Below, in pieces: positions 1-64,000 of a stretch of 64,000 bases of DNA. The notes under the pieces are model-generated. The model was not told where the DNA came from. It made no database searches and saw only the letters and a list, made by a program, of their open reading frames with translations. Origin of the DNA: Acidithiobacillus sp. (GTDB lineage Bacteria > Pseudomonadota > Gammaproteobacteria > Acidithiobacillales > Acidithiobacillaceae); contig JAPTWR010000171.1 of assembly GCA_028065135.1 (NCBI GenBank), positions 1 to 64,000 on the forward strand, given 5' to 3'. Position 1 is the stretch's first letter; the number at the start of each line of letters is the position of its first letter. The position numbers and the translations under genes were made by a program.

Positions 1-1507
<1,507 letters not shown>

Positions 1508-1514
1508 CCGGGGC

Positions 1515-1533
1515 GGGGGCGGCAATCGCCCCC
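1515..1533. terminator. hairpin between glnB and bamD
   Basis: A perfect 7-bp stem (GGGGGCG/CGCCCCC) with a 5-base loop sits in the 33-bp gap between the convergent glnB and bamD genes. Neither strand has a clear T-run after it, so it is at best a weak or Rho-assisted terminator. Confidence 0.4.
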
Positions 1534-1540
1534 AACTGGG

Positions 1541-2296
1541 TCAGCCGGGCTTTGCGCTGCTGCCGAGATCGGCAAGATACTTGCTTCCCGGATAGTTGTA
1601 GGCAAGCACCGCGGCGGTGGTCTGCGCCAGTTGCGGCAGGTTCAGGTGCCGGTAGTCCCGCGTCAGATAGTAGAGCGCCTCTTCCCGCGCCGCGCTCAAC
1701 TGGTAGCGGGTGATTACCGTGTTGCAGCGGTTTGCCGAGGCGACATAGGCGTGACGCACATAGTAGAACTTGCAGATATCCAGATTGCGCTGACCGAGGA
1801 TGTTGATGATCTTGGCTATGCGCAGGCGGGCGTCGGCGGCGTAAACGCTGTGTGGCCAGCGTTTGGCCAGCGTGTCGAGGGTGCTGAGGGCCTCCTCTGC
1901 GGGTTGGGGATTTTCCTGTGCGCCCTGAATGGCCTGATAATGGGCGATGCCTTTCAGATACCAGGCGTAATCCACATAGGGATTGGCCGGGTGCAGCTTG
2001 ATGAAGCGTTCGGCCGCCGCCACCGCCGCCTCGGAATCTCCGCGCTGGTAATAACTATAGGCCGTATCGAGTTGCGCCTGTTCGGCGTAAGGGCCGTAGG
2101 GGTAGCGAGTTTCCAGATCTTCAAAAAGCTTGATGGCGGCGGCGTAGTCGCCGCGATCCATGGCGTGTTTGGCGGGCTGGAACAGCGCCCGGGCGGATTC
2201 GTGGCTGACGGTGGAGCTGTCATGGTTGTTCGGAGTGCTGGCGCAACCGGCGATCAGGGCGGTACAGCATAGGGACATCAGTATGCGTTTGCTCAT
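1541..2296 (-). CDS. bamD: outer membrane assembly lipoprotein BamD
   Basis: BamD is the essential lipoprotein of the Bam complex that inserts beta-barrel proteins into the outer membrane. From the ATG at 2296 the product is 251 residues, with a lipoprotein signal ending ALIAGC (lipidated Cys18). Tetratricopeptide repeats follow, such as AMDRGDYAAAIKLFEDLETRYP and ERFIKLHPANPY, as in the YfiO/ComL family. The reading frame stays open far upstream into rluD, but the lipobox fixes the start. It is divergent from rluD, the same arrangement as in E. coli. Confidence 0.93.
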   Translation of the reverse strand: MSKRILMSLCCTALIAGCASTPNNHDSSTVSHESARALFQPAKHAMDRGDYAAAIKLFEDLETRYPYGPYAEQAQLDTAYSYYQRGDSEAAVAAAERFIKLHPANPYVDYAWYLKGIAHYQAIQGAQENPQPAEEALSTLDTLAKRWPHSVYAADARLRIAKIINILGQRNLDICKFYYVRHAYVASANRCNTVITRYQLSAAREEALYYLTRDYRHLNLPQLAQTTAAVLAYNYPGSKYLADLGSSAKPG

Positions 2297-2324
2297 GAAG
2301 GACAATAGTCTATAGTGGCGAGCC

Positions 2325-3284
2325 ATGAGCGACGATAGTACGGGACTTCCCATGATTTTGCCAGAGGAGCAGGTCGGCGAGCGCCTCGACACGGTGTTGA
2401 GCCAGTTGCTGCCGGAAACCAGCCGCAGCCGTATCCAGGCCTTGCTGCGCGATGGCCGGATTCTGGTGGATGGCGTGCCCGAAAAGCCCAGTGCGCGGGT
2501 GCGCGGCGGTGAGCAGGTGATGGTCGACTGGCCGCAGATCGAACCCAGCAACTGGTTGGCCGAGACCCTGCCCCTGCATATTCTGCATGAGGACGCGGAT
2601 ATTCTTGTCGTGCACAAGCCGGCGGGGCAGCTTACCCACCCCGGCGCCGGTCATCCCGACGGCACGTTGGTCAACGGCGTGCTGGCCCATGTGCCGGGGA
2701 ACGCCTATCTTGCCCGCGGCGGTATCGTCCATCGGCTGGACAAGGACACGACCGGTCTGCTGGTGGTGGCAAAAACGGAAATGGCGCGGCAATCGCTGAT
2801 CGATCAGCTCGGTGACCACACCATGCACCGCGAGTATCTCGCGCTGGTGACGGGGGCGATGACCGGAGGTGGCCGGGTGGACGCGCCCATCGGCCGGCAC
2901 GCTCAGGATCGTCTGCGGATGACGGTGCGTGATGACGGCCGGCCGGCGCAGACCGACTATCGGCTGGTGGAGCGCTTCCCCCGTCACAGCTATCTGCGCC
3001 TGCGCCTGGCGACGGGGCGCACCCATCAGATTCGTGTGCATATGACGCATATCGGCCACCCGCTGGTGGGCGACCCGGTCTATGGGGGGCGGAGGACGGT
3101 GCCGAAAGGACTGGATGAGGCTGCGCTGGCCCGCTGGCGGCAGTTCCGTCGCCAGGCGTTGCATGCCTGGCGCCTGCGTCTTTACCATCCCGCAAGCGGA
3201 GAGCTGATGACCTGGGAAAGCCCGCTGCCCGACGACATGACCGAATTGCTGGCGCTGCTGCGCCGTGCGCGTGATGGTGACTGA
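2325..3284 (+). CDS. rluD: 23S rRNA pseudouridine synthase RluD
   Basis: RluD modifies uridines 1911, 1915 and 1917 of 23S rRNA helix 69. This 319-residue protein has an N-terminal S4 RNA-binding domain (about residues 18-80; ERLDTVLSQLLPETSRSRIQ). The catalytic domain follows, with GGIVHRLDKDTTGLLVVAKT carrying the catalytic Asp. GRTHQIRVHM and HPLVGDPVYGG are also typical of the RluA/C/D group. Only 28 bp separates it from the divergent bamD start, so the promoters must be compact or overlap the genes. It overlaps pgeF, a pairing also seen in E. coli (rluD-yfiH). Confidence 0.93.
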   Translation: MSDDSTGLPMILPEEQVGERLDTVLSQLLPETSRSRIQALLRDGRILVDGVPEKPSARVRGGEQVMVDWPQIEPSNWLAETLPLHILHEDADILVVHKPAGQLTHPGAGHPDGTLVNGVLAHVPGNAYLARGGIVHRLDKDTTGLLVVAKTEMARQSLIDQLGDHTMHREYLALVTGAMTGGGRVDAPIGRHAQDRLRMTVRDDGRPAQTDYRLVERFPRHSYLRLRLATGRTHQIRVHMTHIGHPLVGDPVYGGRRTVPKGLDEAALARWRQFRRQALHAWRLRLYHPASGELMTWESPLPDDMTELLALLRRARDGD

Positions 3285-4026
3285 AGAGGCCGGTTATTGG
3301 GTGCCGGACTGGCCCGCGCCCCAGGGGGTGCGCGGCGCCGTCACCCTGCGCAGTGGGGGAGTCAGCCGGGGGGCCTACGCCTCCTTCAATCTTGGTGATC
3401 ATGTGGGCGATGTACGGGAGGCGGTGGCAGGGAATCGGGAACGGCTGCGGGCCGTGCTGAAATTGCCCGGGGAACCCTGCTGGCTGCGGCAGGTGCATGG
3501 CACGGAGGTCGCCACCCTGCCGGCGGCGCCGGCCCGTATCCCGGAGGCGGATGGCGCGGTCACCGGCACGCCGGGGGTGGTGCTGGCGGTGCTCACGGCC
3601 GATTGCCTGCCGGTCCTGGCCTGCAGCCGGGATGGCGGGCAGGTCGGCGTTTTTCACGCCGGCTGGCGAGGGCTGCTGGCGGGTATCCTGGAACGCGGCG
3701 TGGCGGCCATGCGGGTGGCACCGGAGGAGATTCTGATATACTTGGGACCAGCCATCGGGCCCGGGCATTTCGAGGTCGGTCCGGAAGTCCGGACGGCTTT
3801 TCTGGCGGCGGACGCCGGAGCGGCAGGGGCCTTTCGCCGCGGGCCCGGCGATCGCTGGCTGGCAAATATTTATGAGCTGGCGCGGCGGCGTTTACGGGGG
3901 GCCGGGGTGCGGGCCATTTTTGGCGGTGATCTGTGTACGGTGGCGGACCCCGCGCGTTATTTTTCTTATCGGCGCGACGGCGTTACCGGGCGAATGGCTT
4001 CTCTGATCTGGAAGGAGGGCGGTTAG
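3274..4026 (+). CDS. pgeF: PgeF/YfiH family protein (peptidoglycan editing factor, laccase-like fold)
   Basis: Family members hydrolyse UDP-MurNAc-L-Ser or related mis-made peptidoglycan precursors, and some act as purine nucleoside enzymes. The protein is about 250 residues. It has the conserved RQVHGTEV, LTADCLPVL (Cys in a metal site) and VFHAGWRGLLAGI motifs with zinc-type His residues, and ends with YFSYRRDGVTGRMASLIW. The start is ambiguous: GTG at 3265 or ATG at 3274, both overlapping rluD. I chose the ATG. The next gene, mtnD, begins one base after its stop, so pgeF probably feeds transcription into the methionine-salvage genes. Confidence 0.9.
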   Translation: MVTEEAGYWVPDWPAPQGVRGAVTLRSGGVSRGAYASFNLGDHVGDVREAVAGNRERLRAVLKLPGEPCWLRQVHGTEVATLPAAPARIPEADGAVTGTPGVVLAVLTADCLPVLACSRDGGQVGVFHAGWRGLLAGILERGVAAMRVAPEEILIYLGPAIGPGHFEVGPEVRTAFLAADAGAAGAFRRGPGDRWLANIYELARRRLRGAGVRAIFGGDLCTVADPARYFSYRRDGVTGRMASLIWKEGG

Positions 4027-4027
4027 C

Positions 4028-4576
4028 ATGGCGGCTTTGCAATATGCGGAAACGGTGCAGCGGATCACGGATACGGCGCGGATCGCCGCCACGCTGGCGC
4101 CCCTGGGCGTCACTTTGCAGGCGATTCCGGTGACCGGCGCGGGGGCCGCGGCGCTGCTGACCGAGCTGCAACCCGATCCGGAGGCACAGGCGGCGTTGCT
4201 GACGGCCCTGGATGACGTCTTCCGGCGTTTGCAGCGGGAGAGGGGCTATCAGGAGCGGGATCTGGTGGTGTTGTATCCCCGGCATCCGCAGTTGGCGGAG
4301 CTCACCGCCCGTTTTCATCGCGCGCATACCCATGACGATGAAGAGGTGCGCTATATCGTGGACGGGGAAGGCGTTTTCGGCTTCGTTCTGGAAGACGGCG
4401 CGCAAGTCGAGTTGACCGTGCATGCAGGGGATTATGTCCATATCCCGGCTGGGGTGGAGCACTGGTTTCGTCTCACGGATGCGCAACGGATCAAGGCGGT
4501 GCGCTACTTCAGCGCGCGCGGCGGCTGGACACCGCATTATACCGATCGCGCCCTGCGGTCTTTTCCCAACCCATGA
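4028..4576 (+). CDS. mtnD: acireductone dioxygenase
   Basis: This enzyme oxidises the acireductone of the methionine salvage pathway to the 2-keto acid precursor of methionine plus formate (Fe form), or to an off-pathway product (Ni form). The 182-residue cupin has the metal ligands H100, H102, E106 (RAHTHDDEEVRY) and H145 (AGVEHWF), exactly the ARD pattern. Its stop overlaps the start of the RuBisCO-like gene by four bases. It heads a four-gene run, mtnD-RLP-mtnX-mtnB, covering consecutive steps from methylthioribulose-1-phosphate to the keto acid. Confidence 0.93.
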   Translation: MAALQYAETVQRITDTARIAATLAPLGVTLQAIPVTGAGAAALLTELQPDPEAQAALLTALDDVFRRLQRERGYQERDLVVLYPRHPQLAELTARFHRAHTHDDEEVRYIVDGEGVFGFVLEDGAQVELTVHAGDYVHIPAGVEHWFRLTDAQRIKAVRYFSARGGWTPHYTDRALRSFPNP

Positions 4577-5745
4577 CGGCATTCATTGAGGTCGATTACC
4601 GGTTTCCCGCCGGGGTGGACGCCCGCTCACAGGCGCAGGCCATCGCCATCGGCCAGACGGCCGGAAGCTGGGATGCGCACTTTCAGCACCGGGAGGCGCA
4701 GTTGCGCGGCCATCTGGGGAAGGTGACCGCCGTTACCGAACTGGCGGACGGGTGTCATCAGGCCACGGTGCGCTTCCCCGCCGCCAATGTGGACGGCCGC
4801 CTCGGCAGCCTGCTCACCATGATTTTCGGCAAATATTCCCTGGCGGGTCCTGCCAAGGTGGCGGCAATCCGTTTGCCGGAGCACTTCGGACGTTTGCCGC
4901 GCTTTGGGCTGGAGGGCATCCGCGCACGATTGGGGGTGCAGGAACGGCCCTTGGTCATGGCCATTTTCAAGCCGGCGCTGGGGCTGACGGCTGAGGACCA
5001 TGCCGAAATTCTGGCAAAGGTTGCCGTTGCCGGGCTGGATATCATCAAGGATGACGAAATCCTCCCGGACCTGCCGATGGCGGCGGCCCTGGCGCGCTGG
5101 GAGGCTTGTGCGCCGGTGATCGAGGCGCGGCGGGATCAGACGGGTCGTGACCTGCTCTATGCGGTGAATCTCTCGGGGGATGCACGCCAGGTGCAAACGC
5201 TCGCGCTGCAACTGGTGGCCGCCGGTGCCAATGCGCTGCTCCTGAATGTGCTGGCATATGGTTTCCCGGTACTGGAGGCGTTGGTCGCCGATCCGGACAT
5301 CGACGTGCCGATCTTCGCCCATCCGTCTCTGGCGGGTGCCTGGTGCGGCGCGCCGGATTACGGGTTTTCTTATGGGGCTCTGCTCGGTACGTTGATGACC
5401 TATGGGGGGGCCGATGCGGTGCTCTATCCGGCGCAGTACGGCAGCCTGCCCTTCGCCGCGGCGGACGAATGGGCCATCGTCGAAGCGCTGCGGGCGCGGG
5501 GCGTGGCACCGGTGCCTTCATCGGGCGTACATCCCGGCATGGTTGGGCGCATCCTCGACGACTATGGCGCGGAGGTCATTCTCAATGCGGGGACCGGGAT
5601 CATGGACCATCCCCAGGGCCCCGCCAGCGGCGTGCTGGCCTTTCGCGAAGCCATCGAGCGCTGGCAGAACGCAGCACCGCGCGCTCTGGAAGATCTGCCC
5701 GCCGGGCCCTTGCGGGCAGCGGTGGAAAAATGGGGACAGGGTTGA
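4573..5745 (+). CDS. mtnW: RuBisCO-like protein, probable 2,3-diketo-5-methylthiopentyl-1-phosphate enolase
   Basis: This is a form IV RuBisCO homologue of 390 residues. The carbamylated lysine and metal ligands are kept as K159, D161 and E162 (DIIKDDEIL). FKPALGLT around K133 and FAHPSL around H250 match the catalytic barrel. The loop-6 lysine motif of true RuBisCO is not evident, and the phosphate-binding end reads NAGTGIMDHPQG. Its place between mtnD and the HAD phosphatase mtnX argues for the enolase step of methionine salvage rather than CO2 fixation. Other RLP groups catalyse isomerisations, so the exact reaction is inferred from context. Confidence 0.85.
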   Translation: MTAFIEVDYRFPAGVDARSQAQAIAIGQTAGSWDAHFQHREAQLRGHLGKVTAVTELADGCHQATVRFPAANVDGRLGSLLTMIFGKYSLAGPAKVAAIRLPEHFGRLPRFGLEGIRARLGVQERPLVMAIFKPALGLTAEDHAEILAKVAVAGLDIIKDDEILPDLPMAAALARWEACAPVIEARRDQTGRDLLYAVNLSGDARQVQTLALQLVAAGANALLLNVLAYGFPVLEALVADPDIDVPIFAHPSLAGAWCGAPDYGFSYGALLGTLMTYGGADAVLYPAQYGSLPFAAADEWAIVEALRARGVAPVPSSGVHPGMVGRILDDYGAEVILNAGTGIMDHPQGPASGVLAFREAIERWQNAAPRALEDLPAGPLRAAVEKWGQG

Positions 5746-6398
5746 TGCAACGAGCCATCTTTTGCGACTTCGACGGCACCATCGCCCGGAGCGAAGTTTT
5801 CGTGGCCCTGATGCGTCATTTTGCGCCGCAGGCTGCCGCCCGGATACTGCCGGAAATCTACGCGCAGCGCCTGACCCTGCGTGACGGCTTGCCGCAGGTG
5901 CTGGGCACCATCCCTTCGTGGCGCTGGCCGGAACTGGAGGATTTCGTGCGGGATACGGAGATCCGTCCGGGACTCGACGGGCTACTGGCTCATGCCAACC
6001 AGGCCGGTATTCCTTTTATCGTCGTCACCGGCGGCTTCACGCGCATGGCCGAGATCGTCCTCGCCCCTTACCGCCAGGAAATTTACGCCATCCATGGCCT
6101 CGAGGTGGATACCACGGGCGAATGGCTGCGGGTGTCCTCCCCCTGGCAGGATGATCACGAACTGGTGGCCAAGGCCGCCGTGGTCGCACACTACCATCCC
6201 CGGGATGCCGTTTGTATCGGGGATTCCATCACCGATCTGCGGGTCGCCCGGCAGTGTCCTCTGGTCTGTGCGCGGGACCGCCTCGCGGAATATCTGCGCG
6301 CCGAGGGGAGAGATTTCCTGCCCTTCGACGATTTCGCGGACGTGAGCGCCGCTCTCGATCAACGCGGCTGGTGGCGGGAGCCTGCCCATGCAGGATGA
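5745..6398 (+). CDS. mtnX: HAD phosphatase, 2-hydroxy-3-keto-5-methylthiopentenyl-1-phosphate phosphatase
   Basis: The product removes the phosphate from the enol product of the RLP to give the acireductone used by MtnD. From the ATG at 5745 (overlapping the RLP stop as TGATG) it is 217 residues. It has HAD motif I FCDFDGT (D8 and D10), a Thr motif in VVTGGF and the acidic motif CIGDSITDLRVA. The frame is open further upstream but that part is read-through of the RLP gene. It overlaps mtnB by 11 bases. With MtnW and MtnX present, the organism uses the two-enzyme route instead of a fused MtnC enolase-phosphatase. Confidence 0.88.
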   Translation: MQRAIFCDFDGTIARSEVFVALMRHFAPQAAARILPEIYAQRLTLRDGLPQVLGTIPSWRWPELEDFVRDTEIRPGLDGLLAHANQAGIPFIVVTGGFTRMAEIVLAPYRQEIYAIHGLEVDTTGEWLRVSSPWQDDHELVAKAAVVAHYHPRDAVCIGDSITDLRVARQCPLVCARDRLAEYLRAEGRDFLPFDDFADVSAALDQRGWWREPAHAG

Positions 6399-7008
6399 TC
6401 CGCGCACCCATCTCGCTGCGGCGGCCCGCGATTTTTATGCGCGGGGCTGGATGCTGGGCACCGCTGGCAACCTGTCGGCACGCCGCGATACCGATACCTT
6501 CTGGATCACTGCCAGCGGCCGCCCCAAGGATCGGCTGGACGCCGGGGATTTCGTTCTGGTGGATCTGCAGGGTCAGGTGGTGCAGGCCCCACCGGGACGC
6601 CAGCCTTCGGCCGAGGCCGCCATCCATGAGACGATCTACCGGCACGTGCCCGACGCCCGGGTCATATTCCACGTCCATTCCATCGAGGCCAATCTTTGCG
6701 GACACTTCGCGCGGCGGGGCCGGTTGCGTCTGCCGTCGCTCGAAATGCTCAAAGGTCTGGGCGTGCCCGATGCCGAGCCGCACGTGGACCTGCCGGTCTT
6801 CGCCAATCATCTGAACGTCGCGCGGATTGCCGAAGATATGGACAGAGAGTTTACCGGGGCACTGCCATGTGTCCCCGGCGCGCTGATTCACCTCCATGGA
6901 GTGACGGCCTGGGGCCCGGACTTTCTGGCGGCCAGACACCATCTTGAATTGCTGGAATACTGTTTTCGTTATCTCGTGCAGGCGAAAATCCTCGCCATAG
7001 GAGTCTAG
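6388..7008 (+). CDS. mtnB: methylthioribulose-1-phosphate dehydratase
   Basis: This class II aldolase-fold enzyme dehydrates 5-methylthioribulose-1-phosphate to the diketone substrate of MtnW. The 206-residue protein has GTAGNLSAR near the N-terminus, ITASGRPKD, an acidic PSAEAAIH segment (E76) and the zinc ligand pair in VIFHVHS (H95, H97). LIHLHGVTAWG near the C-terminus supplies the third zinc histidine region. It overlaps mtnX and ends one base before the ACT-domain gene. The upstream salvage enzymes (MtnN or MtnP, MtnK, MtnA) are not in this window. Confidence 0.92.
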   Translation: MQDDPRTHLAAAARDFYARGWMLGTAGNLSARRDTDTFWITASGRPKDRLDAGDFVLVDLQGQVVQAPPGRQPSAEAAIHETIYRHVPDARVIFHVHSIEANLCGHFARRGRLRLPSLEMLKGLGVPDAEPHVDLPVFANHLNVARIAEDMDREFTGALPCVPGALIHLHGVTAWGPDFLAARHHLELLEYCFRYLVQAKILAIGV

Positions 7009-7009
7009 G

Positions 7010-7531
7010 ATGAGTCAAGCCCTTCTTACGGTCATCGGCGAGGATCGCCCCGGTATCGTCGCCGCGGTCACTCAGGCCCTGTACACCGCGGACTGCTCCA
7101 TCGGGGACGCCTCGATGATGCGTCTCGGCGGTTACTTCACCATCATGCAGATCATCGATTACCCGCGTGATCTGGGCTCCGTGGAAATGGCGCTGGACCC
7201 GGCCATCAAACGCCTCAATCTGCGCGTACATCTGGACCCCGTCTCCAGTGTCGCGCCGACTGCGGATATGCCGAATACCCGGGTCACGGTCTACGGGGCC
7301 GATCATCCGGGCATCGTCGCGGGTGTCACCGGAGCGCTGGCGGCTATCGGGTTCAATGTGATCGACCTGGAAAGCGAGAGCACCGGTAGCCCCGAGCGGC
7401 CTCTCTACGTGATGGTCATTCAGGGCTACGCTCCGGAGGGTACGGAGAGCGTCCGCAAGGTCGTAGCGCCGTTGCGCGAAAAGGAAGGGGTGGACATCGG
7501 TGTGCATCCCATCGAGTCGGCGGTGTTCTGA
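7010..7531 (+). CDS. two-ACT-domain protein of the GcvR family
   Basis: The 173-residue protein consists of two ACT domains: residues 3-80 (LLTVIGEDRPGIVAAVTQAL) and about 90-165 (VTVYGADHPGIVAGVTGALA). This is the layout of the glycine cleavage repressor GcvR, which acts through protein contact rather than by binding DNA itself. A direct role in glycine regulation is not shown, since no gcv genes are nearby. It sits between mtnB and def with one-base spacing, so it is probably cotranscribed with the methionine-salvage genes. Confidence 0.8.
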   Translation: MSQALLTVIGEDRPGIVAAVTQALYTADCSIGDASMMRLGGYFTIMQIIDYPRDLGSVEMALDPAIKRLNLRVHLDPVSSVAPTADMPNTRVTVYGADHPGIVAGVTGALAAIGFNVIDLESESTGSPERPLYVMVIQGYAPEGTESVRKVVAPLREKEGVDIGVHPIESAVF

Positions 7532-8034
7532 TGGCCGTACTCCTGATTCTGACTTATCCGGACCCCCGGCTGCAGCGCAAGGCCGATCCGGTCAGCGTAT
7601 TCGACGACGAGCTGCGTCGCTTTATCGATGATCTGACCGAGACCATGTATGCCGGCCCGGGGGGAGTGGGTATTGCGGCGCCGCAGGTGGACCGCGCGCA
7701 ACGTATCGTGATCGTCGATGTGCGCCCCAAACTGGGAGACGACTGCCATGGGCCTATGGTGTTGATCAACCCCGAACTGGCGGCGTGGGAGGGCATGGCG
7801 GTGGGCCGGGAAGGCTGCATGTCGGTGCCGGATTTCACGGGCAATGTCATTCGCGCGGAACGCATACAGGTGCAGGCCCAGGATGTCCTGGGACGGGAGC
7901 GGAGTTACGAGTGCGAAGGCTTCGAGGCCAGGGCGGTCCAACATGAAATGGACCATCTCGACGGCCTGCTGTTTCTCGACCGGCTGGTCTCACGGAAGGT
8001 CGATCTGTTCCGGCGCAAAAATTACAGGAAGTAG
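7531..8034 (+). CDS. def: peptide deformylase
   Basis: This enzyme removes the formyl group from the N-terminal methionine of nascent proteins. The 167-residue protein has all three family motifs: GVGIAAPQ (residues 45-52), EGCMS with metal ligand C96, and QHEMDHLDG with ligands H138 and H142 and catalytic E139. Its start overlaps the preceding ACT gene stop by one base. It is not beside fmt, the usual neighbour, but at the end of the salvage operon. It converges on the APC permease gene. Confidence 0.95.
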   Translation: MAVLLILTYPDPRLQRKADPVSVFDDELRRFIDDLTETMYAGPGGVGIAAPQVDRAQRIVIVDVRPKLGDDCHGPMVLINPELAAWEGMAVGREGCMSVPDFTGNVIRAERIQVQAQDVLGRERSYECEGFEARAVQHEMDHLDGLLFLDRLVSRKVDLFRRKNYRK

Positions 8035-8102
8035 ACGGGCAACTACGCTTTGCGCTGCTCGTGCCGGAACACCCGCCGGGAATGGTGGTGTTTCGTGCGA
8101 AG

Positions 8103-9689
8103 CTACAGTTCCACTCCTTCTTTGTTCATGACCGAGAAGTACTCGGATATCTGGCTGTCGGGCACCGTCACCTTCAACGCCCAGACCATGGAGATGAGCG
8201 CCAGCACTGCAACGGCCACCATGGACCAGTAAAAGGGAATGACTCCCTGGCCCCCCAATACCTTGGGTCCAAACCAAGAAAGCACCCAGAGCCCCAAAAA
8301 ATAAGGGAATATCCAGGTGATATGCTTGAACCCCAGGGGAGTGCCAGCACGGCTGCCGCGAATCCTGTATACGATGCCATATATGATCAGGATGGCGAAC
8401 AGCGTGCCGAAGATGTAAGTCAACGCCTTGAAACCGCCCCAGTAGGCGACGAGTGAAGAAAGGATAAACGCAATGGGCGCGATGATCTGCGAGCCCCACA
8501 AGCGGAAAGGTCTTTCCAGGTCAGGCATGGAACGGCGCAATTGCAGCAGGACGATAGGTCCGATACCGTAGGTGATCACCGAGATGGTCGTAATAAAACC
8601 CACCAGTTTCTGCCAGGAAGGAAAGGGTAGGAAGTAGATGCACCCGATCACATAGGCGACGATGATCCCCACCCAGGGCACCCCCCCTTCGGTGATCCTG
8701 GTAAAGAAGCTGGGGCCTGCCCCGACTTCGCCGTTGGCGACCACGGCGCGGGCCGCAGATGTGGCATATACCAGAGCGGTGCCTCCCGGAGAGATCAAGG
8801 CGTCGGCATAAATCAGGACCGCCAGCCAGCCTATTCCCAAAAGCGAGGCAATGGCGGCGAAAGGACCAAATACCCCGGAAAAACTCAGTTTGGTCCAGCC
8901 TTGGGTCAGTTGTGACGGGGGCAAGCTGACCAAAAAGGCCCATTGCAGACCGACGTAAATAATCGCACCGATCACGATGGCACCAATTACCGCCAGGGGA
9001 ATATGTTTGCCAGGTTCGCGGCTTTCACCACCCAGTTCGATCGCCTGTCGAAAACCCAGGTAGCTGAAGACAATGCCCGATGATGCGACGGCAACGAACA
9101 TGCCATGCACGTTTTCATGCCAGTGGAGGACATGCAAATTTTCGGGATGATAGGAGAATACGACGAGGACGATCATGGTAAGGACGGGTACGGCCAGTTT
9201 CCACCAGCCCAGTCCGGTAAAAATGTTGGCTATCCGGCGAATACCTAAGAAATTGAGCAGGAACATGAACCCCAGAAGCACTACGGAGCTGATGAGTCCC
9301 GGGCCGCTCAGCAGGCCGGTGTCGCCTACCAACAGTCCGGGAATATAATTGTTGGCATAGGTCAGTACGGCGACCACCTCCACTGGAGCGATGGCGATGT
9401 AGAACATAAACAACAGCCACGCCCAGATCTTACCGAGTAGATTGCCATGTACTACGTTGGCAATATGTGTCGCGGCACCTGCTTTTGGAAATAAAGGTCC
9501 GACCTCGGCATAAGTCAGGCCGAGAAACAAAATGGTGATGGCGCCGATCAGCCATGAATAAATACTGAGGGGTCCGGCCACCTGCGCTGCAGCCAGCGGA
9601 CCAAATAGCCAGCCGGAGCCGATGATTCCACCCAGACTGGCGAAAATGAGCCCTGAAAATCCTACCTCTCTCTTTAGCTTCCCAGCCAT
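8103..9689 (-). CDS. APC-superfamily amino acid permease
   Basis: This is a polytopic inner-membrane transporter of 528 residues with about 12 hydrophobic segments. Near the start it has the APC signature SGLIFASLGGIIGSGWLFGP, the glycine-rich unwound helix that binds substrate. Amino acids or related amines are the family's usual cargo; the specific substrate cannot be read from sequence. The frame extends 19 codons further upstream, but the ATG at 9689 has an AGAGG-type ribosome site and starts at the family's usual position. It stands alone, with 168 bp between it and rmlB. Confidence 0.85.
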   Translation of the reverse strand: MAGKLKREVGFSGLIFASLGGIIGSGWLFGPLAAAQVAGPLSIYSWLIGAITILFLGLTYAEVGPLFPKAGAATHIANVVHGNLLGKIWAWLLFMFYIAIAPVEVVAVLTYANNYIPGLLVGDTGLLSGPGLISSVVLLGFMFLLNFLGIRRIANIFTGLGWWKLAVPVLTMIVLVVFSYHPENLHVLHWHENVHGMFVAVASSGIVFSYLGFRQAIELGGESREPGKHIPLAVIGAIVIGAIIYVGLQWAFLVSLPPSQLTQGWTKLSFSGVFGPFAAIASLLGIGWLAVLIYADALISPGGTALVYATSAARAVVANGEVGAGPSFFTRITEGGVPWVGIIVAYVIGCIYFLPFPSWQKLVGFITTISVITYGIGPIVLLQLRRSMPDLERPFRLWGSQIIAPIAFILSSLVAYWGGFKALTYIFGTLFAILIIYGIVYRIRGSRAGTPLGFKHITWIFPYFLGLWVLSWFGPKVLGGQGVIPFYWSMVAVAVLALISMVWALKVTVPDSQISEYFSVMNKEGVEL

Positions 9690-9857
9690 GATCGATTGCC
9701 TCTTTGAAAGGGTTTTCTGCACCAATACGGTGCTCTTCCAGCACAAAATTGGGTGCTATGCCAAACGCCTTCCAAATGAAGGATTCCATGAGATCACTGT
9801 TGCATACGTCCCGTGGCGAGGTGGAAGCCATAAGGCAGGAACCTCGGCGGCTACGCT

Positions 9858-10991
9858 TTAAGCGCCCCCGTACTGCACATCCAGCCATTCCTGATAACTC
9901 CCATCCATGACTTTCTGCCACCACTGCGGATGCTCCAGGTACCAGCGGATGGTCTGACGGATGCCGGTGGGGAAGTCTACGGCGGGTTTGAATCCAAGCT
10001 CCCGGGTGATTTTCGTGGCGTCGATGGCATAGCGGCGGTCATGGCCGGGCCGGTCACGGACATGCTGGATGAGATCGGCATTTTTCCGCCCCTGCGCCGC
10101 CGCCGAATGAGGAAATGCCTGCAGCCATCGCGGATCTTCGGCGAAGAGTTCGTCCATGATCTCGCCGATGAGCCGCACGATGTCGATGTTGGCCCACTCG
10201 TTGCAGCCGCCGATGTTATAGCTTTCCCCTTCCTGTCCCTGTTCCAGGATCGTTGCGATACCCCGGCAATGGTCTTCCACATAGAGCCAGTCACGGATCT
10301 GCCGGCCATCGCCATAGATCGGCAGGGGCTTGTTGTGAAGGATGTTGACGATGATGAGGGGAATCAGCTTCTCGGGAAAGTGATAGGGCCCGTAGTTGTT
10401 GGAGCAGTTGCTGGTGGTGGTGCTGAGCCCGTAGGTGTGCCGATAGGCGCGGACCAGGTGATCCGCTCCTGCCTTGCTGGCGGCATAGGGGGAGTTGGGG
10501 GCGTAAGGAGTCTCTTCGCGAAAGGCGGGATCCTGCGGACCGAGGGTGCCGTATACCTCATCGGTGGAAATATGGTGAAAGCGGTGGGGTATCCATCCCT
10601 GCGGTCCGTCCAGCCAGATCGCCCTGGCGATGCGCAACAGATTGTGGGTACCGAGGATGTTGGTCCGGATGAAGGCGTCGGGATCGTGGATGGAGCGGTC
10701 CACATGGCTCTCGGCGGCGAAGTGGACGATGACGTTGAGGTGATGGTCGGTCATGACCCGCTCTACCAGCAGGGCATCATTGATGTCGCCCTGTACGAAG
10801 CGGAAACCACTGTGCTGTTCCAGCCCTTCCAGATTATGACGGTTGCCGGCGTAGGTGAGGGCGTCCAGGGCGATGAGCGTGGCGCGGGGATGTTGCTGCA
10901 GCCAGTAGTGGCAGAAGTTGGCGCCGATGAAGCCGGCAGCTCCGGTCACCAGCAGGCGTTTTTCGACGATGGAGTCAGCGGTAACGGACAT
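9858..10991 (-). CDS. rmlB: dTDP-glucose 4,6-dehydratase
   Basis: RmlB catalyses the second step of dTDP-L-rhamnose synthesis. The 377-residue protein has the NAD-binding motif LLVTGAAGFIGANFCHYW, then FHHISTDEVYG containing the Thr-Asp-Glu catalytic motif. YAASKAGADHL carries the short-chain dehydrogenase Tyr-Lys pair, and GRQIRDWLYVEDH is typical of RmlB. It follows rmlD with a 19-bp gap and is likely cotranscribed with it. The usual rmlA and rmlC partners are absent here. Confidence 0.95.
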   Translation of the reverse strand: MSVTADSIVEKRLLVTGAAGFIGANFCHYWLQQHPRATLIALDALTYAGNRHNLEGLEQHSGFRFVQGDINDALLVERVMTDHHLNVIVHFAAESHVDRSIHDPDAFIRTNILGTHNLLRIARAIWLDGPQGWIPHRFHHISTDEVYGTLGPQDPAFREETPYAPNSPYAASKAGADHLVRAYRHTYGLSTTTSNCSNNYGPYHFPEKLIPLIIVNILHNKPLPIYGDGRQIRDWLYVEDHCRGIATILEQGQEGESYNIGGCNEWANIDIVRLIGEIMDELFAEDPRWLQAFPHSAAAQGRKNADLIQHVRDRPGHDRRYAIDATKITRELGFKPAVDFPTGIRQTIRWYLEHPQWWQKVMDGSYQEWLDVQYGGA

Positions 10992-11010
10992 TGGGCGTTC
11001 CTTGAAAGGG

Positions 11011-11880
11011 TCAGATGACTTCGGGTTCGGTCAGCATCCGGCGCAACGCTGCGCGCCAATGGGGCGCAGCGCCCAGCGCGGCGTAACTGGCGGTTTTGTC
11101 CAGTATGGCACAGGCGGGACGGCGGGCGGGGGTAGGGTAGGCGCTGGCGGGGATCATTTCGATGGGAATGGCGCGGTGCAATCGCCCGGCGGCCACCGCT
11201 TCTTCCTGGATGGCCACGGCAAAATCATACCAGGACGCCACCCCAGCATCGGTCCAGTGCTGAATAGCGGTAAAGCCGGGGTGATCCAGGGTACTCCAGA
11301 TGGCGCGGGCGAGACCCGCCGCCCAGGTCGGGGTACCGATCTGGTCTCCCACCACCCGCAACACGTCCCGCTCGGCCAGGAGACGCAGCATGGTTTTGAC
11401 AAAGTTGCTGCCGTGGGCACTATAGACCCAGGCGGTACGCAGGATGAGTGCGGTATCACCGAGGGTGGCCTGTACCTGCCGCTCACCCTCAGCCTTGCTG
11501 GCGCCATAGACGCCGAGGGGCGCCGGAGGCGCGTCCGGCGAGTACGGCGTGGCCTGGGTACCAGCAAAGACAAAATCGGTAGAAAGGTGGATCAGGCGGG
11601 CGCCGCAGGCCCGGGCGGCCAGGGAGCAGTGGGCCGCTCCATCGCGGTTCACGGCGTAGGCGAGTGCGGATTCCGACTCGGCGCGGTCCACGGCGGTGTA
11701 AGCGGCGGCATTGATGATGGCGTCAGGCCGGAAGGATTCCGCCATCTCGCGAACCTGGGCGGCGTCCAGAATGTCGAGATCCCGGCGTCCCAGCGCACAC
11801 AGTTCCACCGACGCAGGCCGACTGCGTTGCAGTTCCCAGCCCACCTGGCCCTGAGCGCCGAGCAGCAGTACACGATACAT
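11011..11880 (-). CDS. rmlD: dTDP-4-dehydrorhamnose reductase
   Basis: RmlD reduces the 4-keto sugar to dTDP-L-rhamnose for surface polysaccharide. The 289-residue protein starts with LLLGAQGQVGWELQR (nucleotide-binding loop). It then has PDAIINAAAYTAVDRAESE, LSTDFVFAGTQ and the catalytic YGASKAEGE motif, all typical of the RmlD branch of the extended SDR family. It is downstream of two small genes and galU in the same direction, which suggests a nucleotide-sugar cluster. Confidence 0.94.
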   Translation of the reverse strand: MYRVLLLGAQGQVGWELQRSRPASVELCALGRRDLDILDAAQVREMAESFRPDAIINAAAYTAVDRAESESALAYAVNRDGAAHCSLAARACGARLIHLSTDFVFAGTQATPYSPDAPPAPLGVYGASKAEGERQVQATLGDTALILRTAWVYSAHGSNFVKTMLRLLAERDVLRVVGDQIGTPTWAAGLARAIWSTLDHPGFTAIQHWTDAGVASWYDFAVAIQEEAVAAGRLHRAIPIEMIPASAYPTPARRPACAILDKTASYAALGAAPHWRAALRRMLTEPEVI

Positions 11881-11909
11881 GTCAGTTTCTCCGGGCTTGC
11901 ATCGCCCAC

Positions 11910-12416
11910 TCAGTCTGCGCGCCCGACAGGGGCGTAGAGATATTCATAAAAGTTGTCCATGGCGATGCCCTGGGTATCATAGCCGGTGACCCCAATCATA
12001 TCACCATGGACTCCTATGGCGATCATGCAGGCGTGCTGCGCCGGGAGCGCACCGGCGGCGACGAAAGCCGGACCACCATGGCCACAGGCGTTGCCGGGAT
12101 ATTCCCGATTCAAACGCGAGATCAGCGTCCCTGCCATCTGCCGGGCTTGTTGAGTCGAAGCGGCGGCGAAGGCACGTTCGTTGCGCCAGGCGTTTACTAT
12201 GGTTTGGCGTTCCTGCGCACTGGTGGTCTGGGACAAAGCTTCCCGATGCAGTTGATCCAGCGTCTGTAAGGCGACATAGAGGTCCGCACGCGCACCGCTT
12301 TGCTGGTCGATGATGTGCACGCTCAGGGCGATGCTAAGGGCGCCATAGACGGCAATGACGATGCCGAGTATCCAGGCGAAACGCAGACGGGCGGATGCCG
12401 ATGGACGGTCTGCCAT
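11910..12416 (-). CDS. membrane-anchored protein of unknown function
   Basis: The function is not recognised. The 168-residue protein has one N-terminal hydrophobic helix (FAWILGIVIAVYGALSIALS, residues about 13-32) and a periplasmic or cytoplasmic remainder. The Ala- and Gln-rich middle looks helical (LYVALQTLDQLHREALSQ), followed by a compact domain with three cysteines. Its start overlaps the stop of the DUF3579 gene (TGATG on the minus strand), which implies translational coupling. It lies 29 bp upstream of rmlD. The single anchor and helical stretch resemble small sensor-like or scaffold proteins, but that is only an impression. Confidence 0.65.
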   Translation of the reverse strand: MADRPSASARLRFAWILGIVIAVYGALSIALSVHIIDQQSGARADLYVALQTLDQLHREALSQTTSAQERQTIVNAWRNERAFAAASTQQARQMAGTLISRLNREYPGNACGHGGPAFVAAGALPAQHACMIAIGVHGDMIGVTGYDTQGIAMDNFYEYLYAPVGRAD

Positions 12417-12748
12417 CAGGGGCGCCGGCGCCGTGTCCCGCAGGGTCGTCGGGCGGGTTGCGGCGCCAGGCGATCGGAGATGCTGCCTTCTTCGTGCCGC
12501 ACCTGCAGGCGATTCTCGGCGGCGAAACGCATGATTTCTGCAAAGGCTTCCGGGCGAATCTCCTCGAGGCTCTCGTCCATGATGATCGCCGCATTGCCGT
12601 TGATGGTGGCGGGTTCGATGAGAGGCAGGTAGTGAATTTTATGATCCGCGCCGAAATGCGCCAGCCCGACCCCTTCGATGAGCATCTCCGCCCAGGCCGA
12701 TGGGCGGAATTTGCCGCCATTTTCGGTGATTCCGTCGATGATGATCAT
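12416..12748 (-). CDS. DUF3579-like small protein
   Basis: The 110-residue protein starts at MIIIDGITENGGKFRPSAWA and continues with AEMLIEGVGLAHFGADHKIHY. This matches my memory of the DUF3579 family found in beta- and gammaproteobacteria. A much longer reading frame runs upstream into galU, but the internal ATG at 12748 gives the family-sized product. Its stop is coupled to the membrane protein downstream. No function is established for the family. Confidence 0.72.
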   Translation of the reverse strand: MIIIDGITENGGKFRPSAWAEMLIEGVGLAHFGADHKIHYLPLIEPATINGNAAIIMDESLEEIRPEAFAEIMRFAAENRLQVRHEEGSISDRLAPQPARRPCGTRRRRP

Positions 12749-12812
12749 GGATGCAAGCGCTCCTCGGGGAAGCGGGCGATGATAGCGCCCATTCCGGAGA
12801 GAATGAAGGGGG

Positions 12813-13709
12813 TCACGGAAGGGTCTCGGCCGACGCCTGGGGCTCGCAAATGCTGTCCATGTACCGGGTGAAATCGGCACCTACCTCAGGGTGTAGTTTG
12901 CCGAAGGCGATGGTCGCCTTCAGATAGCCGAGCTTGTCGCCGCAGTCAAAGCGCTGCCCGGAAAAAAGATAGGCCAGCACCTGCCGTTCGTTCAACAGGT
13001 GGGCGATGGCGTCCGTCAGTTGAATCTCGCCGCCTGCGCCCTGCCGGGTCTGCTCCAGAATGTGGAATATCTGCGCGGGGAGGATGTAGCGTCCCACCAC
13101 TCCCAGATTGGATGGAGCATCCTCGGGTTTGGGCTTTTCGACGATGCCGCTGACCTGGTAGATACGATCATCCCAGGGCCGCGCATCGACTACGCCGTAG
13201 CGGGTGGAATGTTCCCGCGGGATTTCTTCGACGCCGAGGATGCCTGTCTGATAGCGACGGTACTGTTCCACCATTTGCGCAAGCACGGGAGGCTCACTCA
13301 GCATCAGATCGTCCGCCAGCAAGACCGCAAAGGGTTCGTCACCCACCACCGGACGGGCCATCAGCACGGCATGTCCGAGGCCGAGAGGGTAGGGCTGGCG
13401 CAGAAAAATGGTACTGACGTGACTGGGCAGAATGCCCTGTACCTGCTTCAGCAAATCCGCCTTGCCGCGTTTTTCCAGCTCGATTTCCAGTTCGTAGGAA
13501 ACGTCGAAGTGGTCTTCGATGGCACGCTTGCCACGTCCACTGATGAAAATGAGCTGATCGCAGCCTGCGGCGATGGCTTCCTCCACAGCATACTGAATGA
13601 GCGGCTTGTCCACTATCGGCATCATTTCCTTGGCGCTCGCCTTGGTGGCCGGGAGAAAACGGGTGCCCAGACCGGCCACGGGGAATACTGCCTTGCGCAC
13701 TTCAGCCAT
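12813..13709 (-). CDS. galU: UTP-glucose-1-phosphate uridylyltransferase
   Basis: GalU makes UDP-glucose for polysaccharide and lipopolysaccharide synthesis. The 298-residue protein opens with [23 protein letters not shown], the nucleotidyltransferase signature. It continues with [12 protein letters not shown], the metal-binding LLADDLM and GIVEKP (substrate-binding Glu and Lys). The length matches bacterial GalU. It is upstream of the DUF3579 gene and rmlDB in the same direction, which groups it with sugar-nucleotide supply. Confidence 0.95.
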
Positions 13710-13786
13710 ACTTCGTCTCCTTATGCTGTGCCAAGAGTATAACGAAAACTGCAGGTTTGCCGCAAAGTGCCGGCCAAACAGGGCCG

Positions 13787-14482
13787 TTATTGGTCCGGTT
13801 CCGGATGACGGCTTGCCGTCGGTCTGGCTGATTCAGAACTGCCGCCCGGCTTCTCGCGGATGGCTTTTCCGCCGCCCACCCCGCCCGCCATGGCGAAGCG
13901 CAGGGCCTGTTGCGGAGTGAGGTCGGGCAGGGGGATGACTTTGTCGCGTGGCACGAGGCAGGTAAAGCCGCCGATGCCGTAGCTCATGGGGATAAACACC
14001 GCGACGCAATCCTCGGGCAGGTGCGGTAATTCGCTGAGGGTGTCCCGTGTGATCAGACCGACGATATAGCCCATGTCGCCACCTTGGCGCACCAGCACGG
14101 CGCTGCGGAAACCGCGGTCCTTTCCGCCAAACAGCAGACCTACCGTTTCGTGAATGGTGCTATAGAGGCTATGCAGTACGGGAATGCGTCCGAGCACGGC
14201 ATTCAGTTTTTCAAAAATCCAGGCGGTCAGGACGTGGGAGGCGAGGAAGCCGACACCGAGAATGATCAGCAGCGTCAGCAATAGGCCCAGACCGGGGATA
14301 TCGATACCAAAAATCGCCCTGATCGGCGCCTCGAAAAGACTGTTCAGCCAGCCGCCAATCCACAATACCACGTAAACCGTCAGCCCGATAGGCAGCGAGA
14401 TGAGCAAACCCTGAACGAACCAGCGGCGCAGGTGAATACGCTGGAAGAGGGATTTCTCGCTGACGGGAACGGGTAGTGTCAT
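13787..14482 (-). CDS. DUF502 family membrane protein
   Basis: The product from the ATG at 14482 is 231 residues. It has two strongly hydrophobic helices near residues 20-45 ([22 protein letters not shown]) and 58-85 ([21 protein letters not shown]). The family core includes [19 protein letters not shown] and [19 protein letters not shown]. These match DUF502 proteins, widespread but functionally undefined membrane proteins. The frame can be extended to 14539, but the shorter start fits the family better. It lies 77 bp upstream of galU, in the same direction. Confidence 0.82.
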
Positions 14483-14554
14483 TAGGCTGTTGACGGAGTC
14501 AAAGTGGGCACAGTGTAGCAAGATCGGCGATGGGGGCAAAGCACCGGCCTGACG

Positions 14555-15940
14555 CTATTCCTCATCCCGGTCCTCGGGATTCTTGAAAAGTTGCGGAGCC
14601 AGACTGTGCTTACGCATCAGCTTGTAAAGATCCGTCCGGTGTCGGCCGGCAATGCGTGCGGCACGGGAGATGTTGCCATCCGTCGCGCGCAGCAGATTTT
14701 CCAGGTAGCCGCGCTCAAAGGCGGCCTTGGCGTCCTGCAGTGGAGGAAAGGCACTCTGGCCACCCTGGCGGCCGTTGTCGGGGATGGCGTCGGCGGCGAC
14801 CCAGCCTTTTTCGGTGACCGCCGCGGCAAAGGTGACGGCATTCTCCAACTCCCGGACATTACCGGGCCAGGATCGTTGCATCAGCTTGTCGAGGGCCTCG
14901 GGACTGAACCCCAGGATATCCCGGTTCATGCGTTGACTCTCCCGATCCAGAAAGTGCTGGGCCAGCAGCAGGATGTCTTCCGCTCTTTCGCTCAGACTGG
15001 GAACCCGTAGCGGGATGACATGCAGGCGATAGTAAAGATCCTCGCGGAAGGTACCGTCGGCAGTAAGGGCGTGAATGTCCTGATGGGTGGCACTGATGAC
15101 CCGCAGGTCGACCGAAATTTCCGTTTTGGCGCCGACGGGGCGCAAGGTACCTTCCTGAAGGACACGGAGCAATTTGACCTGCAGGGCGAGAGGCAGGTCG
15201 GCGATTTCATCGAGGAACAGCGTGCCGCCGCTGGCGCTGCGGATCAAACCGGTGTGATCCTGGGTGGCACCGGTGAAGGCGCCCTTGACATGGCCGAAGA
15301 GTTCGCTCTCCGCCAGCCCGGCGGAGATGGCACCGCAATTGACCGCAATGAACGGGCCGTCACGGCGCGGGCTGGCGTCGTGGATGGCGCGAGCGACACG
15401 TTCCTTGCCGGAACCGCTTTCTCCGGAAAGGAAAACGCTGGCTTTCGAGTCGGCAACGCACGCCAGCTCATCCACCAGCGCCGCCATGGCGGGGCTGCGA
15501 TGGAGGATGCTCTGCCCGGCCTGTTGCCGCAACGCCGCCCGGAGTTTGCGGGTTTCCTGCCCGGCGTGGCGCTGCGCCAGGGCGGCGGTGGTCAACTCCT
15601 GGAGCTCTTCGTTGCTGAAGGGTTTGCTCAGATATCCGAACGCCTGGGCACGCATGGCTGCCACGGCGTTGGGGATGCTGCCGTGGGCGGTGAGGAGGAT
15701 GACGGGGAGGTCGGGATCGAGGGCCTGCACCGTCTCCAGCACGGCCATTCCATCCATGCCCGGCATGCGCAGATCGGTGATGACCAGATCCGGCATGGCC
15801 GTCTGCAACGTCTGCATGCCCTGTACGGGATCACTGCTGGCCAGGACCTGGTATCCCTCACTTTCCAGCCAGAGGCCGAGCAGGCGCAGAAAGTCGGGAT
15901 CATCGTCAATGGTGAGGATGATGGGAACTGGTCTGGGCAT
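14555..15940 (-). CDS. sigma-54-dependent response regulator, GlrR/QseF type
   Basis: This is an NtrC-family activator of 461 residues. The receiver domain (about 5-120) has phospho-acceptor D56 in [10 protein letters not shown]. The AAA+ domain (about 145-380) has the Walker A GESGSGKE, the sigma-54 contact motif GAFTGAT and the Walker [12 protein letters not shown] short C-terminal Fis-type helix-turn-helix follows ([20 protein letters not shown]). The start at 15940 directly follows the stop of the QseG-like gene. The kinase-lipoprotein-regulator order equals E. coli glrK-qseG-glrR, so it is probably GlrR rather than NtrC. Its targets are not known. Confidence 0.88.
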
Positions 15941-15941
15941 G

Positions 15942-16448
15942 TCAGGGCTGCCTGAGAACATGGTGGTCAAGCGATTTTTCGGCATGGTCGTGAAGGAGGT
16001 TTTCCAGGCGGTCCAGGCGTGCCTGCACGACGGCGGATTGTGCCTGCACCTTTTTCAGCCGGGCCACGCACGCATCCCCACCAGCCCTGCGCTCCTGCAG
16101 GGCGTGTACGACGCGACGCAGGGGAAGCGTGCCGGCGCCCACTTCGTTATTCTGGGCGGCGAGATCCAGTTCCCTCGCGGCGTTTCCCAGTGCGGAGGTG
16201 TCCAGGGCGCCGTGGGTCAGATAAACCTCGGCCAACGCCGCATGGATGCGCGCGCATGCCGTGGATGCGGGCAATCCACAATGGGCGAGATCGCTGAGTA
16301 GTGTATTACGTGTCATGCCGGAAGAGTACAGACGGGACGGCGGGGCGACGGGCGTGGCTGCCTGCGGCGTGAGCTGTGCGCAGGCAGCCAGCGCTGCGGC
16401 GAGACCCGGCGCAGCGAGGATCGGAAAGAACCGGGTGAACCAGCGCAT
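15942..16448 (-). CDS. QseG-like lipoprotein of the kinase operon
   Basis: The 168-residue protein has a signal peptide with lipobox LAAC (lipidated Cys23) and a helical body ending in a coiled-coil-like stretch ([20 protein letters not shown]). Sequence similarity to E. coli QseG is low. The call rests on its place between a GlrK-type kinase and a GlrR-type regulator, plus the lipoprotein signal. In E. coli QseG is an outer-membrane lipoprotein that activates the kinase QseE/GlrK. Its start overlaps the kinase stop (TGATG). Confidence 0.65.
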
Positions 16449-17953
16449 CAGACCGTTCCGGCATTGCGTGCGGCGGGCAGCCAGATCTCGGCGCAGAGAC
16501 CGCCTCCGGAGCGATTGTGCATGCGGATCCAGCCGCCCTGGGCGCTCACAAGTTCGCGGGTGATGGCAAGCCCCAGACCCGTACCGCGGGGCAGGCGGTT
16601 GCTGACCGGCACCTGATAGAAGCGTTCAAAGACCCGTTCCAGCAAGGCATCGGGAATGCCGGGACCATTGTCGCTGACGCAAAAAAGGATACCTCCCTGC
16701 TGCGCCGTCGCGCGAACCTCGATCCGCCCGCCCGCCGGACTGTACTTGTGGGCGTTGCTGACCAGGTTGGTGAGGATCTGGCGCAGTCTCTGGGGATCGG
16801 CATAGACGCCGAGTTCCTTCGACCCGCCACAGTCCAGTATTTGATTTTTTTTGTCGGTCAGTGGTTGCATGCGTTTTTGCAGGTCGAGCAGCACGTCGGC
16901 GACCGCGATGTCCTGTGGTGAGAAGTCCAGGGAACGCGATTGCAGGGCATGCATATCCAGCATTTCCTGTATGGCGGCGTACAACTCCTTGACCTGGCGG
17001 ACGATGATTTCGAGTACTTCGCGCTGTCGCGGCAAGAGCGGACCGATGCGTTCACTGAGCAGGAGCTCGCTGCCGGAGCGTGCCGACGCCAGCGGCGTGA
17101 TCAGCTCGTGAGACACCTGGCTGAGAAATTCATGCCGCAAACGTTCCTCTTCCTGCAGCCGGGTCTGCATGCTCTCGATGCTCCGGGCGAGATCGCGGAG
17201 CTCCTGGGGACCTTCGCTGGCGACATTCGTCAGTTTGCCCGCGCCAATATCCTCGACGGCGCGACGAAAAGCCCTGAGGGGCCGGGTCAGGGCGCTGGCT
17301 ACCCGCCAGGGAATGAGTATGCTGAGCAGAGCGGTAATGAAGACCAGCGCATAGAGGAGCTGCACGGCGCGGGTTCGTGCCGCCGCCGCCGCCGCGCCCT
17401 GGCGGATCAGGAGATTTGTCATCGCCAGATGTACAGCCTCGAACTTTTCTTCGACGGCGGCTTTGCTCGCCGCCTCGGTCACGCTGCCACCCGTGGTCTG
17501 CGCATAGGCGGTCAGACTGCTTTGCAACTGTTGTATGGCCACCGTGAGGGCGGGGTGGTCGCGAGTGGCGCGTTGCAGTGTCTGCAGGTCACGCTCTTCG
17601 CTGGTCACCAGTTGGACGAAGGTCTTTTCATAACCAGCCTGCGGCAGCACCTGGGCAAGCCGACGAAAAAATTCCGCCTGATGCTGGGTGTTCTTGATCT
17701 GCAGCAGCTGTTTTTGCAGGGGCAACCCGACCTGAACGAGGGTATCGCTGCTGTTGCCGAGGGTGTGAATGGAGCGAACCGCGACGTAGACCACACCGCC
17801 CACCAGCATCAGTATCGCCAAAGCGACCACCAGTACCCGCCGCGGAATGGAGTCGGCTCGGTGATGTTCGACGCGCGTCGGAACGGCTGACTCGCGATCT
17901 GTGCTGTGTCCTTCCATGAAATCGGCCGCCATCGGTTCTCCGGCATGGGACAC
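16448..17953 (-). CDS. sensor histidine kinase, GlrK/QseE type
   Basis: This membrane kinase of up to 501 residues has a first transmembrane helix near residues 38-58 and a periplasmic helical sensor to about 200. A second helix lies near 203-222, followed by HAMP. The HisKA box is FLSQVSHELITPLASAR, with the phospho-accepting His. The HATPase domain has NLVSNAHKYSPAGG, SDNGPGIP and GTGLGLAI. Alternative starts at 17932 or 17917 would shorten only the cytoplasmic tail. It is the first gene of the three-gene signalling operon; the 144 bp upstream should hold the promoter. Confidence 0.88.
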   Translation of the reverse strand: MSHAGEPMAADFMEGHSTDRESAVPTRVEHHRADSIPRRVLVVALAILMLVGGVVYVAVRSIHTLGNSSDTLVQVGLPLQKQLLQIKNTQHQAEFFRRLAQVLPQAGYEKTFVQLVTSEERDLQTLQRATRDHPALTVAIQQLQSSLTAYAQTTGGSVTEAASKAAVEEKFEAVHLAMTNLLIRQGAAAAAARTRAVQLLYALVFITALLSILIPWRVASALTRPLRAFRRAVEDIGAGKLTNVASEGPQELRDLARSIESMQTRLQEEERLRHEFLSQVSHELITPLASARSGSELLLSERIGPLLPRQREVLEIIVRQVKELYAAIQEMLDMHALQSRSLDFSPQDIAVADVLLDLQKRMQPLTDKKNQILDCGGSKELGVYADPQRLRQILTNLVSNAHKYSPAGGRIEVRATAQQGGILFCVSDNGPGIPDALLERVFERFYQVPVSNRLPRGTGLGLAITRELVSAQGGWIRMHNRSGGGLCAEIWLPAARNAGTV

Positions 17954-18097
17954 GCAATTGCGCGCCCGGAATATCCCTTGATAGCCAGAGTGTAAGCGAC
18001 CCTGGCGTCAAGGCCTAGTGTAGGCCATTGGCTACGCTTGAACACCTCTTGAACGGGGGCGGGTGGGCGTTGTTGGGCCTGGTTTGGGCCGCCGGGC

Positions 18098-19774
18098 TCA
18101 GGATTCGGCGCCGGCCAGCAAGGCAGCGGCCGCCTGGGTAACCGCATCATTGATTTCAATGCCGCCCAGCATGCGGGCAATTTCCTGGCGGCGATCGGTA
18201 TCGCCCAGGGTATGAACCTTGCTGAGGGTCTGACCGTCGACGACCTGTTTTTCCACCCGGAGGTGCTGGTGCCCCTGGGCCGCCACCTGCGCCAGATGGG
18301 TGACGCAGAGGACTTGCTGATGGGCGCCGAGGCGGCGCAGCAGGCGTCCGACCCGTTCGGCGACGGCACCGCCGATACCCACGTCCACTTCGTCGAAAAT
18401 CAGGGTGTCGATGCGTTCCGGCGCGGCGAGGATGACCTGCAGCGCAAGGCCGATGCGTGACAGTTCGCCGCCTGAGGCAACCCGGGCCAAGGGTTGGGCG
18501 GGATGGCCGGGGTTGGCGGTAATCCAGATTTCCACCTGATCCCACCCGGTATCCCGCCATTGTTTTTCGGCTTCGGGATGGCTGTACAGGCGTAGCTCGA
18601 TAGCGGCGTGGGGCATGCCCAGTTGCTGGATCTGCGCAATGATGGCCTGGGCCAGTGCGTCCTGCTGTCGCTGGCGTGCGTCGCTGAGGGCGGCGCAGTC
18701 CTCGACGTACGCCGCACGCGCCTGGACCAACTCGCGTTCGGCGGCGCGGCGTTCCGCGTCCAAATCTGCGCTGCTCAGCAATTCCCGGCGCAGTGACTCC
18801 CGCTTGGCGAGCAGGCCGGCCATATCGCAGTGGTGCTTACGTTGCAGATCCTGCAGGAGTTGCAGGCGCTGCGCGATACTTTCGAGCCGTTCCGGATCGG
18901 CCTCCAGGTCGGTGGCGTAGGTGCGCAGGCTGGTAATGGCTTCTTCGGTCTGAATCATGGCCGAGTTGAGCAGTTCATCGCAGTCCGTTAGGCGGGAATC
19001 GTGGGCGCGGGCGGCATGCACATGGCGTTGCGCTTCGGCGATGGCGCGGCTGGCGGCGCTGTCTTCTCCATCCAGGCGGGCGAGAGCGGCTAGTACGTCT
19101 TCCCGCAACTTTTCCACGGCGCCGAGGCGCTGCTCTTCGGCGCGCAGGTTTTCCCATTCATCGGCCTGCAAGTCGGCGGCTTCCAGCTCGGTGAGCAGAA
19201 AGCGCTGCCAGTCTTCCTGCTCATGTTGCATGTTCTGCTGTTCCTGTAACACGGCGCAATGTTGGGCGGCCTGGTGCCATTGCCGATAGCGGTCGGCAAC
19301 GGCGCTCAGATTGGTCTCCAATCCCGCGAAACGATCCAGCAGGAACAGTTGGCGTTCCGGCTGAAGCAGGCTTTGGTGGGCATGCTGGCCGAGGAGTTCG
19401 ACCAAGGTTTCACCGAATTCCCGGAGCTGGCCGTTGGTGACACTGCAACCGTTGATGAAGGCACGGCTACGGCCGTTGCGCTGAATGATGCGGCGCAGGA
19501 GGCAGACATCCTCGTCCTCGATTTCCTGTTCGCGCAGCCACCGACGCGCGGGGTGTTCCGGGCTGAGACCGTATTCGGCGCTGATTTCCGCTTGCTCGGC
19601 GCCATGGCGGATGTCTTCAGCGTGGCCTTTGTCGCCGAGGAGCAGGGCGATGGCATCCACCAGAATGGACTTGCCCGCTCCGGTCTCTCCGGTGAGCACC
19701 GTCAGCCCCGCCGCAAAGTCGATGCTGACCGCGTCGATCAGGGCAAAGTCGCGCACCTGGAGGTTGAGGAGCAT
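18098..19774 (-). CDS. recN: DNA repair protein RecN
   Basis: RecN is an SMC-like ATPase that acts at double-strand breaks. The 558-residue protein starts MLLNLQVRDFALID, with Walker A LTGETGAGKSILVDA near residue 30. A long coiled-coil middle follows, then the ABC signature region VASGGELSRIGLALQ and Walker B DTLIFDEVDVGIGG. The start overlaps the nadK stop by one base. In E. coli nadK and recN are also adjacent. No LexA box was identified because there is no intergenic space. Confidence 0.94.
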   Translation of the reverse strand: MLLNLQVRDFALIDAVSIDFAAGLTVLTGETGAGKSILVDAIALLLGDKGHAEDIRHGAEQAEISAEYGLSPEHPARRWLREQEIEDEDVCLLRRIIQRNGRSRAFINGCSVTNGQLREFGETLVELLGQHAHQSLLQPERQLFLLDRFAGLETNLSAVADRYRQWHQAAQHCAVLQEQQNMQHEQEDWQRFLLTELEAADLQADEWENLRAEEQRLGAVEKLREDVLAALARLDGEDSAASRAIAEAQRHVHAARAHDSRLTDCDELLNSAMIQTEEAITSLRTYATDLEADPERLESIAQRLQLLQDLQRKHHCDMAGLLAKRESLRRELLSSADLDAERRAAERELVQARAAYVEDCAALSDARQRQQDALAQAIIAQIQQLGMPHAAIELRLYSHPEAEKQWRDTGWDQVEIWITANPGHPAQPLARVASGGELSRIGLALQVILAAPERIDTLIFDEVDVGIGGAVAERVGRLLRRLGAHQQVLCVTHLAQVAAQGHQHLRVEKQVVDGQTLSKVHTLGDTDRRQEIARMLGGIEINDAVTQAAAALLAGAES

Positions 19775-20661
19775 CAGTCTGTTCCGGGGGAGTCGGCCCA
19801 GTGCAGCTTGCCGCGCAGGATCTGGAAGAAGTTTTCTTCCTCGGGGTGGATGAAACGGGCCGCGCAGGAGGCTCGGCGGATGACGATTTCGTCACCGATT
19901 TCGAGAGGGACGCTGCAATGGCTGTCCAGGCTGAGCGCGGCGGGCTGGCGGCTGGCGGTGAGACGGGCCACGATTTCCACCGAATCGGCCACCGCCAGGG
20001 GTCGCGCCGTGAGGGTGTGTGGGCAGATGAGGACGAGGAGGAGCGCCGCGAGGGTGGGGGTGAGGATGGGCCCGCCCGCCGACATGGCGTAGGCCGTGGA
20101 GCCGGTAGGTGTGGCGATGATGAGACCGTCGGCGCGCTGGGTATAGACGAAACGGCCGTCCATCTGCACCTGCAGTTCAATCATGCTCTCGCCACCGCCC
20201 TTGTGGATAAAGACTTCGTTGACGGCGAGGCCGGTATGGACACGCTCCTCACTACGCCATAACTCGGCATGGAGGATACTGCGCAGGTCCTGCTGGTAAT
20301 GCCCCTCCAGAATGGGTGGCAAGGCTTCGTTGATCTGGTTGATGGAGAGGTCGGCGAGAAAGCCGAGGCGCCCCTGATTGATGCCGAGGATGGGAATGCC
20401 GCTTTGTGCGGTCTGTCGCGCGGTCCCTAACAGCGTACCATCTCCGCCAAGGGCGATGACGAGGTCCGAGCCGGCATCCGCTTCCGCGAAGGAAAGCAAC
20501 GGTAGCCCCAGGCTGTCGCCGATATCCGCAGCACTTTGGCTTTCCAGAAAGGTGGGCATGTCTCGCGCCAGCAAAAAATCCCGCAGTTGTCGCAACCCAG
20601 GGAGAACCGAGGGATCATGATATTTGCTGACGAGCAAGACGCGCTGAAAGGGTTGGGTCAT
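19774..20661 (-). CDS. nadK: NAD kinase
   Basis: NadK phosphorylates NAD+ to NADP+. From the ATG at 20661 (MTQPFQRVLLVSKY) it is 295 residues. It has the family GGDGTLLG motif, then GINQGRLGFL and ADGLIIATPTGSTAYAMSAGG, which form the nucleotide pocket. The open frame continues 57 codons upstream, but that part has no family similarity. It lies 79 bp downstream of coaX and overlaps recN by one base, in a run of cofactor genes. Confidence 0.94.
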   Translation of the reverse strand: MTQPFQRVLLVSKYHDPSVLPGLRQLRDFLLARDMPTFLESQSAADIGDSLGLPLLSFAEADAGSDLVIALGGDGTLLGTARQTAQSGIPILGINQGRLGFLADLSINQINEALPPILEGHYQQDLRSILHAELWRSEERVHTGLAVNEVFIHKGGGESMIELQVQMDGRFVYTQRADGLIIATPTGSTAYAMSAGGPILTPTLAALLLVLICPHTLTARPLAVADSVEIVARLTASRQPAALSLDSHCSVPLEIGDEIVIRRASCAARFIHPEEENFFQILRGKLHWADSPGTD

Positions 20662-20740
20662 GGGAGTAGCGTACATGGGGGAACAGCTGGCGCCAAGTGG
20701 CTGCGGCCATTTTTGCACGGGCCGGTGTCGGGGACGGGTG

Positions 20741-21466
20741 TCATCCTCGTATCCACAGATAAAAGCCGCGCAGAAGCAGATGGGGCTGATACAGGCTACC
20801 AGCGATGCCAGGTTGCCAACGTTCGGCATCACCGCCGGTGATCAGTATCTGTGCCTGGGGGCTGTACTGGCGATAGTCGGTAATGGCGCCGCGCAGGGCA
20901 TCGGCAAAGAGGTGGATGACCCCGGCCTGAATGGCGCTGCTGGTGTCATTGCCCAGCATTTCCGCCGGGGTGTTCAGGGCGACTTCAGGAAGGAGTGCCG
21001 TGCCTTCATGCAGACCGCGCAGGCTCATGGCGACACCCGGCAGGATACGTCCGCCCCGGAAATGTCCGCCAGCCAGCAGGTCGATCTTGATGGCGGTGCC
21101 CATGTCGATGACGATGCTGTCTTGGCCGGGGAAGTCCATGGCGGCGGCGAGCAGGCAGCAGCGGCGGTCAAAGCCAAGGCTTTCCGGCGGATGATAGCGG
21201 TGGGGCACGGCGCGGCGAAAAAAGCCGGGGTCCGGCTCGCGGACCTCTGCCGTGGCCAGGGCTTCCCGCCAGGCGACAAGCGCCGCAGGCACGACGCCGC
21301 CCAGCGCGACGGGTTCCCGGTTCGGCGCGCTGAGCCATGTCAGGCCGGGCTGCTGCAGGATTTCTGCGGGTGGCAGTGCAGTGGTCACGCTGACGCTGTC
21401 GAAATGCATGCCATCGCGAGTACGCGCCAGCAGGGTGCGGGTATTGCCGACGGAGATGAGGATCAT
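20741..21466 (-). CDS. coaX: type III pantothenate kinase
   Basis: CoaX phosphorylates pantothenate, the first step of coenzyme A synthesis. The 241-residue protein has an N-terminal phosphate loop in a variant form (ISVGNTRTLLAR). DSIVIDMGTAIKIDLL, GGRILPGVAMSLRGLHEGTA and ILITGGDAE are the conserved ASKHA-fold motifs. It overlaps birA by four bases, a gene pair (birA-coaX) common in bacteria with this enzyme type. Divergence at the N-terminus is moderate, and the key Asp in DMGTA is present. Confidence 0.9.
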   Translation of the reverse strand: MILISVGNTRTLLARTRDGMHFDSVSVTTALPPAEILQQPGLTWLSAPNREPVALGGVVPAALVAWREALATAEVREPDPGFFRRAVPHRYHPPESLGFDRRCCLLAAAMDFPGQDSIVIDMGTAIKIDLLAGGHFRGGRILPGVAMSLRGLHEGTALLPEVALNTPAEMLGNDTSSAIQAGVIHLFADALRGAITDYRQYSPQAQILITGGDAERWQPGIAGSLYQPHLLLRGFYLWIRG

Positions 21467-22404
21467 GGATGCTGGGGCCGCAGGCTGACGTCACCGGCAC
21501 TCAGCCAGATCGTACCCGTATCCGCACAGGATACCTGCAGGCGCCCGTCCGGGCCGAGGCCCAGCACCCGGGCCTCGCGCACGCCCTGCGCGTCGCTGAT
21601 CTGAACGGGCTGCCCGGTCAGGCGATCCGCCTTCTCCCACAAGGTCAGGAAAGGCGTGAACCCCTCGTCCGCAAAGCGCGCGAAGTCTTCCCGCCATTGG
21701 CGGAGAATAGTACCGGCGAGGGCGCTGCGGGTGACCCTGATGTCGAGGTCGGCGAGGCTCACGGCAGTGGCTGGCAGACCGGGATCATCGTGGATGTTGA
21801 GTCCCAAACCGACCACCAGCCGGGTCTCTTCGTGGCGGCGCGGGCGGGCTTCGACCAGAATGCCCCCCAGCTTGCGTCCCCCCACCCAAAGATCGTTGGG
21901 CCACTTGACCCAAAGATCGGGCAGGCGCGCCCGCAGCAGGGTGAACACGGACAGGGCGGCAACGATGGTTAGTGCCGCATGGACCGGGCGGAGCTGAGTC
22001 CAGCGGTAACTCAGGTAGAGATGGCGCCCGAAAGGTGAAGACCACCGGCGCCCGCGCCGCCCGCGTCCGGCCCACTGGCTTTCGGTGAGACAGACGTCCA
22101 TGCCGGCATCCTGCAGGATCTCGGCATTGGTGGATGCGCAGCACAGTGGCAGATGGATATGCGCCGGGTCGATGCCGCCGATGTCGGCAATCTCTTGGGC
22201 GCAGAGGGGCGCGGCAGGATATTCCAGTTGCACGCCACCATCTCGCGCATAGAGGGGGAAGCCCCATTCGCCGGCCTCCGCGAGCAGCGCAGACGGAAGC
22301 CCGCTTGAATCATCGGCAGGCCAGGCGTGGGGCAAGCCGTCGGCCACGGTCGTCAACAAGGCCTGTAATGCCGCCGATGGTGCTTCAGGAGCGGATATGG
22401 CCAT
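21463..22404 (-). CDS. birA: biotin-acetyl-CoA-carboxylase ligase
   Basis: The product attaches biotin to the carboxyl carrier protein. The 313-residue protein has the ligase motifs GRGRRGRRW (biotinyl-AMP loop), [17 protein letters not shown] with the catalytic Lys, and [10 protein letters not shown]-terminal SH3-like domain follows. Residues 1-75 sit where the E. coli BirA DNA-binding domain lies, but a clear helix-turn-helix is not evident, so the repressor function may be lost or altered. The start lies 20 bases inside the end of proA. Confidence 0.9.
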
Positions 22405-23641
22405 CTCCCAGGACGATCCATTTCTGCAGGGTCAGCCCTTCCAGCCCCACCGGTCCGCGCACGTGCAGGCGGTTGGTGGAGATGCCGATCTCTGCACCCA
22501 GACCGTATTCAAAGCCGTCGGCAAAGCGGGTGGAGGCATTGACCATGACGGAACTGGCGTCCACCTCGCGCAGAAAGCGGCGGGCCTGGGTATAGTTTTC
22601 GGTGACGATGGACTCGGTATGCTGAGAGCCGTACCGGTTGATGTGTGCAATCGCGGCGTCGAGATCATCCACCACCTTGAGGGAAATGATCGGCCCCAGA
22701 TACTCCGTGCCGTAGTCCTCTTCGGTCGCCGCAATGGCACCGGGGATGCGGGGCAGGCCGCGTTCGCAGGCGCGGATCTCAATGCCTTTCTCCTGCAGTG
22801 CCGCGGCGATGGAGCCGAGCAGGTCATCCATCCGCTCCTGATGAATGAGCAGACTCTCTGCAGTATTGCAGGTGCCCAACCGCTGGGCTTTGGAATTGAG
22901 GACCACCCTCAGTGCCTTGCGGGCATCGGCGTCGGCGTCCACATACACATGGCAGTTGCCATGCAGATGCATGATCACGGGTACGGTGGCATCGGCCTTG
23001 ACGCGGGAGATAAGGCCCTTGCCACCGCGGGGAATCACCACATCCACATAGCGATCCATGCCGATCAGGATACCCACGGCTTCGCGCTCGGCGGTGTTGA
23101 CGTACTGGATCAGATCGAGGGGCAGGTTGGCCTTGCCGAGGGCAGCGCGCAGGCGCTCGGCGATGGCCATGTTGCTGTGCAGGGACTCGGAACCGCCACG
23201 CAGGATGACGGCGTTACCCGATTTGACGCAGAGGCCGGCGGCATCGGCGGTGACGTTGGGGCGCGATTCATAGATCATGGCGATCACGCCCAGGGGCGCG
23301 CGCATACGGCCTACCTGAATGCCGCTGGGGCGGTAACGCAGGTCGGTGATCTCGCCCACGGGGTCGGGCAGGGCGGCGATTTCTTCGAGGCCCCTGGCCA
23401 TGGCTTCGATACGGGCTTCGTCCAGACGCAAGCGGTCGATGAAAGCGGCATCCTTGCCCGCTTCTTCGGCGCTGCGTAAATCCTTGCGGTTGGCGCGTTG
23501 CAGATTGTCGGCGTCGCGGCGCAGAAATTCCGCCATCGCGCGCAGGGCGCTGTCTTTGGCGGCGCTGTCCGCGCTTTGCAACCGGCGCTGGGCGCTACGG
23601 GCGCGTTCACCGATTTTTTCCAGTTCGCTACGTAAATCCAA
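22385..23641 (-). CDS. proA: gamma-glutamyl phosphate reductase (TTG start)
   Basis: ProA is the second enzyme of proline synthesis and reduces gamma-glutamyl phosphate to the semialdehyde. I place the start at the TTG at 23641. A perfect AGGAGG lies eight bases upstream, and the resulting 418 residues match E. coli ProA (417). An in-frame ATG at 23686 would add 15 residues, would have no such site and would put the AGGAGG inside the gene. Family motifs include [13 protein letters not shown] and the catalytic Cys in [10 protein letters not shown]. No proB is in the window. Confidence 0.93.
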
Positions 23642-23655
23642 GATGGAGCCTCCTG
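23635..23655 (-). promoter_or_regulatory. ribosome binding site deciding the proA TTG start
   Basis: On the minus strand AGGAGG is followed by GCTCCATC and then TTG. The strength and spacing of this Shine-Dalgarno sequence fix the start codon as TTG rather than the upstream ATG at 23686. Confidence 0.75.
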
Positions 23656-23684
23656 TGCTGGGCCCCGGCTGGATGTGCGGCAAC

Positions 23685-23745
23685 AAAAAAACCGTCGCTG
23701 ATCCGTGCCGGGAAACGGCAGCCCGCGTGGCCTAACCCGCGCGGG
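23685..23745 (-). terminator. tandem hairpins and T-run upstream of proA
   Basis: Reading the minus strand between the MFS gene and proA, a CCCGCG/CGCGGG stem is followed by a GCTGCCGT/ACGG-at-CAGC stem with a small bulge. Seven T residues lie a few bases further on. It can terminate MFS transcription, or it may be an attenuator in a proA leader. No leader peptide rich in proline codons was noticed. Confidence 0.45.
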
Positions 23746-23808
23746 TACTGTTGGTATTGTGCCGTTCCGGGGCCATTCCGGCAATCCGCAGGCAGCGACG
23801 GCGGGTAT

Positions 23809-24993
23809 TCAAGACGGCCGCCAAGGGGTGCCGCGGTAGACCCAGGTGGCGAGGAGTGTGGTGGCGGTGATGGCGATGCAGGCGGAAAAGCCGAAGGCAT
23901 AAGGGGCGCCGACCTCTTCCCATATCCAGCCGAACAATAATCCCGCAGGGATCGCGCTGATGCCAGTGGCCAGGTTATACCAGCCAAAGGCCGTGCCGCG
24001 CTCGTCGGCTGTGGTCAGGTCATTGATCTGGGCTCGTTCGGCCCCTTCGCTGAAGCCAAAAAACAAACCATAGGACAAGGCCACCGCCCACAACAACGGG
24101 AGGCTTTCCACCATGGCGAACAAGGCGTAGTTACAGCCGTAGGCCGACCAGCCGATGAATAAAACGGGTCGCCGCCCCAGTTTATCGGCCAGTCGTCCGC
24201 CGCCCATGCCGGTGCTGCTCTTGGCCGCATGGATGGAGGCCCAGAGCAGGAGTACCTGTACGACGTCCATGCCGAGCTGATAAGCACGCAATAGAATGAA
24301 GGTTTCGGTGGCGCGGGCCAGGGTGAACAGGCTCAGCGTAAGGAGATAGCGCCGGATGTGGGGTGACAGGTGATGCGGGTTCAGGGAGATACGGGCTGGG
24401 GTCCGGTGATTGGGTGGTCGTTGCGCCTCACGCACGCCGCCAATGAGGAGCAAAATGGCGACGGCGCCGGGAATGGCCGACAGGAGAATGACATCCTCCA
24501 AGGGGATTCCGGAAAAATGCAAAACTGCCGCTGCCACCAGAGCCCCCAGCAGCGCGCCCCCATTGTCCATGGCCCTTTGGTAGCCAAACGCAAAGCCGAT
24601 GCGTTGCGGTGGCGTGGAATCTGCCAGCAAGGCATCCCTTGGTGCGGTGCGGATACCTTTCCCCATCCGGTCGATGCTGCGCACGAGCAGGAGCACTGGC
24701 CAGCTTCCCACCACAGCGATGAGCGGTCGCGCCAGATTGGAAACCGTGTAGCCGATTACCGTCAGCCCCTTGCGCCGCCCACCGATGAGGTCAGAATGCC
24801 GGCCGGACCAGAGTTTGAGAAAGCTCGCTACGGTATCCGCCACCCCTTCTACCAGGCCCAGGGCCACCGGACCCGCAGCGAGTATGGTGGCCAGGAGGAC
24901 AGGGATGAGAGGGACCACCATCTCCGAGGCAAGATCATTGAAAAAGCTGACAAATCCGAGAACGAGAACGGTGAATGGCAGAGCCTGGCGCAT
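23809..24993 (-). CDS. MFS transporter
   Basis: This is a major facilitator superfamily protein of about 394 residues with 12 predicted membrane helices. The loop between helices 2 and 3 reads LWSGRHSDLIGGRRK, a variant of the MFS loop motif, and a second appears as GGRLADKLGRRPVLFIGW. RSIDRMGKGIRTAPRDALLAD is characteristic of a subfamily often annotated as drug or metabolite efflux. Substrate unknown. The start may be the ATG at 24993 or the one at 25023. It lies between holA and proA without overlap. Confidence 0.82.
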   Translation of the reverse strand: MRQALPFTVLVLGFVSFFNDLASEMVVPLIPVLLATILAAGPVALGLVEGVADTVASFLKLWSGRHSDLIGGRRKGLTVIGYTVSNLARPLIAVVGSWPVLLLVRSIDRMGKGIRTAPRDALLADSTPPQRIGFAFGYQRAMDNGGALLGALVAAAVLHFSGIPLEDVILLSAIPGAVAILLLIGGVREAQRPPNHRTPARISLNPHHLSPHIRRYLLTLSLFTLARATETFILLRAYQLGMDVVQVLLLWASIHAAKSSTGMGGGRLADKLGRRPVLFIGWSAYGCNYALFAMVESLPLLWAVALSYGLFFGFSEGAERAQINDLTTADERGTAFGWYNLATGISAIPAGLLFGWIWEEVGAPYAFGFSACIAITATTLLATWVYRGTPWRPS

Positions 24994-25054
24994 GGGTGCT
25001 AAACCTTTAGGGGGCGACTTCATGGCGCGAGTCTAGGCACCAATAAATCCATCG

Positions 25055-26047
25055 TCACCTGCACATCCGCAGACAGAGATCGGTCAGTGCGGGCCAGACC
25101 GGCGTGGGATCCTGCCCCTTGATGCGGGCATCGATGGCGAGGCAATCTTCGATGCCCGCCTGTAGCCCTGAGCGGGTCAGGCGCCGTGCCGCGGTGCGCA
25201 GCCAGCCCTGCCGTGGTGGAAAAATACGGTTCTGCCGGAAGAATGCATCGACATCCACGCCGCCAGCCCGCAATTCGGCCAGCAGGCGCAGATCCTTGTG
25301 CAGGACCCACAGGCACAAGGCCGGTTCGCCGTCGCCGTTGCGCAGGCGGTCGAGCATGTGCAGCATCTGTTCCGTTTCGCCGCGCAGGACCGCGTCGGCA
25401 AGGTCGTAAATGGTGAACTGGCTGCTGTCTGCCAGCACCGCGCGGATGGCGATGACATCGATGCGCTGCCCCGGATAGACCTGCTGCAATCGTTGGATGG
25501 CCTGATGGCAGGCCCCGAGGTTGCCGGCGCTGAGGTCGGTGAGCAACTGGACGGCGGCGCTGTCGGCCTGCATCCCGGCGGCGCGCAGACGCTCCTCTAC
25601 CCAGCGCGGCCAGTCCTGCCCCTCCGGGCGGTACAGCAGGAGCGTGTGGCCGTGAGTCTCGATGCCCTTGAACCATGCGGTTTTTTGGGTGCTGGCGTCA
25701 GGGCGGGGGCCGCTGACAACCAGCAGCGCGTCGGGAGGTGGCGAGGCCAGCCAGTACTGCAGGGCGGCGCTACCCTCTTTGGGGACTTTGGGGCTATCCA
25801 GGCGCAGCAGGAGCACGCGCTGTGCCGCGAAAAGCGAGCCCGCATCCCGCTCGTCGCGCAAGGCATCCCAGATGCCGCCGTCCTGCTGAGCGAGACGTTG
25901 TTTCTGAGCGAAGCCATGCTGTGCCGCAGCAGCCATCAGGGCGTCTTCCGCCTCCTGCAGGAGCAGGGGCTCATCAGAAAAGAGGCCATAGACGGATGCC
26001 AAAGGGCCGCGTAAATGGCTAGCCCAGTACGTCGGCTTCAGCCGCAT
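25055..26047 (-). CDS. holA: DNA polymerase III subunit delta
   Basis: The delta subunit opens the beta clamp within the clamp loader. The 330-residue protein shows the HolA N-terminal AAA-like fold with SVYGLFSDEPLLLQEAEDAL and DALLVVSGPRPD. The C-terminal collar contains LSAGNLGACHQAIQRL. It follows lptE on the minus strand with a one-base gap. The order leuS-lptE-holA is a widely conserved proteobacterial operon, which supports the call. Confidence 0.9.
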   Translation of the reverse strand: MRLKPTYWASHLRGPLASVYGLFSDEPLLLQEAEDALMAAAAQHGFAQKQRLAQQDGGIWDALRDERDAGSLFAAQRVLLLRLDSPKVPKEGSAALQYWLASPPPDALLVVSGPRPDASTQKTAWFKGIETHGHTLLLYRPEGQDWPRWVEERLRAAGMQADSAAVQLLTDLSAGNLGACHQAIQRLQQVYPGQRIDVIAIRAVLADSSQFTIYDLADAVLRGETEQMLHMLDRLRNGDGEPALCLWVLHKDLRLLAELRAGGVDVDAFFRQNRIFPPRQGWLRTAARRLTRSGLQAGIEDCLAIDARIKGQDPTPVWPALTDLCLRMCR

Positions 26048-26048
26048 T

Positions 26049-26567
26049 TCAGGGCACCTGCTGGCGGAAGCCAGGGCTGTTGAGCACCCGCCGCAGAATC
26101 TGTCGCGCGCCCTGCTCCATCAGCAGACGCTGCATGGTGATCTGCTGTTCGTTGGTGGCCAGTGGGCTGGCACTGTTGAAACTAAAGCTGTTCTCCACCA
26201 GCAGAGGTTGGGATTCAAGCAATACTTTATGATCGTTGCCTGTCACGCTGAACTGGGCATGCAGGGTGTCGAGAAACTCCTGGGCGACGCCGCTGCTCGG
26301 GCTGATGCTGATGATCCGCTGGCTGATATACGCATTGTCGATCTGGAGCAGCGGGCCATCAGATTTGGCCCTGTTGCCGTCCCGCTGCAATTCGCGATGG
26401 ACGGCCTCGGCCAGACTGCCTCCGGCGGGGCCGCTGCCGACGACGCGCAACCCCGTCAGCCTGGGCGGAATGGTGGCCCCGGTTTGTAAATGAAAGCCGC
26501 AGCCGCCCAGCAGCAGCGCCAGCCCCGCCACGAGCCACCAGCGACGCCACGGCAACGTGCCGCTCAT
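26049..26567 (-). CDS. lptE: LPS assembly lipoprotein LptE
   Basis: LptE forms the plug of the LptD barrel that delivers lipopolysaccharide to the cell surface. The 172-residue protein has a lipoprotein signal ending LLGGC (Cys23) followed by [12 protein letters not shown], the usual start of the mature domain. Overall similarity is low, as is normal for LptE, but its place between leuS and holA is diagnostic. It overlaps leuS by four bases. Confidence 0.88.
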
Positions 26568-29029
26568 CCCGCCACCACGTTGACCAGACGGCCGGGTACG
26601 ATGATCATCTTGCGCACGGTTTTACCCTCCAGATGACGTTGCATGGCTGGATCGGCCAGTATGGCCCGCTCGACGTCGGCATGGTCCGCATCAACGGGAA
26701 AATCCATGCGTTCACGCAATTTGCCGTTGACCTGAATGACCAGCGTCACGGTATCGCAACGCAGGGCCTCGGCATCGGCCACGGGCCAGGGCGCATGGCT
26801 GATCACGCCGCTTTGCCCCATCTTTTGCCAAAGCACCTCGGCGATATGGGGCGCAAAGGGGGCCAGCAGCAGGGTCAATGCGCGCAGTCCTTCGCCCAGC
26901 ACCGCCCGCAGGTCGGCCGGAGCATCCGCAGGGACCTTCATCAGGCTGTTGGTCAGTTCCATGATGGCGGCAATGGCGACATTGAAATGATAGCGCCCGT
27001 CCATATTGCGGCTGACCCGATCGATGCACTGATGCACCGCGCGGCGCAGGTTCACCGCCTCGGCGGAGAGTTCTGCTGGCAGTGCCGGGGGCGTGGCGCC
27101 ATACTCGTGGACCAGACGCCAGAACCGGTTGAGGAAGCGGTAAGCACCTTCCACGGCGCTGTCCGACCACTCCAGATGCTGTTCCGGCGGCGCCGCGAAG
27201 AGAATAAAGAGGCGCGCGGTGTCAGCCCCGTAGCGGTCGATCAGGCCTTGCGGGTCCACCGTATTGCCCTTGGATTTGCTCATCTTGCTGCCGTCTTTGA
27301 GCACCATGCCCTGAGTCAGCAGATGGCGGAAGGGCTCATCGTGGGCGCCGTCGGCGGGCAGCAGGCCGACATCGCGGAGCAGGCGGTTGAAGAAGCGGGC
27401 ATAGAGCAGATGTAGCACCGCGTGCTCCACGCCACCGACATACTGATCCACCGGCAGCCAGCCGGCGGCGCGCTGGTCGAGCATCTGCCCGGCATCGGGG
27501 CAGGCGAAACGGGCGTAATACCAGGAGCTCTCCACGAAGGTGTCCATGGTGTCGGTTTCACGCCGGGCTGCGGCGCCACATTGGGGGCAGTCCACCTGGG
27601 TGAACTCGGGGTCGTCCAGCAGCGGCGAACGCGGGTCTTTGAGCTGGTAGTGGGTGGGCAAGATCACCGGCAGATCCCGCTCCGGTACCGGCACGACGCC
27701 ACATTGGGGGCAGTGGATCATGGGGATAGGCGTGCCCCAGTAGCGCTGCCGGGAGATGCCCCAGTCGCGCAGACGGAAGTTGACCGTCTTCCGCCCCAGT
27801 CCCTTGGCGGCTACGGCCGCGGTGATACGGCCCTTGGCCTCTTCATTGGCCAGGCCGTCGAAAGTCCCGGAGTTGAACAAGGTGCCGCTGCCGGTGTAGC
27901 CCTCCGTCATGGCTTCGCCGCCGGTGACAATACCCTCGGCCTGAATCACCGCGCGGATGGGCAGACCATATTTGCGCGCGAACTCAAAGTCCCGCTGATC
28001 ATGGGCGGGCACACTCATCACTGCGCCTTCGCCATAACCCATAAGCACGAAATTGGCGGCCCAGACGGGTAGCTCCACGCCGGTAAGCGGATGCCGCACG
28101 CTCAGGCCGAGGGGATGCCCCTCCTTCTCCTGGGTTTCGATGCTGGCTTCGGAAACGGCGACATGGCGGCAGCGTTCGAGGAAGGCGGCGAGTTCAGCGC
28201 TGTTTCCCGCCGCCTGAATCGCCAGAGGATGTTCCGGCGCCACTGCCAGATAGGTCGCCCCCATCAGGGTGTCGGGACGGGTGGTGAAGACCTTGATGAC
28301 CCCGTCACCAGCGACCAGTGGGAAATGAATCTCAGCGCCCTCGGAGCGACCGATCCAGTTGCGCTGCATGGTCAGTACCTGCTCCGGCCAGCCCTCGCCC
28401 AGGGTGTCGAGGCCGGTCAGCAGTTCTTCGGCGTAGGCGGTAATGCGCAGGAAGTACTGCACGATCTCCTTGCGTTCGACCGGAGCGCCGGAACGCCAGC
28501 CACAGCCGTCCACCACCTGCTCGTTGGCGAGGACGGTCTGGTCCACCGGGTCCCAATTGACGGTGCTCAGCTTCTGATAGACCAGCCCCTTCTCCCAGAG
28601 CTTCACGAACAGCCACTGCTCCCAGCGATAATAATCCGGCGTGCAGGTGGCGAACTCCCGCGACCAGTCGTAAGAGAGGCCCAGCCGCTGCAACTGCCCG
28701 CGCATGTGGGCGATGTTGTCCATGGTCCACTGCGCCGGTGCCAAACCATGCTTGAGGGCCGCATTCTCCGCGGGCAGACCGAAGGCATCCCAGCCCATGG
28801 GCTGCATGACTTCTTTCCCCAGCATCCGCTGATAGCGGGCGATCGCGTCGGCGATGCTATAATTACGCACATGCCCCATGTGCAATTGCCCCGAAGGGTA
28901 GGGGAACATGGCGAGGGCGTAGAATTTGTCTCCCGAGGGAGTCGCAGCGGCCTTGAAGGTCTGCTGATCGTGCCAGCGCTGCTGCACGGCGGCTTCGATC
29001 TCTTGGGGGGAGTAGGCGGGAGTTTCCAT
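26564..29029 (-). CDS. leuS: leucyl-tRNA synthetase
   Basis: This class I aminoacyl-tRNA synthetase charges tRNA-Leu. From the ATG at 29029 ([19 protein letters not shown]) it has 821 residues. The HIGH motif appears as HMGH in [13 protein letters not shown]. The editing domain has the threonine-rich [13 protein letters not shown] segment, and KMSKS lies in [12 protein letters not shown] cysteine pair set (CPQCG twice) forms the zinc domain. The frame is open 12 codons upstream without an obvious ribosome site. It is the first gene of leuS-lptE-holA. Confidence 0.96.
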
Positions 29030-29298
29030 AAGTTTTTCTTGAACCGGATACCAAATGTGGCACAAAGGTTGCCATAGGCACGGGGGTGGCGCAATGGTTG
29101 ACGGCCGCGGGCGGCTGGCCAGTCAGGGCTGCAGAAAAGGCGCTCGGTATGCATCCCATGCAGGATGGGGACGGCATTGATTTCATGATGGTTGGAGATT
29201 GTGGTTACTTGTCAGTACCTACTTTACAAAAGGAGCTGATGAAGGTCTATTAACGGACAGGCTTTTGTCTGGAATCCATACGCATAAGGAGGCGCTGA
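29030..29298. promoter_or_regulatory. divergent intergenic region between leuS and wrbA
   Basis: No protein or RNA gene was recognised in these 269 bases. The half next to wrbA contains TTACTTGTCAGTACCTACTT, with the pentamer TACTT repeated. This could be an operator for the wrbA-yceI pair. No confident -35/-10 pair was placed. AAGGAGG lies six bases before the wrbA GTG. Confidence 0.4.
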
Positions 29299-29901
29299 GT
29301 GAGCAGGATATTAGTGCTGTATCACAGTTTATGGGGGCATGTAGAGCAAATGGCCGAGGCGGAAGCAGAGGGCGCCCGCTCCGTGAGTGGGATTCAGGTG
29401 GATGTCCGGCGTGTCCCTGAGACTATGCCGGCAGAGACCCTGGCTGCGCTTCATGCCAAGACCCATCAGGCGGCCCCGGAGGCCCACCCTGATGACCTTG
29501 CCAATTATGAGGGCATCATTTTTGGCACTCCGACACGTTTCGGTAACATGACCGGCCAGATGCGCAATTTTCTCGACCGCACCGGCAACCTCTGGCAGGA
29601 AGGCAGGTTGGTGGGCAAAGTCGGGAGTGTATTCGTGAGTACCGCCACCCAGCATGGCGGTCAGGAAACCACGCTGACTTCCTTTCATACCTTTCTTTTT
29701 CATCAGGGCATGGTGGTGGTTGGGGTTCCCTATAGCTGCACGGAGTTGATGAATATGGACGAGATCAGTGGTGGTACACCCTACGGTGCCAGCACCATGT
29801 CCAAAGGCGACGGCAGCCGCCAGCCCTCCGCCAACGAATTGACCATCGCCCGCTTCCAGGGGCGGCATGTTGCAGAAATCACCCGGAAACTATTCGGCTA
29901 A
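29299..29901 (+). CDS. wrbA: NAD(P)H:quinone oxidoreductase, WrbA type
   Basis: WrbA proteins are FMN-dependent, two-electron quinone reductases that protect against redox cycling. The 200-residue protein has the flavodoxin phosphate loop [13 protein letters not shown] in slightly changed form. [19 protein letters not shown] and [13 protein letters not shown] also match WrbA. Translation starts at GTG 29299, supported by AAGGAGG upstream. The yceI-like gene begins 16 bases after its stop with its own AGGAGG, so the two form an operon that may serve oxidative or quinone stress. Confidence 0.93.
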
Positions 29902-29917
29902 CCCAGGAGGATATTTT

Positions 29918-30559
29918 ATGTTTTCGCACAAAAATAAATCATGGCTTCTCGTTTGCGCGACTTTGATGCTGGGCATGGCTGGAGGCGCCAGCGCTGCGCC
30001 AGCGCACTACGCGCCCCTCAATGGTAATCCGAACGGGAGCTATACCATCGATCCGCAGCATACCAATGTGTTGTTTACGATCGGTCATGTGGGGATTACC
30101 GAGTTTACCGGGCATTTCGACAAAATCTCCGGAACATACACCTTTAACAATACAACTCCACAAAAAGACCGGGTACGCATCACCATCCCTGCCGCCAGTA
30201 TCAATACCAACTTCGCGCTTCGCGACCAGCACCTGCGCAGCAAGGAGTTTTTTGATGTAAAGAAATATCCGGATATCACCTTCGTTAGCACCAAATATGC
30301 GCCCAACGGGGACAAGGCTGGAAATCTGTATGGCAACCTGACCATGCACGGTGTGACCAAGCCGGTCATGTTCAAGGTGCGTGAGATTGGTGCAGGCGAA
30401 ATTTCCTATTTGCCGAAACCCTGGGGCGGCTATTTGTCTGGTTTTGTCGCGACTACCACCATCCGCCGCTCTGATTTCGGTATGACCGCGTACTTGCCGG
30501 AGGGGCTATCCAATACCATCCACATCAAAGTCGAAGTGGAAGGCGTGAAACAATCTTGA
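29918..30559 (+). CDS. YceI family periplasmic protein
   Basis: YceI proteins are lipocalin-like periplasmic barrels that bind polyisoprenoids such as ubiquinone tails. From the ATG at 29918 (behind AGGAGG) the product is 213 residues with a signal peptide cut near GGASAAPA. Family motifs are GSYTIDPQHTNVLFTIGHVG, LRSKEFFDVKKYPDITFVS and LTMHGVTKPV. Pairing with the quinone reductase WrbA fits a link to quinones, though this is inference. An upstream start at 29867 would put extra residues before the signal peptide and is less likely. Confidence 0.9.
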   Translation: MFSHKNKSWLLVCATLMLGMAGGASAAPAHYAPLNGNPNGSYTIDPQHTNVLFTIGHVGITEFTGHFDKISGTYTFNNTTPQKDRVRITIPAASINTNFALRDQHLRSKEFFDVKKYPDITFVSTKYAPNGDKAGNLYGNLTMHGVTKPVMFKVREIGAGEISYLPKPWGGYLSGFVATTTIRRSDFGMTAYLPEGLSNTIHIKVEVEGVKQS

Positions 30560-30662
30560 CGGCTCTTCACCGAATCGGGTGGGCAGAGGGTGGAATGCTG
30601 TGGAGCGGTTCCACCGTGGTTCGCCGGTCATGCGATTTTTACCATGTCATCTGGCCAAGACG

Positions 30663-31421
30663 ATGCGCCCTGATTATCTGAACATACCCATCCGGGACTG
30701 CGGTGAGCCACTGCAGGAGATTCCCGAAGGCGACTTCCCACGGGTGGCCCCGCATCCTTATCTCGCACAGGGGGCGCCTTATGCCGGGTCGCCCTGGCGG
30801 CTGCGCTCCGGGGTGCTTTCTGCCCTGTATCGGGCGCAATCCGTGTTGTCGGCCCGCTGCCCCGGATGGCGCATCGCGCTGTTCGATGCCTATCGCCCCC
30901 TGGCGGTTCAGCACTTCATGGTCTGGGATGCCTTCCGGCGCGAGGCGCAGGCGATGGGCTGTCTCACCAGGCTCGCGTCCTGCGCCGGGCCGGATGCGTT
31001 GGCGCGTCTGGATCCCGAAATCCATACCCTGCTCGCCCCCAAAGTGTACCGCTTTTGGGGGATTCCCGACCCGGACCCCTGCCGTCCGCCACCGCACAGC
31101 ACGGGTGCCGCCATAGACTGCAAACTGGTGGATGGAGAAGGTCGGGATGTACCCATGGGCGGCCCTGTCGATGACTTCACCGACCGCGCCATCCCGAATT
31201 TTTACGCGTCTGCCCTGCCCGGAACGCCGGAGTATCTCCATCACCGGAATCGTGAGCTGCTGGTCTCGGTCATGACCCAGGCGGGGTTCGCGCAGCATGT
31301 TGGAGAATGGTGGCACTTCTCCATCGGAGACCAGATGTGGGCGCATGCGCTGGGCGCTGCATACGCGCTGTATGGGCGGATTCCCTTTGCCGCCATTGGC
31401 GCGCCAGCGCCCACAGGTTAG
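30663..31421 (+). CDS. D-alanyl-D-alanine dipeptidase, VanX type (M15D)
   Basis: This zinc dipeptidase cleaves D-Ala-D-Ala, typically for peptidoglycan turnover outside vancomycin-resistance clusters. The zinc motif SxHxxGxAxD is present as HSTGAAIDC with the first two ligands. The third ligand and catalytic Glu are in GEWWHFS. RIALFDAYRPLAVQ contains the conserved Arg. The start is uncertain: ATG at 30663 gives 252 residues and ATG at 30630 gives 11 more. No vanA or vanH genes are nearby, so antibiotic resistance is not implied. Confidence 0.85.
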   Translation: MRPDYLNIPIRDCGEPLQEIPEGDFPRVAPHPYLAQGAPYAGSPWRLRSGVLSALYRAQSVLSARCPGWRIALFDAYRPLAVQHFMVWDAFRREAQAMGCLTRLASCAGPDALARLDPEIHTLLAPKVYRFWGIPDPDPCRPPPHSTGAAIDCKLVDGEGRDVPMGGPVDDFTDRAIPNFYASALPGTPEYLHHRNRELLVSVMTQAGFAQHVGEWWHFSIGDQMWAHALGAAYALYGRIPFAAIGAPAPTG

Positions 31422-31470
31422 ACTAGGGCGCTTATCACGGGTCTCAAACCTCATTGTTCCGGAGAAAAAC

Positions 31471-32277
31471 ATGGCCGAGTTGCCAGAAATAGAACTGCTC
31501 AGACAAAAGCTGCGGCGCAATATCCTGCACAAGCGGGTCGGCGTCATGCAGATGCAGAATGCCAAGGGCGAGGCACTTCCGGATGGTGCCGGCATCGAAG
31601 ATGCCGCACTCAAAGGCAGGGCCATCACCGACCTGCATCGCTACGGTCAATACCTTTTCCTGGAACTGGATCGTAAAGACATCCTCGCCCTGCAGTTGGG
31701 TGGCGAGCTGAGCGGCGAACTCGAACGTGGCCCTGTTCATGCGGAAGGCGGGGAAGAACCTCGAGCGGCGGCATTGGAGATTCAGATCAACGGCCAGCAG
31801 CGTCTGCGTTTTCAGGGGACCCAGTTGAGTAACCGCCTGCGCATGCTGGATGAAAACAGCGATGTGGACTTCCTGACCAAGCTCGGCCCTGATCCACTGA
31901 TGGTGCATGGGGAAGGGCTTGGTATATTGCGCGAAGCCCTGAGCCGTCGCCGCAGCGCCCTGCGGAACATCCTGCTGGACGATGCCTTCGCGCCGGGCAT
32001 CGGCGGTACCTGGGCGGATGAAATCCTTTTTCAGGCCCGTCTGCGGCCGGATCGCACCGCGACCAGTCTCAGCGAAGAAGAGCGCGAGCGTTTCCTGGAG
32101 CAGATCCCCAAGGTGCTGGATCGCGCCGTGCGCTGTCAGGCGAAGACCAACCTGCTGCCCAAGACCTTCCTCACCCGCCATCGGGAAGACGGGCACTGCC
32201 CGAGCTGCGGCGGCGCGCTGGAGACCCTTTCGGTGGGAGGTAAAAACGCGCTGCTCTGCCCGGCCTGCCAGTCTTGA
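31471..32277 (+). CDS. Fpg/Nei-fold protein lacking the DNA glycosylase catalytic residues
   Basis: The 268-residue protein is clearly related to formamidopyrimidine-DNA glycosylase: MAELPEIELLRQKL, KLGPDPL, the ADEILFQARLRPDR helix and a C-terminal zinc finger (C243, C246, C263, C266). The catalytic set is not intact. The N-terminal nucleophile Pro is Ala, the Lys after the GK motif is Q60, the Asn of GxGN is G179 and the zinc-finger Arg is K258. Only the second-position Glu is kept. The start codon has a GGAG site, so mis-annotation of the N-terminus is unlikely. It may bind DNA without base excision. A standard mutM, if present, lies outside the window. Confidence 0.8.
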   Translation: MAELPEIELLRQKLRRNILHKRVGVMQMQNAKGEALPDGAGIEDAALKGRAITDLHRYGQYLFLELDRKDILALQLGGELSGELERGPVHAEGGEEPRAAALEIQINGQQRLRFQGTQLSNRLRMLDENSDVDFLTKLGPDPLMVHGEGLGILREALSRRRSALRNILLDDAFAPGIGGTWADEILFQARLRPDRTATSLSEEERERFLEQIPKVLDRAVRCQAKTNLLPKTFLTRHREDGHCPSCGGALETLSVGGKNALLCPACQS

Positions 32278-32303
32278 CAGGCGCTATGAGCCGGGCAGAT
32301 ACG

Positions 32304-32753
32304 CTACTTGTTCTTCCAGGGCAGGCCGCTGGCCTTCCAGCCGTCTACCTTGCCGCGCTGGCCATGGGCATCGTGTCTGCCCTCGAAACCACCAAGGACG
32401 TTGTAGCAATGGCTGTAGCCCAGATCGGCCAGATGTTCGGCGGCGGCCAGAGAGCGGCCACCTGTGCGGCAGAGCAGGAGCAGAAGATCATCAGGCTGAG
32501 CCTTCCCGCGCAGTTCTGCATCAAAATCGGGGTTGGGCGTCATGCCCGGATACAGTTGCCACGGCACATGGCAGCAACCTTCGACAAAGCCCGAAAAATC
32601 CAGCTCCGGGTGGGAACGCACGTCAACGAGGATGGCCTTGGGATGATCGCCCAACACGGTGTGTGCTTCTTCCGGGGTGAGGTCCCCGGCATGGCGTTTG
32701 CCCGCCGCCTGCGCCCGTTTCTGTGCTTCCTGCAAAATCGTTTCGGTACTCAT
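32304..32753 (-). CDS. rhodanese-like protein
   Basis: This single-domain sulfurtransferase-like protein has 149 residues. The active-site loop is LLCRTGGRSLAAAEHL with the persulfide-forming Cys, and LVDVRSHPELDFSGFVEG precedes it. The extra loop around WQLYPGMTPNPDFDAEL is typical of a rhodanese subfamily widespread in proteobacteria. The substrate is unknown. In a sulfur-oxidising host such proteins can carry sulfane sulfur, but the position between an Fpg paralogue and a metal transporter gives no pathway link. Confidence 0.85.
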   Translation of the reverse strand: MSTETILQEAQKRAQAAGKRHAGDLTPEEAHTVLGDHPKAILVDVRSHPELDFSGFVEGCCHVPWQLYPGMTPNPDFDAELRGKAQPDDLLLLLCRTGGRSLAAAEHLADLGYSHCYNVLGGFEGRHDAHGQRGKVDGWKASGLPWKNK

Positions 32754-32914
32754 CGTTCACCTTGTCCTGTAACGCCTTGTGGATGTCTGGACGATTAAAC
32801 AGTACATGCGCACATGCTGTCCATCTCTGTGTCCTCCATATCCCGGCTGCCGCTCATGGAGCGACCGGAGGTATGGTTCGTTGTCGGTATTGACATCGTG
32901 AAAGGTCCAGGCTA

Positions 32915-34090
32915 GTGGCGGAAAGCATCAGCCGCGCCGAGCGCGGCAGGCAGAACATGCGGGTGACCCTGGCGGGCGCGGGCACCAACGTGGTGCTGTT
33001 TTTCATCAAGCTGGCGGGGGGCATCCTGGGTCATTCCGATGCGCTGGTAGCCGACGCGGTTCACTCTCTTTCCGACCTGCTGTCGGACCTCGGGCTGGTG
33101 TTTGCCATGCGCTTCAGCAGCCAGCCGCCGGACCAGGAGCACCCCTACGGTCATGAGCGTTTTGAGACGCTGGCGGCGCTGGCGACGGGCACCCTGCTGG
33201 CCATCAACGGTGCGGGCATCGGGTATGAGGCGGTCCAGCGGCTCATTATCGGGCATTACGGCGTGCCGGATTTCTGGACGCTGTATATCGCCGCCTTCGC
33301 GATTGCCGCCAAAGAAACCCTCTATCAGATCACCATCCGGGTGGCGCAGCGAACCCGCTCCGCAGCGCTGCGCGTCAATGCCTGGGACCATCGTACCGAT
33401 GCCATTTCCAGCGTCATCGTCTTTATCGGCATTGGCGGCAGTTTGCTGGGGGCACCTTATCTCGATTCGGTCGTCGCCCTCATCGTCGCCCTCATGGTGT
33501 TGCGGATTGGCCTGGTCACCGGCTGGGAGGCGGTGCAGGAACTCGCCGACCGTGGCCTCGGTGATGAAGCGCTGGCCCATATCCGCGACGTGATCCTCGG
33601 CTGTGAAGGGGTGCGTGATCTGCATATGCTGAAGACGCGCAAAATCGGTCATCAGGCCCTGGCGGAGGTGCATTTGCAGGTGACGCCGACCCTGAGTGTT
33701 TCCGAGGGCCACCAGATTGCCGAGCGGGTACGGACGACGTTGTTGCGGCAGGTGGATGATCTCGCCGATGCCACCATCCATATCGACAGCGAAAATGATG
33801 CGGAAGGTGGCGTCCTCCTGTCGCCCCGTAGCGATATCGAAGCGGTGGTGCGCGAGCGCCTGCAAACGCTGGATCTGCCCGCCGAAGAGCAGATGACGCT
33901 GCATTATCTCCGGGGCGGTATGGTCATCTGCCTGCGTTATGCCTTGCCGTCATCCGCAACATTCGCTAGCCTGCAGGAGACGGAAACACAGATCCAGGAA
34001 GCCCTGCGGGGGCATGTGCCGGGTTTGCAGGAAGTGGACGTGGTCTGGTGCCTGGCTGAATCGCAGTTTTTGTCATCCGGCGCCCCATAA
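32915..34090 (+). CDS. cation diffusion facilitator (CDF) metal transporter
   Basis: This inner-membrane divalent metal/H+ antiporter has 391 residues. Metal-binding helices show HSDALVADAVHSLSDLLSD (DxxxD-type site) and NAWDHRTDAISSVIV. HPYGHERFETLAAL lies in the first cytoplasmic loop. Two C-terminal ferredoxin-like stretches (about 205-290 and 300-385) make it longer than the usual 300-residue CDF. It begins at GTG 32915. The metal (Fe, Zn, Mn or Co) cannot be assigned. The 161 bp separating it from the divergent rhodanese hold no recognised feature. Confidence 0.88.
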   Translation: MAESISRAERGRQNMRVTLAGAGTNVVLFFIKLAGGILGHSDALVADAVHSLSDLLSDLGLVFAMRFSSQPPDQEHPYGHERFETLAALATGTLLAINGAGIGYEAVQRLIIGHYGVPDFWTLYIAAFAIAAKETLYQITIRVAQRTRSAALRVNAWDHRTDAISSVIVFIGIGGSLLGAPYLDSVVALIVALMVLRIGLVTGWEAVQELADRGLGDEALAHIRDVILGCEGVRDLHMLKTRKIGHQALAEVHLQVTPTLSVSEGHQIAERVRTTLLRQVDDLADATIHIDSENDAEGGVLLSPRSDIEAVVRERLQTLDLPAEEQMTLHYLRGGMVICLRYALPSSATFASLQETETQIQEALRGHVPGLQEVDVVWCLAESQFLSSGAP

Positions 34091-34102
34091 TGGTGCGATT
34101 TT

Positions 34103-34138
34103 TGGTGTTGCACCATAATAATGCACGATATTGGTGCA
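34103..34138 (+). promoter_or_regulatory. candidate NtrC binding sites upstream of glnA
   Basis: TGCACGATATTGGTGCA at 34122-34138 matches the NtrC palindrome TGCAC-N7-GTGCA. Just upstream TGGTGTTGCACCA (34103-34115) is another GCACC/GGTGC palindrome with shorter spacing. Both lie 40-90 bp upstream of a sigma-54-type promoter. Confidence 0.6.
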
Positions 34139-34178
34139 ACATCTATGGGGTTATGCATCCCTTGCTCCGGTTATAGTC

Positions 34179-34194
34179 TGGTATGAATTTTGTT
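34179..34194 (+). promoter_or_regulatory. sigma-54-type promoter of glnA
   Basis: TGGTATGAATTTTGTT matches TGGYAYR-N4-TTGCW at all positions except the C of the -12 element (T here). Predicted start of transcription is near 34205, about 40 bases before the glnA ATG. The NtrC-like sites upstream support nitrogen-regulated use. Confidence 0.6.
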
Positions 34195-34244
34195 AAGAGA
34201 GTTTGTTTCGGGTCGTACATATTTCTTGATTGGAGGAGAAGCAA

Positions 34245-35660
34245 ATGGGTTACAGCCCCAGTGATGTGGTCAAATTGATTCAGGAAAAAGACATCAAGTT
34301 CATTGATTTCCGTTTTACGGATACCAAGGGTAAGGAGCAGCACGTCTCCGTTCCCGGGCATGTCATCGAAGAAGACACCTTTACCGAAGGCAAGGCTTTT
34401 GACGGCTCCTCCATCGCCGGCTGGAAGGGCATCAACGAGTCCGACATGATTCTTCTGCCTGACCCGGATTCTGCGGTGCTCGACCCCTTTATGGATGAAA
34501 CCACGCTTCTTCTCCGCTGCGACGTCATCGAGCCCGCCACTGGTCAGGGCTATGAGCGCGATCCCCGCTCCGTGGCCAAGCGCGCCGAAATCTACCTGAA
34601 GAGCACCGGTATTGCCGACACGTCTTTCTTCGGTCCCGAAAACGAATTCTTCGTGTTCGATTCCGTGACCTGGAATATCGATATGAGTGGTTGCGCCTAC
34701 AAGGTGGACGCCGAAGAAGCCGCCTGGAATTCGGGCAAGGAATATGAATCCGGCAATATGGGCCATCGCCCCGGCGTGAAGGGGGGGTATTTCCCGGTTC
34801 CGCCGGTGGACTCCGCTCAGGACCTGCGCTCGGCCATGTGCCTGGCCATGGAAGAGATGGGTCTGAAAGTGGAAGTCCATCACCATGAGGTGGCCACGGC
34901 CGGGCAGCACGAAATCGGCGTCGGTTTCAATACGCTGACCCGCAAGGCGGATGAGGTGCAGATCCTCAAGTATGTCGTCCACAACGTGGCGGCGGCCTAC
35001 GGCCAGACGGCCACCTTCATGCCCAAGCCCGTCGTCGGTGACAACGGCAGCGGCATGCACGTCCACCAGTCCCTCGGCAAGGACGGCAAGAACATCTTCG
35101 CGGGAGATCTGTACGGCGGATTGTCGGAAATCGCGCTGTATTACATCGGCGGCATCATTAAACACGCGAAGGCGGTCAATGCGTTGACCAACCCCAGTAC
35201 CAACAGCTACAAGCGTCTGGTACCTCATTTCGAGGCCCCGGTGCTACTCGCCTACTCCGCCAAGAACCGTTCGGCATCCATCCGCATTCCCTACGTCAAC
35301 AGTCCCAAGGCACGGCGCATCGAAGTGCGTTTCCCGGACTCTACCGCCAACCCCTACCTGGCATTCTCTGCCATGTTGATGGCGGGTCTGGACGGTATCC
35401 AGAACAAAATCCATCCCGGCGACGCCATGGACAAGAATCTTTACGACCTGCCCGCCGAGGAACAGGCCAATATCCCCGGTGTGGCCGCCTCTCTGGAAGA
35501 AGCCCTGCGTGCCCTGGAAGCCGACCATGACTTCCTCATGAAGGGTGGGGTGTTCTCCGAGAGCTGGCTGGAAGGATATCTGGACGTGAAATGGGCCGAA
35601 GTGCAGACCCTGCGCGTGACCACCCATCCGGTGGAGTTCCAGATGTACTACAGTCTCTGA
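34245..35660 (+). CDS. glnA: glutamine synthetase type I
   Basis: This dodecameric enzyme forms glutamine from glutamate, ammonia and ATP. The 471-residue protein starts at [17 protein letters not shown] lies nine bases upstream. Motifs include [19 protein letters not shown] with active-site Glu residues, [15 protein letters not shown] and [11 protein letters not shown]400 in NLYDLPAEE is the adenylylation site, so GlnE/P-II control is expected. P-II (glnB) lies elsewhere in this window. The upstream region has NtrC-like sites and a sigma-54-type promoter. A strong terminator follows, so glnA is probably monocistronic; no glnL/glnG (ntrBC) follows. Confidence 0.97.
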
Positions 35661-35704
35661 GACCGGGTACTCCCTGCCGTTGCGGTCTTTCCCCCGGTAT
35701 CATC

Positions 35705-35734
35705 AGCCCCGTGCTTTAGGCGGGGCTTTTTTTA
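35705..35734 (+). terminator. Rho-independent terminator of glnA
   Basis: A perfect AGCCCCG/CGGGGCT stem with a nine-base loop is followed by seven T residues (running past the stem), 45 bp after the glnA stop. Confidence 0.9.
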
Positions 35735-35803
35735 TGCCACCTTGACAATACGGGGCTTGGCGACCATATACGGAAATGCCGCGCTGGTCAGGAGAACAGG
35801 CTG

Positions 35804-36373
35804 ATGAAGTACAGGGAATCCCCTTTTACGTCCGGTAAAGGTGAATCAAAGCATTTAGCAACGGCGGGAGCGTGTATTTTCCTGTCGGCCTTTCTGATCA
35901 GCACTTCCGTGGATGCATCAACCATTTATCGCTGGGTGGGTGGCGGTGGCGTAGTCAGCTACGGTGAAACTCCGCCGCCGGGTGCCAAAGGCGTCGAACA
36001 GATTTCCGGGGCGCCACAGGTTTCGGCCAGTACGCCGATGCCTGGGTCGGTGGTCGCCGGTGCCACTTCGACGCCGGAACCCGCCGTGCCCACGCCCGCC
36101 GCCCGGCCTGCGGCGAACCCGGCATTGAAGCGTCTGCAGGGGGAATTGCTCGCGGCGCGGCTGACCCTGATTCAGGCGACAAAAGACTATGAGCAGGGCA
36201 AGGCCATCCGCACCGGAAACGAGCGCAATTATGCGCGCTACCTGGAGCGGGTAAACGGCCTGAAACAGGTGATGGATGCGGCGCAGTTGCGGGTATTGCT
36301 GCTGCAGCGGCAGATTCAGCAGGTGCAGAATGAAAACCCGGCGCCAGCGGCGTCAGCGCGCGCGGCGCATTAG
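35804..36373 (+). CDS. DUF4124 domain secreted protein
   Basis: The 189-residue protein has an N-terminal signal or anchor (AGACIFLSAFLISTSVDAS). A DUF4124 domain follows (STIYRWVGGGGVVSYGETPPPGAKG), the short beta motif seen in many proteobacterial envelope proteins. A Pro/Ala/Thr-rich linker (about 75-105) leads to a helical, coiled-coil-like C-terminus (LLAARLTLIQATKDYEQ). Function unknown. Some members contact the cell envelope. It stands between glnA and surE with about 100 bp on each side. Confidence 0.75.
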   Translation: MKYRESPFTSGKGESKHLATAGACIFLSAFLISTSVDASTIYRWVGGGGVVSYGETPPPGAKGVEQISGAPQVSASTPMPGSVVAGATSTPEPAVPTPAARPAANPALKRLQGELLAARLTLIQATKDYEQGKAIRTGNERNYARYLERVNGLKQVMDAAQLRVLLLQRQIQQVQNENPAPAASARAAH

Positions 36374-36474
36374 TCTGCGGGGAGTGGTGCGTGCGCGGAG
36401 GAGGATAGACCCGGAGGCGTTTCGTAGCTTACTATGGACGCCAAAGTAGTCACTGCCTGCCTTTTGGAGACCTG

Positions 36475-37227
36475 ATGCCGCGTTTCTTGATTAGTAACGA
36501 CGATGGTTATCTGGCACCGGGACTGGCGGCACTTGCGGAAGCGATAAAGCCTTTGGGCGATCTGGAAGTACTGGCGCCGGAGCAGGACCGGAGCGGCGCC
36601 AGCAACTCCCTCACCCTGGACCGGCCTCTGCGGATGCGCACCGGGCTCAACGGATTTCACTATCTGATCGGCGGTACGCCTACCGACTGCGTTCACCTCG
36701 CAGTCACCGGAATTTTCGCGGAAACACCGGATATGGTAATCTCGGGCATCAACCGGGGAGCCAACATGGGGGACGATGTGCTCTACTCAGGCACCGTGGC
36801 CGCAGCCACCGAGGGGCGTTTCCTGGGGCTGCCCGCCATGGCGGTTTCCTTGGCCGGGCGCGATTGCACCCACTTTTCGACTGCGGCGCGGGTCGCCGCC
36901 AAACTGGTGACCGGGGTGCTGAGTCACGCGCTGCCTGCCGATACCATCCTCAATGTGAACGTGCCGGATTTGCCCTACGATGAAATCCGTGGATTTGAAG
37001 TGACGCGCCTGGGGCGTCGCCACAAGAGCGACATGGTGATACCGGCGGCGGATCCCCGCGGCGATCCCGTTTACTGGATTGGCCCTTCCGGGCGTGAAGC
37101 AGACGCCGGTCCCGGTACCGACTTTGACGCAGTGCGTCGCGGTTATGTTTCCATTACCCCGCTGGACCTGGATATGACCCGTTACAATTTTCTGGAGGGC
37201 TTGAGTCAATGGCTGCTTCGTTGCTAG
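36475..37227 (+). CDS. surE: 5'/3'-nucleotidase SurE
   Basis: SurE is a stationary-phase survival nucleotidase and exopolyphosphatase. The 250-residue protein opens with [16 protein letters not shown], the metal-binding Asp-Asp motif. It continues with [25 protein letters not shown] and [22 protein letters not shown], all classic family signatures. It overlaps pcm by 19 bases, and pcm overlaps rpoS. This preserves the widely conserved stress cluster, but without nlpD between pcm and rpoS. Confidence 0.96.
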
Positions 37228-37937
37228 CCCTGAGTCGTGAAGTCGGCATGATTTCCCCGCGCACGCGGGGAAGAATGGTGCTCCGTCTGCGCGCGGACGG
37301 CATCCGTGATGAGCGGGTGCTGGACGCGATGAACCGGGTTCCGCGTCATCGCTTTGTCGCCCAGGCGCTGGCGGGACGGGCCTATGAGCCGGTATCGCTG
37401 CCCATTGGTTACGGGCAGACCATCTCCCAGCCCTGGATGGTGGCGCGGATGATGGAAGCGATTCTGGAGGAGCGGGAGGAGGTCCCCCGGCGAGTGCTGG
37501 AGATCGGTACAGGGTCTGCTTACCAGACCGCCGTGCTGGCGGAGCTAGGGGCGGAGGTCTTCAGTATCGAGCGTATCGGCCCGCTGCAAGAAAGGGCGAC
37601 CGCATTGCTGGGCAGGCTGGGCTATCGCCAGGTGCATCTGCAGCATGGCGATGGCAGCGGCGGCTGGCCGGAAAAAGCCCCCTTTGACGCAATTGTCATT
37701 ACCGCTGCCGTGCCCTGCGCACTGGCGCCCCTTTACCGCCAGTTGTGCGCCGGAGGCAGTCTGGTAATGCCGGTGGAGGAGGGAGGGGGGCAGCATTTGC
37801 AGGTCAGTCATTGGGATGGTAACGCTGCGCGGGTGATCGCGCTGGGCAGTTGCCATTTTGTCCCCTTGCTAGCGGGTACCGTTTCTGTGGCCTCAGGAGA
37901 GTGTGCGGATGATAAACGCAATCGGAGACGAGGATGA
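37209..37937 (+). CDS. pcm: protein-L-isoaspartate O-methyltransferase
   Basis: Pcm repairs isoaspartyl residues in ageing proteins using S-adenosylmethionine. The 242-residue protein has the start region [12 protein letters not shown], then [23 protein letters not shown]. The SAM-binding [18 protein letters not shown] and [10 protein letters not shown] also match the family. It is slightly longer than usual at the C-terminus, which runs 29 bases into rpoS. The overlap implies coupled translation of surE, pcm and rpoS. Confidence 0.94.
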
Positions 37938-38862
37938 GGACGGGGGGGGTCCAGATGCATCCCCGATATCGGAACAGGACGAGGATGCTCCGGAAAAGAT
38001 CGATGGAGCGGAAGATTTCGGCGAGACGCCCGACTGGGATGCCACCCGCTGTTATCTTCGGGAGATCGGACACAGCCCGCTGCTGACAGCGGAGCAGGAA
38101 GTGACCCTGGGGCGCCTGGTGCAGGCTGGCGATCAGGCTGCGCGTTGCACCATGATAGAGAGCAATCTCCGCCTGGTAGTAAAAGTGGCGCGACACTACC
38201 TCAACCGGGGCTTGCCACTTCTGGACCTGATCGAAGAGGGCAACCTCGGGCTGATCCGTGCGGTGGAGAAATTTGATCCGGAACGCGGCTTTCGCTTCTC
38301 TACCTATGCGACCTGGTGGATTCGTCAGAATATCGAGCGGGCGCTGATGAATCAGACTCGCACCATCCGCCTGCCCATTCACGTGATGAAGGAACTCAGC
38401 GCGGTGCTGCGCGTCACCCGCTGTCTTGCACAAACTCTGCAGCGGGACCCGACGCCGGAAGAGGTGGCAGAAGCTTTGGATCGTTCCGTCGACGCGGTCC
38501 GCGATTGCCTGGAAATGGATGGCCGGGTGACAAGCCTGGATATGCCCTACGGCAGGGGGTCGGATCGTTCCCTGGCCGACCTGGTGGCAGACACCAACGC
38601 AGTAGGCGTGGAACAGCGGCTGGAGAACCAGAGTCTTTCCCGACAGGTGCACCATTGGATTGCGACCATGGCCGAAAAACATCGCCTCGTGCTGCTCTGG
38701 CGCTTCGGGCTGGACGGTACGGACGGGGCGACGTTGGAAGAGGTGGGCTCCCGCCTCGGCATTACCCGGGAGCGGGTGCGCCAGATTCAGGTGGAGGCGC
38801 TGCTGGTGTTGCGCCAGCGCATCGAAGCGGAAGGGTTGGCACCCGAGGGCCTGTTCGGTTGA
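37909..38862 (+). CDS. rpoS: RNA polymerase sigma factor RpoS
   Basis: This stationary-phase sigma factor has 317 residues from the ATG at 37909, chosen because AGGAGA lies nine bases upstream; a GTG at 37903 is possible. Region 1.2 has YLREIGHSPLLTAEQE. Region 2 has SNLRLVVKVARHYLNRGLPLLDLI and FSTYATWWIRQNIERAL (-10 recognition). Region 4 has GITRERVRQIQVEAL. The acidic N-terminus (about 45 residues) is short. The surE-pcm-rpoS order confirms RpoS rather than another primary-type sigma. Confidence 0.93.
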   Translation: MINAIGDEDEDGGGPDASPISEQDEDAPEKIDGAEDFGETPDWDATRCYLREIGHSPLLTAEQEVTLGRLVQAGDQAARCTMIESNLRLVVKVARHYLNRGLPLLDLIEEGNLGLIRAVEKFDPERGFRFSTYATWWIRQNIERALMNQTRTIRLPIHVMKELSAVLRVTRCLAQTLQRDPTPEEVAEALDRSVDAVRDCLEMDGRVTSLDMPYGRGSDRSLADLVADTNAVGVEQRLENQSLSRQVHHWIATMAEKHRLVLLWRFGLDGTDGATLEEVGSRLGITRERVRQIQVEALLVLRQRIEAEGLAPEGLFG

Positions 38863-38884
38863 CGCCTGGCCGATTCCGCAGATT

Positions 38885-39259
38885 TCAGGCCACGGGCGGC
38901 AACAGCGCAGCGATGACCATGCGATCTTCGGCCAGCAGGATGTTGTAGGTGCGGCAGGCGGCGCTGGTGTCCATCACCTCCACCGCCAGTCCGGCGGTGC
39001 GCAGGGCGCGCAGCAACTCCAGCGGAAAATGCTGATGCTTGCCGGTGCCCAGCAGCATGATATCGGGCCGGCGTGTCACGACCTCGTCAAAGTGCGAGAG
39101 TTCAAGGGCGTCGGCATGTTCCGGCCCCCAGGGACTGTGCAGCCACTCGGCGCCGACCAGCAGCCCCTGTCCGTAATTTTCGCCGTGAATGACGATGCCC
39201 TGCGGCCCGTAGGCATGGATGACATTGCGATGGGTGTCGCGCTGCAGATGTAATTTCAT
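38885..39259 (-). CDS. Mth938-like domain protein
   Basis: The 124-residue protein from the ATG at 39259 (MKLHLQRDTHRNVIHAYG) has the Mth938/NDUFAF3-type pattern. This includes GQGLLVGAEWL, ELSHFDEVVTRRPDIMLLGTG and the ending VEVMDTSAACRTYNILLAEDR. Bacterial members have no settled function; the mitochondrial relative helps assemble complex I. It converges on rpoS and is divergent from the aminotransferase gene, separated by 94 bp that hold no recognised feature. Confidence 0.82.
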   Translation of the reverse strand: MKLHLQRDTHRNVIHAYGPQGIVIHGENYGQGLLVGAEWLHSPWGPEHADALELSHFDEVVTRRPDIMLLGTGKHQHFPLELLRALRTAGLAVEVMDTSAACRTYNILLAEDRMVIAALLPPVA

Positions 39260-39353
39260 GAGATTCTTCCCCTGCGCGGATTGACAGGCCCGCGCCGCCT
39301 CTCTATTGTTCATCGGTTTCGGCATTCGCTACAACCCTGAAGGCCCACGCCAC

Positions 39354-40535
39354 ATGAACAGTGACTTTGAACGTATCCGTCGTCTGCCCCCCTACGTGTT
39401 TAACATCGTTACGGACCTCAAGAATCAGGCCCGCAAGCGGGGCGAGGATATCATCGACTTTGGTATGGGGAACCCCGACCAGCCCACGCCGCAGTACATC
39501 GTCGATAAGCTCTGTGAAACGGCACAACGGGGTGACACCCATCGCTACAGCGTGTCGCGCGGCATTCCCCGCCTGCGCCGCGCCATTACGACCTGGTATG
39601 AGCGCCGTTACGGTGTGCAGCTCGATCCCGAGTCCGAGGCCATCGTCACCATCGGTTCCAAGGAGGGCATCGCCCACCTGGCACTGGCGACCGTGGGCCC
39701 CGGCGATACGGTGCTGGTGCCCAGCCCGACTTATCCCATCCACCCCTACGGTTTCGTGATAGCGGGCGCCGATGTGCGCCATGTGCCGATGCTACCGGGG
39801 GTGGATTTTTTCGAAGAACTGGAAAAAGCGGTCAGGGCGGCGTGGCCGAAGCCGAAGATGCTGGTGATCAACTTCCCCCACAATCCGACGGCGGCGGTCG
39901 TGGATCTGGACTTTTTCGCGCGGATCGTGGCGTTTGCCAAGGAACACCGTATTTGGGTGGTGCATGATCTGGCCTATGCGGATATCGTCTTTGATGGCTA
40001 TAAAGCGCCGAGCTTTTTGCAGGTGCCAGGGGCCAAGGACGTGGGCGTCGAGTTCTTCACCCTTTCCAAGAGCTACAACATGCCCGGCTGGCGGGTGGGC
40101 TTTGCGGTGGGAAACCCGAAGCTGGTGGGCGCCTTGGCGCGGATGAAGAGTTATCTGGATTACGGCACCTTTACCCCCATTCAGGTGGCGGCCATCACCG
40201 CGTTGGAAGGGCCGCAGGATTGCGTGGAAGATATCCGCCTGATGTACGAGCAGCGCCGCGACGTGCTCTGCGAGGGGCTGGACGCGGCGGGCTGGGCAGT
40301 CGACAAGCCCAAGGCGACCATGTTCGTCTGGGCGCGGATTCCCGAATCGCTGCGCAGGATGGGCTCGCTGGAATTCTCCAAGCTGGTACTGGACCGCGCC
40401 AAGGTGGCGGTAAGTCCGGGGATCGGTTTCGGTGACCTGGGCGACGAATATGTGCGGTTCGGGCTGGTGGAGAATGAGCACCGTACCCGTCAGGCTATCC
40501 GCGGCATTAAACACCTGTTTCGTGAGGATCTGTAA
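39354..40535 (+). CDS. alaC: class I/II aminotransferase, AlaC type
   Basis: This is a PLP-dependent aminotransferase of 393 residues. The PLP lysine is in [30 protein letters not shown] near the start and [12 protein letters not shown] also fit the AlaC group (glutamate-pyruvate transaminase). It overlaps hom by one base, an order (aminotransferase-hom-thrC) common in beta- and gammaproteobacteria. The start at 39354 (MNSDFERI) is preferred over the upstream 39306 because the extra residues have no family match. Use for alanine or another keto acid is not settled by sequence. Confidence 0.88.
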
Positions 40536-41857
40536 TGGCGGAGGATATGGCCCCGGTACGGATCGGTATTCTTGGCATGGGCACTGTCGGCCAGGGAACG
40601 GTGCGGGTGCTGGAGCGCAATGCCGAAGAAATCACCCGTCGGGTCGGGCGGGAGCTACGGGTGGTCCATGCGGCGGTGCGTAATCCGGCGCGTTTGGAAG
40701 GATTGGGGCTGGATGCGCGGATCAGCAGCGATCCCTGGGCGGTGGTACGTGATCCCGAAGTGGATGTGATCGTCGAAGTGATGGGTGGGCAGGAACCTGC
40801 CCTGAGCCTGCTGCTGGCGGCTATCGCGGCGGGTAAACATGTGGTGACCGCCAACAAGGCCCTGCTGGCCGAGCATGGCAACGAGATTTTCGCGGCGGCG
40901 CAGGCGCGGGGGGTGATGGTTGCCTTCGAGGCGGCGGTGGCGGGTGCCATTCCCATCATCAAGGCGATCCGCGAGGGGCTGGCGGGCAACCGGATTCAGT
41001 GGCTGGCGGGCATTATCAACGGCACCAGCAACTACATCCTCTCCCAGATGTTCCACGCGGGCTGGGATTTTCAGCAGGCCCTGGCTGAGGCGCAGCGGCT
41101 GGGTTATGCCGAGGCCGATCCGGGGCTGGATGTGGATGGCGGCGATGCCGCGCACAAGATTACCTTGATGGCGTCCATTGCTTTCGGTATTCCGGTGGAT
41201 TTCGCCCATTGTCATGTGGAAGGCATCCGTGCGCTGGAACGGACCGATGTGGCCTATGCCGCCGATCTGGGCTATCGCATCAAGTTGCTGGGTATTGCGC
41301 GGCGCCGCGCGGATGGCGTCGAGTTGCGGGTACATCCGACCCTGATTCCCCATAGCCATCTGCTGGCCAATGTGGAGGGACCCTTCAACGCGATTCTGGT
41401 GGAGAGCGATGCGGCGGGGCAGAGCCTTTATTATGGACGCGGTGCGGGCGGCGATCCAACAGCCAGCGCCGTGGTGGCAGATTTGGTGGATGTGGCGCGG
41501 ACCATGACCGCCGATCCCAGCAACCGGGTGCCCCATCTCGCCTTCCAGCCCGATGCCATGAGTGCCTTGCCGCTGCTGCCCATGGCCGAGGTGGAGAGCG
41601 CTTACTATCTGCGCATCCACGCCCATAACCGTGCCGGTGTGCTGGCACAGGTGGCGACGATGTTGGCGGAATATGAGATTTCCATCGAAGCGCTGGTGCA
41701 GAAAGAGACGCCGGAGGCAGACAGTGTGCCCATCGTCCTGCTGCTGCACCGCTGCCGGGAGGGTGACCTGGAGCAGGCCATCGCCCGCATGGAAGCCCTG
41801 CCAGTGGTCGTTCAGCCCATACTGCGCCTGCGCGTCGAGAGTTTGGCGGAAGGGTGA
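40535..41857 (+). CDS. hom: homoserine dehydrogenase
   Basis: The product reduces aspartate semialdehyde to homoserine. The 440-residue protein has the NAD(P)-binding ILGMGTVGQGTVRVL, then VTANKALLAEHG and the catalytic-domain LAGIINGTSNYILSQM. A C-terminal ACT domain (LRIHAHNRAGVLAQVATML) probably gives threonine feedback. It lies 51 bp upstream of thrC; thrB is not present, so homoserine kinase must be elsewhere. Confidence 0.95.
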   Translation: MAEDMAPVRIGILGMGTVGQGTVRVLERNAEEITRRVGRELRVVHAAVRNPARLEGLGLDARISSDPWAVVRDPEVDVIVEVMGGQEPALSLLLAAIAAGKHVVTANKALLAEHGNEIFAAAQARGVMVAFEAAVAGAIPIIKAIREGLAGNRIQWLAGIINGTSNYILSQMFHAGWDFQQALAEAQRLGYAEADPGLDVDGGDAAHKITLMASIAFGIPVDFAHCHVEGIRALERTDVAYAADLGYRIKLLGIARRRADGVELRVHPTLIPHSHLLANVEGPFNAILVESDAAGQSLYYGRGAGGDPTASAVVADLVDVARTMTADPSNRVPHLAFQPDAMSALPLLPMAEVESAYYLRIHAHNRAGVLAQVATMLAEYEISIEALVQKETPEADSVPIVLLLHRCREGDLEQAIARMEALPVVVQPILRLRVESLAEG

Positions 41858-41908
41858 TCCGGCAGCTACACCGAATTTTGGCATTTCATCTTAAATCAGG
41901 ATAACTTC

Positions 41909-43039
41909 ATGACCCGTTATACCGGCATTATCGACCATTACCGCGCCTTTCTGCCCCTGGCTCCCGAGACTCCGGCGGTGAGCTTGGGTGAGGGCAATAC
42001 GCCGCTGATCGAATGCATCAATCTGCCCCGCCAGCTTGGCCTCGACATCCGCCTTTTCCTCAAATTCGAGGGCCTGAATCCCACCGGCTCCTTCAAGGAC
42101 CGTGGTATGGCCATGGCGGTGACCAAGGCCAAGGAAGACGGCAGCGAAATGGTGATCTGCGCCTCCACCGGCAACACTTCGGCGGCAGCGGCGGCCTATG
42201 CGGCGCGGGCTGGAATGCGCGCCTTCGTAGTGATCCCGGAAGGCAAGATTGCCCTCGGCAAGCTCTCTCAGGCGATGATGCATGGTGCCATGGTGTTGCA
42301 GATTCGTGGTAACTTCGATGCGGGCATGCAGATCGTCCAGGAAGTGGCGGCCAATGCGCCGATCACCCTGGTGAATTCGGTTAACCCTTACCGCTTGCAG
42401 GGTCAGAAGACGGCGGCCTTCGAGATCATCGAAGCATTGGGTGAAGCGCCCGATTATCACGCCCTGCCGGTGGGTAATGCCGGCAATATCACCGCCCACT
42501 GGATGGGTTATTGTGAAGCCACCGACGGGCGGACCGACAAGTCCCAGTCTTTGACCGCCTGCTGCAAGTTCTGTAATGGCACCTGTAGCTACGGTCACGG
42601 TAAGGTGGGAAAACGACCGAAGATGCTGGGTTTTCAGGCAGCAGGCAGTGCCCCCTTCATCGTCGGCCACTATGTGAAGGACCCCGAGACCATCGCCACG
42701 GCCATCCGTATCGGCCACCCCATGTCCTGGGATCAGGCGCATCGGGTGCAGGCGGAAAGCGGCGGTTGGTTTGGCGGGCATAGCGATGCCGAGATTCTGG
42801 AGGCGCAGCGCTGGCTGGCGCAATATGAGGGCGTTTTCTGCGAACCGGCCTCGGCGACTTCGGTGGCGGGGGTGGTGGCTGCGGCCCGTGCCGGAAAGAT
42901 GGAAGGGGGTGCGACGGTAGTCTGTACCCTCACTGGGCATGGCCTCAAAGATCCCGATACCGCCATCGCTCAGGGTGGCGAAGTGTTCACCGTGGACGCC
43001 AGTCTGGAGGCTGTGCAGCGCGCCATCCTGGATCGCTGA
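41909..43039 (+). CDS. thrC: threonine synthase
   Basis: This PLP enzyme converts O-phosphohomoserine to threonine. The 376-residue protein has LFLKFEGLNPTGSFKDRGM with the PLP lysine, ASTGNTSAAAAAYAARAG and a C-terminal CTLTGHGLKDPD. It contains a cysteine cluster near residues 215-225 (CCKFCNGTC), unusual for the family core, which may bind metal. The stop overlaps the next gene start by one base. Confidence 0.94.
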   Translation: MTRYTGIIDHYRAFLPLAPETPAVSLGEGNTPLIECINLPRQLGLDIRLFLKFEGLNPTGSFKDRGMAMAVTKAKEDGSEMVICASTGNTSAAAAAYAARAGMRAFVVIPEGKIALGKLSQAMMHGAMVLQIRGNFDAGMQIVQEVAANAPITLVNSVNPYRLQGQKTAAFEIIEALGEAPDYHALPVGNAGNITAHWMGYCEATDGRTDKSQSLTACCKFCNGTCSYGHGKVGKRPKMLGFQAAGSAPFIVGHYVKDPETIATAIRIGHPMSWDQAHRVQAESGGWFGGHSDAEILEAQRWLAQYEGVFCEPASATSVAGVVAAARAGKMEGGATVVCTLTGHGLKDPDTAIAQGGEVFTVDASLEAVQRAILDR

Positions 43040-44004
43040 TGGCGGATCTCTGCCTCTGGCTGTCGGGATTGCGCGGCGTGCCGGAGGATGACCTGGGCGC
43101 GGTGTTGCCGCGTTACTGGGGGCGTGGGCGGGCGGAGCGGTTGACGGCTGGCTCCTCTCTGGAGGTGGCGGGGCATTTGCTGGGTTTCGGGGGCTTGTTG
43201 CCCGCCGCGGCATTGCTTGCGGAGTCCGAGGGTATAGCGACCGCAGGGCACTGGGTCATCGCCCTGGAGCCGGTGACGTTTCGCGGTCAGGCGGGGCGGG
43301 CGGTGTTACAGCCTCTGCCGGGTCTGGTTGAGGACTCGGCAGAGGCGCTCTTCGCGGCGGCGGTGGCGCATATGGCGGATGCGCCCTGGACTCTGCGGCG
43401 CGGTGCCAGGCGCTGGTATGCGCTGGCCACCGCTACGCCCGACCTGCACTGCCCCGATCCCGAACGAGTCTGGGGCCGCGAGCCCCTGGCCTTGCAAGTC
43501 ACTGGTGCCGATGCCCGGCGCTGGAATGCCTTCCTCAATGAGTTGCAGATGCTCCTCGCCGCCCATCCCGTCAATCAGGATATCGATGCCAGCGGGCAGG
43601 ACTCCTGGTGTCTGTTCTGGGCCTGGGGGGAGGGGCGATTGCCTTCTGTGCGGCCCATTCCGAAGTGGAAGATCGTGGCGGCGGAGGCCGACTATCTGCA
43701 GGCTGCGGCCCGCTGGCTCGGCCTGCCGCTATCCTATTCCAAAGTGTTGCAGGCCGCGACGGAACTGCCCGATGATCTGCTCTGGGTCTGGTCCGGGGCC
43801 TGGCTCTACCCGGATACGGCGAAATCCTTTGCGGCGCTGGTCCCGGCCCTGCGATCCCTGTGGCGGAGTGACGGGCGCCTGGAGTGCTTGACGGGTGTGC
43901 TCGCCAGCGGCGGTATAGAGCGCCTTACGCTTCGTCGTGCGGATCGCTGGCGCTTCTGGCGCAGACCGGCTCGGCCCGGCCATGCGCTGCCGGGAGTCTG
44001 GTAG
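43039..44004 (+). CDS. COG4255-type conserved protein upstream of recJ
   Basis: This 321-residue protein has no certain function. Its LNELQMLLAAHPVNQDIDAS and FWAWGEGRLPS segments match a proteobacterial family placed by memory with COG4255, whose members are sometimes mislabelled as phosphoglycerate mutase. No mutase catalytic residues were recognised here. It overlaps thrC by one base, and recJ starts right after its TAG stop. The conserved place beside recJ suggests it travels with that operon, not that it shares RecJ function. Confidence 0.68.
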   Translation: MADLCLWLSGLRGVPEDDLGAVLPRYWGRGRAERLTAGSSLEVAGHLLGFGGLLPAAALLAESEGIATAGHWVIALEPVTFRGQAGRAVLQPLPGLVEDSAEALFAAAVAHMADAPWTLRRGARRWYALATATPDLHCPDPERVWGREPLALQVTGADARRWNAFLNELQMLLAAHPVNQDIDASGQDSWCLFWAWGEGRLPSVRPIPKWKIVAAEADYLQAAARWLGLPLSYSKVLQAATELPDDLLWVWSGAWLYPDTAKSFAALVPALRSLWRSDGRLECLTGVLASGGIERLTLRRADRWRFWRRPARPGHALPGVW

Positions 44005-45786
44005 ATGGCTGCGGAAGCCGTTCGTGTTGTCGATCGTCCTATGGCAGCGGCGATATTGCGCGCGGCTTTGGAACTCGGATATACCCCGCTCCAGGCCCGG
44101 ATCATTGCCGGCAGATTGAGTGATGCGGATGTGGCGAAGCTGCCGGCTTTGCTGAATCTGCAGTTGAGTGGCCTCACCCCGCCCGACCTGCTCCCCGATA
44201 TCGATATCGCTTCTGAATGCGTTGTCTCCGCCATAAAACAAGGGTTGCCCATCCTCCTGATTTCCGACTTCGATGCGGATGGCGCTTCGGCCCACGCGGT
44301 GCTGAAGTTTGCGTTCCGGGATTATTTCGGCGTCCCGGAAGCGCGGATTCACAGCTATATCGGACATCGTCTGCGCGATGGTTACGGCGTCACCGAAACC
44401 CTGACGGACCGCATCATCGCGGAGGCCCCCCACCCCGCTTTGATCATTACCGCGGATCAGGGGAGCACGGATCACGAACGGATCGCCCGGCTGCGGGATC
44501 ATGGTTTTACCGTCATCGTCACGGATCATCACGGTGTGCCCGCGGATGGGCCGCCCCCTGCAGCCGTGGCTTGCGTAAACCCGGTGCGCGAGGATTCGGC
44601 GTTTCCCGATCCTTACATCGCGGGCGTACAGGTGGCATGGCTGCTGTGCTGCGCGGTTCGCCAGCGATTGATTCAGGACGGCCATCTTCCCGTCAGTGCG
44701 CCAAAACTCGGCGGTCTTTTGGACCTGGTTGCCCTGGGAACCATGGCCGATTGCGTCAATCTGGCGCGATCCACCAATAACAAGGCGATTATCGCCCGCG
44801 GACTGGCGATCATGAACGCGCCGGCGGCGCGGCCCGCCTGGCAGGCACTGTATGTCGCCACGAACTGCAAAGGCCCCATTACCGCCGCTACCCTGGCATT
44901 CAGTTTTGCGCCCGTCATCAACGCCCGCGGACGCCTGGATTCGGCGCTGGGCAGTGTGGATCTGCTCATGAGTGATAGCGTCCCGGTGGCGGAAGGACTG
45001 GCGCTGCATTTTGTGGAGCACAACACCGAACGTAAGGCGGTCCAGTCGAACATGCTGCAACGAAGCGCAAAACAGGCGGCACAGCAGGTTCGGGATGGCG
45101 CGGCGGCGATTACGATCTTTGATCCCGAAGGCCACGCGGGTGTCCACGGCATTTGTGCGGCGCGACTGGCGGAGTCCTTTGGCAGACCCGTCGCTTATTT
45201 CTCGCCCAAGGCCGAGGGCGAACATATCACCGCCTCGCTGAGAACCGTGCATGGCTTTCATGTGCGGGATGCCCTGGCGGAGATGGCCGGCCGTTATCCC
45301 GATGATTTCATCGCCTGGGGTGGCCATGCCGGCGCCGGCGGGGTGACCTTGAAGCGCGATGGTCTGCGGCGCTTTGCGGAAGCGTGGGCCTCTATCGCCG
45401 CAAGCGCATTGCGTGACCAGAGGGCCGGTCCGGAGATTGTCACCGATGGTCCCCTGGAGGTGGCTCCCAGCTTCGCCGTTGTGGAAGAACTGGCGGCCCT
45501 GGAACCCTTTGGTCGCCAATGGGAGCACCCAGTTTTCAGAAGCCACGGCCGGATTGAACAGGTCCGCCCGGTAGGCGACGGCAGGCATCTGAAACTGGTC
45601 GTGAACATAGATGCGACGGGCTACGACGCCATCTGGTTCGGCGCCGTGGAAAATGGCGTCTGCCCGGTCGAAGTCGGGCAGACGGTACTCATGGCTTACG
45701 AGCTGGATGTGAATACATTCCGGGATACGACTACCCTGCAATTGCGGATTCGGCATGTGGCGCTGGTCGGCGACCAGCCGGTTTAG
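44005..45786 (+). CDS. recJ: single-stranded-DNA exonuclease RecJ
   Basis: RecJ is a DHH-family 5'-3' exonuclease in recombination and mismatch repair. The 593-residue protein has LISDFDADGASAHAVLKFA, TADQGSTDHERI, VTDHH and GLLDLVALGTMADCV. FAPVINARGRLDSA follows, and the DHHA1 domain has the GGHAGAGG motif. Motif II reads DQGS rather than the common D(N/C)GI, and the N-terminus is divergent, but metal-binding Asp and His residues are kept. The recJ-prfB-lysS order is shared with E. coli. Confidence 0.9.
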   Translation: MAAEAVRVVDRPMAAAILRAALELGYTPLQARIIAGRLSDADVAKLPALLNLQLSGLTPPDLLPDIDIASECVVSAIKQGLPILLISDFDADGASAHAVLKFAFRDYFGVPEARIHSYIGHRLRDGYGVTETLTDRIIAEAPHPALIITADQGSTDHERIARLRDHGFTVIVTDHHGVPADGPPPAAVACVNPVREDSAFPDPYIAGVQVAWLLCCAVRQRLIQDGHLPVSAPKLGGLLDLVALGTMADCVNLARSTNNKAIIARGLAIMNAPAARPAWQALYVATNCKGPITAATLAFSFAPVINARGRLDSALGSVDLLMSDSVPVAEGLALHFVEHNTERKAVQSNMLQRSAKQAAQQVRDGAAAITIFDPEGHAGVHGICAARLAESFGRPVAYFSPKAEGEHITASLRTVHGFHVRDALAEMAGRYPDDFIAWGGHAGAGGVTLKRDGLRRFAEAWASIAASALRDQRAGPEIVTDGPLEVAPSFAVVEELAALEPFGRQWEHPVFRSHGRIEQVRPVGDGRHLKLVVNIDATGYDAIWFGAVENGVCPVEVGQTVLMAYELDVNTFRDTTTLQLRIRHVALVGDQPV

Positions 45787-45792
45787 CCAATA

Positions 45793-45807
45793 ATTCCAAT
45801 TTGGAAT
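45793..45807. promoter_or_regulatory. perfect palindrome between recJ and prfB
   Basis: ATTCCAA-T-TTGGAAT is a perfect 7+7 inverted repeat six bases after the recJ stop. It may be an operator or a short hairpin; no T-run follows. Confidence 0.4.
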
Positions 45808-45932
45808 CCCGCCTGCGGAAAACACTGCTGGAGATCAGCGCCGAAACTGCGCATAATTACGGCCTTTGCGTGCAGGGCAACCGGGTGTGGGCGGGTATGG
45901 CCCTGACGCAGCCGGATGGAAAAGGAAGAATC

Positions 45933-47031
45933 ATGAGAGAAGTGAATGAGATGCGTGCGCTGCACGAAGATCTCCAGGTCCGCGTCGCGGGCCTGAGGGG
46001 GTATCTTTGACCTCGAAGAAAAGCGCGCTCGCCTAGAAGAAGTTCAACGGGAGCTGGAAGACCCGACCATCTGGAACAACGCCGAAAAGGCCCAGGAGCT
46101 GGGTCGCGAACGGTCTGCTCTGGAAGCCATCATCACGCCCATGGACAAACTCACCACGAGTCTCGCCGATGGCGGCGAGATGCTGGAATTGGCCCTGAGC
46201 GAGCAGGACGAAGAACTCCTCGCCGCTGTCGATGCGGATCTCGACACCGCGCTGGCCATGGTCGAGAAGCTGGAATTTCAGCGCATGTTCTCCGGCGCGC
46301 AGGATGCGGCAAACTGCTTTGTGGATATTCAGGCCGGCGCGGGCGGCACCGAGGCGCAGGACTGGGCGGAAATGATTCTGCGCATGTATCTGCACTGGGC
46401 CGAGTCCCATGGCTTTGCGGCGGAACTGGTGGAGGTCTCCGAGGGGGAAGTGGCGGGCATCAAGTCGGCCAGCATCCACGTGCGCGGTGACCACGCCTTC
46501 GGCTGGCTGCGTACCGAAACCGGCGTCCATCGCCTGGTGCGCAAATCGCCTTTCGACTCCGGCAATCGCCGTCATACCAGCTTCGCCAGCGTCTTTGTTT
46601 ATCCCGAAATTGACGATAGTTTCGAGGTGGATATCAATCCGGCGGACCTCAAGGTGGACACCTACCGGGCCAGCGGAGCGGGTGGTCAGCACATCAACAA
46701 GACCGACTCGGCCATTCGTATCACCCATGTGCCCTCGGGCATTGTCGTGGCCTGTCAGACCGACCGCTCGCAGCACAAGAACCGGGCCGAGGCCATGCGC
46801 ATGTTGCGCTCCAAACTCTATGAGATGGAGATGCAGAAACGCGCCGTCGAGAAGCAGGCGCTGGAAGACAGCAAAAGCGATATCGGCTGGGGGCATCAGA
46901 TTCGCTCCTATGTGCTGGACCAGTCGCGGATCAAAGACCTGCGCACCGGGGTCGAAGTGGGCGATACCCAGAAGGTGCTCGATGGGGCGCTGGATATGTT
47001 CATTGAAGCGGCGTTGAAGGCTGGATTGTAA
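45933..47031 (+). CDS. prfB: peptide chain release factor 2 (programmed +1 frameshift)
   Basis: RF2 reads UGA and UAA. The gene is split: codons 1-25 run 45933-46007, then a UGA at 46008. A +1 shift resumes at 46009 and continues to 47031, giving 365 residues, exactly the E. coli length. The second part carries the codon-recognition motif SPF ([10 protein letters not shown]) and the GGQ peptidyl hydrolysis motif ([10 protein letters not shown]). Joining the two parts restores the family N-terminus [14 protein letters not shown]. The gene lies between recJ and lysS. Confidence 0.95.
45996..46011 (+). promoter_or_regulatory. RF2 autoregulatory frameshift site
   Basis: AGGGGG (internal Shine-Dalgarno), TAT, CTT and TGA followed by C is the textbook prfB slippery site. 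Low RF2 lets the ribosome slip at CTT/TGAC, so the factor controls its own synthesis. Confidence 0.95.
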
Positions 47032-47068
47032 GCGGTAGTCACTCGGTATTTCGCAGGAAGGGGACGGG

Positions 47069-48559
47069 ATGGTGGATCAGGAACTCAATGACCAGATGCA
47101 GGTGCGGCGCGACAAGCTGGGACACTGGCGCAGCGAAGGCCATGCCTATCCCAACGGCTTCCGCCGCGATGCCCTGGCGGGCGACCTGCAGGAGCGTTAT
47201 GGCGATATGGACGCCACGGCGCTGGAGCAGGAGCCCATCGAGGCGCGGCTCGGCGGGCGGCTGATGAGCCGCCGGGTGATGGGCAAGGCCAGTTTCGCCG
47301 ACATTCAGGATCAGTCCGGGCGTATTCAACTCTTTGTCAGTCGCGATAACCTGGGCGAAGAGGTCTACGCGCGCTTCAAGGGCCTGGATTTGGGCGACAT
47401 CATCGGTGTGGATGGCATCCTGTTCCGTACCAAGACCGGTGAATTGTCCCTGAAGGTGCATAGCCTGCAACTGCTGAGCAAGGCCCTGCGTCCGCTGCCG
47501 GAAAAATGGCACGGGCTCGCCGACCCGGAAACCCGCTTCCGCCAGCGCTATGTCGATCTGATCGTCACCGAGGCCACCCGCCGCACCTTCCAGATTCGTG
47601 CGGAAACGGTGGCGGCCCTGCGCGATGGCCTGCGCCAGCGCGGCTTTTATGAAGCGGAGACGCCCATGATGCAGCCGGTCCCCGGTGGTGCCACGGCGCG
47701 GCCCTTTGTCACCCACCACCATGCCCTCGACATGACCCTTTACCTGCGTATCGCCCCGGAGCTGTACCTCAAGCGGCTGGTGGTGGGCGGCATTGAGCAG
47801 GTCTTCGAGATCAACCGCAACTTCCGCAACGAAGGTATTTCCACCCGCCATAACCCCGAGTTCACCATGCTCGAATGGTACGAGGCCTACGCCGACCACG
47901 TGCGCGCCATGGACCTCACCGAGACGCTGATCCGCGCCGCGGCACAAGCGGCCCTGGGCACTACGGCGATCAGCTATCAAGGGCTGGAAATCGACCTCGG
48001 CAAACCCTTCCACCGCTTGACGGTGACGGAATCGGTGCGTGCCCATAACCCCGATCTGGCGGATGCGGATCTGCGGGACCCCGCAGTGCTGGCTGCCAAA
48101 CTCGCGCAGTTGCACCTGCCCTGTCAGCCCGCCTGGGGCTGGGGCAAACGCCTCATCGAAATCTTCGAGAAGACGGTGGAAGGCCAGCTCCAGCAGCCCA
48201 CCTTCATCACCGAGTATCCCCTGGAAGTCAGCCCGCTAGCGCGCCGGAATGATCTCGACCCCGAGGTCACGGATCGTTTCGAGCTGATGATCGCCGGCCG
48301 CGAGCTGGCCAACGGCTTTTCCGAGTTGAACGACCCCGAAGACCAGGCCGCCCGCTTCCGGGCGCAGGTCGAGGCCAAGGATGCCGGGGACGAGGAGGCG
48401 ATGTTCTTCGACGCCGACTATATCCGCGCCCTGGAATATGGCATGCCGCCGACCGCAGGGGTGGGGCTGGGCATCGACCGCCTGGTCATGTTGCTTGCCG
48501 ACCAGCCCAGCATTCGCGAGGTGATTCTCTTCCCCCATCTGCGGCCGGAACAGTCATGA
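47069..48559 (+). CDS. lysS: lysyl-tRNA synthetase class II
   Basis: The product charges tRNA-Lys. The 496-residue protein has an N-terminal OB-fold anticodon domain ([19 protein letters not shown]). Class II motif 1 is around [15 protein letters not shown], motif 2 around [20 protein letters not shown] and motif 3 is [10 protein letters not shown]. It begins 38 bp after prfB and overlaps the LolC/E gene by four bases. The recJ-prfB-lysS order matches E. coli. Confidence 0.96.
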
Positions 48560-49800
48560 GGTTTTATGAGCTTTGGATCGGGCTGCGTTACACCCGCGCC
48601 AAGCGCCGCAATCACTTCATTTCCTTCATCACCGGCACGGCGATCATGGGCATGGTCATCGGGGTGGCCGCGCTTATCGCGGTCATGGCGGTGATGAATG
48701 GTTTCGACCATACCCTGCGTTCGCGGATTCTGGCGGTGACCTCCGATGTCATCATTCAGGGCAACGGGGTGCCGGTACTGGACTGGCCAACGGCGGTGAA
48801 GCGCCTTTCGACGGTTCCCGATGTGACCGGAGTGGCGCCCTATGTGCAGGCGCAGGCCATGCTCTCCCACGACGGGCTGGTCAGTGGCGCGGTGATCGAA
48901 GGCATCGACCCGGCGTTGGAGAACCGCGTCAACAAGCTCAACCAGGACATGAAAATGGGTGAGTTGCAGTCCCTGCAGACTCACCCCTGGAGTATCGTCC
49001 TCGGACGAGCCCTCGCGCGGCAACTGGGCGTGACCGTAGGGGACAAGATCACCCTGATTTCGCCGCAGGGGGGCGTGACCCCACTGGGGGTAACCCCCGC
49101 CCTGCGCCAGTTCACGGTGGTGGGGCTCTTTTCCGTCGGCATTTACGCCTACGACAGCGGCATGGCCTATATCAATCTGGGCGATGCGCAGCGGCTCTAC
49201 GGGTTGAACCAGGGCGTGACGGGCCTGCGCATGCAGATCAAAGACCCCTTTGCTGCCCCGGCCTTCGCCGCCCATCTGCAACAGCAGCTTGGCGCCGCTT
49301 TTTATATCCAGGACTGGACTCAGACCCACGAGAACTTCTTCAAGGCCCTGAGCATGGAGAAACTGGTGATGTTTGTGATCCTGTCGCTGATCATTGCCGT
49401 CGCCGCCTTCAACATCGTGGCGACACTGGTGATGGTGGTCACCGATAAGGAAACGGATATCGCCATTCTCCGTACCATCGGCGTGACGCCACGCAGTATC
49501 ATGCTGATTTTTATGGTTCAGGGCGGGATCATCGGACTCTTTGGCACGCTCCTCGGTGTCTTCTTCGGGGTGTTGCTGGCGTGGAATATTCCGACCCTGG
49601 TACCGGCCATCGAGCAGTTGTTTCACGTCCAGTTTATCTCGCCGGAGGTTTATTCCATCAGCCAGCTGCCCTCCAAGCTGGAGCCCTGGGACGTGATCCA
49701 TGTGGCCATTGCCGCGCTCATCATGAGCTGGATAGCGACGTTGTATCCCTCCTGGCGCGCCTCTCGCGTCGCTCCTGCGGAGGCGTTGCGTTATGAGTGA
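48556..49800 (+). CDS. lolC: lipoprotein-releasing ABC permease LolC/LolE
   Basis: This is an inner-membrane subunit of the Lol transporter that releases lipoproteins to the carrier LolA. The 414-residue protein has an N-terminal helix ([20 protein letters not shown]) and a large periplasmic domain (about 45-265). Three C-terminal helices contain [20 protein letters not shown] and [19 protein letters not shown]. Only one permease gene is present, so it may work as a LolF-type homodimer; a LolE copy elsewhere is possible. It overlaps lolD by eight bases. Confidence 0.9.
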
Positions 49801-50488
49801 GCAGATCATTCTTTCCGTCGAGCATCTGCGGCAGAGCTTCGCCATTGGCCGCGAGCGTCTGGAGGTCATCCGTGACATCAATCTGCAGGTGCACCGTGGC
49901 GAACGCTTGGCGATTGTCGGCGCCTCCGGGCAGGGCAAGAGCACACTGATGCACCTCATGGGTGGCCTGGAGCGCCCGTCCGGGGGTGGGGTACGGATCC
50001 TCGGTCAGGAGGTCTACAAACTCAGCGAATCGGCGCGCAGCCGTTTGCGTAATCAGAGTGTCGGTTTCGTCTATCAGTTACATCGTTTGCTGCCCGAGTT
50101 CACGGCACTGGAGAATGTCCTGCTCCCGCTCCTGATACGCCGGGTGCCGCGTCGCTCCGTAGAACCCTGGGGCAAGGAAATCCTGACCCGCGTCGGGCTG
50201 GGTGAACGTCTGGGTCACAAACCGGGCATGCTCTCCGGCGGCGAACGGCAAAGGGTGGCGCTGGCGCGTGCGCTGGTTACCCGCCCGGCACTGCTTCTCG
50301 CCGACGAACCCACCGGCAATCTCGACAGCGAGTCGGCGGAGAGTGTCCACCAACTGATGCTCGACCTCAATCAGGAACTGGGTACCGCACTGGTTATCGT
50401 CACCCATGAGCCGGCGCTGGCGGCACACATGGAGCACGTACTCCGGCTGCAGGATGGTGTCCTGCAGCCCCTGGACGCTATGCACTAA
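49793..50488 (+). CDS. lolD: lipoprotein-releasing ABC ATPase
   Basis: LolD is the ATPase of the lipoprotein-release transporter. The 231-residue protein has Walker [17 protein letters not shown], the ABC signature [16 protein letters not shown], Walker [14 protein letters not shown] and the switch His in VIVTHEP. The sequence [17 protein letters not shown] is typical of LolD. It converges on the DUF2062 gene and overlaps it by four bases at the 3' end. Confidence 0.94.
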
Positions 50489-51045
50489 AACCGGCTGCGC
50501 TGCAGGCGACGGCGCCGCAGCCGCCACAGTATCCAGATTCGCCAGCCACCGAGTACTCCAAAGTACAGTGCCAGGGCAAGCGCCCCGCCAAGAATGATGC
50601 TGCCCAGCCAGGTGAGGAGGTAGGCATGCCAGAGGCGGTCTCCCATGGCCATTACGCTGATCTGTCCATGGACCATGGCGTGGATATCCGCATAATGAAT
50701 GGTGATGGGCGGGGCCAGCCCCAACTGGGTGAGCAGCCAGAACCCCAGTTCATAGGATGCGAAGAAAAAGGGCACGATGGTAAAGGGTCCCGTCACGATG
50801 AAAGGCATGACGACGCCGACGGGGATATAGGCGCGACGCCAGAGACTGATGAGCAGGATGCTCAGAACATGGCCAAAAAAGGGCAGGCTGCCGATAAAAG
50901 TGCCGATCGCGGCGGCACGGGCGACGTTGTGGCGATGGGGATGCCAGAGTACCGGGCGGGCCAGGTAATGGGTAAAGCGCCCCAGCGGTCGTTTGCTGAG
51001 GATGTCCTCGCGGGTGGGAAGGCGACAGAATGCAGGTAGGCGCAA
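50485..51045 (-). CDS. DUF2062 membrane protein
   Basis: The 186-residue protein has about three to four hydrophobic segments and the DUF2062 pattern. This includes VARAAAIGTFIGSLPFFGHVLSILL (amphipathic first helix) and VMPFIVTGPFTIVPFFFASYELG. Function is not established. Its 5' end overlaps the divergent comEC frame by 16 bases if the first ATG is used, so one or both starts may be internal. The lolD-DUF2062-comEC-exbBD order is also found in Pseudomonas. Confidence 0.85.
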   Translation of the reverse strand: MRLPAFCRLPTREDILSKRPLGRFTHYLARPVLWHPHRHNVARAAAIGTFIGSLPFFGHVLSILLISLWRRAYIPVGVVMPFIVTGPFTIVPFFFASYELGFWLLTQLGLAPPITIHYADIHAMVHGQISVMAMGDRLWHAYLLTWLGSIILGGALALALYFGVLGGWRIWILWRLRRRRLQRSRF

Positions 51046-53240
51046 TGCGATATTTCCTGGTTCGTAAGGGGGCTAGTGTAGCCAAGCCGCTGCCCTGGGC
51101 CAAATCCTGGCCGTCCTTACCGCTTTTGGTTATCGCGATAGGGCTGGGGCTGGGGTTTTTTCACAGCTTCCAGCAACTGCCTGCTTTGTGGATTCCGCTT
51201 GCCGTAGCGCTTCCCGGACTGCTCCTGGTTTGGAAATGGCGGCCTGCGCTGCTGCTGACCGTCGCCGCGGGGGCCTTTGCCTGGGGCGTCTGGCAGGCCG
51301 ATCTGCGCCTCGCCGTGCAGTGGCCGGTGGGGCAGGACTTCAGTGTCCGGGGGCGCATCGTTTCCATACCCCAATCGGGGGGCCGGGAATATCGCTTTCT
51401 GGTGGCGCCCGAGCACTGGTCGGCAGGGGCAGGTGCGGGCGCCCGGCCTGACACCATTCTCGTTCACGGCAATCTTCCGGAAGTCCCCGTAGTCGGGCAA
51501 CGCTGGCAGTTGCGCTTGCACAGCGAATCTCTTGCCAGCCTGCCCGGCAGCCCCTTTGCGGACCTCGCCCGGCAGCGTTTTTGGGCCGGGGAGGGCGGGG
51601 TGGCACGGCTGCAGGATGCCCGGCTGTTGCCGGTTTCCCGCGTGAATCTCCAGGACGACATCGCGGTGGCCCGTGAGGCGGTGCTCCATGCCAGCAATAT
51701 GGCCCTGAACCGCGAAGCGGCAGGTTTTGTGCAGGCGCTGAGTATTGGTGTCGGTAACCAGCTCCCGCCGGAGATCTGGCAGGTCTACCGGGATACGGGC
51801 ACCGCCCACTTGCTGGTGATCTCCGGTTCCCACGTGGCCGCGGTCGCCGGACTGGCCCTGTGGCTCGGTCAGTGGCTATGGCGGCGTATCCCCTGGCTGG
51901 TCGCTCGCTGGCCGGCGCAGACGGCGGGAGTCCTCTGTAGCATCCCGGCGGCCTGGGGCTATGCCAGTTTTGCCGGCATGCAGATTCCCGGCGAGCGCGC
52001 CGCCTGGATGATCACGGCAGCGGCACTCGCCCATCTGCTGGGACGCCCAAACAATGCTTGGCAAGGGCTGTCCCTGGCCGCCCTGCTCATCGCCTTCGGA
52101 AACCCCGGCGCGCTGGTGGATGTGGGATTCTGGCTTTCTCTGGGCGCCGTGGCCGTGTTGGTGGCCATCGGTTATGGGGAAGGCGGCTGGCGCACGTTGC
52201 TGCGCAGCCAGTGGATGGTTTCCATTGCCCTGATGCCTTTACTAGCGGGACTCTTCGGACAAGTTTCCCTGATTTCCCCGATTGCAAACGTGTTGGTGAT
52301 CCCGCTGGTCGAGATGCTTGCAGTGCCCCTGGCCTTGCTAGGCGCTTTTTTGGCACTGCTGGATCTGGAACTGCTCAGCCGCCTGCTCTTTCATCTGGTG
52401 GCGCTGGAAATGGACGCAGTGACCGCATTGCTGCGTATTCTGCTGCAGATCCCATTTGCGCGGGTCAGCACGGGTACGGGTCGCAGCTGGGCCTTGCTGG
52501 CGGCGGTGCTGGGGCTCGGCATCTTTTTTCTGCCGCCGGGCTGGCCGGGGCGCCCCCTGGCTTTGCTGGGCATGGTCCCGCTCCTGATCCCCGTCGGGGG
52601 TACCGCTGACCTGGAATTGCGTGCGCTGGATGCGGGATCCGGCATGCTGCTGTTCTGGCAGAAGGGGTCACAGAGCGGTATTTTCTCGGCAAATCTCTGG
52701 AAGGCGGCCAGTCGCCGCAGCGGCAGCCTCGCGCTTACGGCGGCGCTGCGCCAGCAGGGCGTGACACGGGTGGATGCATGGTTGCGCAGCGACATTTCCG
52801 CACCCCAGCCGCTACCTGTCGCTGTCCGTCAGTGGTGGCCGGCGGGAGCCCGCGATTATCCCGGAGGACCGCCGACATCGGCCTTCTGTCGGGCCGACGG
52901 CGGTGCACCGGCAGAGATGCATTTCCTGACCTTGAATGCACCTGTCCAGCCCTGCATAGTGACCTGGGGTGCCGGACCCGATGTGCTGATTCTGGGTGAC
53001 GCCGATGCAGCGACGATCCGTCGTCTTGTCGCGGAGCACGGCGCCGCGTTGCATCGAGCGCAGGCCATCTTTGCCCCTGCCAGTCTGGGCAACACGGAAA
53101 GAGCGGCGTTAGCGGCCGCCACAGCGCAGGCGCGGGTCTTTTATCTGGGCGAGGGCAAGCCGGGCACATGGACCTGGCAGGCCGGGCGCTTGCGTCATGC
53201 CCTGCCGCCATCGCCCGCCTACTGGCAACCCGGCGCCTGA
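51030..53240 (+). CDS. comEC: ComEC/Rec2 family DNA uptake channel with a degenerate C-terminal domain
   Basis: ComEC forms the inner-membrane channel for transforming DNA. The product of 736 residues (ATG at 51030 or 51045) has hydrophobic N-terminal helices and the OB-like DUF4131 domain (about 90-200). The competence domain has GTAHLLVISGSHVAAVAGLAL, PGERAAWMITAAALAHLLGRPNN and [17 protein letters not shown]. The C-terminal metallo-beta-lactamase-like part lacks HxHxDH and has DAGSG instead of DVGQG. It may therefore be catalytically dead. Neighbours match the Pseudomonas order. Confidence 0.88.
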   Translation: MQVGAMRYFLVRKGASVAKPLPWAKSWPSLPLLVIAIGLGLGFFHSFQQLPALWIPLAVALPGLLLVWKWRPALLLTVAAGAFAWGVWQADLRLAVQWPVGQDFSVRGRIVSIPQSGGREYRFLVAPEHWSAGAGAGARPDTILVHGNLPEVPVVGQRWQLRLHSESLASLPGSPFADLARQRFWAGEGGVARLQDARLLPVSRVNLQDDIAVAREAVLHASNMALNREAAGFVQALSIGVGNQLPPEIWQVYRDTGTAHLLVISGSHVAAVAGLALWLGQWLWRRIPWLVARWPAQTAGVLCSIPAAWGYASFAGMQIPGERAAWMITAAALAHLLGRPNNAWQGLSLAALLIAFGNPGALVDVGFWLSLGAVAVLVAIGYGEGGWRTLLRSQWMVSIALMPLLAGLFGQVSLISPIANVLVIPLVEMLAVPLALLGAFLALLDLELLSRLLFHLVALEMDAVTALLRILLQIPFARVSTGTGRSWALLAAVLGLGIFFLPPGWPGRPLALLGMVPLLIPVGGTADLELRALDAGSGMLLFWQKGSQSGIFSANLWKAASRRSGSLALTAALRQQGVTRVDAWLRSDISAPQPLPVAVRQWWPAGARDYPGGPPTSAFCRADGGAPAEMHFLTLNAPVQPCIVTWGAGPDVLILGDADAATIRRLVAEHGAALHRAQAIFAPASLGNTERAALAAATAQARVFYLGEGKPGTWTWQAGRLRHALPPSPAYWQPGA

Positions 53241-53286
53241 ACGGGGACGCCTGCACGGGCCGGTCGCTGCCGTTTCCCGGGTGATA

Positions 53287-53295
53287 TGCTATATT
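53287..53295 (+). promoter_or_regulatory. possible extended -10 promoter of exbB
   Basis: TGCTATATT fits an extended -10 (TGnTATAAT-like), about 38 bp before the exbB GTG. No convincing -35 was found. It would serve the exbB-exbD-lpxK-kdsB run. Confidence 0.35.
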
Positions 53296-53332
53296 CCGGC
53301 TTCGTCACGATCGAACGGGTTCTGGAGGCGAT

Positions 53333-53953
53333 GTGCAAGAGTTGCTGGGATTGTTCAAGTTAGGCGGATTTGTTCTGCCGATTCTTATTTTGGCGGCAAT
53401 CGTCGCTTTGGCCATCGCCGGTAATCGTCTCTGGGTCTTGCGGCGGGGACGTATTGCACCGCGTGATCTCGGGCCACGGGTTGGGGAACTGGTGGACGCG
53501 GGCAAGGTGCAGCAAGCCGTGAAGGTGCTGTATGAAAACGACACGCCCCTGGCCAGGATGATGTTGGTGGCGCTCCAGAGCGCAGGACAGCCGCGCGACG
53601 TGATCAAGGAGTCGGTGGAAGAGACCGGCCGTCATGAAGTGGCGCATCTCGATCGTTACCTCAACTTTCTGGGTAGTATCGCCGGTGTGGCGCCCTTGCT
53701 GGGTCTGCTTGGAACCGTATTCGGCATCATGCATGCGTTTGCGGCTATCGGCATGGTGGGCGCGGGCGATCCCAAGGCGTTGGCGAGCGGCATCGCCGAG
53801 GCGCTCATCACCACCGCCAGCGGTCTTATCGTCGCCATCCCCAGCCTGATGTTCTATCGCTATTTCAAAGGGCGGGTCGATGCGTTGGTGTTGTCCCTCG
53901 AAAAAGAGGCGCTGAAGCTGGTGAATCAGCTCGCCGCGGGTGCGGAAAAATGA
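53333..53953 (+). CDS. exbB: MotA/TolQ/ExbB proton channel protein
   Basis: This inner-membrane proton channel subunit couples the proton motive force to an energy-transducing partner. The 206-residue protein has a first helix (FVLPILILAAIVALAIAGNR), then a cytoplasmic loop. Two more helices contain LGSIAGVAPLLGLLGTVFGIMHAF and ALITTASGLIVAIPSLMFY, as in ExbB/TolQ. It starts at GTG behind GGAGG. It overlaps exbD by four bases. The pair is not beside tonB or tolA, so its energised partner is unknown. Confidence 0.88.
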   Translation: MQELLGLFKLGGFVLPILILAAIVALAIAGNRLWVLRRGRIAPRDLGPRVGELVDAGKVQQAVKVLYENDTPLARMMLVALQSAGQPRDVIKESVEETGRHEVAHLDRYLNFLGSIAGVAPLLGLLGTVFGIMHAFAAIGMVGAGDPKALASGIAEALITTASGLIVAIPSLMFYRYFKGRVDALVLSLEKEALKLVNQLAAGAEK

Positions 53954-54354
53954 ATCTGCGTCCGCGGGTGAGCGAAGAACCGGAGATCAATGTGATCTCC
54001 ATGGTCGATATCGTGCTGGTCCTGCTGCTGTTCTTCATGGTCACCAGCAGCTTTGTGCACCAGTCCCATCTTTCCATGGAACTGCCCAAAGCCCAGCAGG
54101 CCACCGCCGGTGAGCCGAAAACCCCTATCACCATCGACCTCAGCGCGGCCGGGCAGGTGCGTATGAACAAGCAGGTGGTGCCGATGTCCGATCTGGCCGG
54201 ACAACTCAAAGCGCTTGCCGCCAAAGATCCGGAACGGGTGATCGTCCTGCGCGCGGACAAGAATACGACGCAGCAGTACGTCATCGATGTACTGGACGCG
54301 GCGCAGGAAGCGGGCCTGACCCGGATCAGTTTCGCAACCCTGAGCAACCACTGA
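53950..54354 (+). CDS. exbD: ExbD/TolR family protein
   Basis: This is the proton-pathway partner of ExbB. The 134-residue protein has one helix (VISMVDIVLVLLLFFMVTSS) carrying the essential Asp. A periplasmic domain follows (ITIDLSAAGQVRMNKQVV and VIVLRADKNTTQQYVIDVLD). The pair precedes lipopolysaccharide genes, as in Pseudomonas, where the same order is known. The periplasmic target is not identified. Confidence 0.9.
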   Translation: MNLRPRVSEEPEINVISMVDIVLVLLLFFMVTSSFVHQSHLSMELPKAQQATAGEPKTPITIDLSAAGQVRMNKQVVPMSDLAGQLKALAAKDPERVIVLRADKNTTQQYVIDVLDAAQEAGLTRISFATLSNH

Positions 54355-54357
54355 CCC

Positions 54358-55044
54358 GTGCGGCTGGAAGGGCGCTCCTTACGCGTGGTGGCCGCACTCG
54401 CGGCTTATATCATCAAAGGTATGGCCCTCAGTGTGCGCTGGCACGAGGAGGGGGATGCCAGCGTGCGCGCCCTGATCGAGGCCGGACAGCCTTTCCTGCT
54501 GGCCTTCTGGCATGGGCGGGGTGTTATGGTCGCCCAGGCCTACCGGCGAGTGGGCGGACGTAAGATAAAAATCCTTGTCAGCGAACATCGGGATGGCGAG
54601 CTGATTGCTGCCACCATGGCACACTGGGGCTATGGTGCGGTGCGCGGGTCGACCCGGCGCGGGGCGGTCAGGGGCGCACGAGGGATGCTGCGGGCCGCTC
54701 ATGCGGGGTACGACCTGGCCATCTCCCCCGATGGTCCGCGCGGTCCCCGCGAAGTGCTGCAAGAGGGCGTTATCGAATTGGCGCGCATTTCCGGCCTGCC
54801 CATCGTGCCGGTCACCTATTCGGCACGCTGGGCGAAACGCTTCGCCAGTTGGGATGGTTTTCTGCTGCCCCTGCCGGGCGCACGTGGGGTGATCCTCTGG
54901 GGCGAACCGCTGCGGATCCCGCGCGACGCCAATACGGATACCCTGATCGCTTTGCAGCATGCGCTTGAGGCTGAGATGATTGCACTGCGGCAACGCGCTG
55001 ATGCCATGGTTGGCCGGACGGAACCGACAGGCGGGACATCATGA
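54358..55044 (+). CDS. DUF374 family lysophospholipid acyltransferase-like protein
   Basis: The 228-residue protein begins with GTG three bases after exbD. It has an N-terminal hydrophobic segment and the DUF374 pattern: LLAFWHGRGVMVAQAYRR, ILVSEHRDGELIAATM, GSTRRGAVRGARGML and DLAISPDGPRGPREVLQEG. The family is related to LpxL-type acyltransferases and probably acylates a lipid, perhaps in LPS assembly given its neighbours. The exact substrate is unknown. It overlaps the WaaA-like gene by four bases. Confidence 0.8.
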   Translation: MRLEGRSLRVVAALAAYIIKGMALSVRWHEEGDASVRALIEAGQPFLLAFWHGRGVMVAQAYRRVGGRKIKILVSEHRDGELIAATMAHWGYGAVRGSTRRGAVRGARGMLRAAHAGYDLAISPDGPRGPREVLQEGVIELARISGLPIVPVTYSARWAKRFASWDGFLLPLPGARGVILWGEPLRIPRDANTDTLIALQHALEAEMIALRQRADAMVGRTEPTGGTS

Positions 55045-56186
55045 CGTATTATGAAAGCGGTCTGCTGCGCGCGCGCTGGGCAAGCTGGCAGGATGCGCGC
55101 GCCGGACGAACGGCGCAGGCAAACGCCCGCTGGGGCTGGATCAAGGCCCCGGGCGAGCGCGGTCCGATTCTGTGGATGCAGAGCTTCAGCGATGCTGACC
55201 AGCAAAGGCTGGGTATCGAGCTGGCGAAAGCCATGGCCGAAAAGCGCCGCGACCTGCGCATGGTGATGACCTTCGAGACCGAGTACCCGGCCCTTCTGGA
55301 GCAATACACCGAAGGTGCCGAGCGGCTCGGCTATGGTTTCGGACCCTGCGACCATCCCCAGGCGGTGGGGCGGATACTGGAACGGCTGATGCCCCTGCGT
55401 TATCTGGCACTGGGCCGGGCGCCCAGACCACGGCTTGCCGCCGCCCTGGGCCGACGGAAGATTCCCGCCGTGCTGATGGCGGCTGATCCTGGCCTGCAGA
55501 TCCCGGCGCCGCTGGAGGCCGTATACCCGCGGGATGCGCGCCAGGCCGGGGCCTGGGCCGGGCGGCGGGTCACTGAAGCCGTTCAGGAACCCGTGGACTT
55601 CACCACCCTGTTCACCATCGCCCAGGTAGACCCCAATTTCCGGACGATGATCAGCGGTACCGACGAGGGCCTGCTGTGGTGGACGCAAGGGCTGAGCGCC
55701 GCCCAATGGGCCGGATGGCGGCGGGCGTGGGCCGCTTCGCCCCTGTCCCGGCACGGCTTACTGTTTCTTGGCGGTACCGGCGCGCCGGCAGATCTGCCCA
55801 GGCTGTCCGCTTGGCAGCGTGCGCCCTTGCCCGCCGGGGCGGTGGTCGTCGCCGATGATGATCGCTGGTATCCGGCCCTGTCCGCCGGAGCGCAGGCGGT
55901 GCACCTGCAGAACGCCTCCCCGATGTTGCAGTGGCAGGTTTATGCGGGCTCCCGGCCCATCAGCGTCAGCCCCGGCGTGACGCTGAACGCCGCCGAACCA
56001 TTGGATGCCGACACCATCCTCACCCTGGAGAAGCCCGCGCAAATCCTCGACCATTGGCAAGCCCTGCGTGGGGATGCCATGGCCGCCCGCCAGCGTGGTG
56101 ACGCCACCCGGCGCATTTTCTGGCAGGAACGCCGCCATGCGGGCGAACGTCTTCCGGAATTTTTACAGCGGGTTTTTGACTGGTGA
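55041..56186 (+). CDS. WaaA-like GT-B protein, divergent
   Basis: This 381-residue protein is placed where many bacteria have the Kdo transferase WaaA, just upstream of lpxK. It resembles WaaA in overall GT-B layout ([37 protein letters not shown]). However, the N-terminal GE catalytic motif and the METELWPN motif are missing; [13 protein letters not shown] stands at the latter. It may be a diverged non-catalytic partner or have another role. A standard WaaA should then exist elsewhere. It overlaps lpxK by four bases. Confidence 0.55.
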
Positions 56187-57184
56187 CCCTCCGTCAGACT
56201 CTGGAGCAGCAATGGCAGGATGGTGGTGCACTGGCCACCGCCTTGCGGCCTCTGGGGGCGCTGACCGGCAAAGTGGCGCAATGGCGGCGGCGGCACATAC
56301 AGGGCAGGGCGGCGAGTATCCCCACCATCGTCGTCGGCAACCTGGGTGTAGGAGGCAGCGGCAAAACGCCGCTGGTGGCGGCGCTGGCACGGCAACTCAC
56401 GGTAGCGGGCTGGCGGGTGGCCATCATCAGCCGCGGCTATGGTGCCCGGCCCCCGCACTGGCCCTATCGGGTGCAACGCGACGACAACCCCCAACAGGCC
56501 GGGGATGAGCCCTTGTTGCTGGCGCAGGAACAGGGACAGACCCAAGCGGTCTATCTTTGCCCCGACCGCCATCGCGCCATCGCCGCAGCGGCGGCGGATG
56601 GTTATAAACTTGCGCTACTGGATGATGGTTTCCAGCACCTCGCCCTGCAACCCAGCCTGCGTCTGCTGGTGCTCTCCGGTCCACGCCCTTTGGGTAATGG
56701 CCACTGCCTGCCGGCCGGCCCTCTGCGCGAGTGCCCGGACGCCATGCTCCATGCCGATGCTTTGCTCATGGATGCCGCCGCCACCGCAGCCATCCCGGAG
56801 CGCAACGGCGGGCCACCCCGGTTTCTTTTCCGCATCCAACCCAAGGATCTCGTCGCCGTCAACGATCCAGGCCGCTCCCGCAGCCTCGACAGTCTGCAAG
56901 GACAGCACGTAACGGCCGTCACCGGCATCGCCCGCCCGCAGCGTTTTGTCGCCAGTCTGGAGGCCCTGGGCGCCATTCCTGACCCCCGATTTTTCCCCGA
57001 CCACCACGCCTTTTGCGCCAGCGACATTGCCTATTTGCCCCGCCCCCTCGTCATGACCGCCAAGGATGCCGTAAAATGCCGGAAGTTCGCGCAGGCCGAC
57101 GACTGGACCCTGCGCATCGAAGCGGAGCTGGAGCCCTCCTTTCAGCCCTGGCTGGAGCAATCATTGCTGCCCTGGAGAAGCTGA
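56183..57184 (+). CDS. lpxK: tetraacyldisaccharide 4'-kinase
   Basis: LpxK phosphorylates the lipid A disaccharide at the 4' position. The 333-residue protein has Walker [38 protein letters not shown] (catalytic Asp and His region) and [10 protein letters not shown]. It starts at GTG within the WaaA-like stop. The next gene, a Trm112-like protein, starts on its stop. Family assignment is firm. Confidence 0.94.
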
Positions 57185-57366
57185 TGAGTATTGACCACCG
57201 CCTGCTGGACCTGCTTGCCTGCCCGCAATGCAAGGGCAGTCTGCAACCCTGTGCCCAGCGTCAGGCCCTCTGCTGTCCGCGTTGCCATCTGCAATATCCC
57301 ATCCGCGACGACATCCCAGTGCTGCTTATTGACGAGGCCAAGCCCTACGAGGACAAGCCCGCGTGA
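57184..57366 (+). CDS. Trm112-like zinc protein (YcaR family)
   Basis: This 60-residue protein has a zinc ribbon: CPQCKG at residues 14-19 and CPRCH about 20 residues on. LLDLLACPQCKGSL and RDDIPVLLIDEAK are the family ends. Relatives activate methyltransferases in eukaryotes and archaea; in bacteria the role is not settled. It is often placed between lpxK and kdsB, as here, overlapping both genes. Confidence 0.9.
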   Translation: MSIDHRLLDLLACPQCKGSLQPCAQRQALCCPRCHLQYPIRDDIPVLLIDEAKPYEDKPA

Positions 57367-58124
57367 GCTTCTGCGTCCTGATCCCCGCCCGGCTGGCATC
57401 TACCCGCTTGCCGCGCAAGGTGTTGCTGGACGTGGGCGGCATCCCCATGATCGAGCAGGTGCGGCGGCGTGCGCTGGAAAGCGGCGCAGCGCAGGTGGTG
57501 GTAGCCGCCGACCACCCTGAAGTGGTCGACTGCGTCCGCAGCTATGGCGGTGAAGCTCTGCTGACCGCCGCGGGGCATGTCTGCGGCACCGAGCGCGTGG
57601 CGGAAGCCGCGCGTCTGCTGGGACTGGCCAACGACGCCATCATCGTCAATCTGCAGGGTGACGAGCCGGGCATGACGCCCGCCCTGTTGCACGCCACCGC
57701 CCAACTGCTGCAGGATCATCCGCAGCGGCAGATGGCCACCGCCGCCGTCCCCATCACTCACTGGGATGATCTGGCCGATCCCCACTCGGTCAAACTGGTG
57801 CTCGGTGCCGAAGGCTGCGCCCAATACTTTTCCCGCGCCCCTATTCCCTGGGATCGCAGCCATTTTCCCCTCAGCAGCGGGCAGACTTTGCCGCAAACCC
57901 CAGGAATCTGGTGGCGGCATCTCGGTCTCTACGCCTACCGCAATGCCTTTTTGCAGGACTACGCCTGCTGGCCAGCCAGCCCGCTGGAATCCATCGAATC
58001 GCTGGAGCAGATGCGCGCGTTGGAGCGCGGCGTGCAGATTGCGGTATATTGCGCGGCAGAAGCGCCCGCAGCGGGTGTGGACACCGCCGCCGACCTCGAC
58101 CGCGTGCGCGACCTTTTTCCCTGA
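57363..58124 (+). CDS. kdsB: CMP-Kdo synthetase
   Basis: KdsB activates Kdo with CTP for the inner core of lipopolysaccharide. The 253-residue protein opens with VLIPARLASTRLPRKVL, the cytidylyltransferase motif. It then has VVVAADHPEVV, CGTERVAEAA, IVNLQGDEPGM with the metal-binding Asp, and YFSRAPIPWDR. The start is a GTG within the stop of the Trm112-like gene. It ends the lipid A/Kdo run started by exbB. Confidence 0.94.
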   Translation: MSFCVLIPARLASTRLPRKVLLDVGGIPMIEQVRRRALESGAAQVVVAADHPEVVDCVRSYGGEALLTAAGHVCGTERVAEAARLLGLANDAIIVNLQGDEPGMTPALLHATAQLLQDHPQRQMATAAVPITHWDDLADPHSVKLVLGAEGCAQYFSRAPIPWDRSHFPLSSGQTLPQTPGIWWRHLGLYAYRNAFLQDYACWPASPLESIESLEQMRALERGVQIAVYCAAEAPAAGVDTAADLDRVRDLFP

Positions 58125-58145
58125 TCACTCACAAGGAGTTTTTGC

Positions 58146-58667
58146 ATGGACCTGAAAAAAATCCCGGCCGGCCAGTCACTGCCGGATGACGTCAACGTCG
58201 TGATCGAGGTGCCCCAGGGTTCCTCCGTCAAATATGAACTGGACAAAGAATCCGGCGCCATCGTGGTCGATCGCTTCCTTTTCACCGCCATGCACTACCC
58301 GCTTAATTACGGCTTCATCCCCAACACCTTATCCGACGATGGTGACCCTACCGATTGTCTGGTTCTGGCACCCCAGCCCGTTGCTCCCGGCGCCGTGATC
58401 CGCGCCCGGCCGGTTGGTGTACTGATGATGGAAGACGAGAAGGGCATCGATGCCAAGATCGTCGCCGTCCCCCACGACAAGGTCGCCACCGGTTACTCCG
58501 CTATCCGGGATGTCAGCGATCTGCCCGAGCCACTGCGCCACCAGATCCGCCATTTCTTCGAGCACTACAAGGACCTGGAGCCCGGCAAGTGGGTCAAACT
58601 CAAGGACTGGGCCAGTGTGGCCGAGGCCCGCAGGATCATCGAAGCGGACGCCGCGCGCTACGCCTGA
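58146..58667 (+). CDS. ppa: inorganic pyrophosphatase
   Basis: This family I soluble pyrophosphatase has 173 residues. Conserved parts are [34 protein letters not shown], the metal triad region [10 protein letters not shown] with Asp ligands, and a second metal site in [21 protein letters not shown] lies upstream of the ATG. It is separate from kdsB by 21 bp. It is the last housekeeping gene before the integron region. Confidence 0.96.
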
Positions 58668-58731
58668 AGGTCTTGTCGCCCTGCGGTGAAGCAGGCAGAC
58701 TGAGGGTGACTCGCTTATGCAGGAGAGCCCC

Positions 58732-59112
58732 ATGTCCGCATCACCGCTGGCGCCCAAGTCCCCCTCATCGACGTCCCTCAAGCCGTCCGCCTTTACCTGC
58801 CTGCAACTCGCCGAGCCCCTCTGGAAAAGGGTCCCCAGCCGCGACGATGCCGGCCATCTCCTCTCTGATTTCCGCATGATCTTCCCCGGACTCCGCCAGA
58901 AAAGCGGTATTCGCCAGCAACACACTCTACGAATCATCAATGCCGTATTGCATCATTACGGCTCCTGGGTGGTATTTGCCGATCTCAATATGCGCACGAA
59001 TTTGCTCTGGGTGAGTATTCGTCCACGTCCTGGTTTAACGCTGGAAATTCCCGCAGCGATTAAAACGCTGGTGCCGGAAGCGTTATTATTGGCGCCCTAT
59101 TGGCGGCGGTAA
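58732..59112 (+). CDS. hypothetical protein next to the integron
   Basis: This 126-residue protein is not recognised. The start at 58732 is supported by AGGAGA five bases upstream; an earlier ATG at 58717 is possible but lies ahead of that site. It has a Ser/Pro-rich N-terminus and a compact, mixed C-terminal part (LRIINAVLHHYGSWVVFADLN, then PEALLLAPYW). No signal peptide or membrane helix was noted. It ends 21 bp before the wrecked integrase gene and may be the chromosomal boundary of the integron. Confidence 0.5.
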   Translation: MSASPLAPKSPSSTSLKPSAFTCLQLAEPLWKRVPSRDDAGHLLSDFRMIFPGLRQKSGIRQQHTLRIINAVLHHYGSWVVFADLNMRTNLLWVSIRPRPGLTLEIPAAIKTLVPEALLLAPYWRR

Positions 59113-59133
59113 TGGGTGGCAGTTATGGATGAG

Positions 59134-59560
59134 TTACATATCCAGCGGGCTGATGACGCCGCGTCCGCCTTTGCCGCAACGCACGCGCTTCGCCAGGTGT
59201 CAGCACCGTAGGCAAGTGTTGCGAAGACTTGGCGCTGGTGATGTCGTCCAGCCAGGGCAGGTTTACATCGAGCACCTGCTTTTAAAGGAAAAGCAACGCC
59301 GCCTTGGCCTGATTTTGCGGGGAGGACGACACCTTGCGCTCCACCGCCGGATAACTGAGGAATGCCTCGATCTCTGCGGCCCCCATCTCTTTGGGATGCC
59401 GCTTGCGGTGGAAGAGAATGAAGCGCCGCGCCCAGTCCGTATAGGCCTCTTCGGTGCGGATGCTGTAGTGCAACGTCCGGATCCGGCCACGCACCTGGTC
59501 CAGGAGTTTGGGTGGGGAATGGGGGGTTGGCTGGCTGCTTTTTATGCGGAGAATATTAGG
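59134..59560 (-). pseudogene. degenerate integron integrase (intI remnant)
   Basis: On the minus strand residues like [18 protein letters not shown] and [18 protein letters not shown] are the N-terminal core-binding domain of integron integrases. The frame continues through [19 protein letters not shown]. It then hits a TAA where a Tyr codon belongs and reads on in frame as KQVLDVNLPWLDD to about VLTPGEARAL. After a frameshift the last codons are GKGGRGVISPLDM and stop, the integrase C-terminus. The whole catalytic domain, including the integron-specific insert and the Arg-His-Tyr residues, is deleted. No start codon was found. It is oriented away from the cassettes, as intI normally is. Confidence 0.88.
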
Positions 59561-59572
59561 CGTCCTAAATTT

Positions 59573-59599
59573 TTGAGCAAGGGGGCATTATGCTATAGA
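59573..59599 (+). promoter_or_regulatory. possible cassette promoter
   Basis: TTGAGC and TATAGA with a 15-base spacer point toward the first cassette. The short spacing makes this a weak candidate only. A perfect TTAGG-CGT-CCTAA palindrome lies just upstream (59556-59568). Confidence 0.3.
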
Positions 59600-59667
59600 T
59601 ACAGCATGTTTACGCCGTCCTGTGTTGTATTAGTCATCTATCATGTGCTAGGGTAGCACGGTCTAAT

Positions 59668-59678
59668 TTATGTTAGGC
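59668..59678 (+). other. attI-like junction
   Basis: The G/TTAGGC core lies between the integrase remnant and the first cassette ORF; the first cassette would begin at the TT at 59673. This is the usual attI position. The outer integrase-binding sites of attI were not resolved. Confidence 0.6.
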
Positions 59679-59687
59679 ATCTTAGTT

Positions 59688-60149
59688 ATGGCGACGACTG
59701 AAGTTTTAGCATTCGATTGGGGCGTTGGCGTTCTCGGCGTCCTGGATATCAACAGCAACGAGTACATCCCGTATCATTATGGCGAAGAGATGATTCAGGG
59801 GGCAAAACGAATTGTTTCCTGCGTCGGTACCGTCGTTAGCTTCAATGGCAACAGGCGAGACTTGGAAGAAATATCAAAAATACTCGGCCTTTCGTCTGTT
59901 ATCGACTTACACATCTGTGGCGAGCACAACGATATGTTGGAAATCACTTCAGATATCCGATGGCCGCCACGCCCTGGTACTGCCCCAATCCTTGGGCCTG
60001 GTTTGCGTGAAACATATAAGCACTACTTTGGCCATCGAACGGTTGTCCCGCCTTCGCATCTAAGCGATTACGAGGCAAACAATTGGAGTGACTGTCACAT
60101 GACTGCGGAGTTGTGGAAGAAATGGAAACTTGGAAATCTTGGGCAATGA
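59688..60149 (+). CDS. cassette 1: DEDD-exonuclease-like protein
   Basis: The 153-residue product (start ATG 59688) is encoded by the first integron cassette. It is not recognised as a known protein, but three segments fit a DnaQ/RNase H-like exonuclease fold. VLAFDWGVGVLGVLD resembles motif I with one Asp, VSFNGNRRDLEEI resembles motif II, and YEANNWSDCHMTAELW resembles motif III (YxxxDxxxTxxLW). The usual second acidic residue of motif I is missing, so activity is uncertain. An earlier in-frame ATG at 59670 lies on the attI core. Its attC is split by the group II intron downstream. Confidence 0.5.
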   Translation: MATTEVLAFDWGVGVLGVLDINSNEYIPYHYGEEMIQGAKRIVSCVGTVVSFNGNRRDLEEISKILGLSSVIDLHICGEHNDMLEITSDIRWPPRPGTAPILGPGLRETYKHYFGHRTVVPPSHLSDYEANNWSDCHMTAELWKKWKLGNLGQ

Positions 60150-60168
60150 GTCACGAGACGGCGCCGAT

Positions 60169-60230
60169 ACCCAACCCATCATTCCACCGGACCTGCGCAA
60201 AAATCCGCGCAGGCCGGTGAATTCAAACGT
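60169..60230 (+). repeat. attC of cassette 1, left part (split by intron)
   Basis: The R'' core ACCCAAC at 60169 is followed by the stem CACCGG-a-CCTGCGC (60185-60198), a loop and GCGCAGGCCGGTG (60207-60219). A60191 is the extrahelical base that marks attC. The sequence then runs AATTCAAACGT into the intron. The R' half (TATGCC) lies after the intron at 62066, so the joined core reads ACG/TTATGC. Confidence 0.8.
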
Positions 60231-62065
60231 GTGCGCCGGGCATGGCGCGTTACTTCATAGGTGAAAGTCCTATGGCCAGGTCTGCAGAGCCGAAGGCAAG
60301 GAGAAGGGCAAGGGCGTCGTCGCGAGGCGGGGTCTGAAGGAAGCCCAATCCGAAACGGCGGGGCGATGAACAAAAACCGGATAGGAGGCGTGATGCATTC
60401 GGGACGAGCGGGCACGTGACCGCAAAGTCCTCCATCTGCGATTGGGTGCATTTTGTAAATCCGGCGTCTATGCCGCGAAGGTAACGTGTCTTACCCCGGG
60501 AGATCTCCCCGGTGCTTCGGAAGCTCGAAGCGGGGCGCCTGGAAACGGGCGCTGAGTACCGTGGAGAAGTCAGCAGAGGGCATATTAGGCGGCGGCCACC
60601 GCCGAAGGCCCGAACGATGGAAGACAAAGGACCATGACGAAGAGCAACGGGAACGCATCAGACCTCCGGCGCAAGCTGGCGGCGGCCATGCCGCCGGATG
60701 AACCCGTGGCTGGATCGGATGGACAACCCGAGTCGATTCCTCCCCGCGCGTTGCTGGCCCAAGTGCTGGACCGGGCCAACCTGCAACGCGCCTTGAAGCA
60801 AGTGCGCCGGAACCAAGGCGCGCCGGGCATCGACGGCATGACGGTCGATGAATTACCGGAATACCTCAAGTACCACTGGCTGGAAATCCGCGCGCAACTG
60901 GAAACGGGGCACTACCGCCCGAGCCCGGTCAAGCGCGTGGAGATCCCCAAGGGCGACGGCAAGACGCGCCCCCTTGGCATTCCCACGGTGCTCGACCGCT
61001 TTATCCAGCAAGCCATCGCGCAAGTGCTATCCGCGCAATGGGACCCCCATTTCCACCCGCACAGCTACGGCTTCCGCCCCAACCGCTCGGCGCACCAGGC
61101 GATCCGCCATGTGCAAGCCACGATTCGGCAAGGCTACGGCTGGGTGGTCGACATGGACCTGCAAAGCTTTTTTGACCGGGTCAACCATGACCGGCTGATG
61201 GCGCGACTGAAGAGTCGTTGCCCTGATACCGGCCTGCTGCGCCTGGTCAATCGCTTCCTGAAGGCGGGCGTGAGCGTCGGTGGACACATCGAGCCGACGA
61301 CGATGGGCGTGCCGCAAGGCGGCCCACTCTCGCCCGTGCTGGCCAATGTGGTGTTGGATGAACTGGATTGGGAACTGGACCGGCGTGGCCACCGCTTCGC
61401 CCGTTATGCCGACGACTGCAATATTTTGGTCCGAAGCAAACGTGCGGGAGAGCGGGTGATGGGCAGCGTGACACGCTACGTCAGCGACACACTAAGGCTC
61501 ACAGTGAATCCGCTGAAAAGCGCGGTGGACCGACCCTGGAAGCGCAAGTTTCTGGGCTTCACGGTCAGCCGCAACGACAAGAAGCTGAAAGTGGCCGACA
61601 AGGCCCTCGACAAGCTGAAAGATCGGGTGCGGGAACTAACCCGTCGTACACGAGGCAACCGCATAGAAGTGATCGCGGCGGAGCTGAGAGAAAGCCTGCT
61701 TGGTTGGAAAGCGTATTTCGGCATTGCCGAAGTACTGAGCCCTCTGCGCGACATCGACAAGGGGGTACGACGCAAGTTACGCTGCTACATCTGGAAACAA
61801 TGGGGGTCGGCGGGCTACCGGGAACTACGCAAGCGCGGGGTAACGGTGCGCGAAGCGTGGAACACCAGCAAGTCGGCGCATGGGCCGTGGCGGCTGCCGA
61901 AGACACCGGCGCTGACCATTGCATTACCATTGGCCTTCTTCAAGACCCTGGGAGTACCGAGCCTTGCAGCACGGTAAGAATTCAATTCATCGAACCGCCG
62001 GATACGTGACCCGTTCGTCCGGTGGTGTGGGAGGGAGGGGCCGTGAGGCTTCTTCCTATCCCGAT
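60231..62065 (+). mobile_element. group IIC intron inserted in an integron attC
   Basis: The 5' end is GTGCG. Domain I starts with the typical GTGCGCCGGGCATGGC, GGTGAAAGTCC and AGCCGAAGGCAAGG blocks. Domain IV holds the reverse transcriptase gene. Domain V is at about 61992-62027 (GAACCGCCGGATACG and CCGTTCGTCCGGTGGTG, CGC triad), and domain VI follows with a bulged A in CCTATCCC. Removal from 60231 to 62065 joins AAACGT to TATGCC and restores an attC core. This is the class known to target attC hairpins. The 403 bases before the RT gene are structured intron RNA, not protein coding. Confidence 0.85.
60634..61977 (+). CDS. ltrA: group II intron reverse transcriptase/maturase
   Basis: This 447-residue intron protein makes the intron mobile and aids splicing. 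Reverse-transcriptase blocks include QGAPGIDGMTVDELPEYL, PKGDGKTRPLGIPTVLDR, YGFRPNRSAHQAI, GVPQGGPLSPVLANVVLDEL and the catalytic Y258ADD. The maturase X domain follows (LLGWKAYFGIAEV and the KQWGSAGYRELRKRG segment). There is no C-terminal HNH endonuclease domain, consistent with the class C lineage. It is on the same strand as the cassettes. Confidence 0.93.
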   Translation: MTKSNGNASDLRRKLAAAMPPDEPVAGSDGQPESIPPRALLAQVLDRANLQRALKQVRRNQGAPGIDGMTVDELPEYLKYHWLEIRAQLETGHYRPSPVKRVEIPKGDGKTRPLGIPTVLDRFIQQAIAQVLSAQWDPHFHPHSYGFRPNRSAHQAIRHVQATIRQGYGWVVDMDLQSFFDRVNHDRLMARLKSRCPDTGLLRLVNRFLKAGVSVGGHIEPTTMGVPQGGPLSPVLANVVLDELDWELDRRGHRFARYADDCNILVRSKRAGERVMGSVTRYVSDTLRLTVNPLKSAVDRPWKRKFLGFTVSRNDKKLKVADKALDKLKDRVRELTRRTRGNRIEVIAAELRESLLGWKAYFGIAEVLSPLRDIDKGVRRKLRCYIWKQWGSAGYRELRKRGVTVREAWNTSKSAHGPWRLPKTPALTIALPLAFFKTLGVPSLAAR

Positions 62066-62085
62066 TATGCCGCAAGAAGGGTGCA

Positions 62086-62646
62086 ATGACTCAACCCCAA
62101 CCACTTTCGATTCTCCGCAACCATAAATGGTCGAATCTCCCTACGTCCCCTGGTGTTTACTGGTGGTATTTCCCGCGCATAGCACTTGATCATTTTCGCA
62201 TTGCCGAATTCTGTGACGTCACGAAACTACGGTTACGGACCGCGCCAGATGGCAAAGTGTGCCTCTATCACGGTTTAGCTAAGAGCATCGCACAGCGCGT
62301 GGAATGGCATGCAGCTCAAAAGTTAACATTGAGTTGCTTACAGACCGGTTTCCTCTCGACCTTCCGGTTTACTCTTCTTGCCCTGAACGACTTTGATTAC
62401 TCGGAAGGCGCGGAAAAGATCGACAAGTATTTCGACGCTCTCTCTGTCAGTTGGCGATCGACGACGACAAGGGAAGAGGCAGAATCCATCGAGTGTAACG
62501 AGCTTCATGGCGAATACCATTACCCACTCAACATTCAAGTGAACAAGCGGCCTGAACTATTAGCTTTTACCCGCCATTTGAAGGCCATGCGAAGCGCCTA
62601 CAAAAAACGATATATCAGTAGTAGTGACCATCATTGTGCGAAGTGA
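62086..62646 (+). CDS. cassette 2, gene A: GIY-YIG-like protein
   Basis: This 186-residue product (ATG 62086) begins 20 bases into the cassette. It resembles a GIY-YIG nuclease fold: SPGVYWWYFP supplies the first Tyr, and KVCLYHGLAKSIAQRVEWH supplies the second Tyr, the Gly and the catalytic Arg. GEYHYPLNIQVNKRP near the end may supply the acidic and Asn residues. Family identity is by pattern only. The next gene starts one base after its stop (TGA-G-ATG), so the two are translationally coupled in one cassette. Base composition is clearly lower in G+C than the chromosomal genes. Confidence 0.6.
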   Translation: MTQPQPLSILRNHKWSNLPTSPGVYWWYFPRIALDHFRIAEFCDVTKLRLRTAPDGKVCLYHGLAKSIAQRVEWHAAQKLTLSCLQTGFLSTFRFTLLALNDFDYSEGAEKIDKYFDALSVSWRSTTTREEAESIECNELHGEYHYPLNIQVNKRPELLAFTRHLKAMRSAYKKRYISSSDHHCAK

Positions 62647-62647
62647 G

Positions 62648-63097
62648 ATGGCAATGCAATCCAACAATTCCACTATCTATCTTGTTTCTTGTGTCAGCAA
62701 AAAACGAAATCAACCATGCGCGGCACGTGATTTGTATATTTCTGATTGGTTCATCAAGGCGCGTCGATATGCAGAATTATCTTTATATCCATGGTATGTT
62801 CTATCTGCCGAGTACGGTTTGGTTCCTTCCGATCAAATAATTGCACCATATGAGCGGACGCTCAACACGATGAGGGTGGTGGATCGCCGTTCTTGGGCCG
62901 ATCATGTATCCCTTCAAATCTCGGAAGCCGCTCCAGACTTGAAACAAGTGGTGTTCTTGGCCGGTGTGCGGTATCGTGAGTTCTTGACCCGCCACCTTTC
63001 CGATAGGGACGTAAAAGTATCGATCCCAATGGAAGGACTGCGAATCGGAGAGCAGCTGAGTTGGCTTTTACAGCACACCTCGTTGTCTGTAGATTAA
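62648..63097 (+). CDS. cassette 2, gene B: DUF6884-like protein
   Basis: This 149-residue product (ATG 62648; an in-frame GTG at 62624 would overlap gene A) has the pattern IYLVSCVSKKRNQPCAARDLY, FIKARRYAELSLYPWYVLS, AEYGLVPSDQIIAPYE and VVFLAGVRYREFL. From memory this matches DUF6884, a family of unknown function with a conserved Cys-Ser-Lys-Lys loop. It is paired with the GIY-YIG-like gene in one cassette and is followed by a complete attC. Integron cassettes often carry defence or toxin functions, so a role with nucleic acids is plausible but unproven. Confidence 0.6.
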   Translation: MAMQSNNSTIYLVSCVSKKRNQPCAARDLYISDWFIKARRYAELSLYPWYVLSAEYGLVPSDQIIAPYERTLNTMRVVDRRSWADHVSLQISEAAPDLKQVVFLAGVRYREFLTRHLSDRDVKVSIPMEGLRIGEQLSWLLQHTSLSVD

Positions 63098-63107
63098 TGG
63101 TCAAGCG

Positions 63108-63167
63108 GCCGAACAATTCATTCAATCCGACGCCGCTTCGCGGCGCGGCTTAATTCAAATGTTAGGC
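63108..63167 (+). repeat. attC of cassette 2
   Basis: R'' GCCGAAC at 63108 and R' GTTAGGC at 63161 flank the hairpin GCCGACGCCGC-TTCG-CGGCGCGGC with AATTCATTCAA and TTAATTCAA arms. This is a textbook attC site; the next cassette begins at TTAGGC. Confidence 0.93.
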
Positions 63168-63190
63168 ACCAAGGAACAATAGACACGACG

Positions 63191-63640
63191 ATGCAACTTA
63201 CTTCTGCAAATACTTCGGACATCCCAGCACTTTGCGCATTGCTGGATATCTTGTTTTCTCAAAAAGCAGAGTTTAAACCCGATCACGAAGCACAAAGCCG
63301 TGGCTTAGCTCGCATCCTTAGCAATCCAGAAATTGGGCTTATCGTTGTCGCTCGTCAAGACAGCCAAGTGATCGGTATGGTTAATCTTCTCTACACAGTA
63401 TCTACGGCGCTCGGCGAGCGCGTCGCGCTACTGGAAGATATGGTAGTGTCCCCCGCCGCTCGCGGCGCTGGTGTTGGTTCTCGGCTCCTGGAGCAAGCTA
63501 TTCAATTCGCGCGCTTGAACGGGTGCAAACGCATTACCTTGCTCAGAGACTGCGCGAATGAATCAGCGCAACGATTTTATCAAAGGCATGGTTTCGGTTT
63601 TTCGGCCATGATCCCTCTTCGTCTTTCGCTGGGCGAATAG
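63191..63640 (+). CDS. cassette 3: GNAT acetyltransferase
   Basis: This 149-residue GCN5-related N-acetyltransferase starts 29 bases into the cassette. The acetyl-CoA motif is VALLEDMVVSPAARGAGVGSRLLEQAIQFA (Q/RxxGxG/A as ARGAGVG). The C-terminal ITLLRDCANESAQRFYQRHGF is the usual family strand and helix. The substrate is unknown; it need not be an antibiotic. GNAT genes are among the most common integron cassettes. Confidence 0.88.
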   Translation: MQLTSANTSDIPALCALLDILFSQKAEFKPDHEAQSRGLARILSNPEIGLIVVARQDSQVIGMVNLLYTVSTALGERVALLEDMVVSPAARGAGVGSRLLEQAIQFARLNGCKRITLLRDCANESAQRFYQRHGFGFSAMIPLRLSLGE

Positions 63641-63648
63641 GTTGCTAT

Positions 63649-63711
63649 GCCTAACATGGCATTCGAGCGAGACGCGCCAAAAGCGGCGCGCCCCTCAACT
63701 TTACGTTAGAC
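63649..63711 (+). repeat. attC of cassette 3
   Basis: R'' GCCTAAC at 63649 and R' GTTAGAC at 63705 flank a hairpin built from GACGCGCC and GGCGCGCC with a loop of AAAAGC. The next cassette starts at 63706 with TTAGAC. Confidence 0.9.
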
Positions 63712-63783
63712 CGCCAATGGGGAATCGTTGACTTCATTCGGGAACGGCTCAGACTCTATTTCTAACTACGATGGAGGACCATC

Positions 63784-64000
63784 ATGACCAAGATCGCAAA
63801 GAACACGATTTGCCTTTGGTACGAACGCGATGCCGAGGAGGCGGCGCTATTCTACGCCAAGACCTTTCCCGATTCGTCCGTCGGCGCGGTGCATCGCGCA
63901 CCGGGCGACTTTCCGTCGGGCAAGCAAGGGGACGTATTGATAGTCGAGTTTACCGTGATGGGTATACCCTGCTTGGGGCTGAATGGCGGACCCGCGTTCA
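63784..64000 (+). CDS. cassette 4: VOC superfamily protein, 3' end outside window
   Basis: The frame starts MTKIAKNTICLWYERDAEEAALFYAKTFP, with GGAGG eight bases before the ATG at 63784. It runs off the window at 64000 after 72 codons. The pattern fits the PhnB-like or 3-demethylubiquinone-methyltransferase-like group of the glyoxalase/VOC fold: IVEFTVMGIPCLGLNGGPAF is the usual second strand. VOC proteins are frequent in integron cassettes. Its attC lies beyond the window. Confidence 0.8.
   Translation, partial: MTKIAKNTICLWYERDAEEAALFYAKTFPDSSVGAVHRAPGDFPSGKQGDVLIVEFTVMGIPCLGLNGGPAF

What the first reader, a model, noticed from the sequence alone, without database searches (positions are those of the whole stretch)
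62066..63167. Two-gene cassette: GIY-YIG-like protein plus DUF6884-like protein
Most integron cassettes hold one gene. Here two tightly coupled genes (one base apart) share one attC. One has a nuclease-like GIY-YIG pattern, the other an uncharacterised Cys-Ser-Lys-Lys-loop family. Coupling in a mobile cassette suggests a functional pair, for example an anti-phage module, a toxin with regulator or a nucleic-acid modification system. This is the best candidate in the window for an undescribed system.
Basis: inference. Interest (0 to 1): 0.75.

Follow-up and report, generated by a model that had tools for sequence, protein, structure and literature searches.

The report
Mobile nuclease plus base-recognition gene pair
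This is a small mobile DNA unit carrying two linked genes, a DNA-cutting enzyme of the GIY-YIG type and a partner from a family of DNA-base-handling proteins; the same two protein types are found side by side or fused in other microbes, so they probably work together, most likely to attack unusual or foreign DNA such as that of viruses.

Summary
Two genes lie one base apart (62086-62646, 62648-63097) in one integron cassette ending in a 60-bp attC (63108-63167). Gene 1 is a GIY-YIG nuclease (PF20815; UvrC-like fold; catalytic residues kept). Gene 2 is DUF6884 (PF21818); its fold resembles YaaA and archaeal AF0587, and it shares a CxxxK motif with DpdC, which finishes 7-deazaguanine bases in DNA.

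The pairing is real: DUF6884 follows the nuclease in 6 of 6 uncut related loci; the distances of the two proteins correlate (r 0.85, 23 pairs); in actinobacteria both domains form one protein (119 of 120 listed hits). Other GIY-YIG, HNH and GmrSD-type nucleases also accompany DUF6884 on plasmids, a few beside Hachiman-like or GmrSD genes. But 9 of 21 plasmid contexts viewed showed no such partner.

Best reading: a two-part DNA-targeting nuclease; DUF6884 recognises or processes an unusual base and the GIY-YIG protein cuts. The pairing is well supported, anti-phage use plausible, the target base unknown. It is not wholly undescribed: PADLOC lists DUF6884 as PDC-M57A, and databases record the fusion. 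No paper on the pair was seen in the library searches. No activity was tested.

The parts
60231..62065 (+). Group II intron (IIC-attC type by my reading) at the left border of the cassette, splitting the R' box of the upstream attC; ends read by eye
   Evidence: Rfam RF02001 60316-60489 and RF01998 60531-60610; RVT_1 and GIIM in 60634-61977; border sequence printed
60634..61977 (+). Intron-encoded reverse transcriptase/maturase, 447 aa; not part of the functional pair
   Evidence: PF00078 6.3e-39, PF08388 2.4e-14
62086..62646 (+). GIY-YIG nuclease, 186 aa; Y25, Y61, R71, E139, N149 as presumed catalytic residues (correspondence to I-TevI/UvrC recalled)
62648..63097 (+). DUF6884 protein, 149 aa, with C15xxxK19 and L52SAxxG57 motifs; possible start at 62654
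63108..63167 (+). attC recombination site of the cassette, 60 bp, left box GCCGAAC, right box GTTAGGC (recognised by eye)
   Evidence: right box at the same distance after the DUF6884 stop in L055 and L056
63191..63640 (+). Next cassette, GNAT acetyltransferase, with its own attC at 63649-63711; neighbour only
   Evidence: PF00583 8.4e-21; attC

Best explanation
The cassette encodes a two-component DNA-targeting nuclease. The DUF6884 protein binds DNA, takes a flipped base into a pocket formed by its CxxxK and LSAxxG motifs, and recognises or chemically processes a base that is not ordinary (modified or damaged). The GIY-YIG protein, recruited by or acting after it, cuts the strand with its Tyr/Arg/Glu/Asn active site. 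The most likely use is defence against phages or other incoming DNA, that is, a modification- or lesion-dependent restriction-like module, carried here as a mobile integron cassette. Shown here: both families, predicted folds and residues; the conserved pairing and the fusion; the pair plus attC box in different flanks; recurrent company of DUF6884 with nucleases. Taken from the literature: YaaA co-purifies with DNA; a B. subtilis DUF6884 protein was reported among interactors of abasic and RNA-base lesions; DpdC acts on 7-deazaguanine in DNA. Inferred: that the two proteins act together on one substrate, that DUF6884 senses or changes a base, that the output is cutting of foreign DNA.
Confidence: 0.5

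Rival explanations
1. A mobile DNA-repair module: DUF6884 finds abasic sites, ribonucleotides or oxidised bases and the GIY-YIG protein incises next to them, as UvrC does; the benefit is tolerance of DNA damage, not defence.
For: Closest fold of the nuclease is the UvrC GIY-YIG domain; a B. subtilis DUF6884 protein was reported among interactors of abasic and RNA-base lesions (Pfam paper PMC11701544, passages read); absence of YaaA is said to raise mutation rates (PMC4834066, passages read).
Against: Patchy distribution (2 of 29 genomes in the family); partners differ among GIY-YIG, HNH and GmrSD-type nucleases; defence genes as neighbours in archaeal plasmids.
Confidence: 0.22
2. A base-modification and restriction system of the 7-deazaguanine kind: DUF6884 acts as a short DpdC-like nitrile or amide enzyme on host DNA and the GIY-YIG protein is the matching restriction enzyme.
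For: DpdC profile match 8.9e-6; DUF6884 fused to a DpdA-like domain in Nostoc and overlapping dpdB in Variovorax; Cys shared with DpdC but not with YaaA.
Against: No DNA transglycosylase in the cassette; with one DpdA model only the tRNA TGT is matched in the 6 host genomes searched, so self-marking would need another supplier.
Confidence: 0.1
3. Toxin-antitoxin or other addiction cassette, with the GIY-YIG protein as toxin and DUF6884 as antidote.
For: Two short, coupled genes; integron cassettes often carry such pairs (recalled). G017 has a HicA-like reading frame upstream (read by eye).
Against: DUF6884 has an enzyme-like conserved motif, occurs alone and with several nuclease types (and the plasmid contexts); fusion into one chain is unlike a toxin held by a separable antidote.
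Confidence: 0.08
4. The two genes are neighbours by cassette history only and have separate jobs.
For: Both families also occur without each other.
Against: 6 of 6 uncut loci, correlated distances, fusions, swapped gene orders.
Confidence: 0.04

Closest known systems
Fused DUF7662-DUF6884-GIY_YIG_2 proteins of actinobacteria (Rhodococcus, Nocardioides, Micromonospora)
   Same: Same two Pfam families; same Tyr, Glu and Asn of GIY-YIG; CxxxK and LSA motifs
   Different: One chain with DUF6884 first and an extra DUF7662 domain; R71 not matched as aligned; no function found for it here
PADLOC PDC-M57 (M57A = DUF6884, M57B = another protein)
   Same: Gene 2 matches M57A at 4.6e-42; one M57B relative has a weak GIY-YIG signal (0.22) and another a GIY-YIG-like pattern by eye
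   Different: Gene 1 does not match M57B; no paper with the name PDC-M57 was found
YaaA (DUF328, PF03883)
   Different: The nine YaaA aligned lack the Cys of CxxxK and are about 257-287 aa; equivalog cut-off not reached (19.9 of 204)
DpdC of 7-deazaguanine DNA modification
   Same: CxxxK, SA-x-x-G and Tyr positions; weak profile match
   Different: The full DpdC frames seen are 310 and 318 aa; DpdC works with DpdA/DpdB, both absent from this cassette
GIY-YIG nucleases UvrC, T4 EndoII, Eco29kI, I-TevI
   Same: Fold and Y/Y/E/N residues
   Different: No significant sequence match to a solved chain; no further domain beyond the GIY-YIG one in Pfam
Modification-dependent (type IV) restriction, for example wH-GIY-YIG N6mA-dependent enzymes
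   Same: Idea of a base-sensing part plus a nuclease (PMC11037411, title and start of abstract in the listing)
   Different: The sensing part there is a winged helix for N6-methyladenine, not DUF6884

Membership tests
GIY-YIG nuclease superfamily | GIY-YIG fold | tested here: met
GIY-YIG nuclease superfamily | Two Tyr, Arg, Glu and Asn of the active site (set recalled) | tested here: met
   Y25, Y61, E139, N149 invariant, R71 at least 90% in 25 sequences; R71 not matched in fusions as aligned
GIY-YIG nuclease superfamily | Metal-dependent DNA cleavage | not testable with these tools
   needs enzyme assay
DUF6884 (PF21818) | Match above the curated cut-off over the whole profile | tested here: met
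   166.3 bits, cut-off 30, profile 1-134 of 135
DUF6884 (PF21818) | CxxxK and LSAxxG motifs (PMC11701544, passages) | tested here: met
   Window protein has both; C15, K19, L52, S53, A54 invariant in 25 sequences, G57 varies
YaaA (PRK02101 equivalog) | Equivalog cut-off of 204 bits | tested here: not met
   19.9 bits
DpdC | Full-length DpdC profile with dpdA/dpdB neighbours | tested here: not met
   Only profile 48-103 of 312 at 8.9e-6; no Dpd gene in the cassette; with one DpdA model only the tRNA TGT is matched in 6 host genomes
PADLOC PDC-M57 | M57A component | tested here: met
   4.6e-42
PADLOC PDC-M57 | M57B component beside it | tested here: not met
   Gene 1: 0 PADLOC families
Integron gene cassette | attC downstream, none between the genes | tested here: met
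   attC 63108-63167, recognised by eye, located; one base between the genes
Integron gene cassette | Moves as a unit into different neighbourhoods | tested here: met
   Window, G001 and G017 carry the pair plus the GTTRRRY box with different left flanks; G017 also has a different right flank
Modification-dependent restriction system | Cuts DNA only if a given base is modified; protects from phage | not testable with these tools
   needs cleavage assay and phage challenge

The most novel reading that the evidence does not exclude
DUF6884 is a Cys/Lys enzyme of the DpdC/ArcS type that recognises and chemically attacks hypermodified bases (7-deazaguanine derivatives or similar) in phage DNA, and its GIY-YIG partner then cuts at the processed site: a two-step restriction system, spread by integrons and plasmids in bacteria and archaea, against phages whose modified DNA escapes ordinary restriction enzymes.
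Probability: 0.2. Interest if true: 0.85.

Novelty: new variant of a known kind. Interest (0 to 1): 0.6.

Why it matters
DUF6884 is a widespread family without known function, and its relatives (YaaA, DpdC) have been linked to DNA damage and modified DNA. The recurrent, rearranged and fused association with nucleases gives a concrete, testable hypothesis for what the family does. If the pair protects against phages with modified DNA, it would add a new base-sensing module to the restriction repertoire and show an integron cassette carrying it.

Tried and rejected

How the 21 plasmid contexts were counted (21 of the 78 records with DUF6884, picked for diversity, not at random; L069/L116, L110/L111 and L112/L123 are near-duplicates): a nuclease as next gene or in the same protein in 8 (L068, L070, L109, L112, L115, L120, L123, L124; GIY-YIG in 6 of these, L109 weak at 0.014 and L070 by the record's name; in L124 the HNH gene starts 268 bases after an apparently short DUF6884 gene); PDC-M57B partner in 1 (L114); Dpd-type partner in 3 (L108, L110, L111; L111 not scanned, same layout as L110); none of these in 9 (L069, L071, L072, L113, L116, L121, L122, L125, L126). 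Nuclease-like annotations farther away, as in L071, L072 and L113, were not counted. Three further plasmid regions (L127-L129) were fetched because a search with the partner protein led there; they are not in this count. 3 of 14 phage records were viewed.

L003's GIY is split over two frames, so its distance uses a shortened protein. In one search, 119 of the 120 listed DUF contig lengths were entered.

Paper searches: one search listed 20 of 29 and one search listed 10 of 238, so papers further down those lists were not seen.

Full report
What is there. The stretch holds two reading frames on the + strand, 62086-62646 and 62648-63097, one base apart, followed by a 60-bp attC at 63108-63167. 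The automatic attC scan missed this site, whose left box departs from the pattern, and found the next one; I recognised it by eye. The next cassette is a GNAT acetyltransferase (63191-63640) with its own attC at 63649-63711. On the left lies a group II intron with a maturase gene. Its borders, read by eye, are about 60231 and 62065, so that it splits the last box of the preceding attC. Ordinary chromosomal genes (LpxK, cytidylyltransferase, pyrophosphatase) end at 58667, shortly before this region.

The pairing. A scan of genome contigs gave 6 loci with a relative of gene 1; in the 4 that are not cut by the contig end a DUF6884 gene follows directly (Acidobacteria, Undibacterium, Nitrospira, Armatimonadetes). 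In Nitrospira the GIY match is split over two frames. Two more, G001 and G017, of one genus, are paired as well. In the protein database 237 relatives of gene 1 and 1130 of gene 2 were found. Among the 120 listed of each, 31 of 119 distinct contig lengths of gene 1 recur for gene 2, where 2.7 are expected from shifted lengths; for contigs above 2500 bases 17 of 62 against 0.28. This rests on equal length, not on seen contigs, and the lists are capped. Over 23 pairs (16 of them inferred this way) the distances of the two proteins correlate with r 0.85, reached by 0 of 5000 permutations; without L055 and L056 r is 0.84. dN is below dS for both genes between the window, G001 and G017, on few differences.

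Fusion. In two Rhodococcus plasmids a 441-aa protein contains DUF7662, DUF6884 and GIY_YIG_2 in one chain. A search with it gave 1163 hits, and 119 of the 120 listed carry both PF21818 and PF20815, in Rhodococcus, Nocardioides, Micromonospora, Pseudonocardia and Intrasporangium among others. The query has both domains, so the count shows that the fusion is common and stable, not how often DUF6884 is fused. In these 120 hits the positions of G23, Y25, Y61 and G63 are kept in all, E139 in 119, N149 in 118; R71 is not (A in 119), while S91, T92 and R94 are kept in all; C15 is kept in 116, K19 in 119, S53 in 120.

Other partners of DUF6884. Of 21 plasmid contexts viewed (of 78 records, chosen for diversity), 8 have a nuclease as next gene or in the DUF6884 protein, 1 has the PADLOC partner PDC-M57B, 3 have a 7-deazaguanine partner (a DpdA-like domain in the same chain in Nostoc and, by layout, Trichormus; dpdB overlapping in Variovorax), and 9 have none of these. 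The nucleases are of several kinds: HNH, GmrSD-type and GIY-YIG. One GIY-YIG family, without BLASTP similarity to gene 1, accompanies DUF6884 in Tolypothrix (nuclease first) and in three haloarchaeal plasmids (DUF6884 first); a relative in Haladaptatus has no annotated DUF6884 beside it. In two archaeal plasmids the pair is followed by HamA (2e-47) and an annotated DEAD/DEAH helicase, a Hachiman-like set, and in a third it follows GmrSD. On the other side, my two GIY-YIG models found no gene in any of 48 viral DUF6884 loci, and the four other genomes with GIY_YIG_2 among 398 Pseudomonadota have no DUF6884 in the stretches fetched.

Mobility. In the window, in G001 and in G017 the pair with its attC box has different left neighbours; in G001 the right neighbour is the same GNAT cassette, in G017 it differs. 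In G001 the left change replaces the first dozen or so codons of the nuclease while the frame stays open. The pair is found in 2 of 29 genomes of the family. No GTTRRRY box lies within 180 bases after the pair in L001-L004, so there it may travel by other means.

How it most likely works. DUF6884 is the DNA- and base-handling part, the GIY-YIG protein the cutter. The host genomes help to choose between readings: in 6 genomes with the pair, one DpdA model matches only inside the ordinary tRNA transglycosylase gene (3 genomes) or not at all (3), and each genome has a single TGT-family match. No 7-deazaguanine self-mark is then expected there from known enzymes. The target is more likely foreign DNA or damaged DNA. 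I favour foreign DNA because the module is sporadic and mobile, appears with different nuclease types, and sits among defence genes in archaeal plasmids. Repair of lesions is the main rival. Whether DUF6884 only reads a base or changes it is open; the conserved Cys and Lys argue for chemistry.

Novelty. The parts are known families. PADLOC-DB lists DUF6884 as PDC-M57A (that 'PDC' means phage-defence candidate is recalled), and one JGI annotation names the fusion. Searches of the paper library for DUF6884 (2 papers, passages read), PDC-M57 (none), YaaA with DUF328, and GIY-YIG with integron, glycosylase or YaaA terms listed no paper that by title or abstract start concerns the pair; two of these listings were capped, and subscription journals are mostly not held. 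DefensePredictor (PMC13092281) does not name DUF6884 or GIY-YIG in its main text; its reference list names two papers on integrons as carriers of phage defence. I therefore call it a new variant of a known kind.

Noticed in passing
60231-62065: Group II intron with maturase inserted at the left border of the cassette, splitting the R' box of the upstream attC (ends by eye).
   Followed up: partly
L110:1520-2938 and L111:1520-2938 (Nostoc and Trichormus plasmids): DUF6884 fused to a DpdA-like domain in one protein, a possible one-chain 7-deazaguanine DNA-modifying enzyme (L110 scanned, L111 same layout).
   Followed up: partly
L108:1383-2950 (Variovorax plasmid): dpdB overlapping a short DUF6884 gene after type I-E cas genes, with no long DpdC in the stretch; may be a reduced Dpd arrangement.
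   Followed up: no
L120:2022-4429 and L128:1589-4861 (haloarchaeal plasmids): DUF6884 and GIY-YIG genes overlapping each other and followed by HamA and an annotated DEAD/DEAH helicase, that is, directly upstream of a Hachiman-like set.
   Followed up: partly
L007-L054 (viral contigs): DUF6884 genes in 48 viral contigs in which my two GIY-YIG models found no partner; their role in phages is open.
   Followed up: no
L114:2952-4270 (Deinococcus plasmid): DUF6884 followed by PDC-M57B, whose annotated start seems late; the stretch before it holds stops in that frame, possibly a broken gene.
   Followed up: partly
L055:1181-1505 (G017): A HicA-like reading frame before the pair (read by eye).
   Followed up: no
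L002:5075-8995 (Undibacterium): The pair lies about 1.6 kb after an integrase-like frame (by eye) that starts next to a tRNA-Met (5075-5151), which suggests an integrative element.
   Followed up: no
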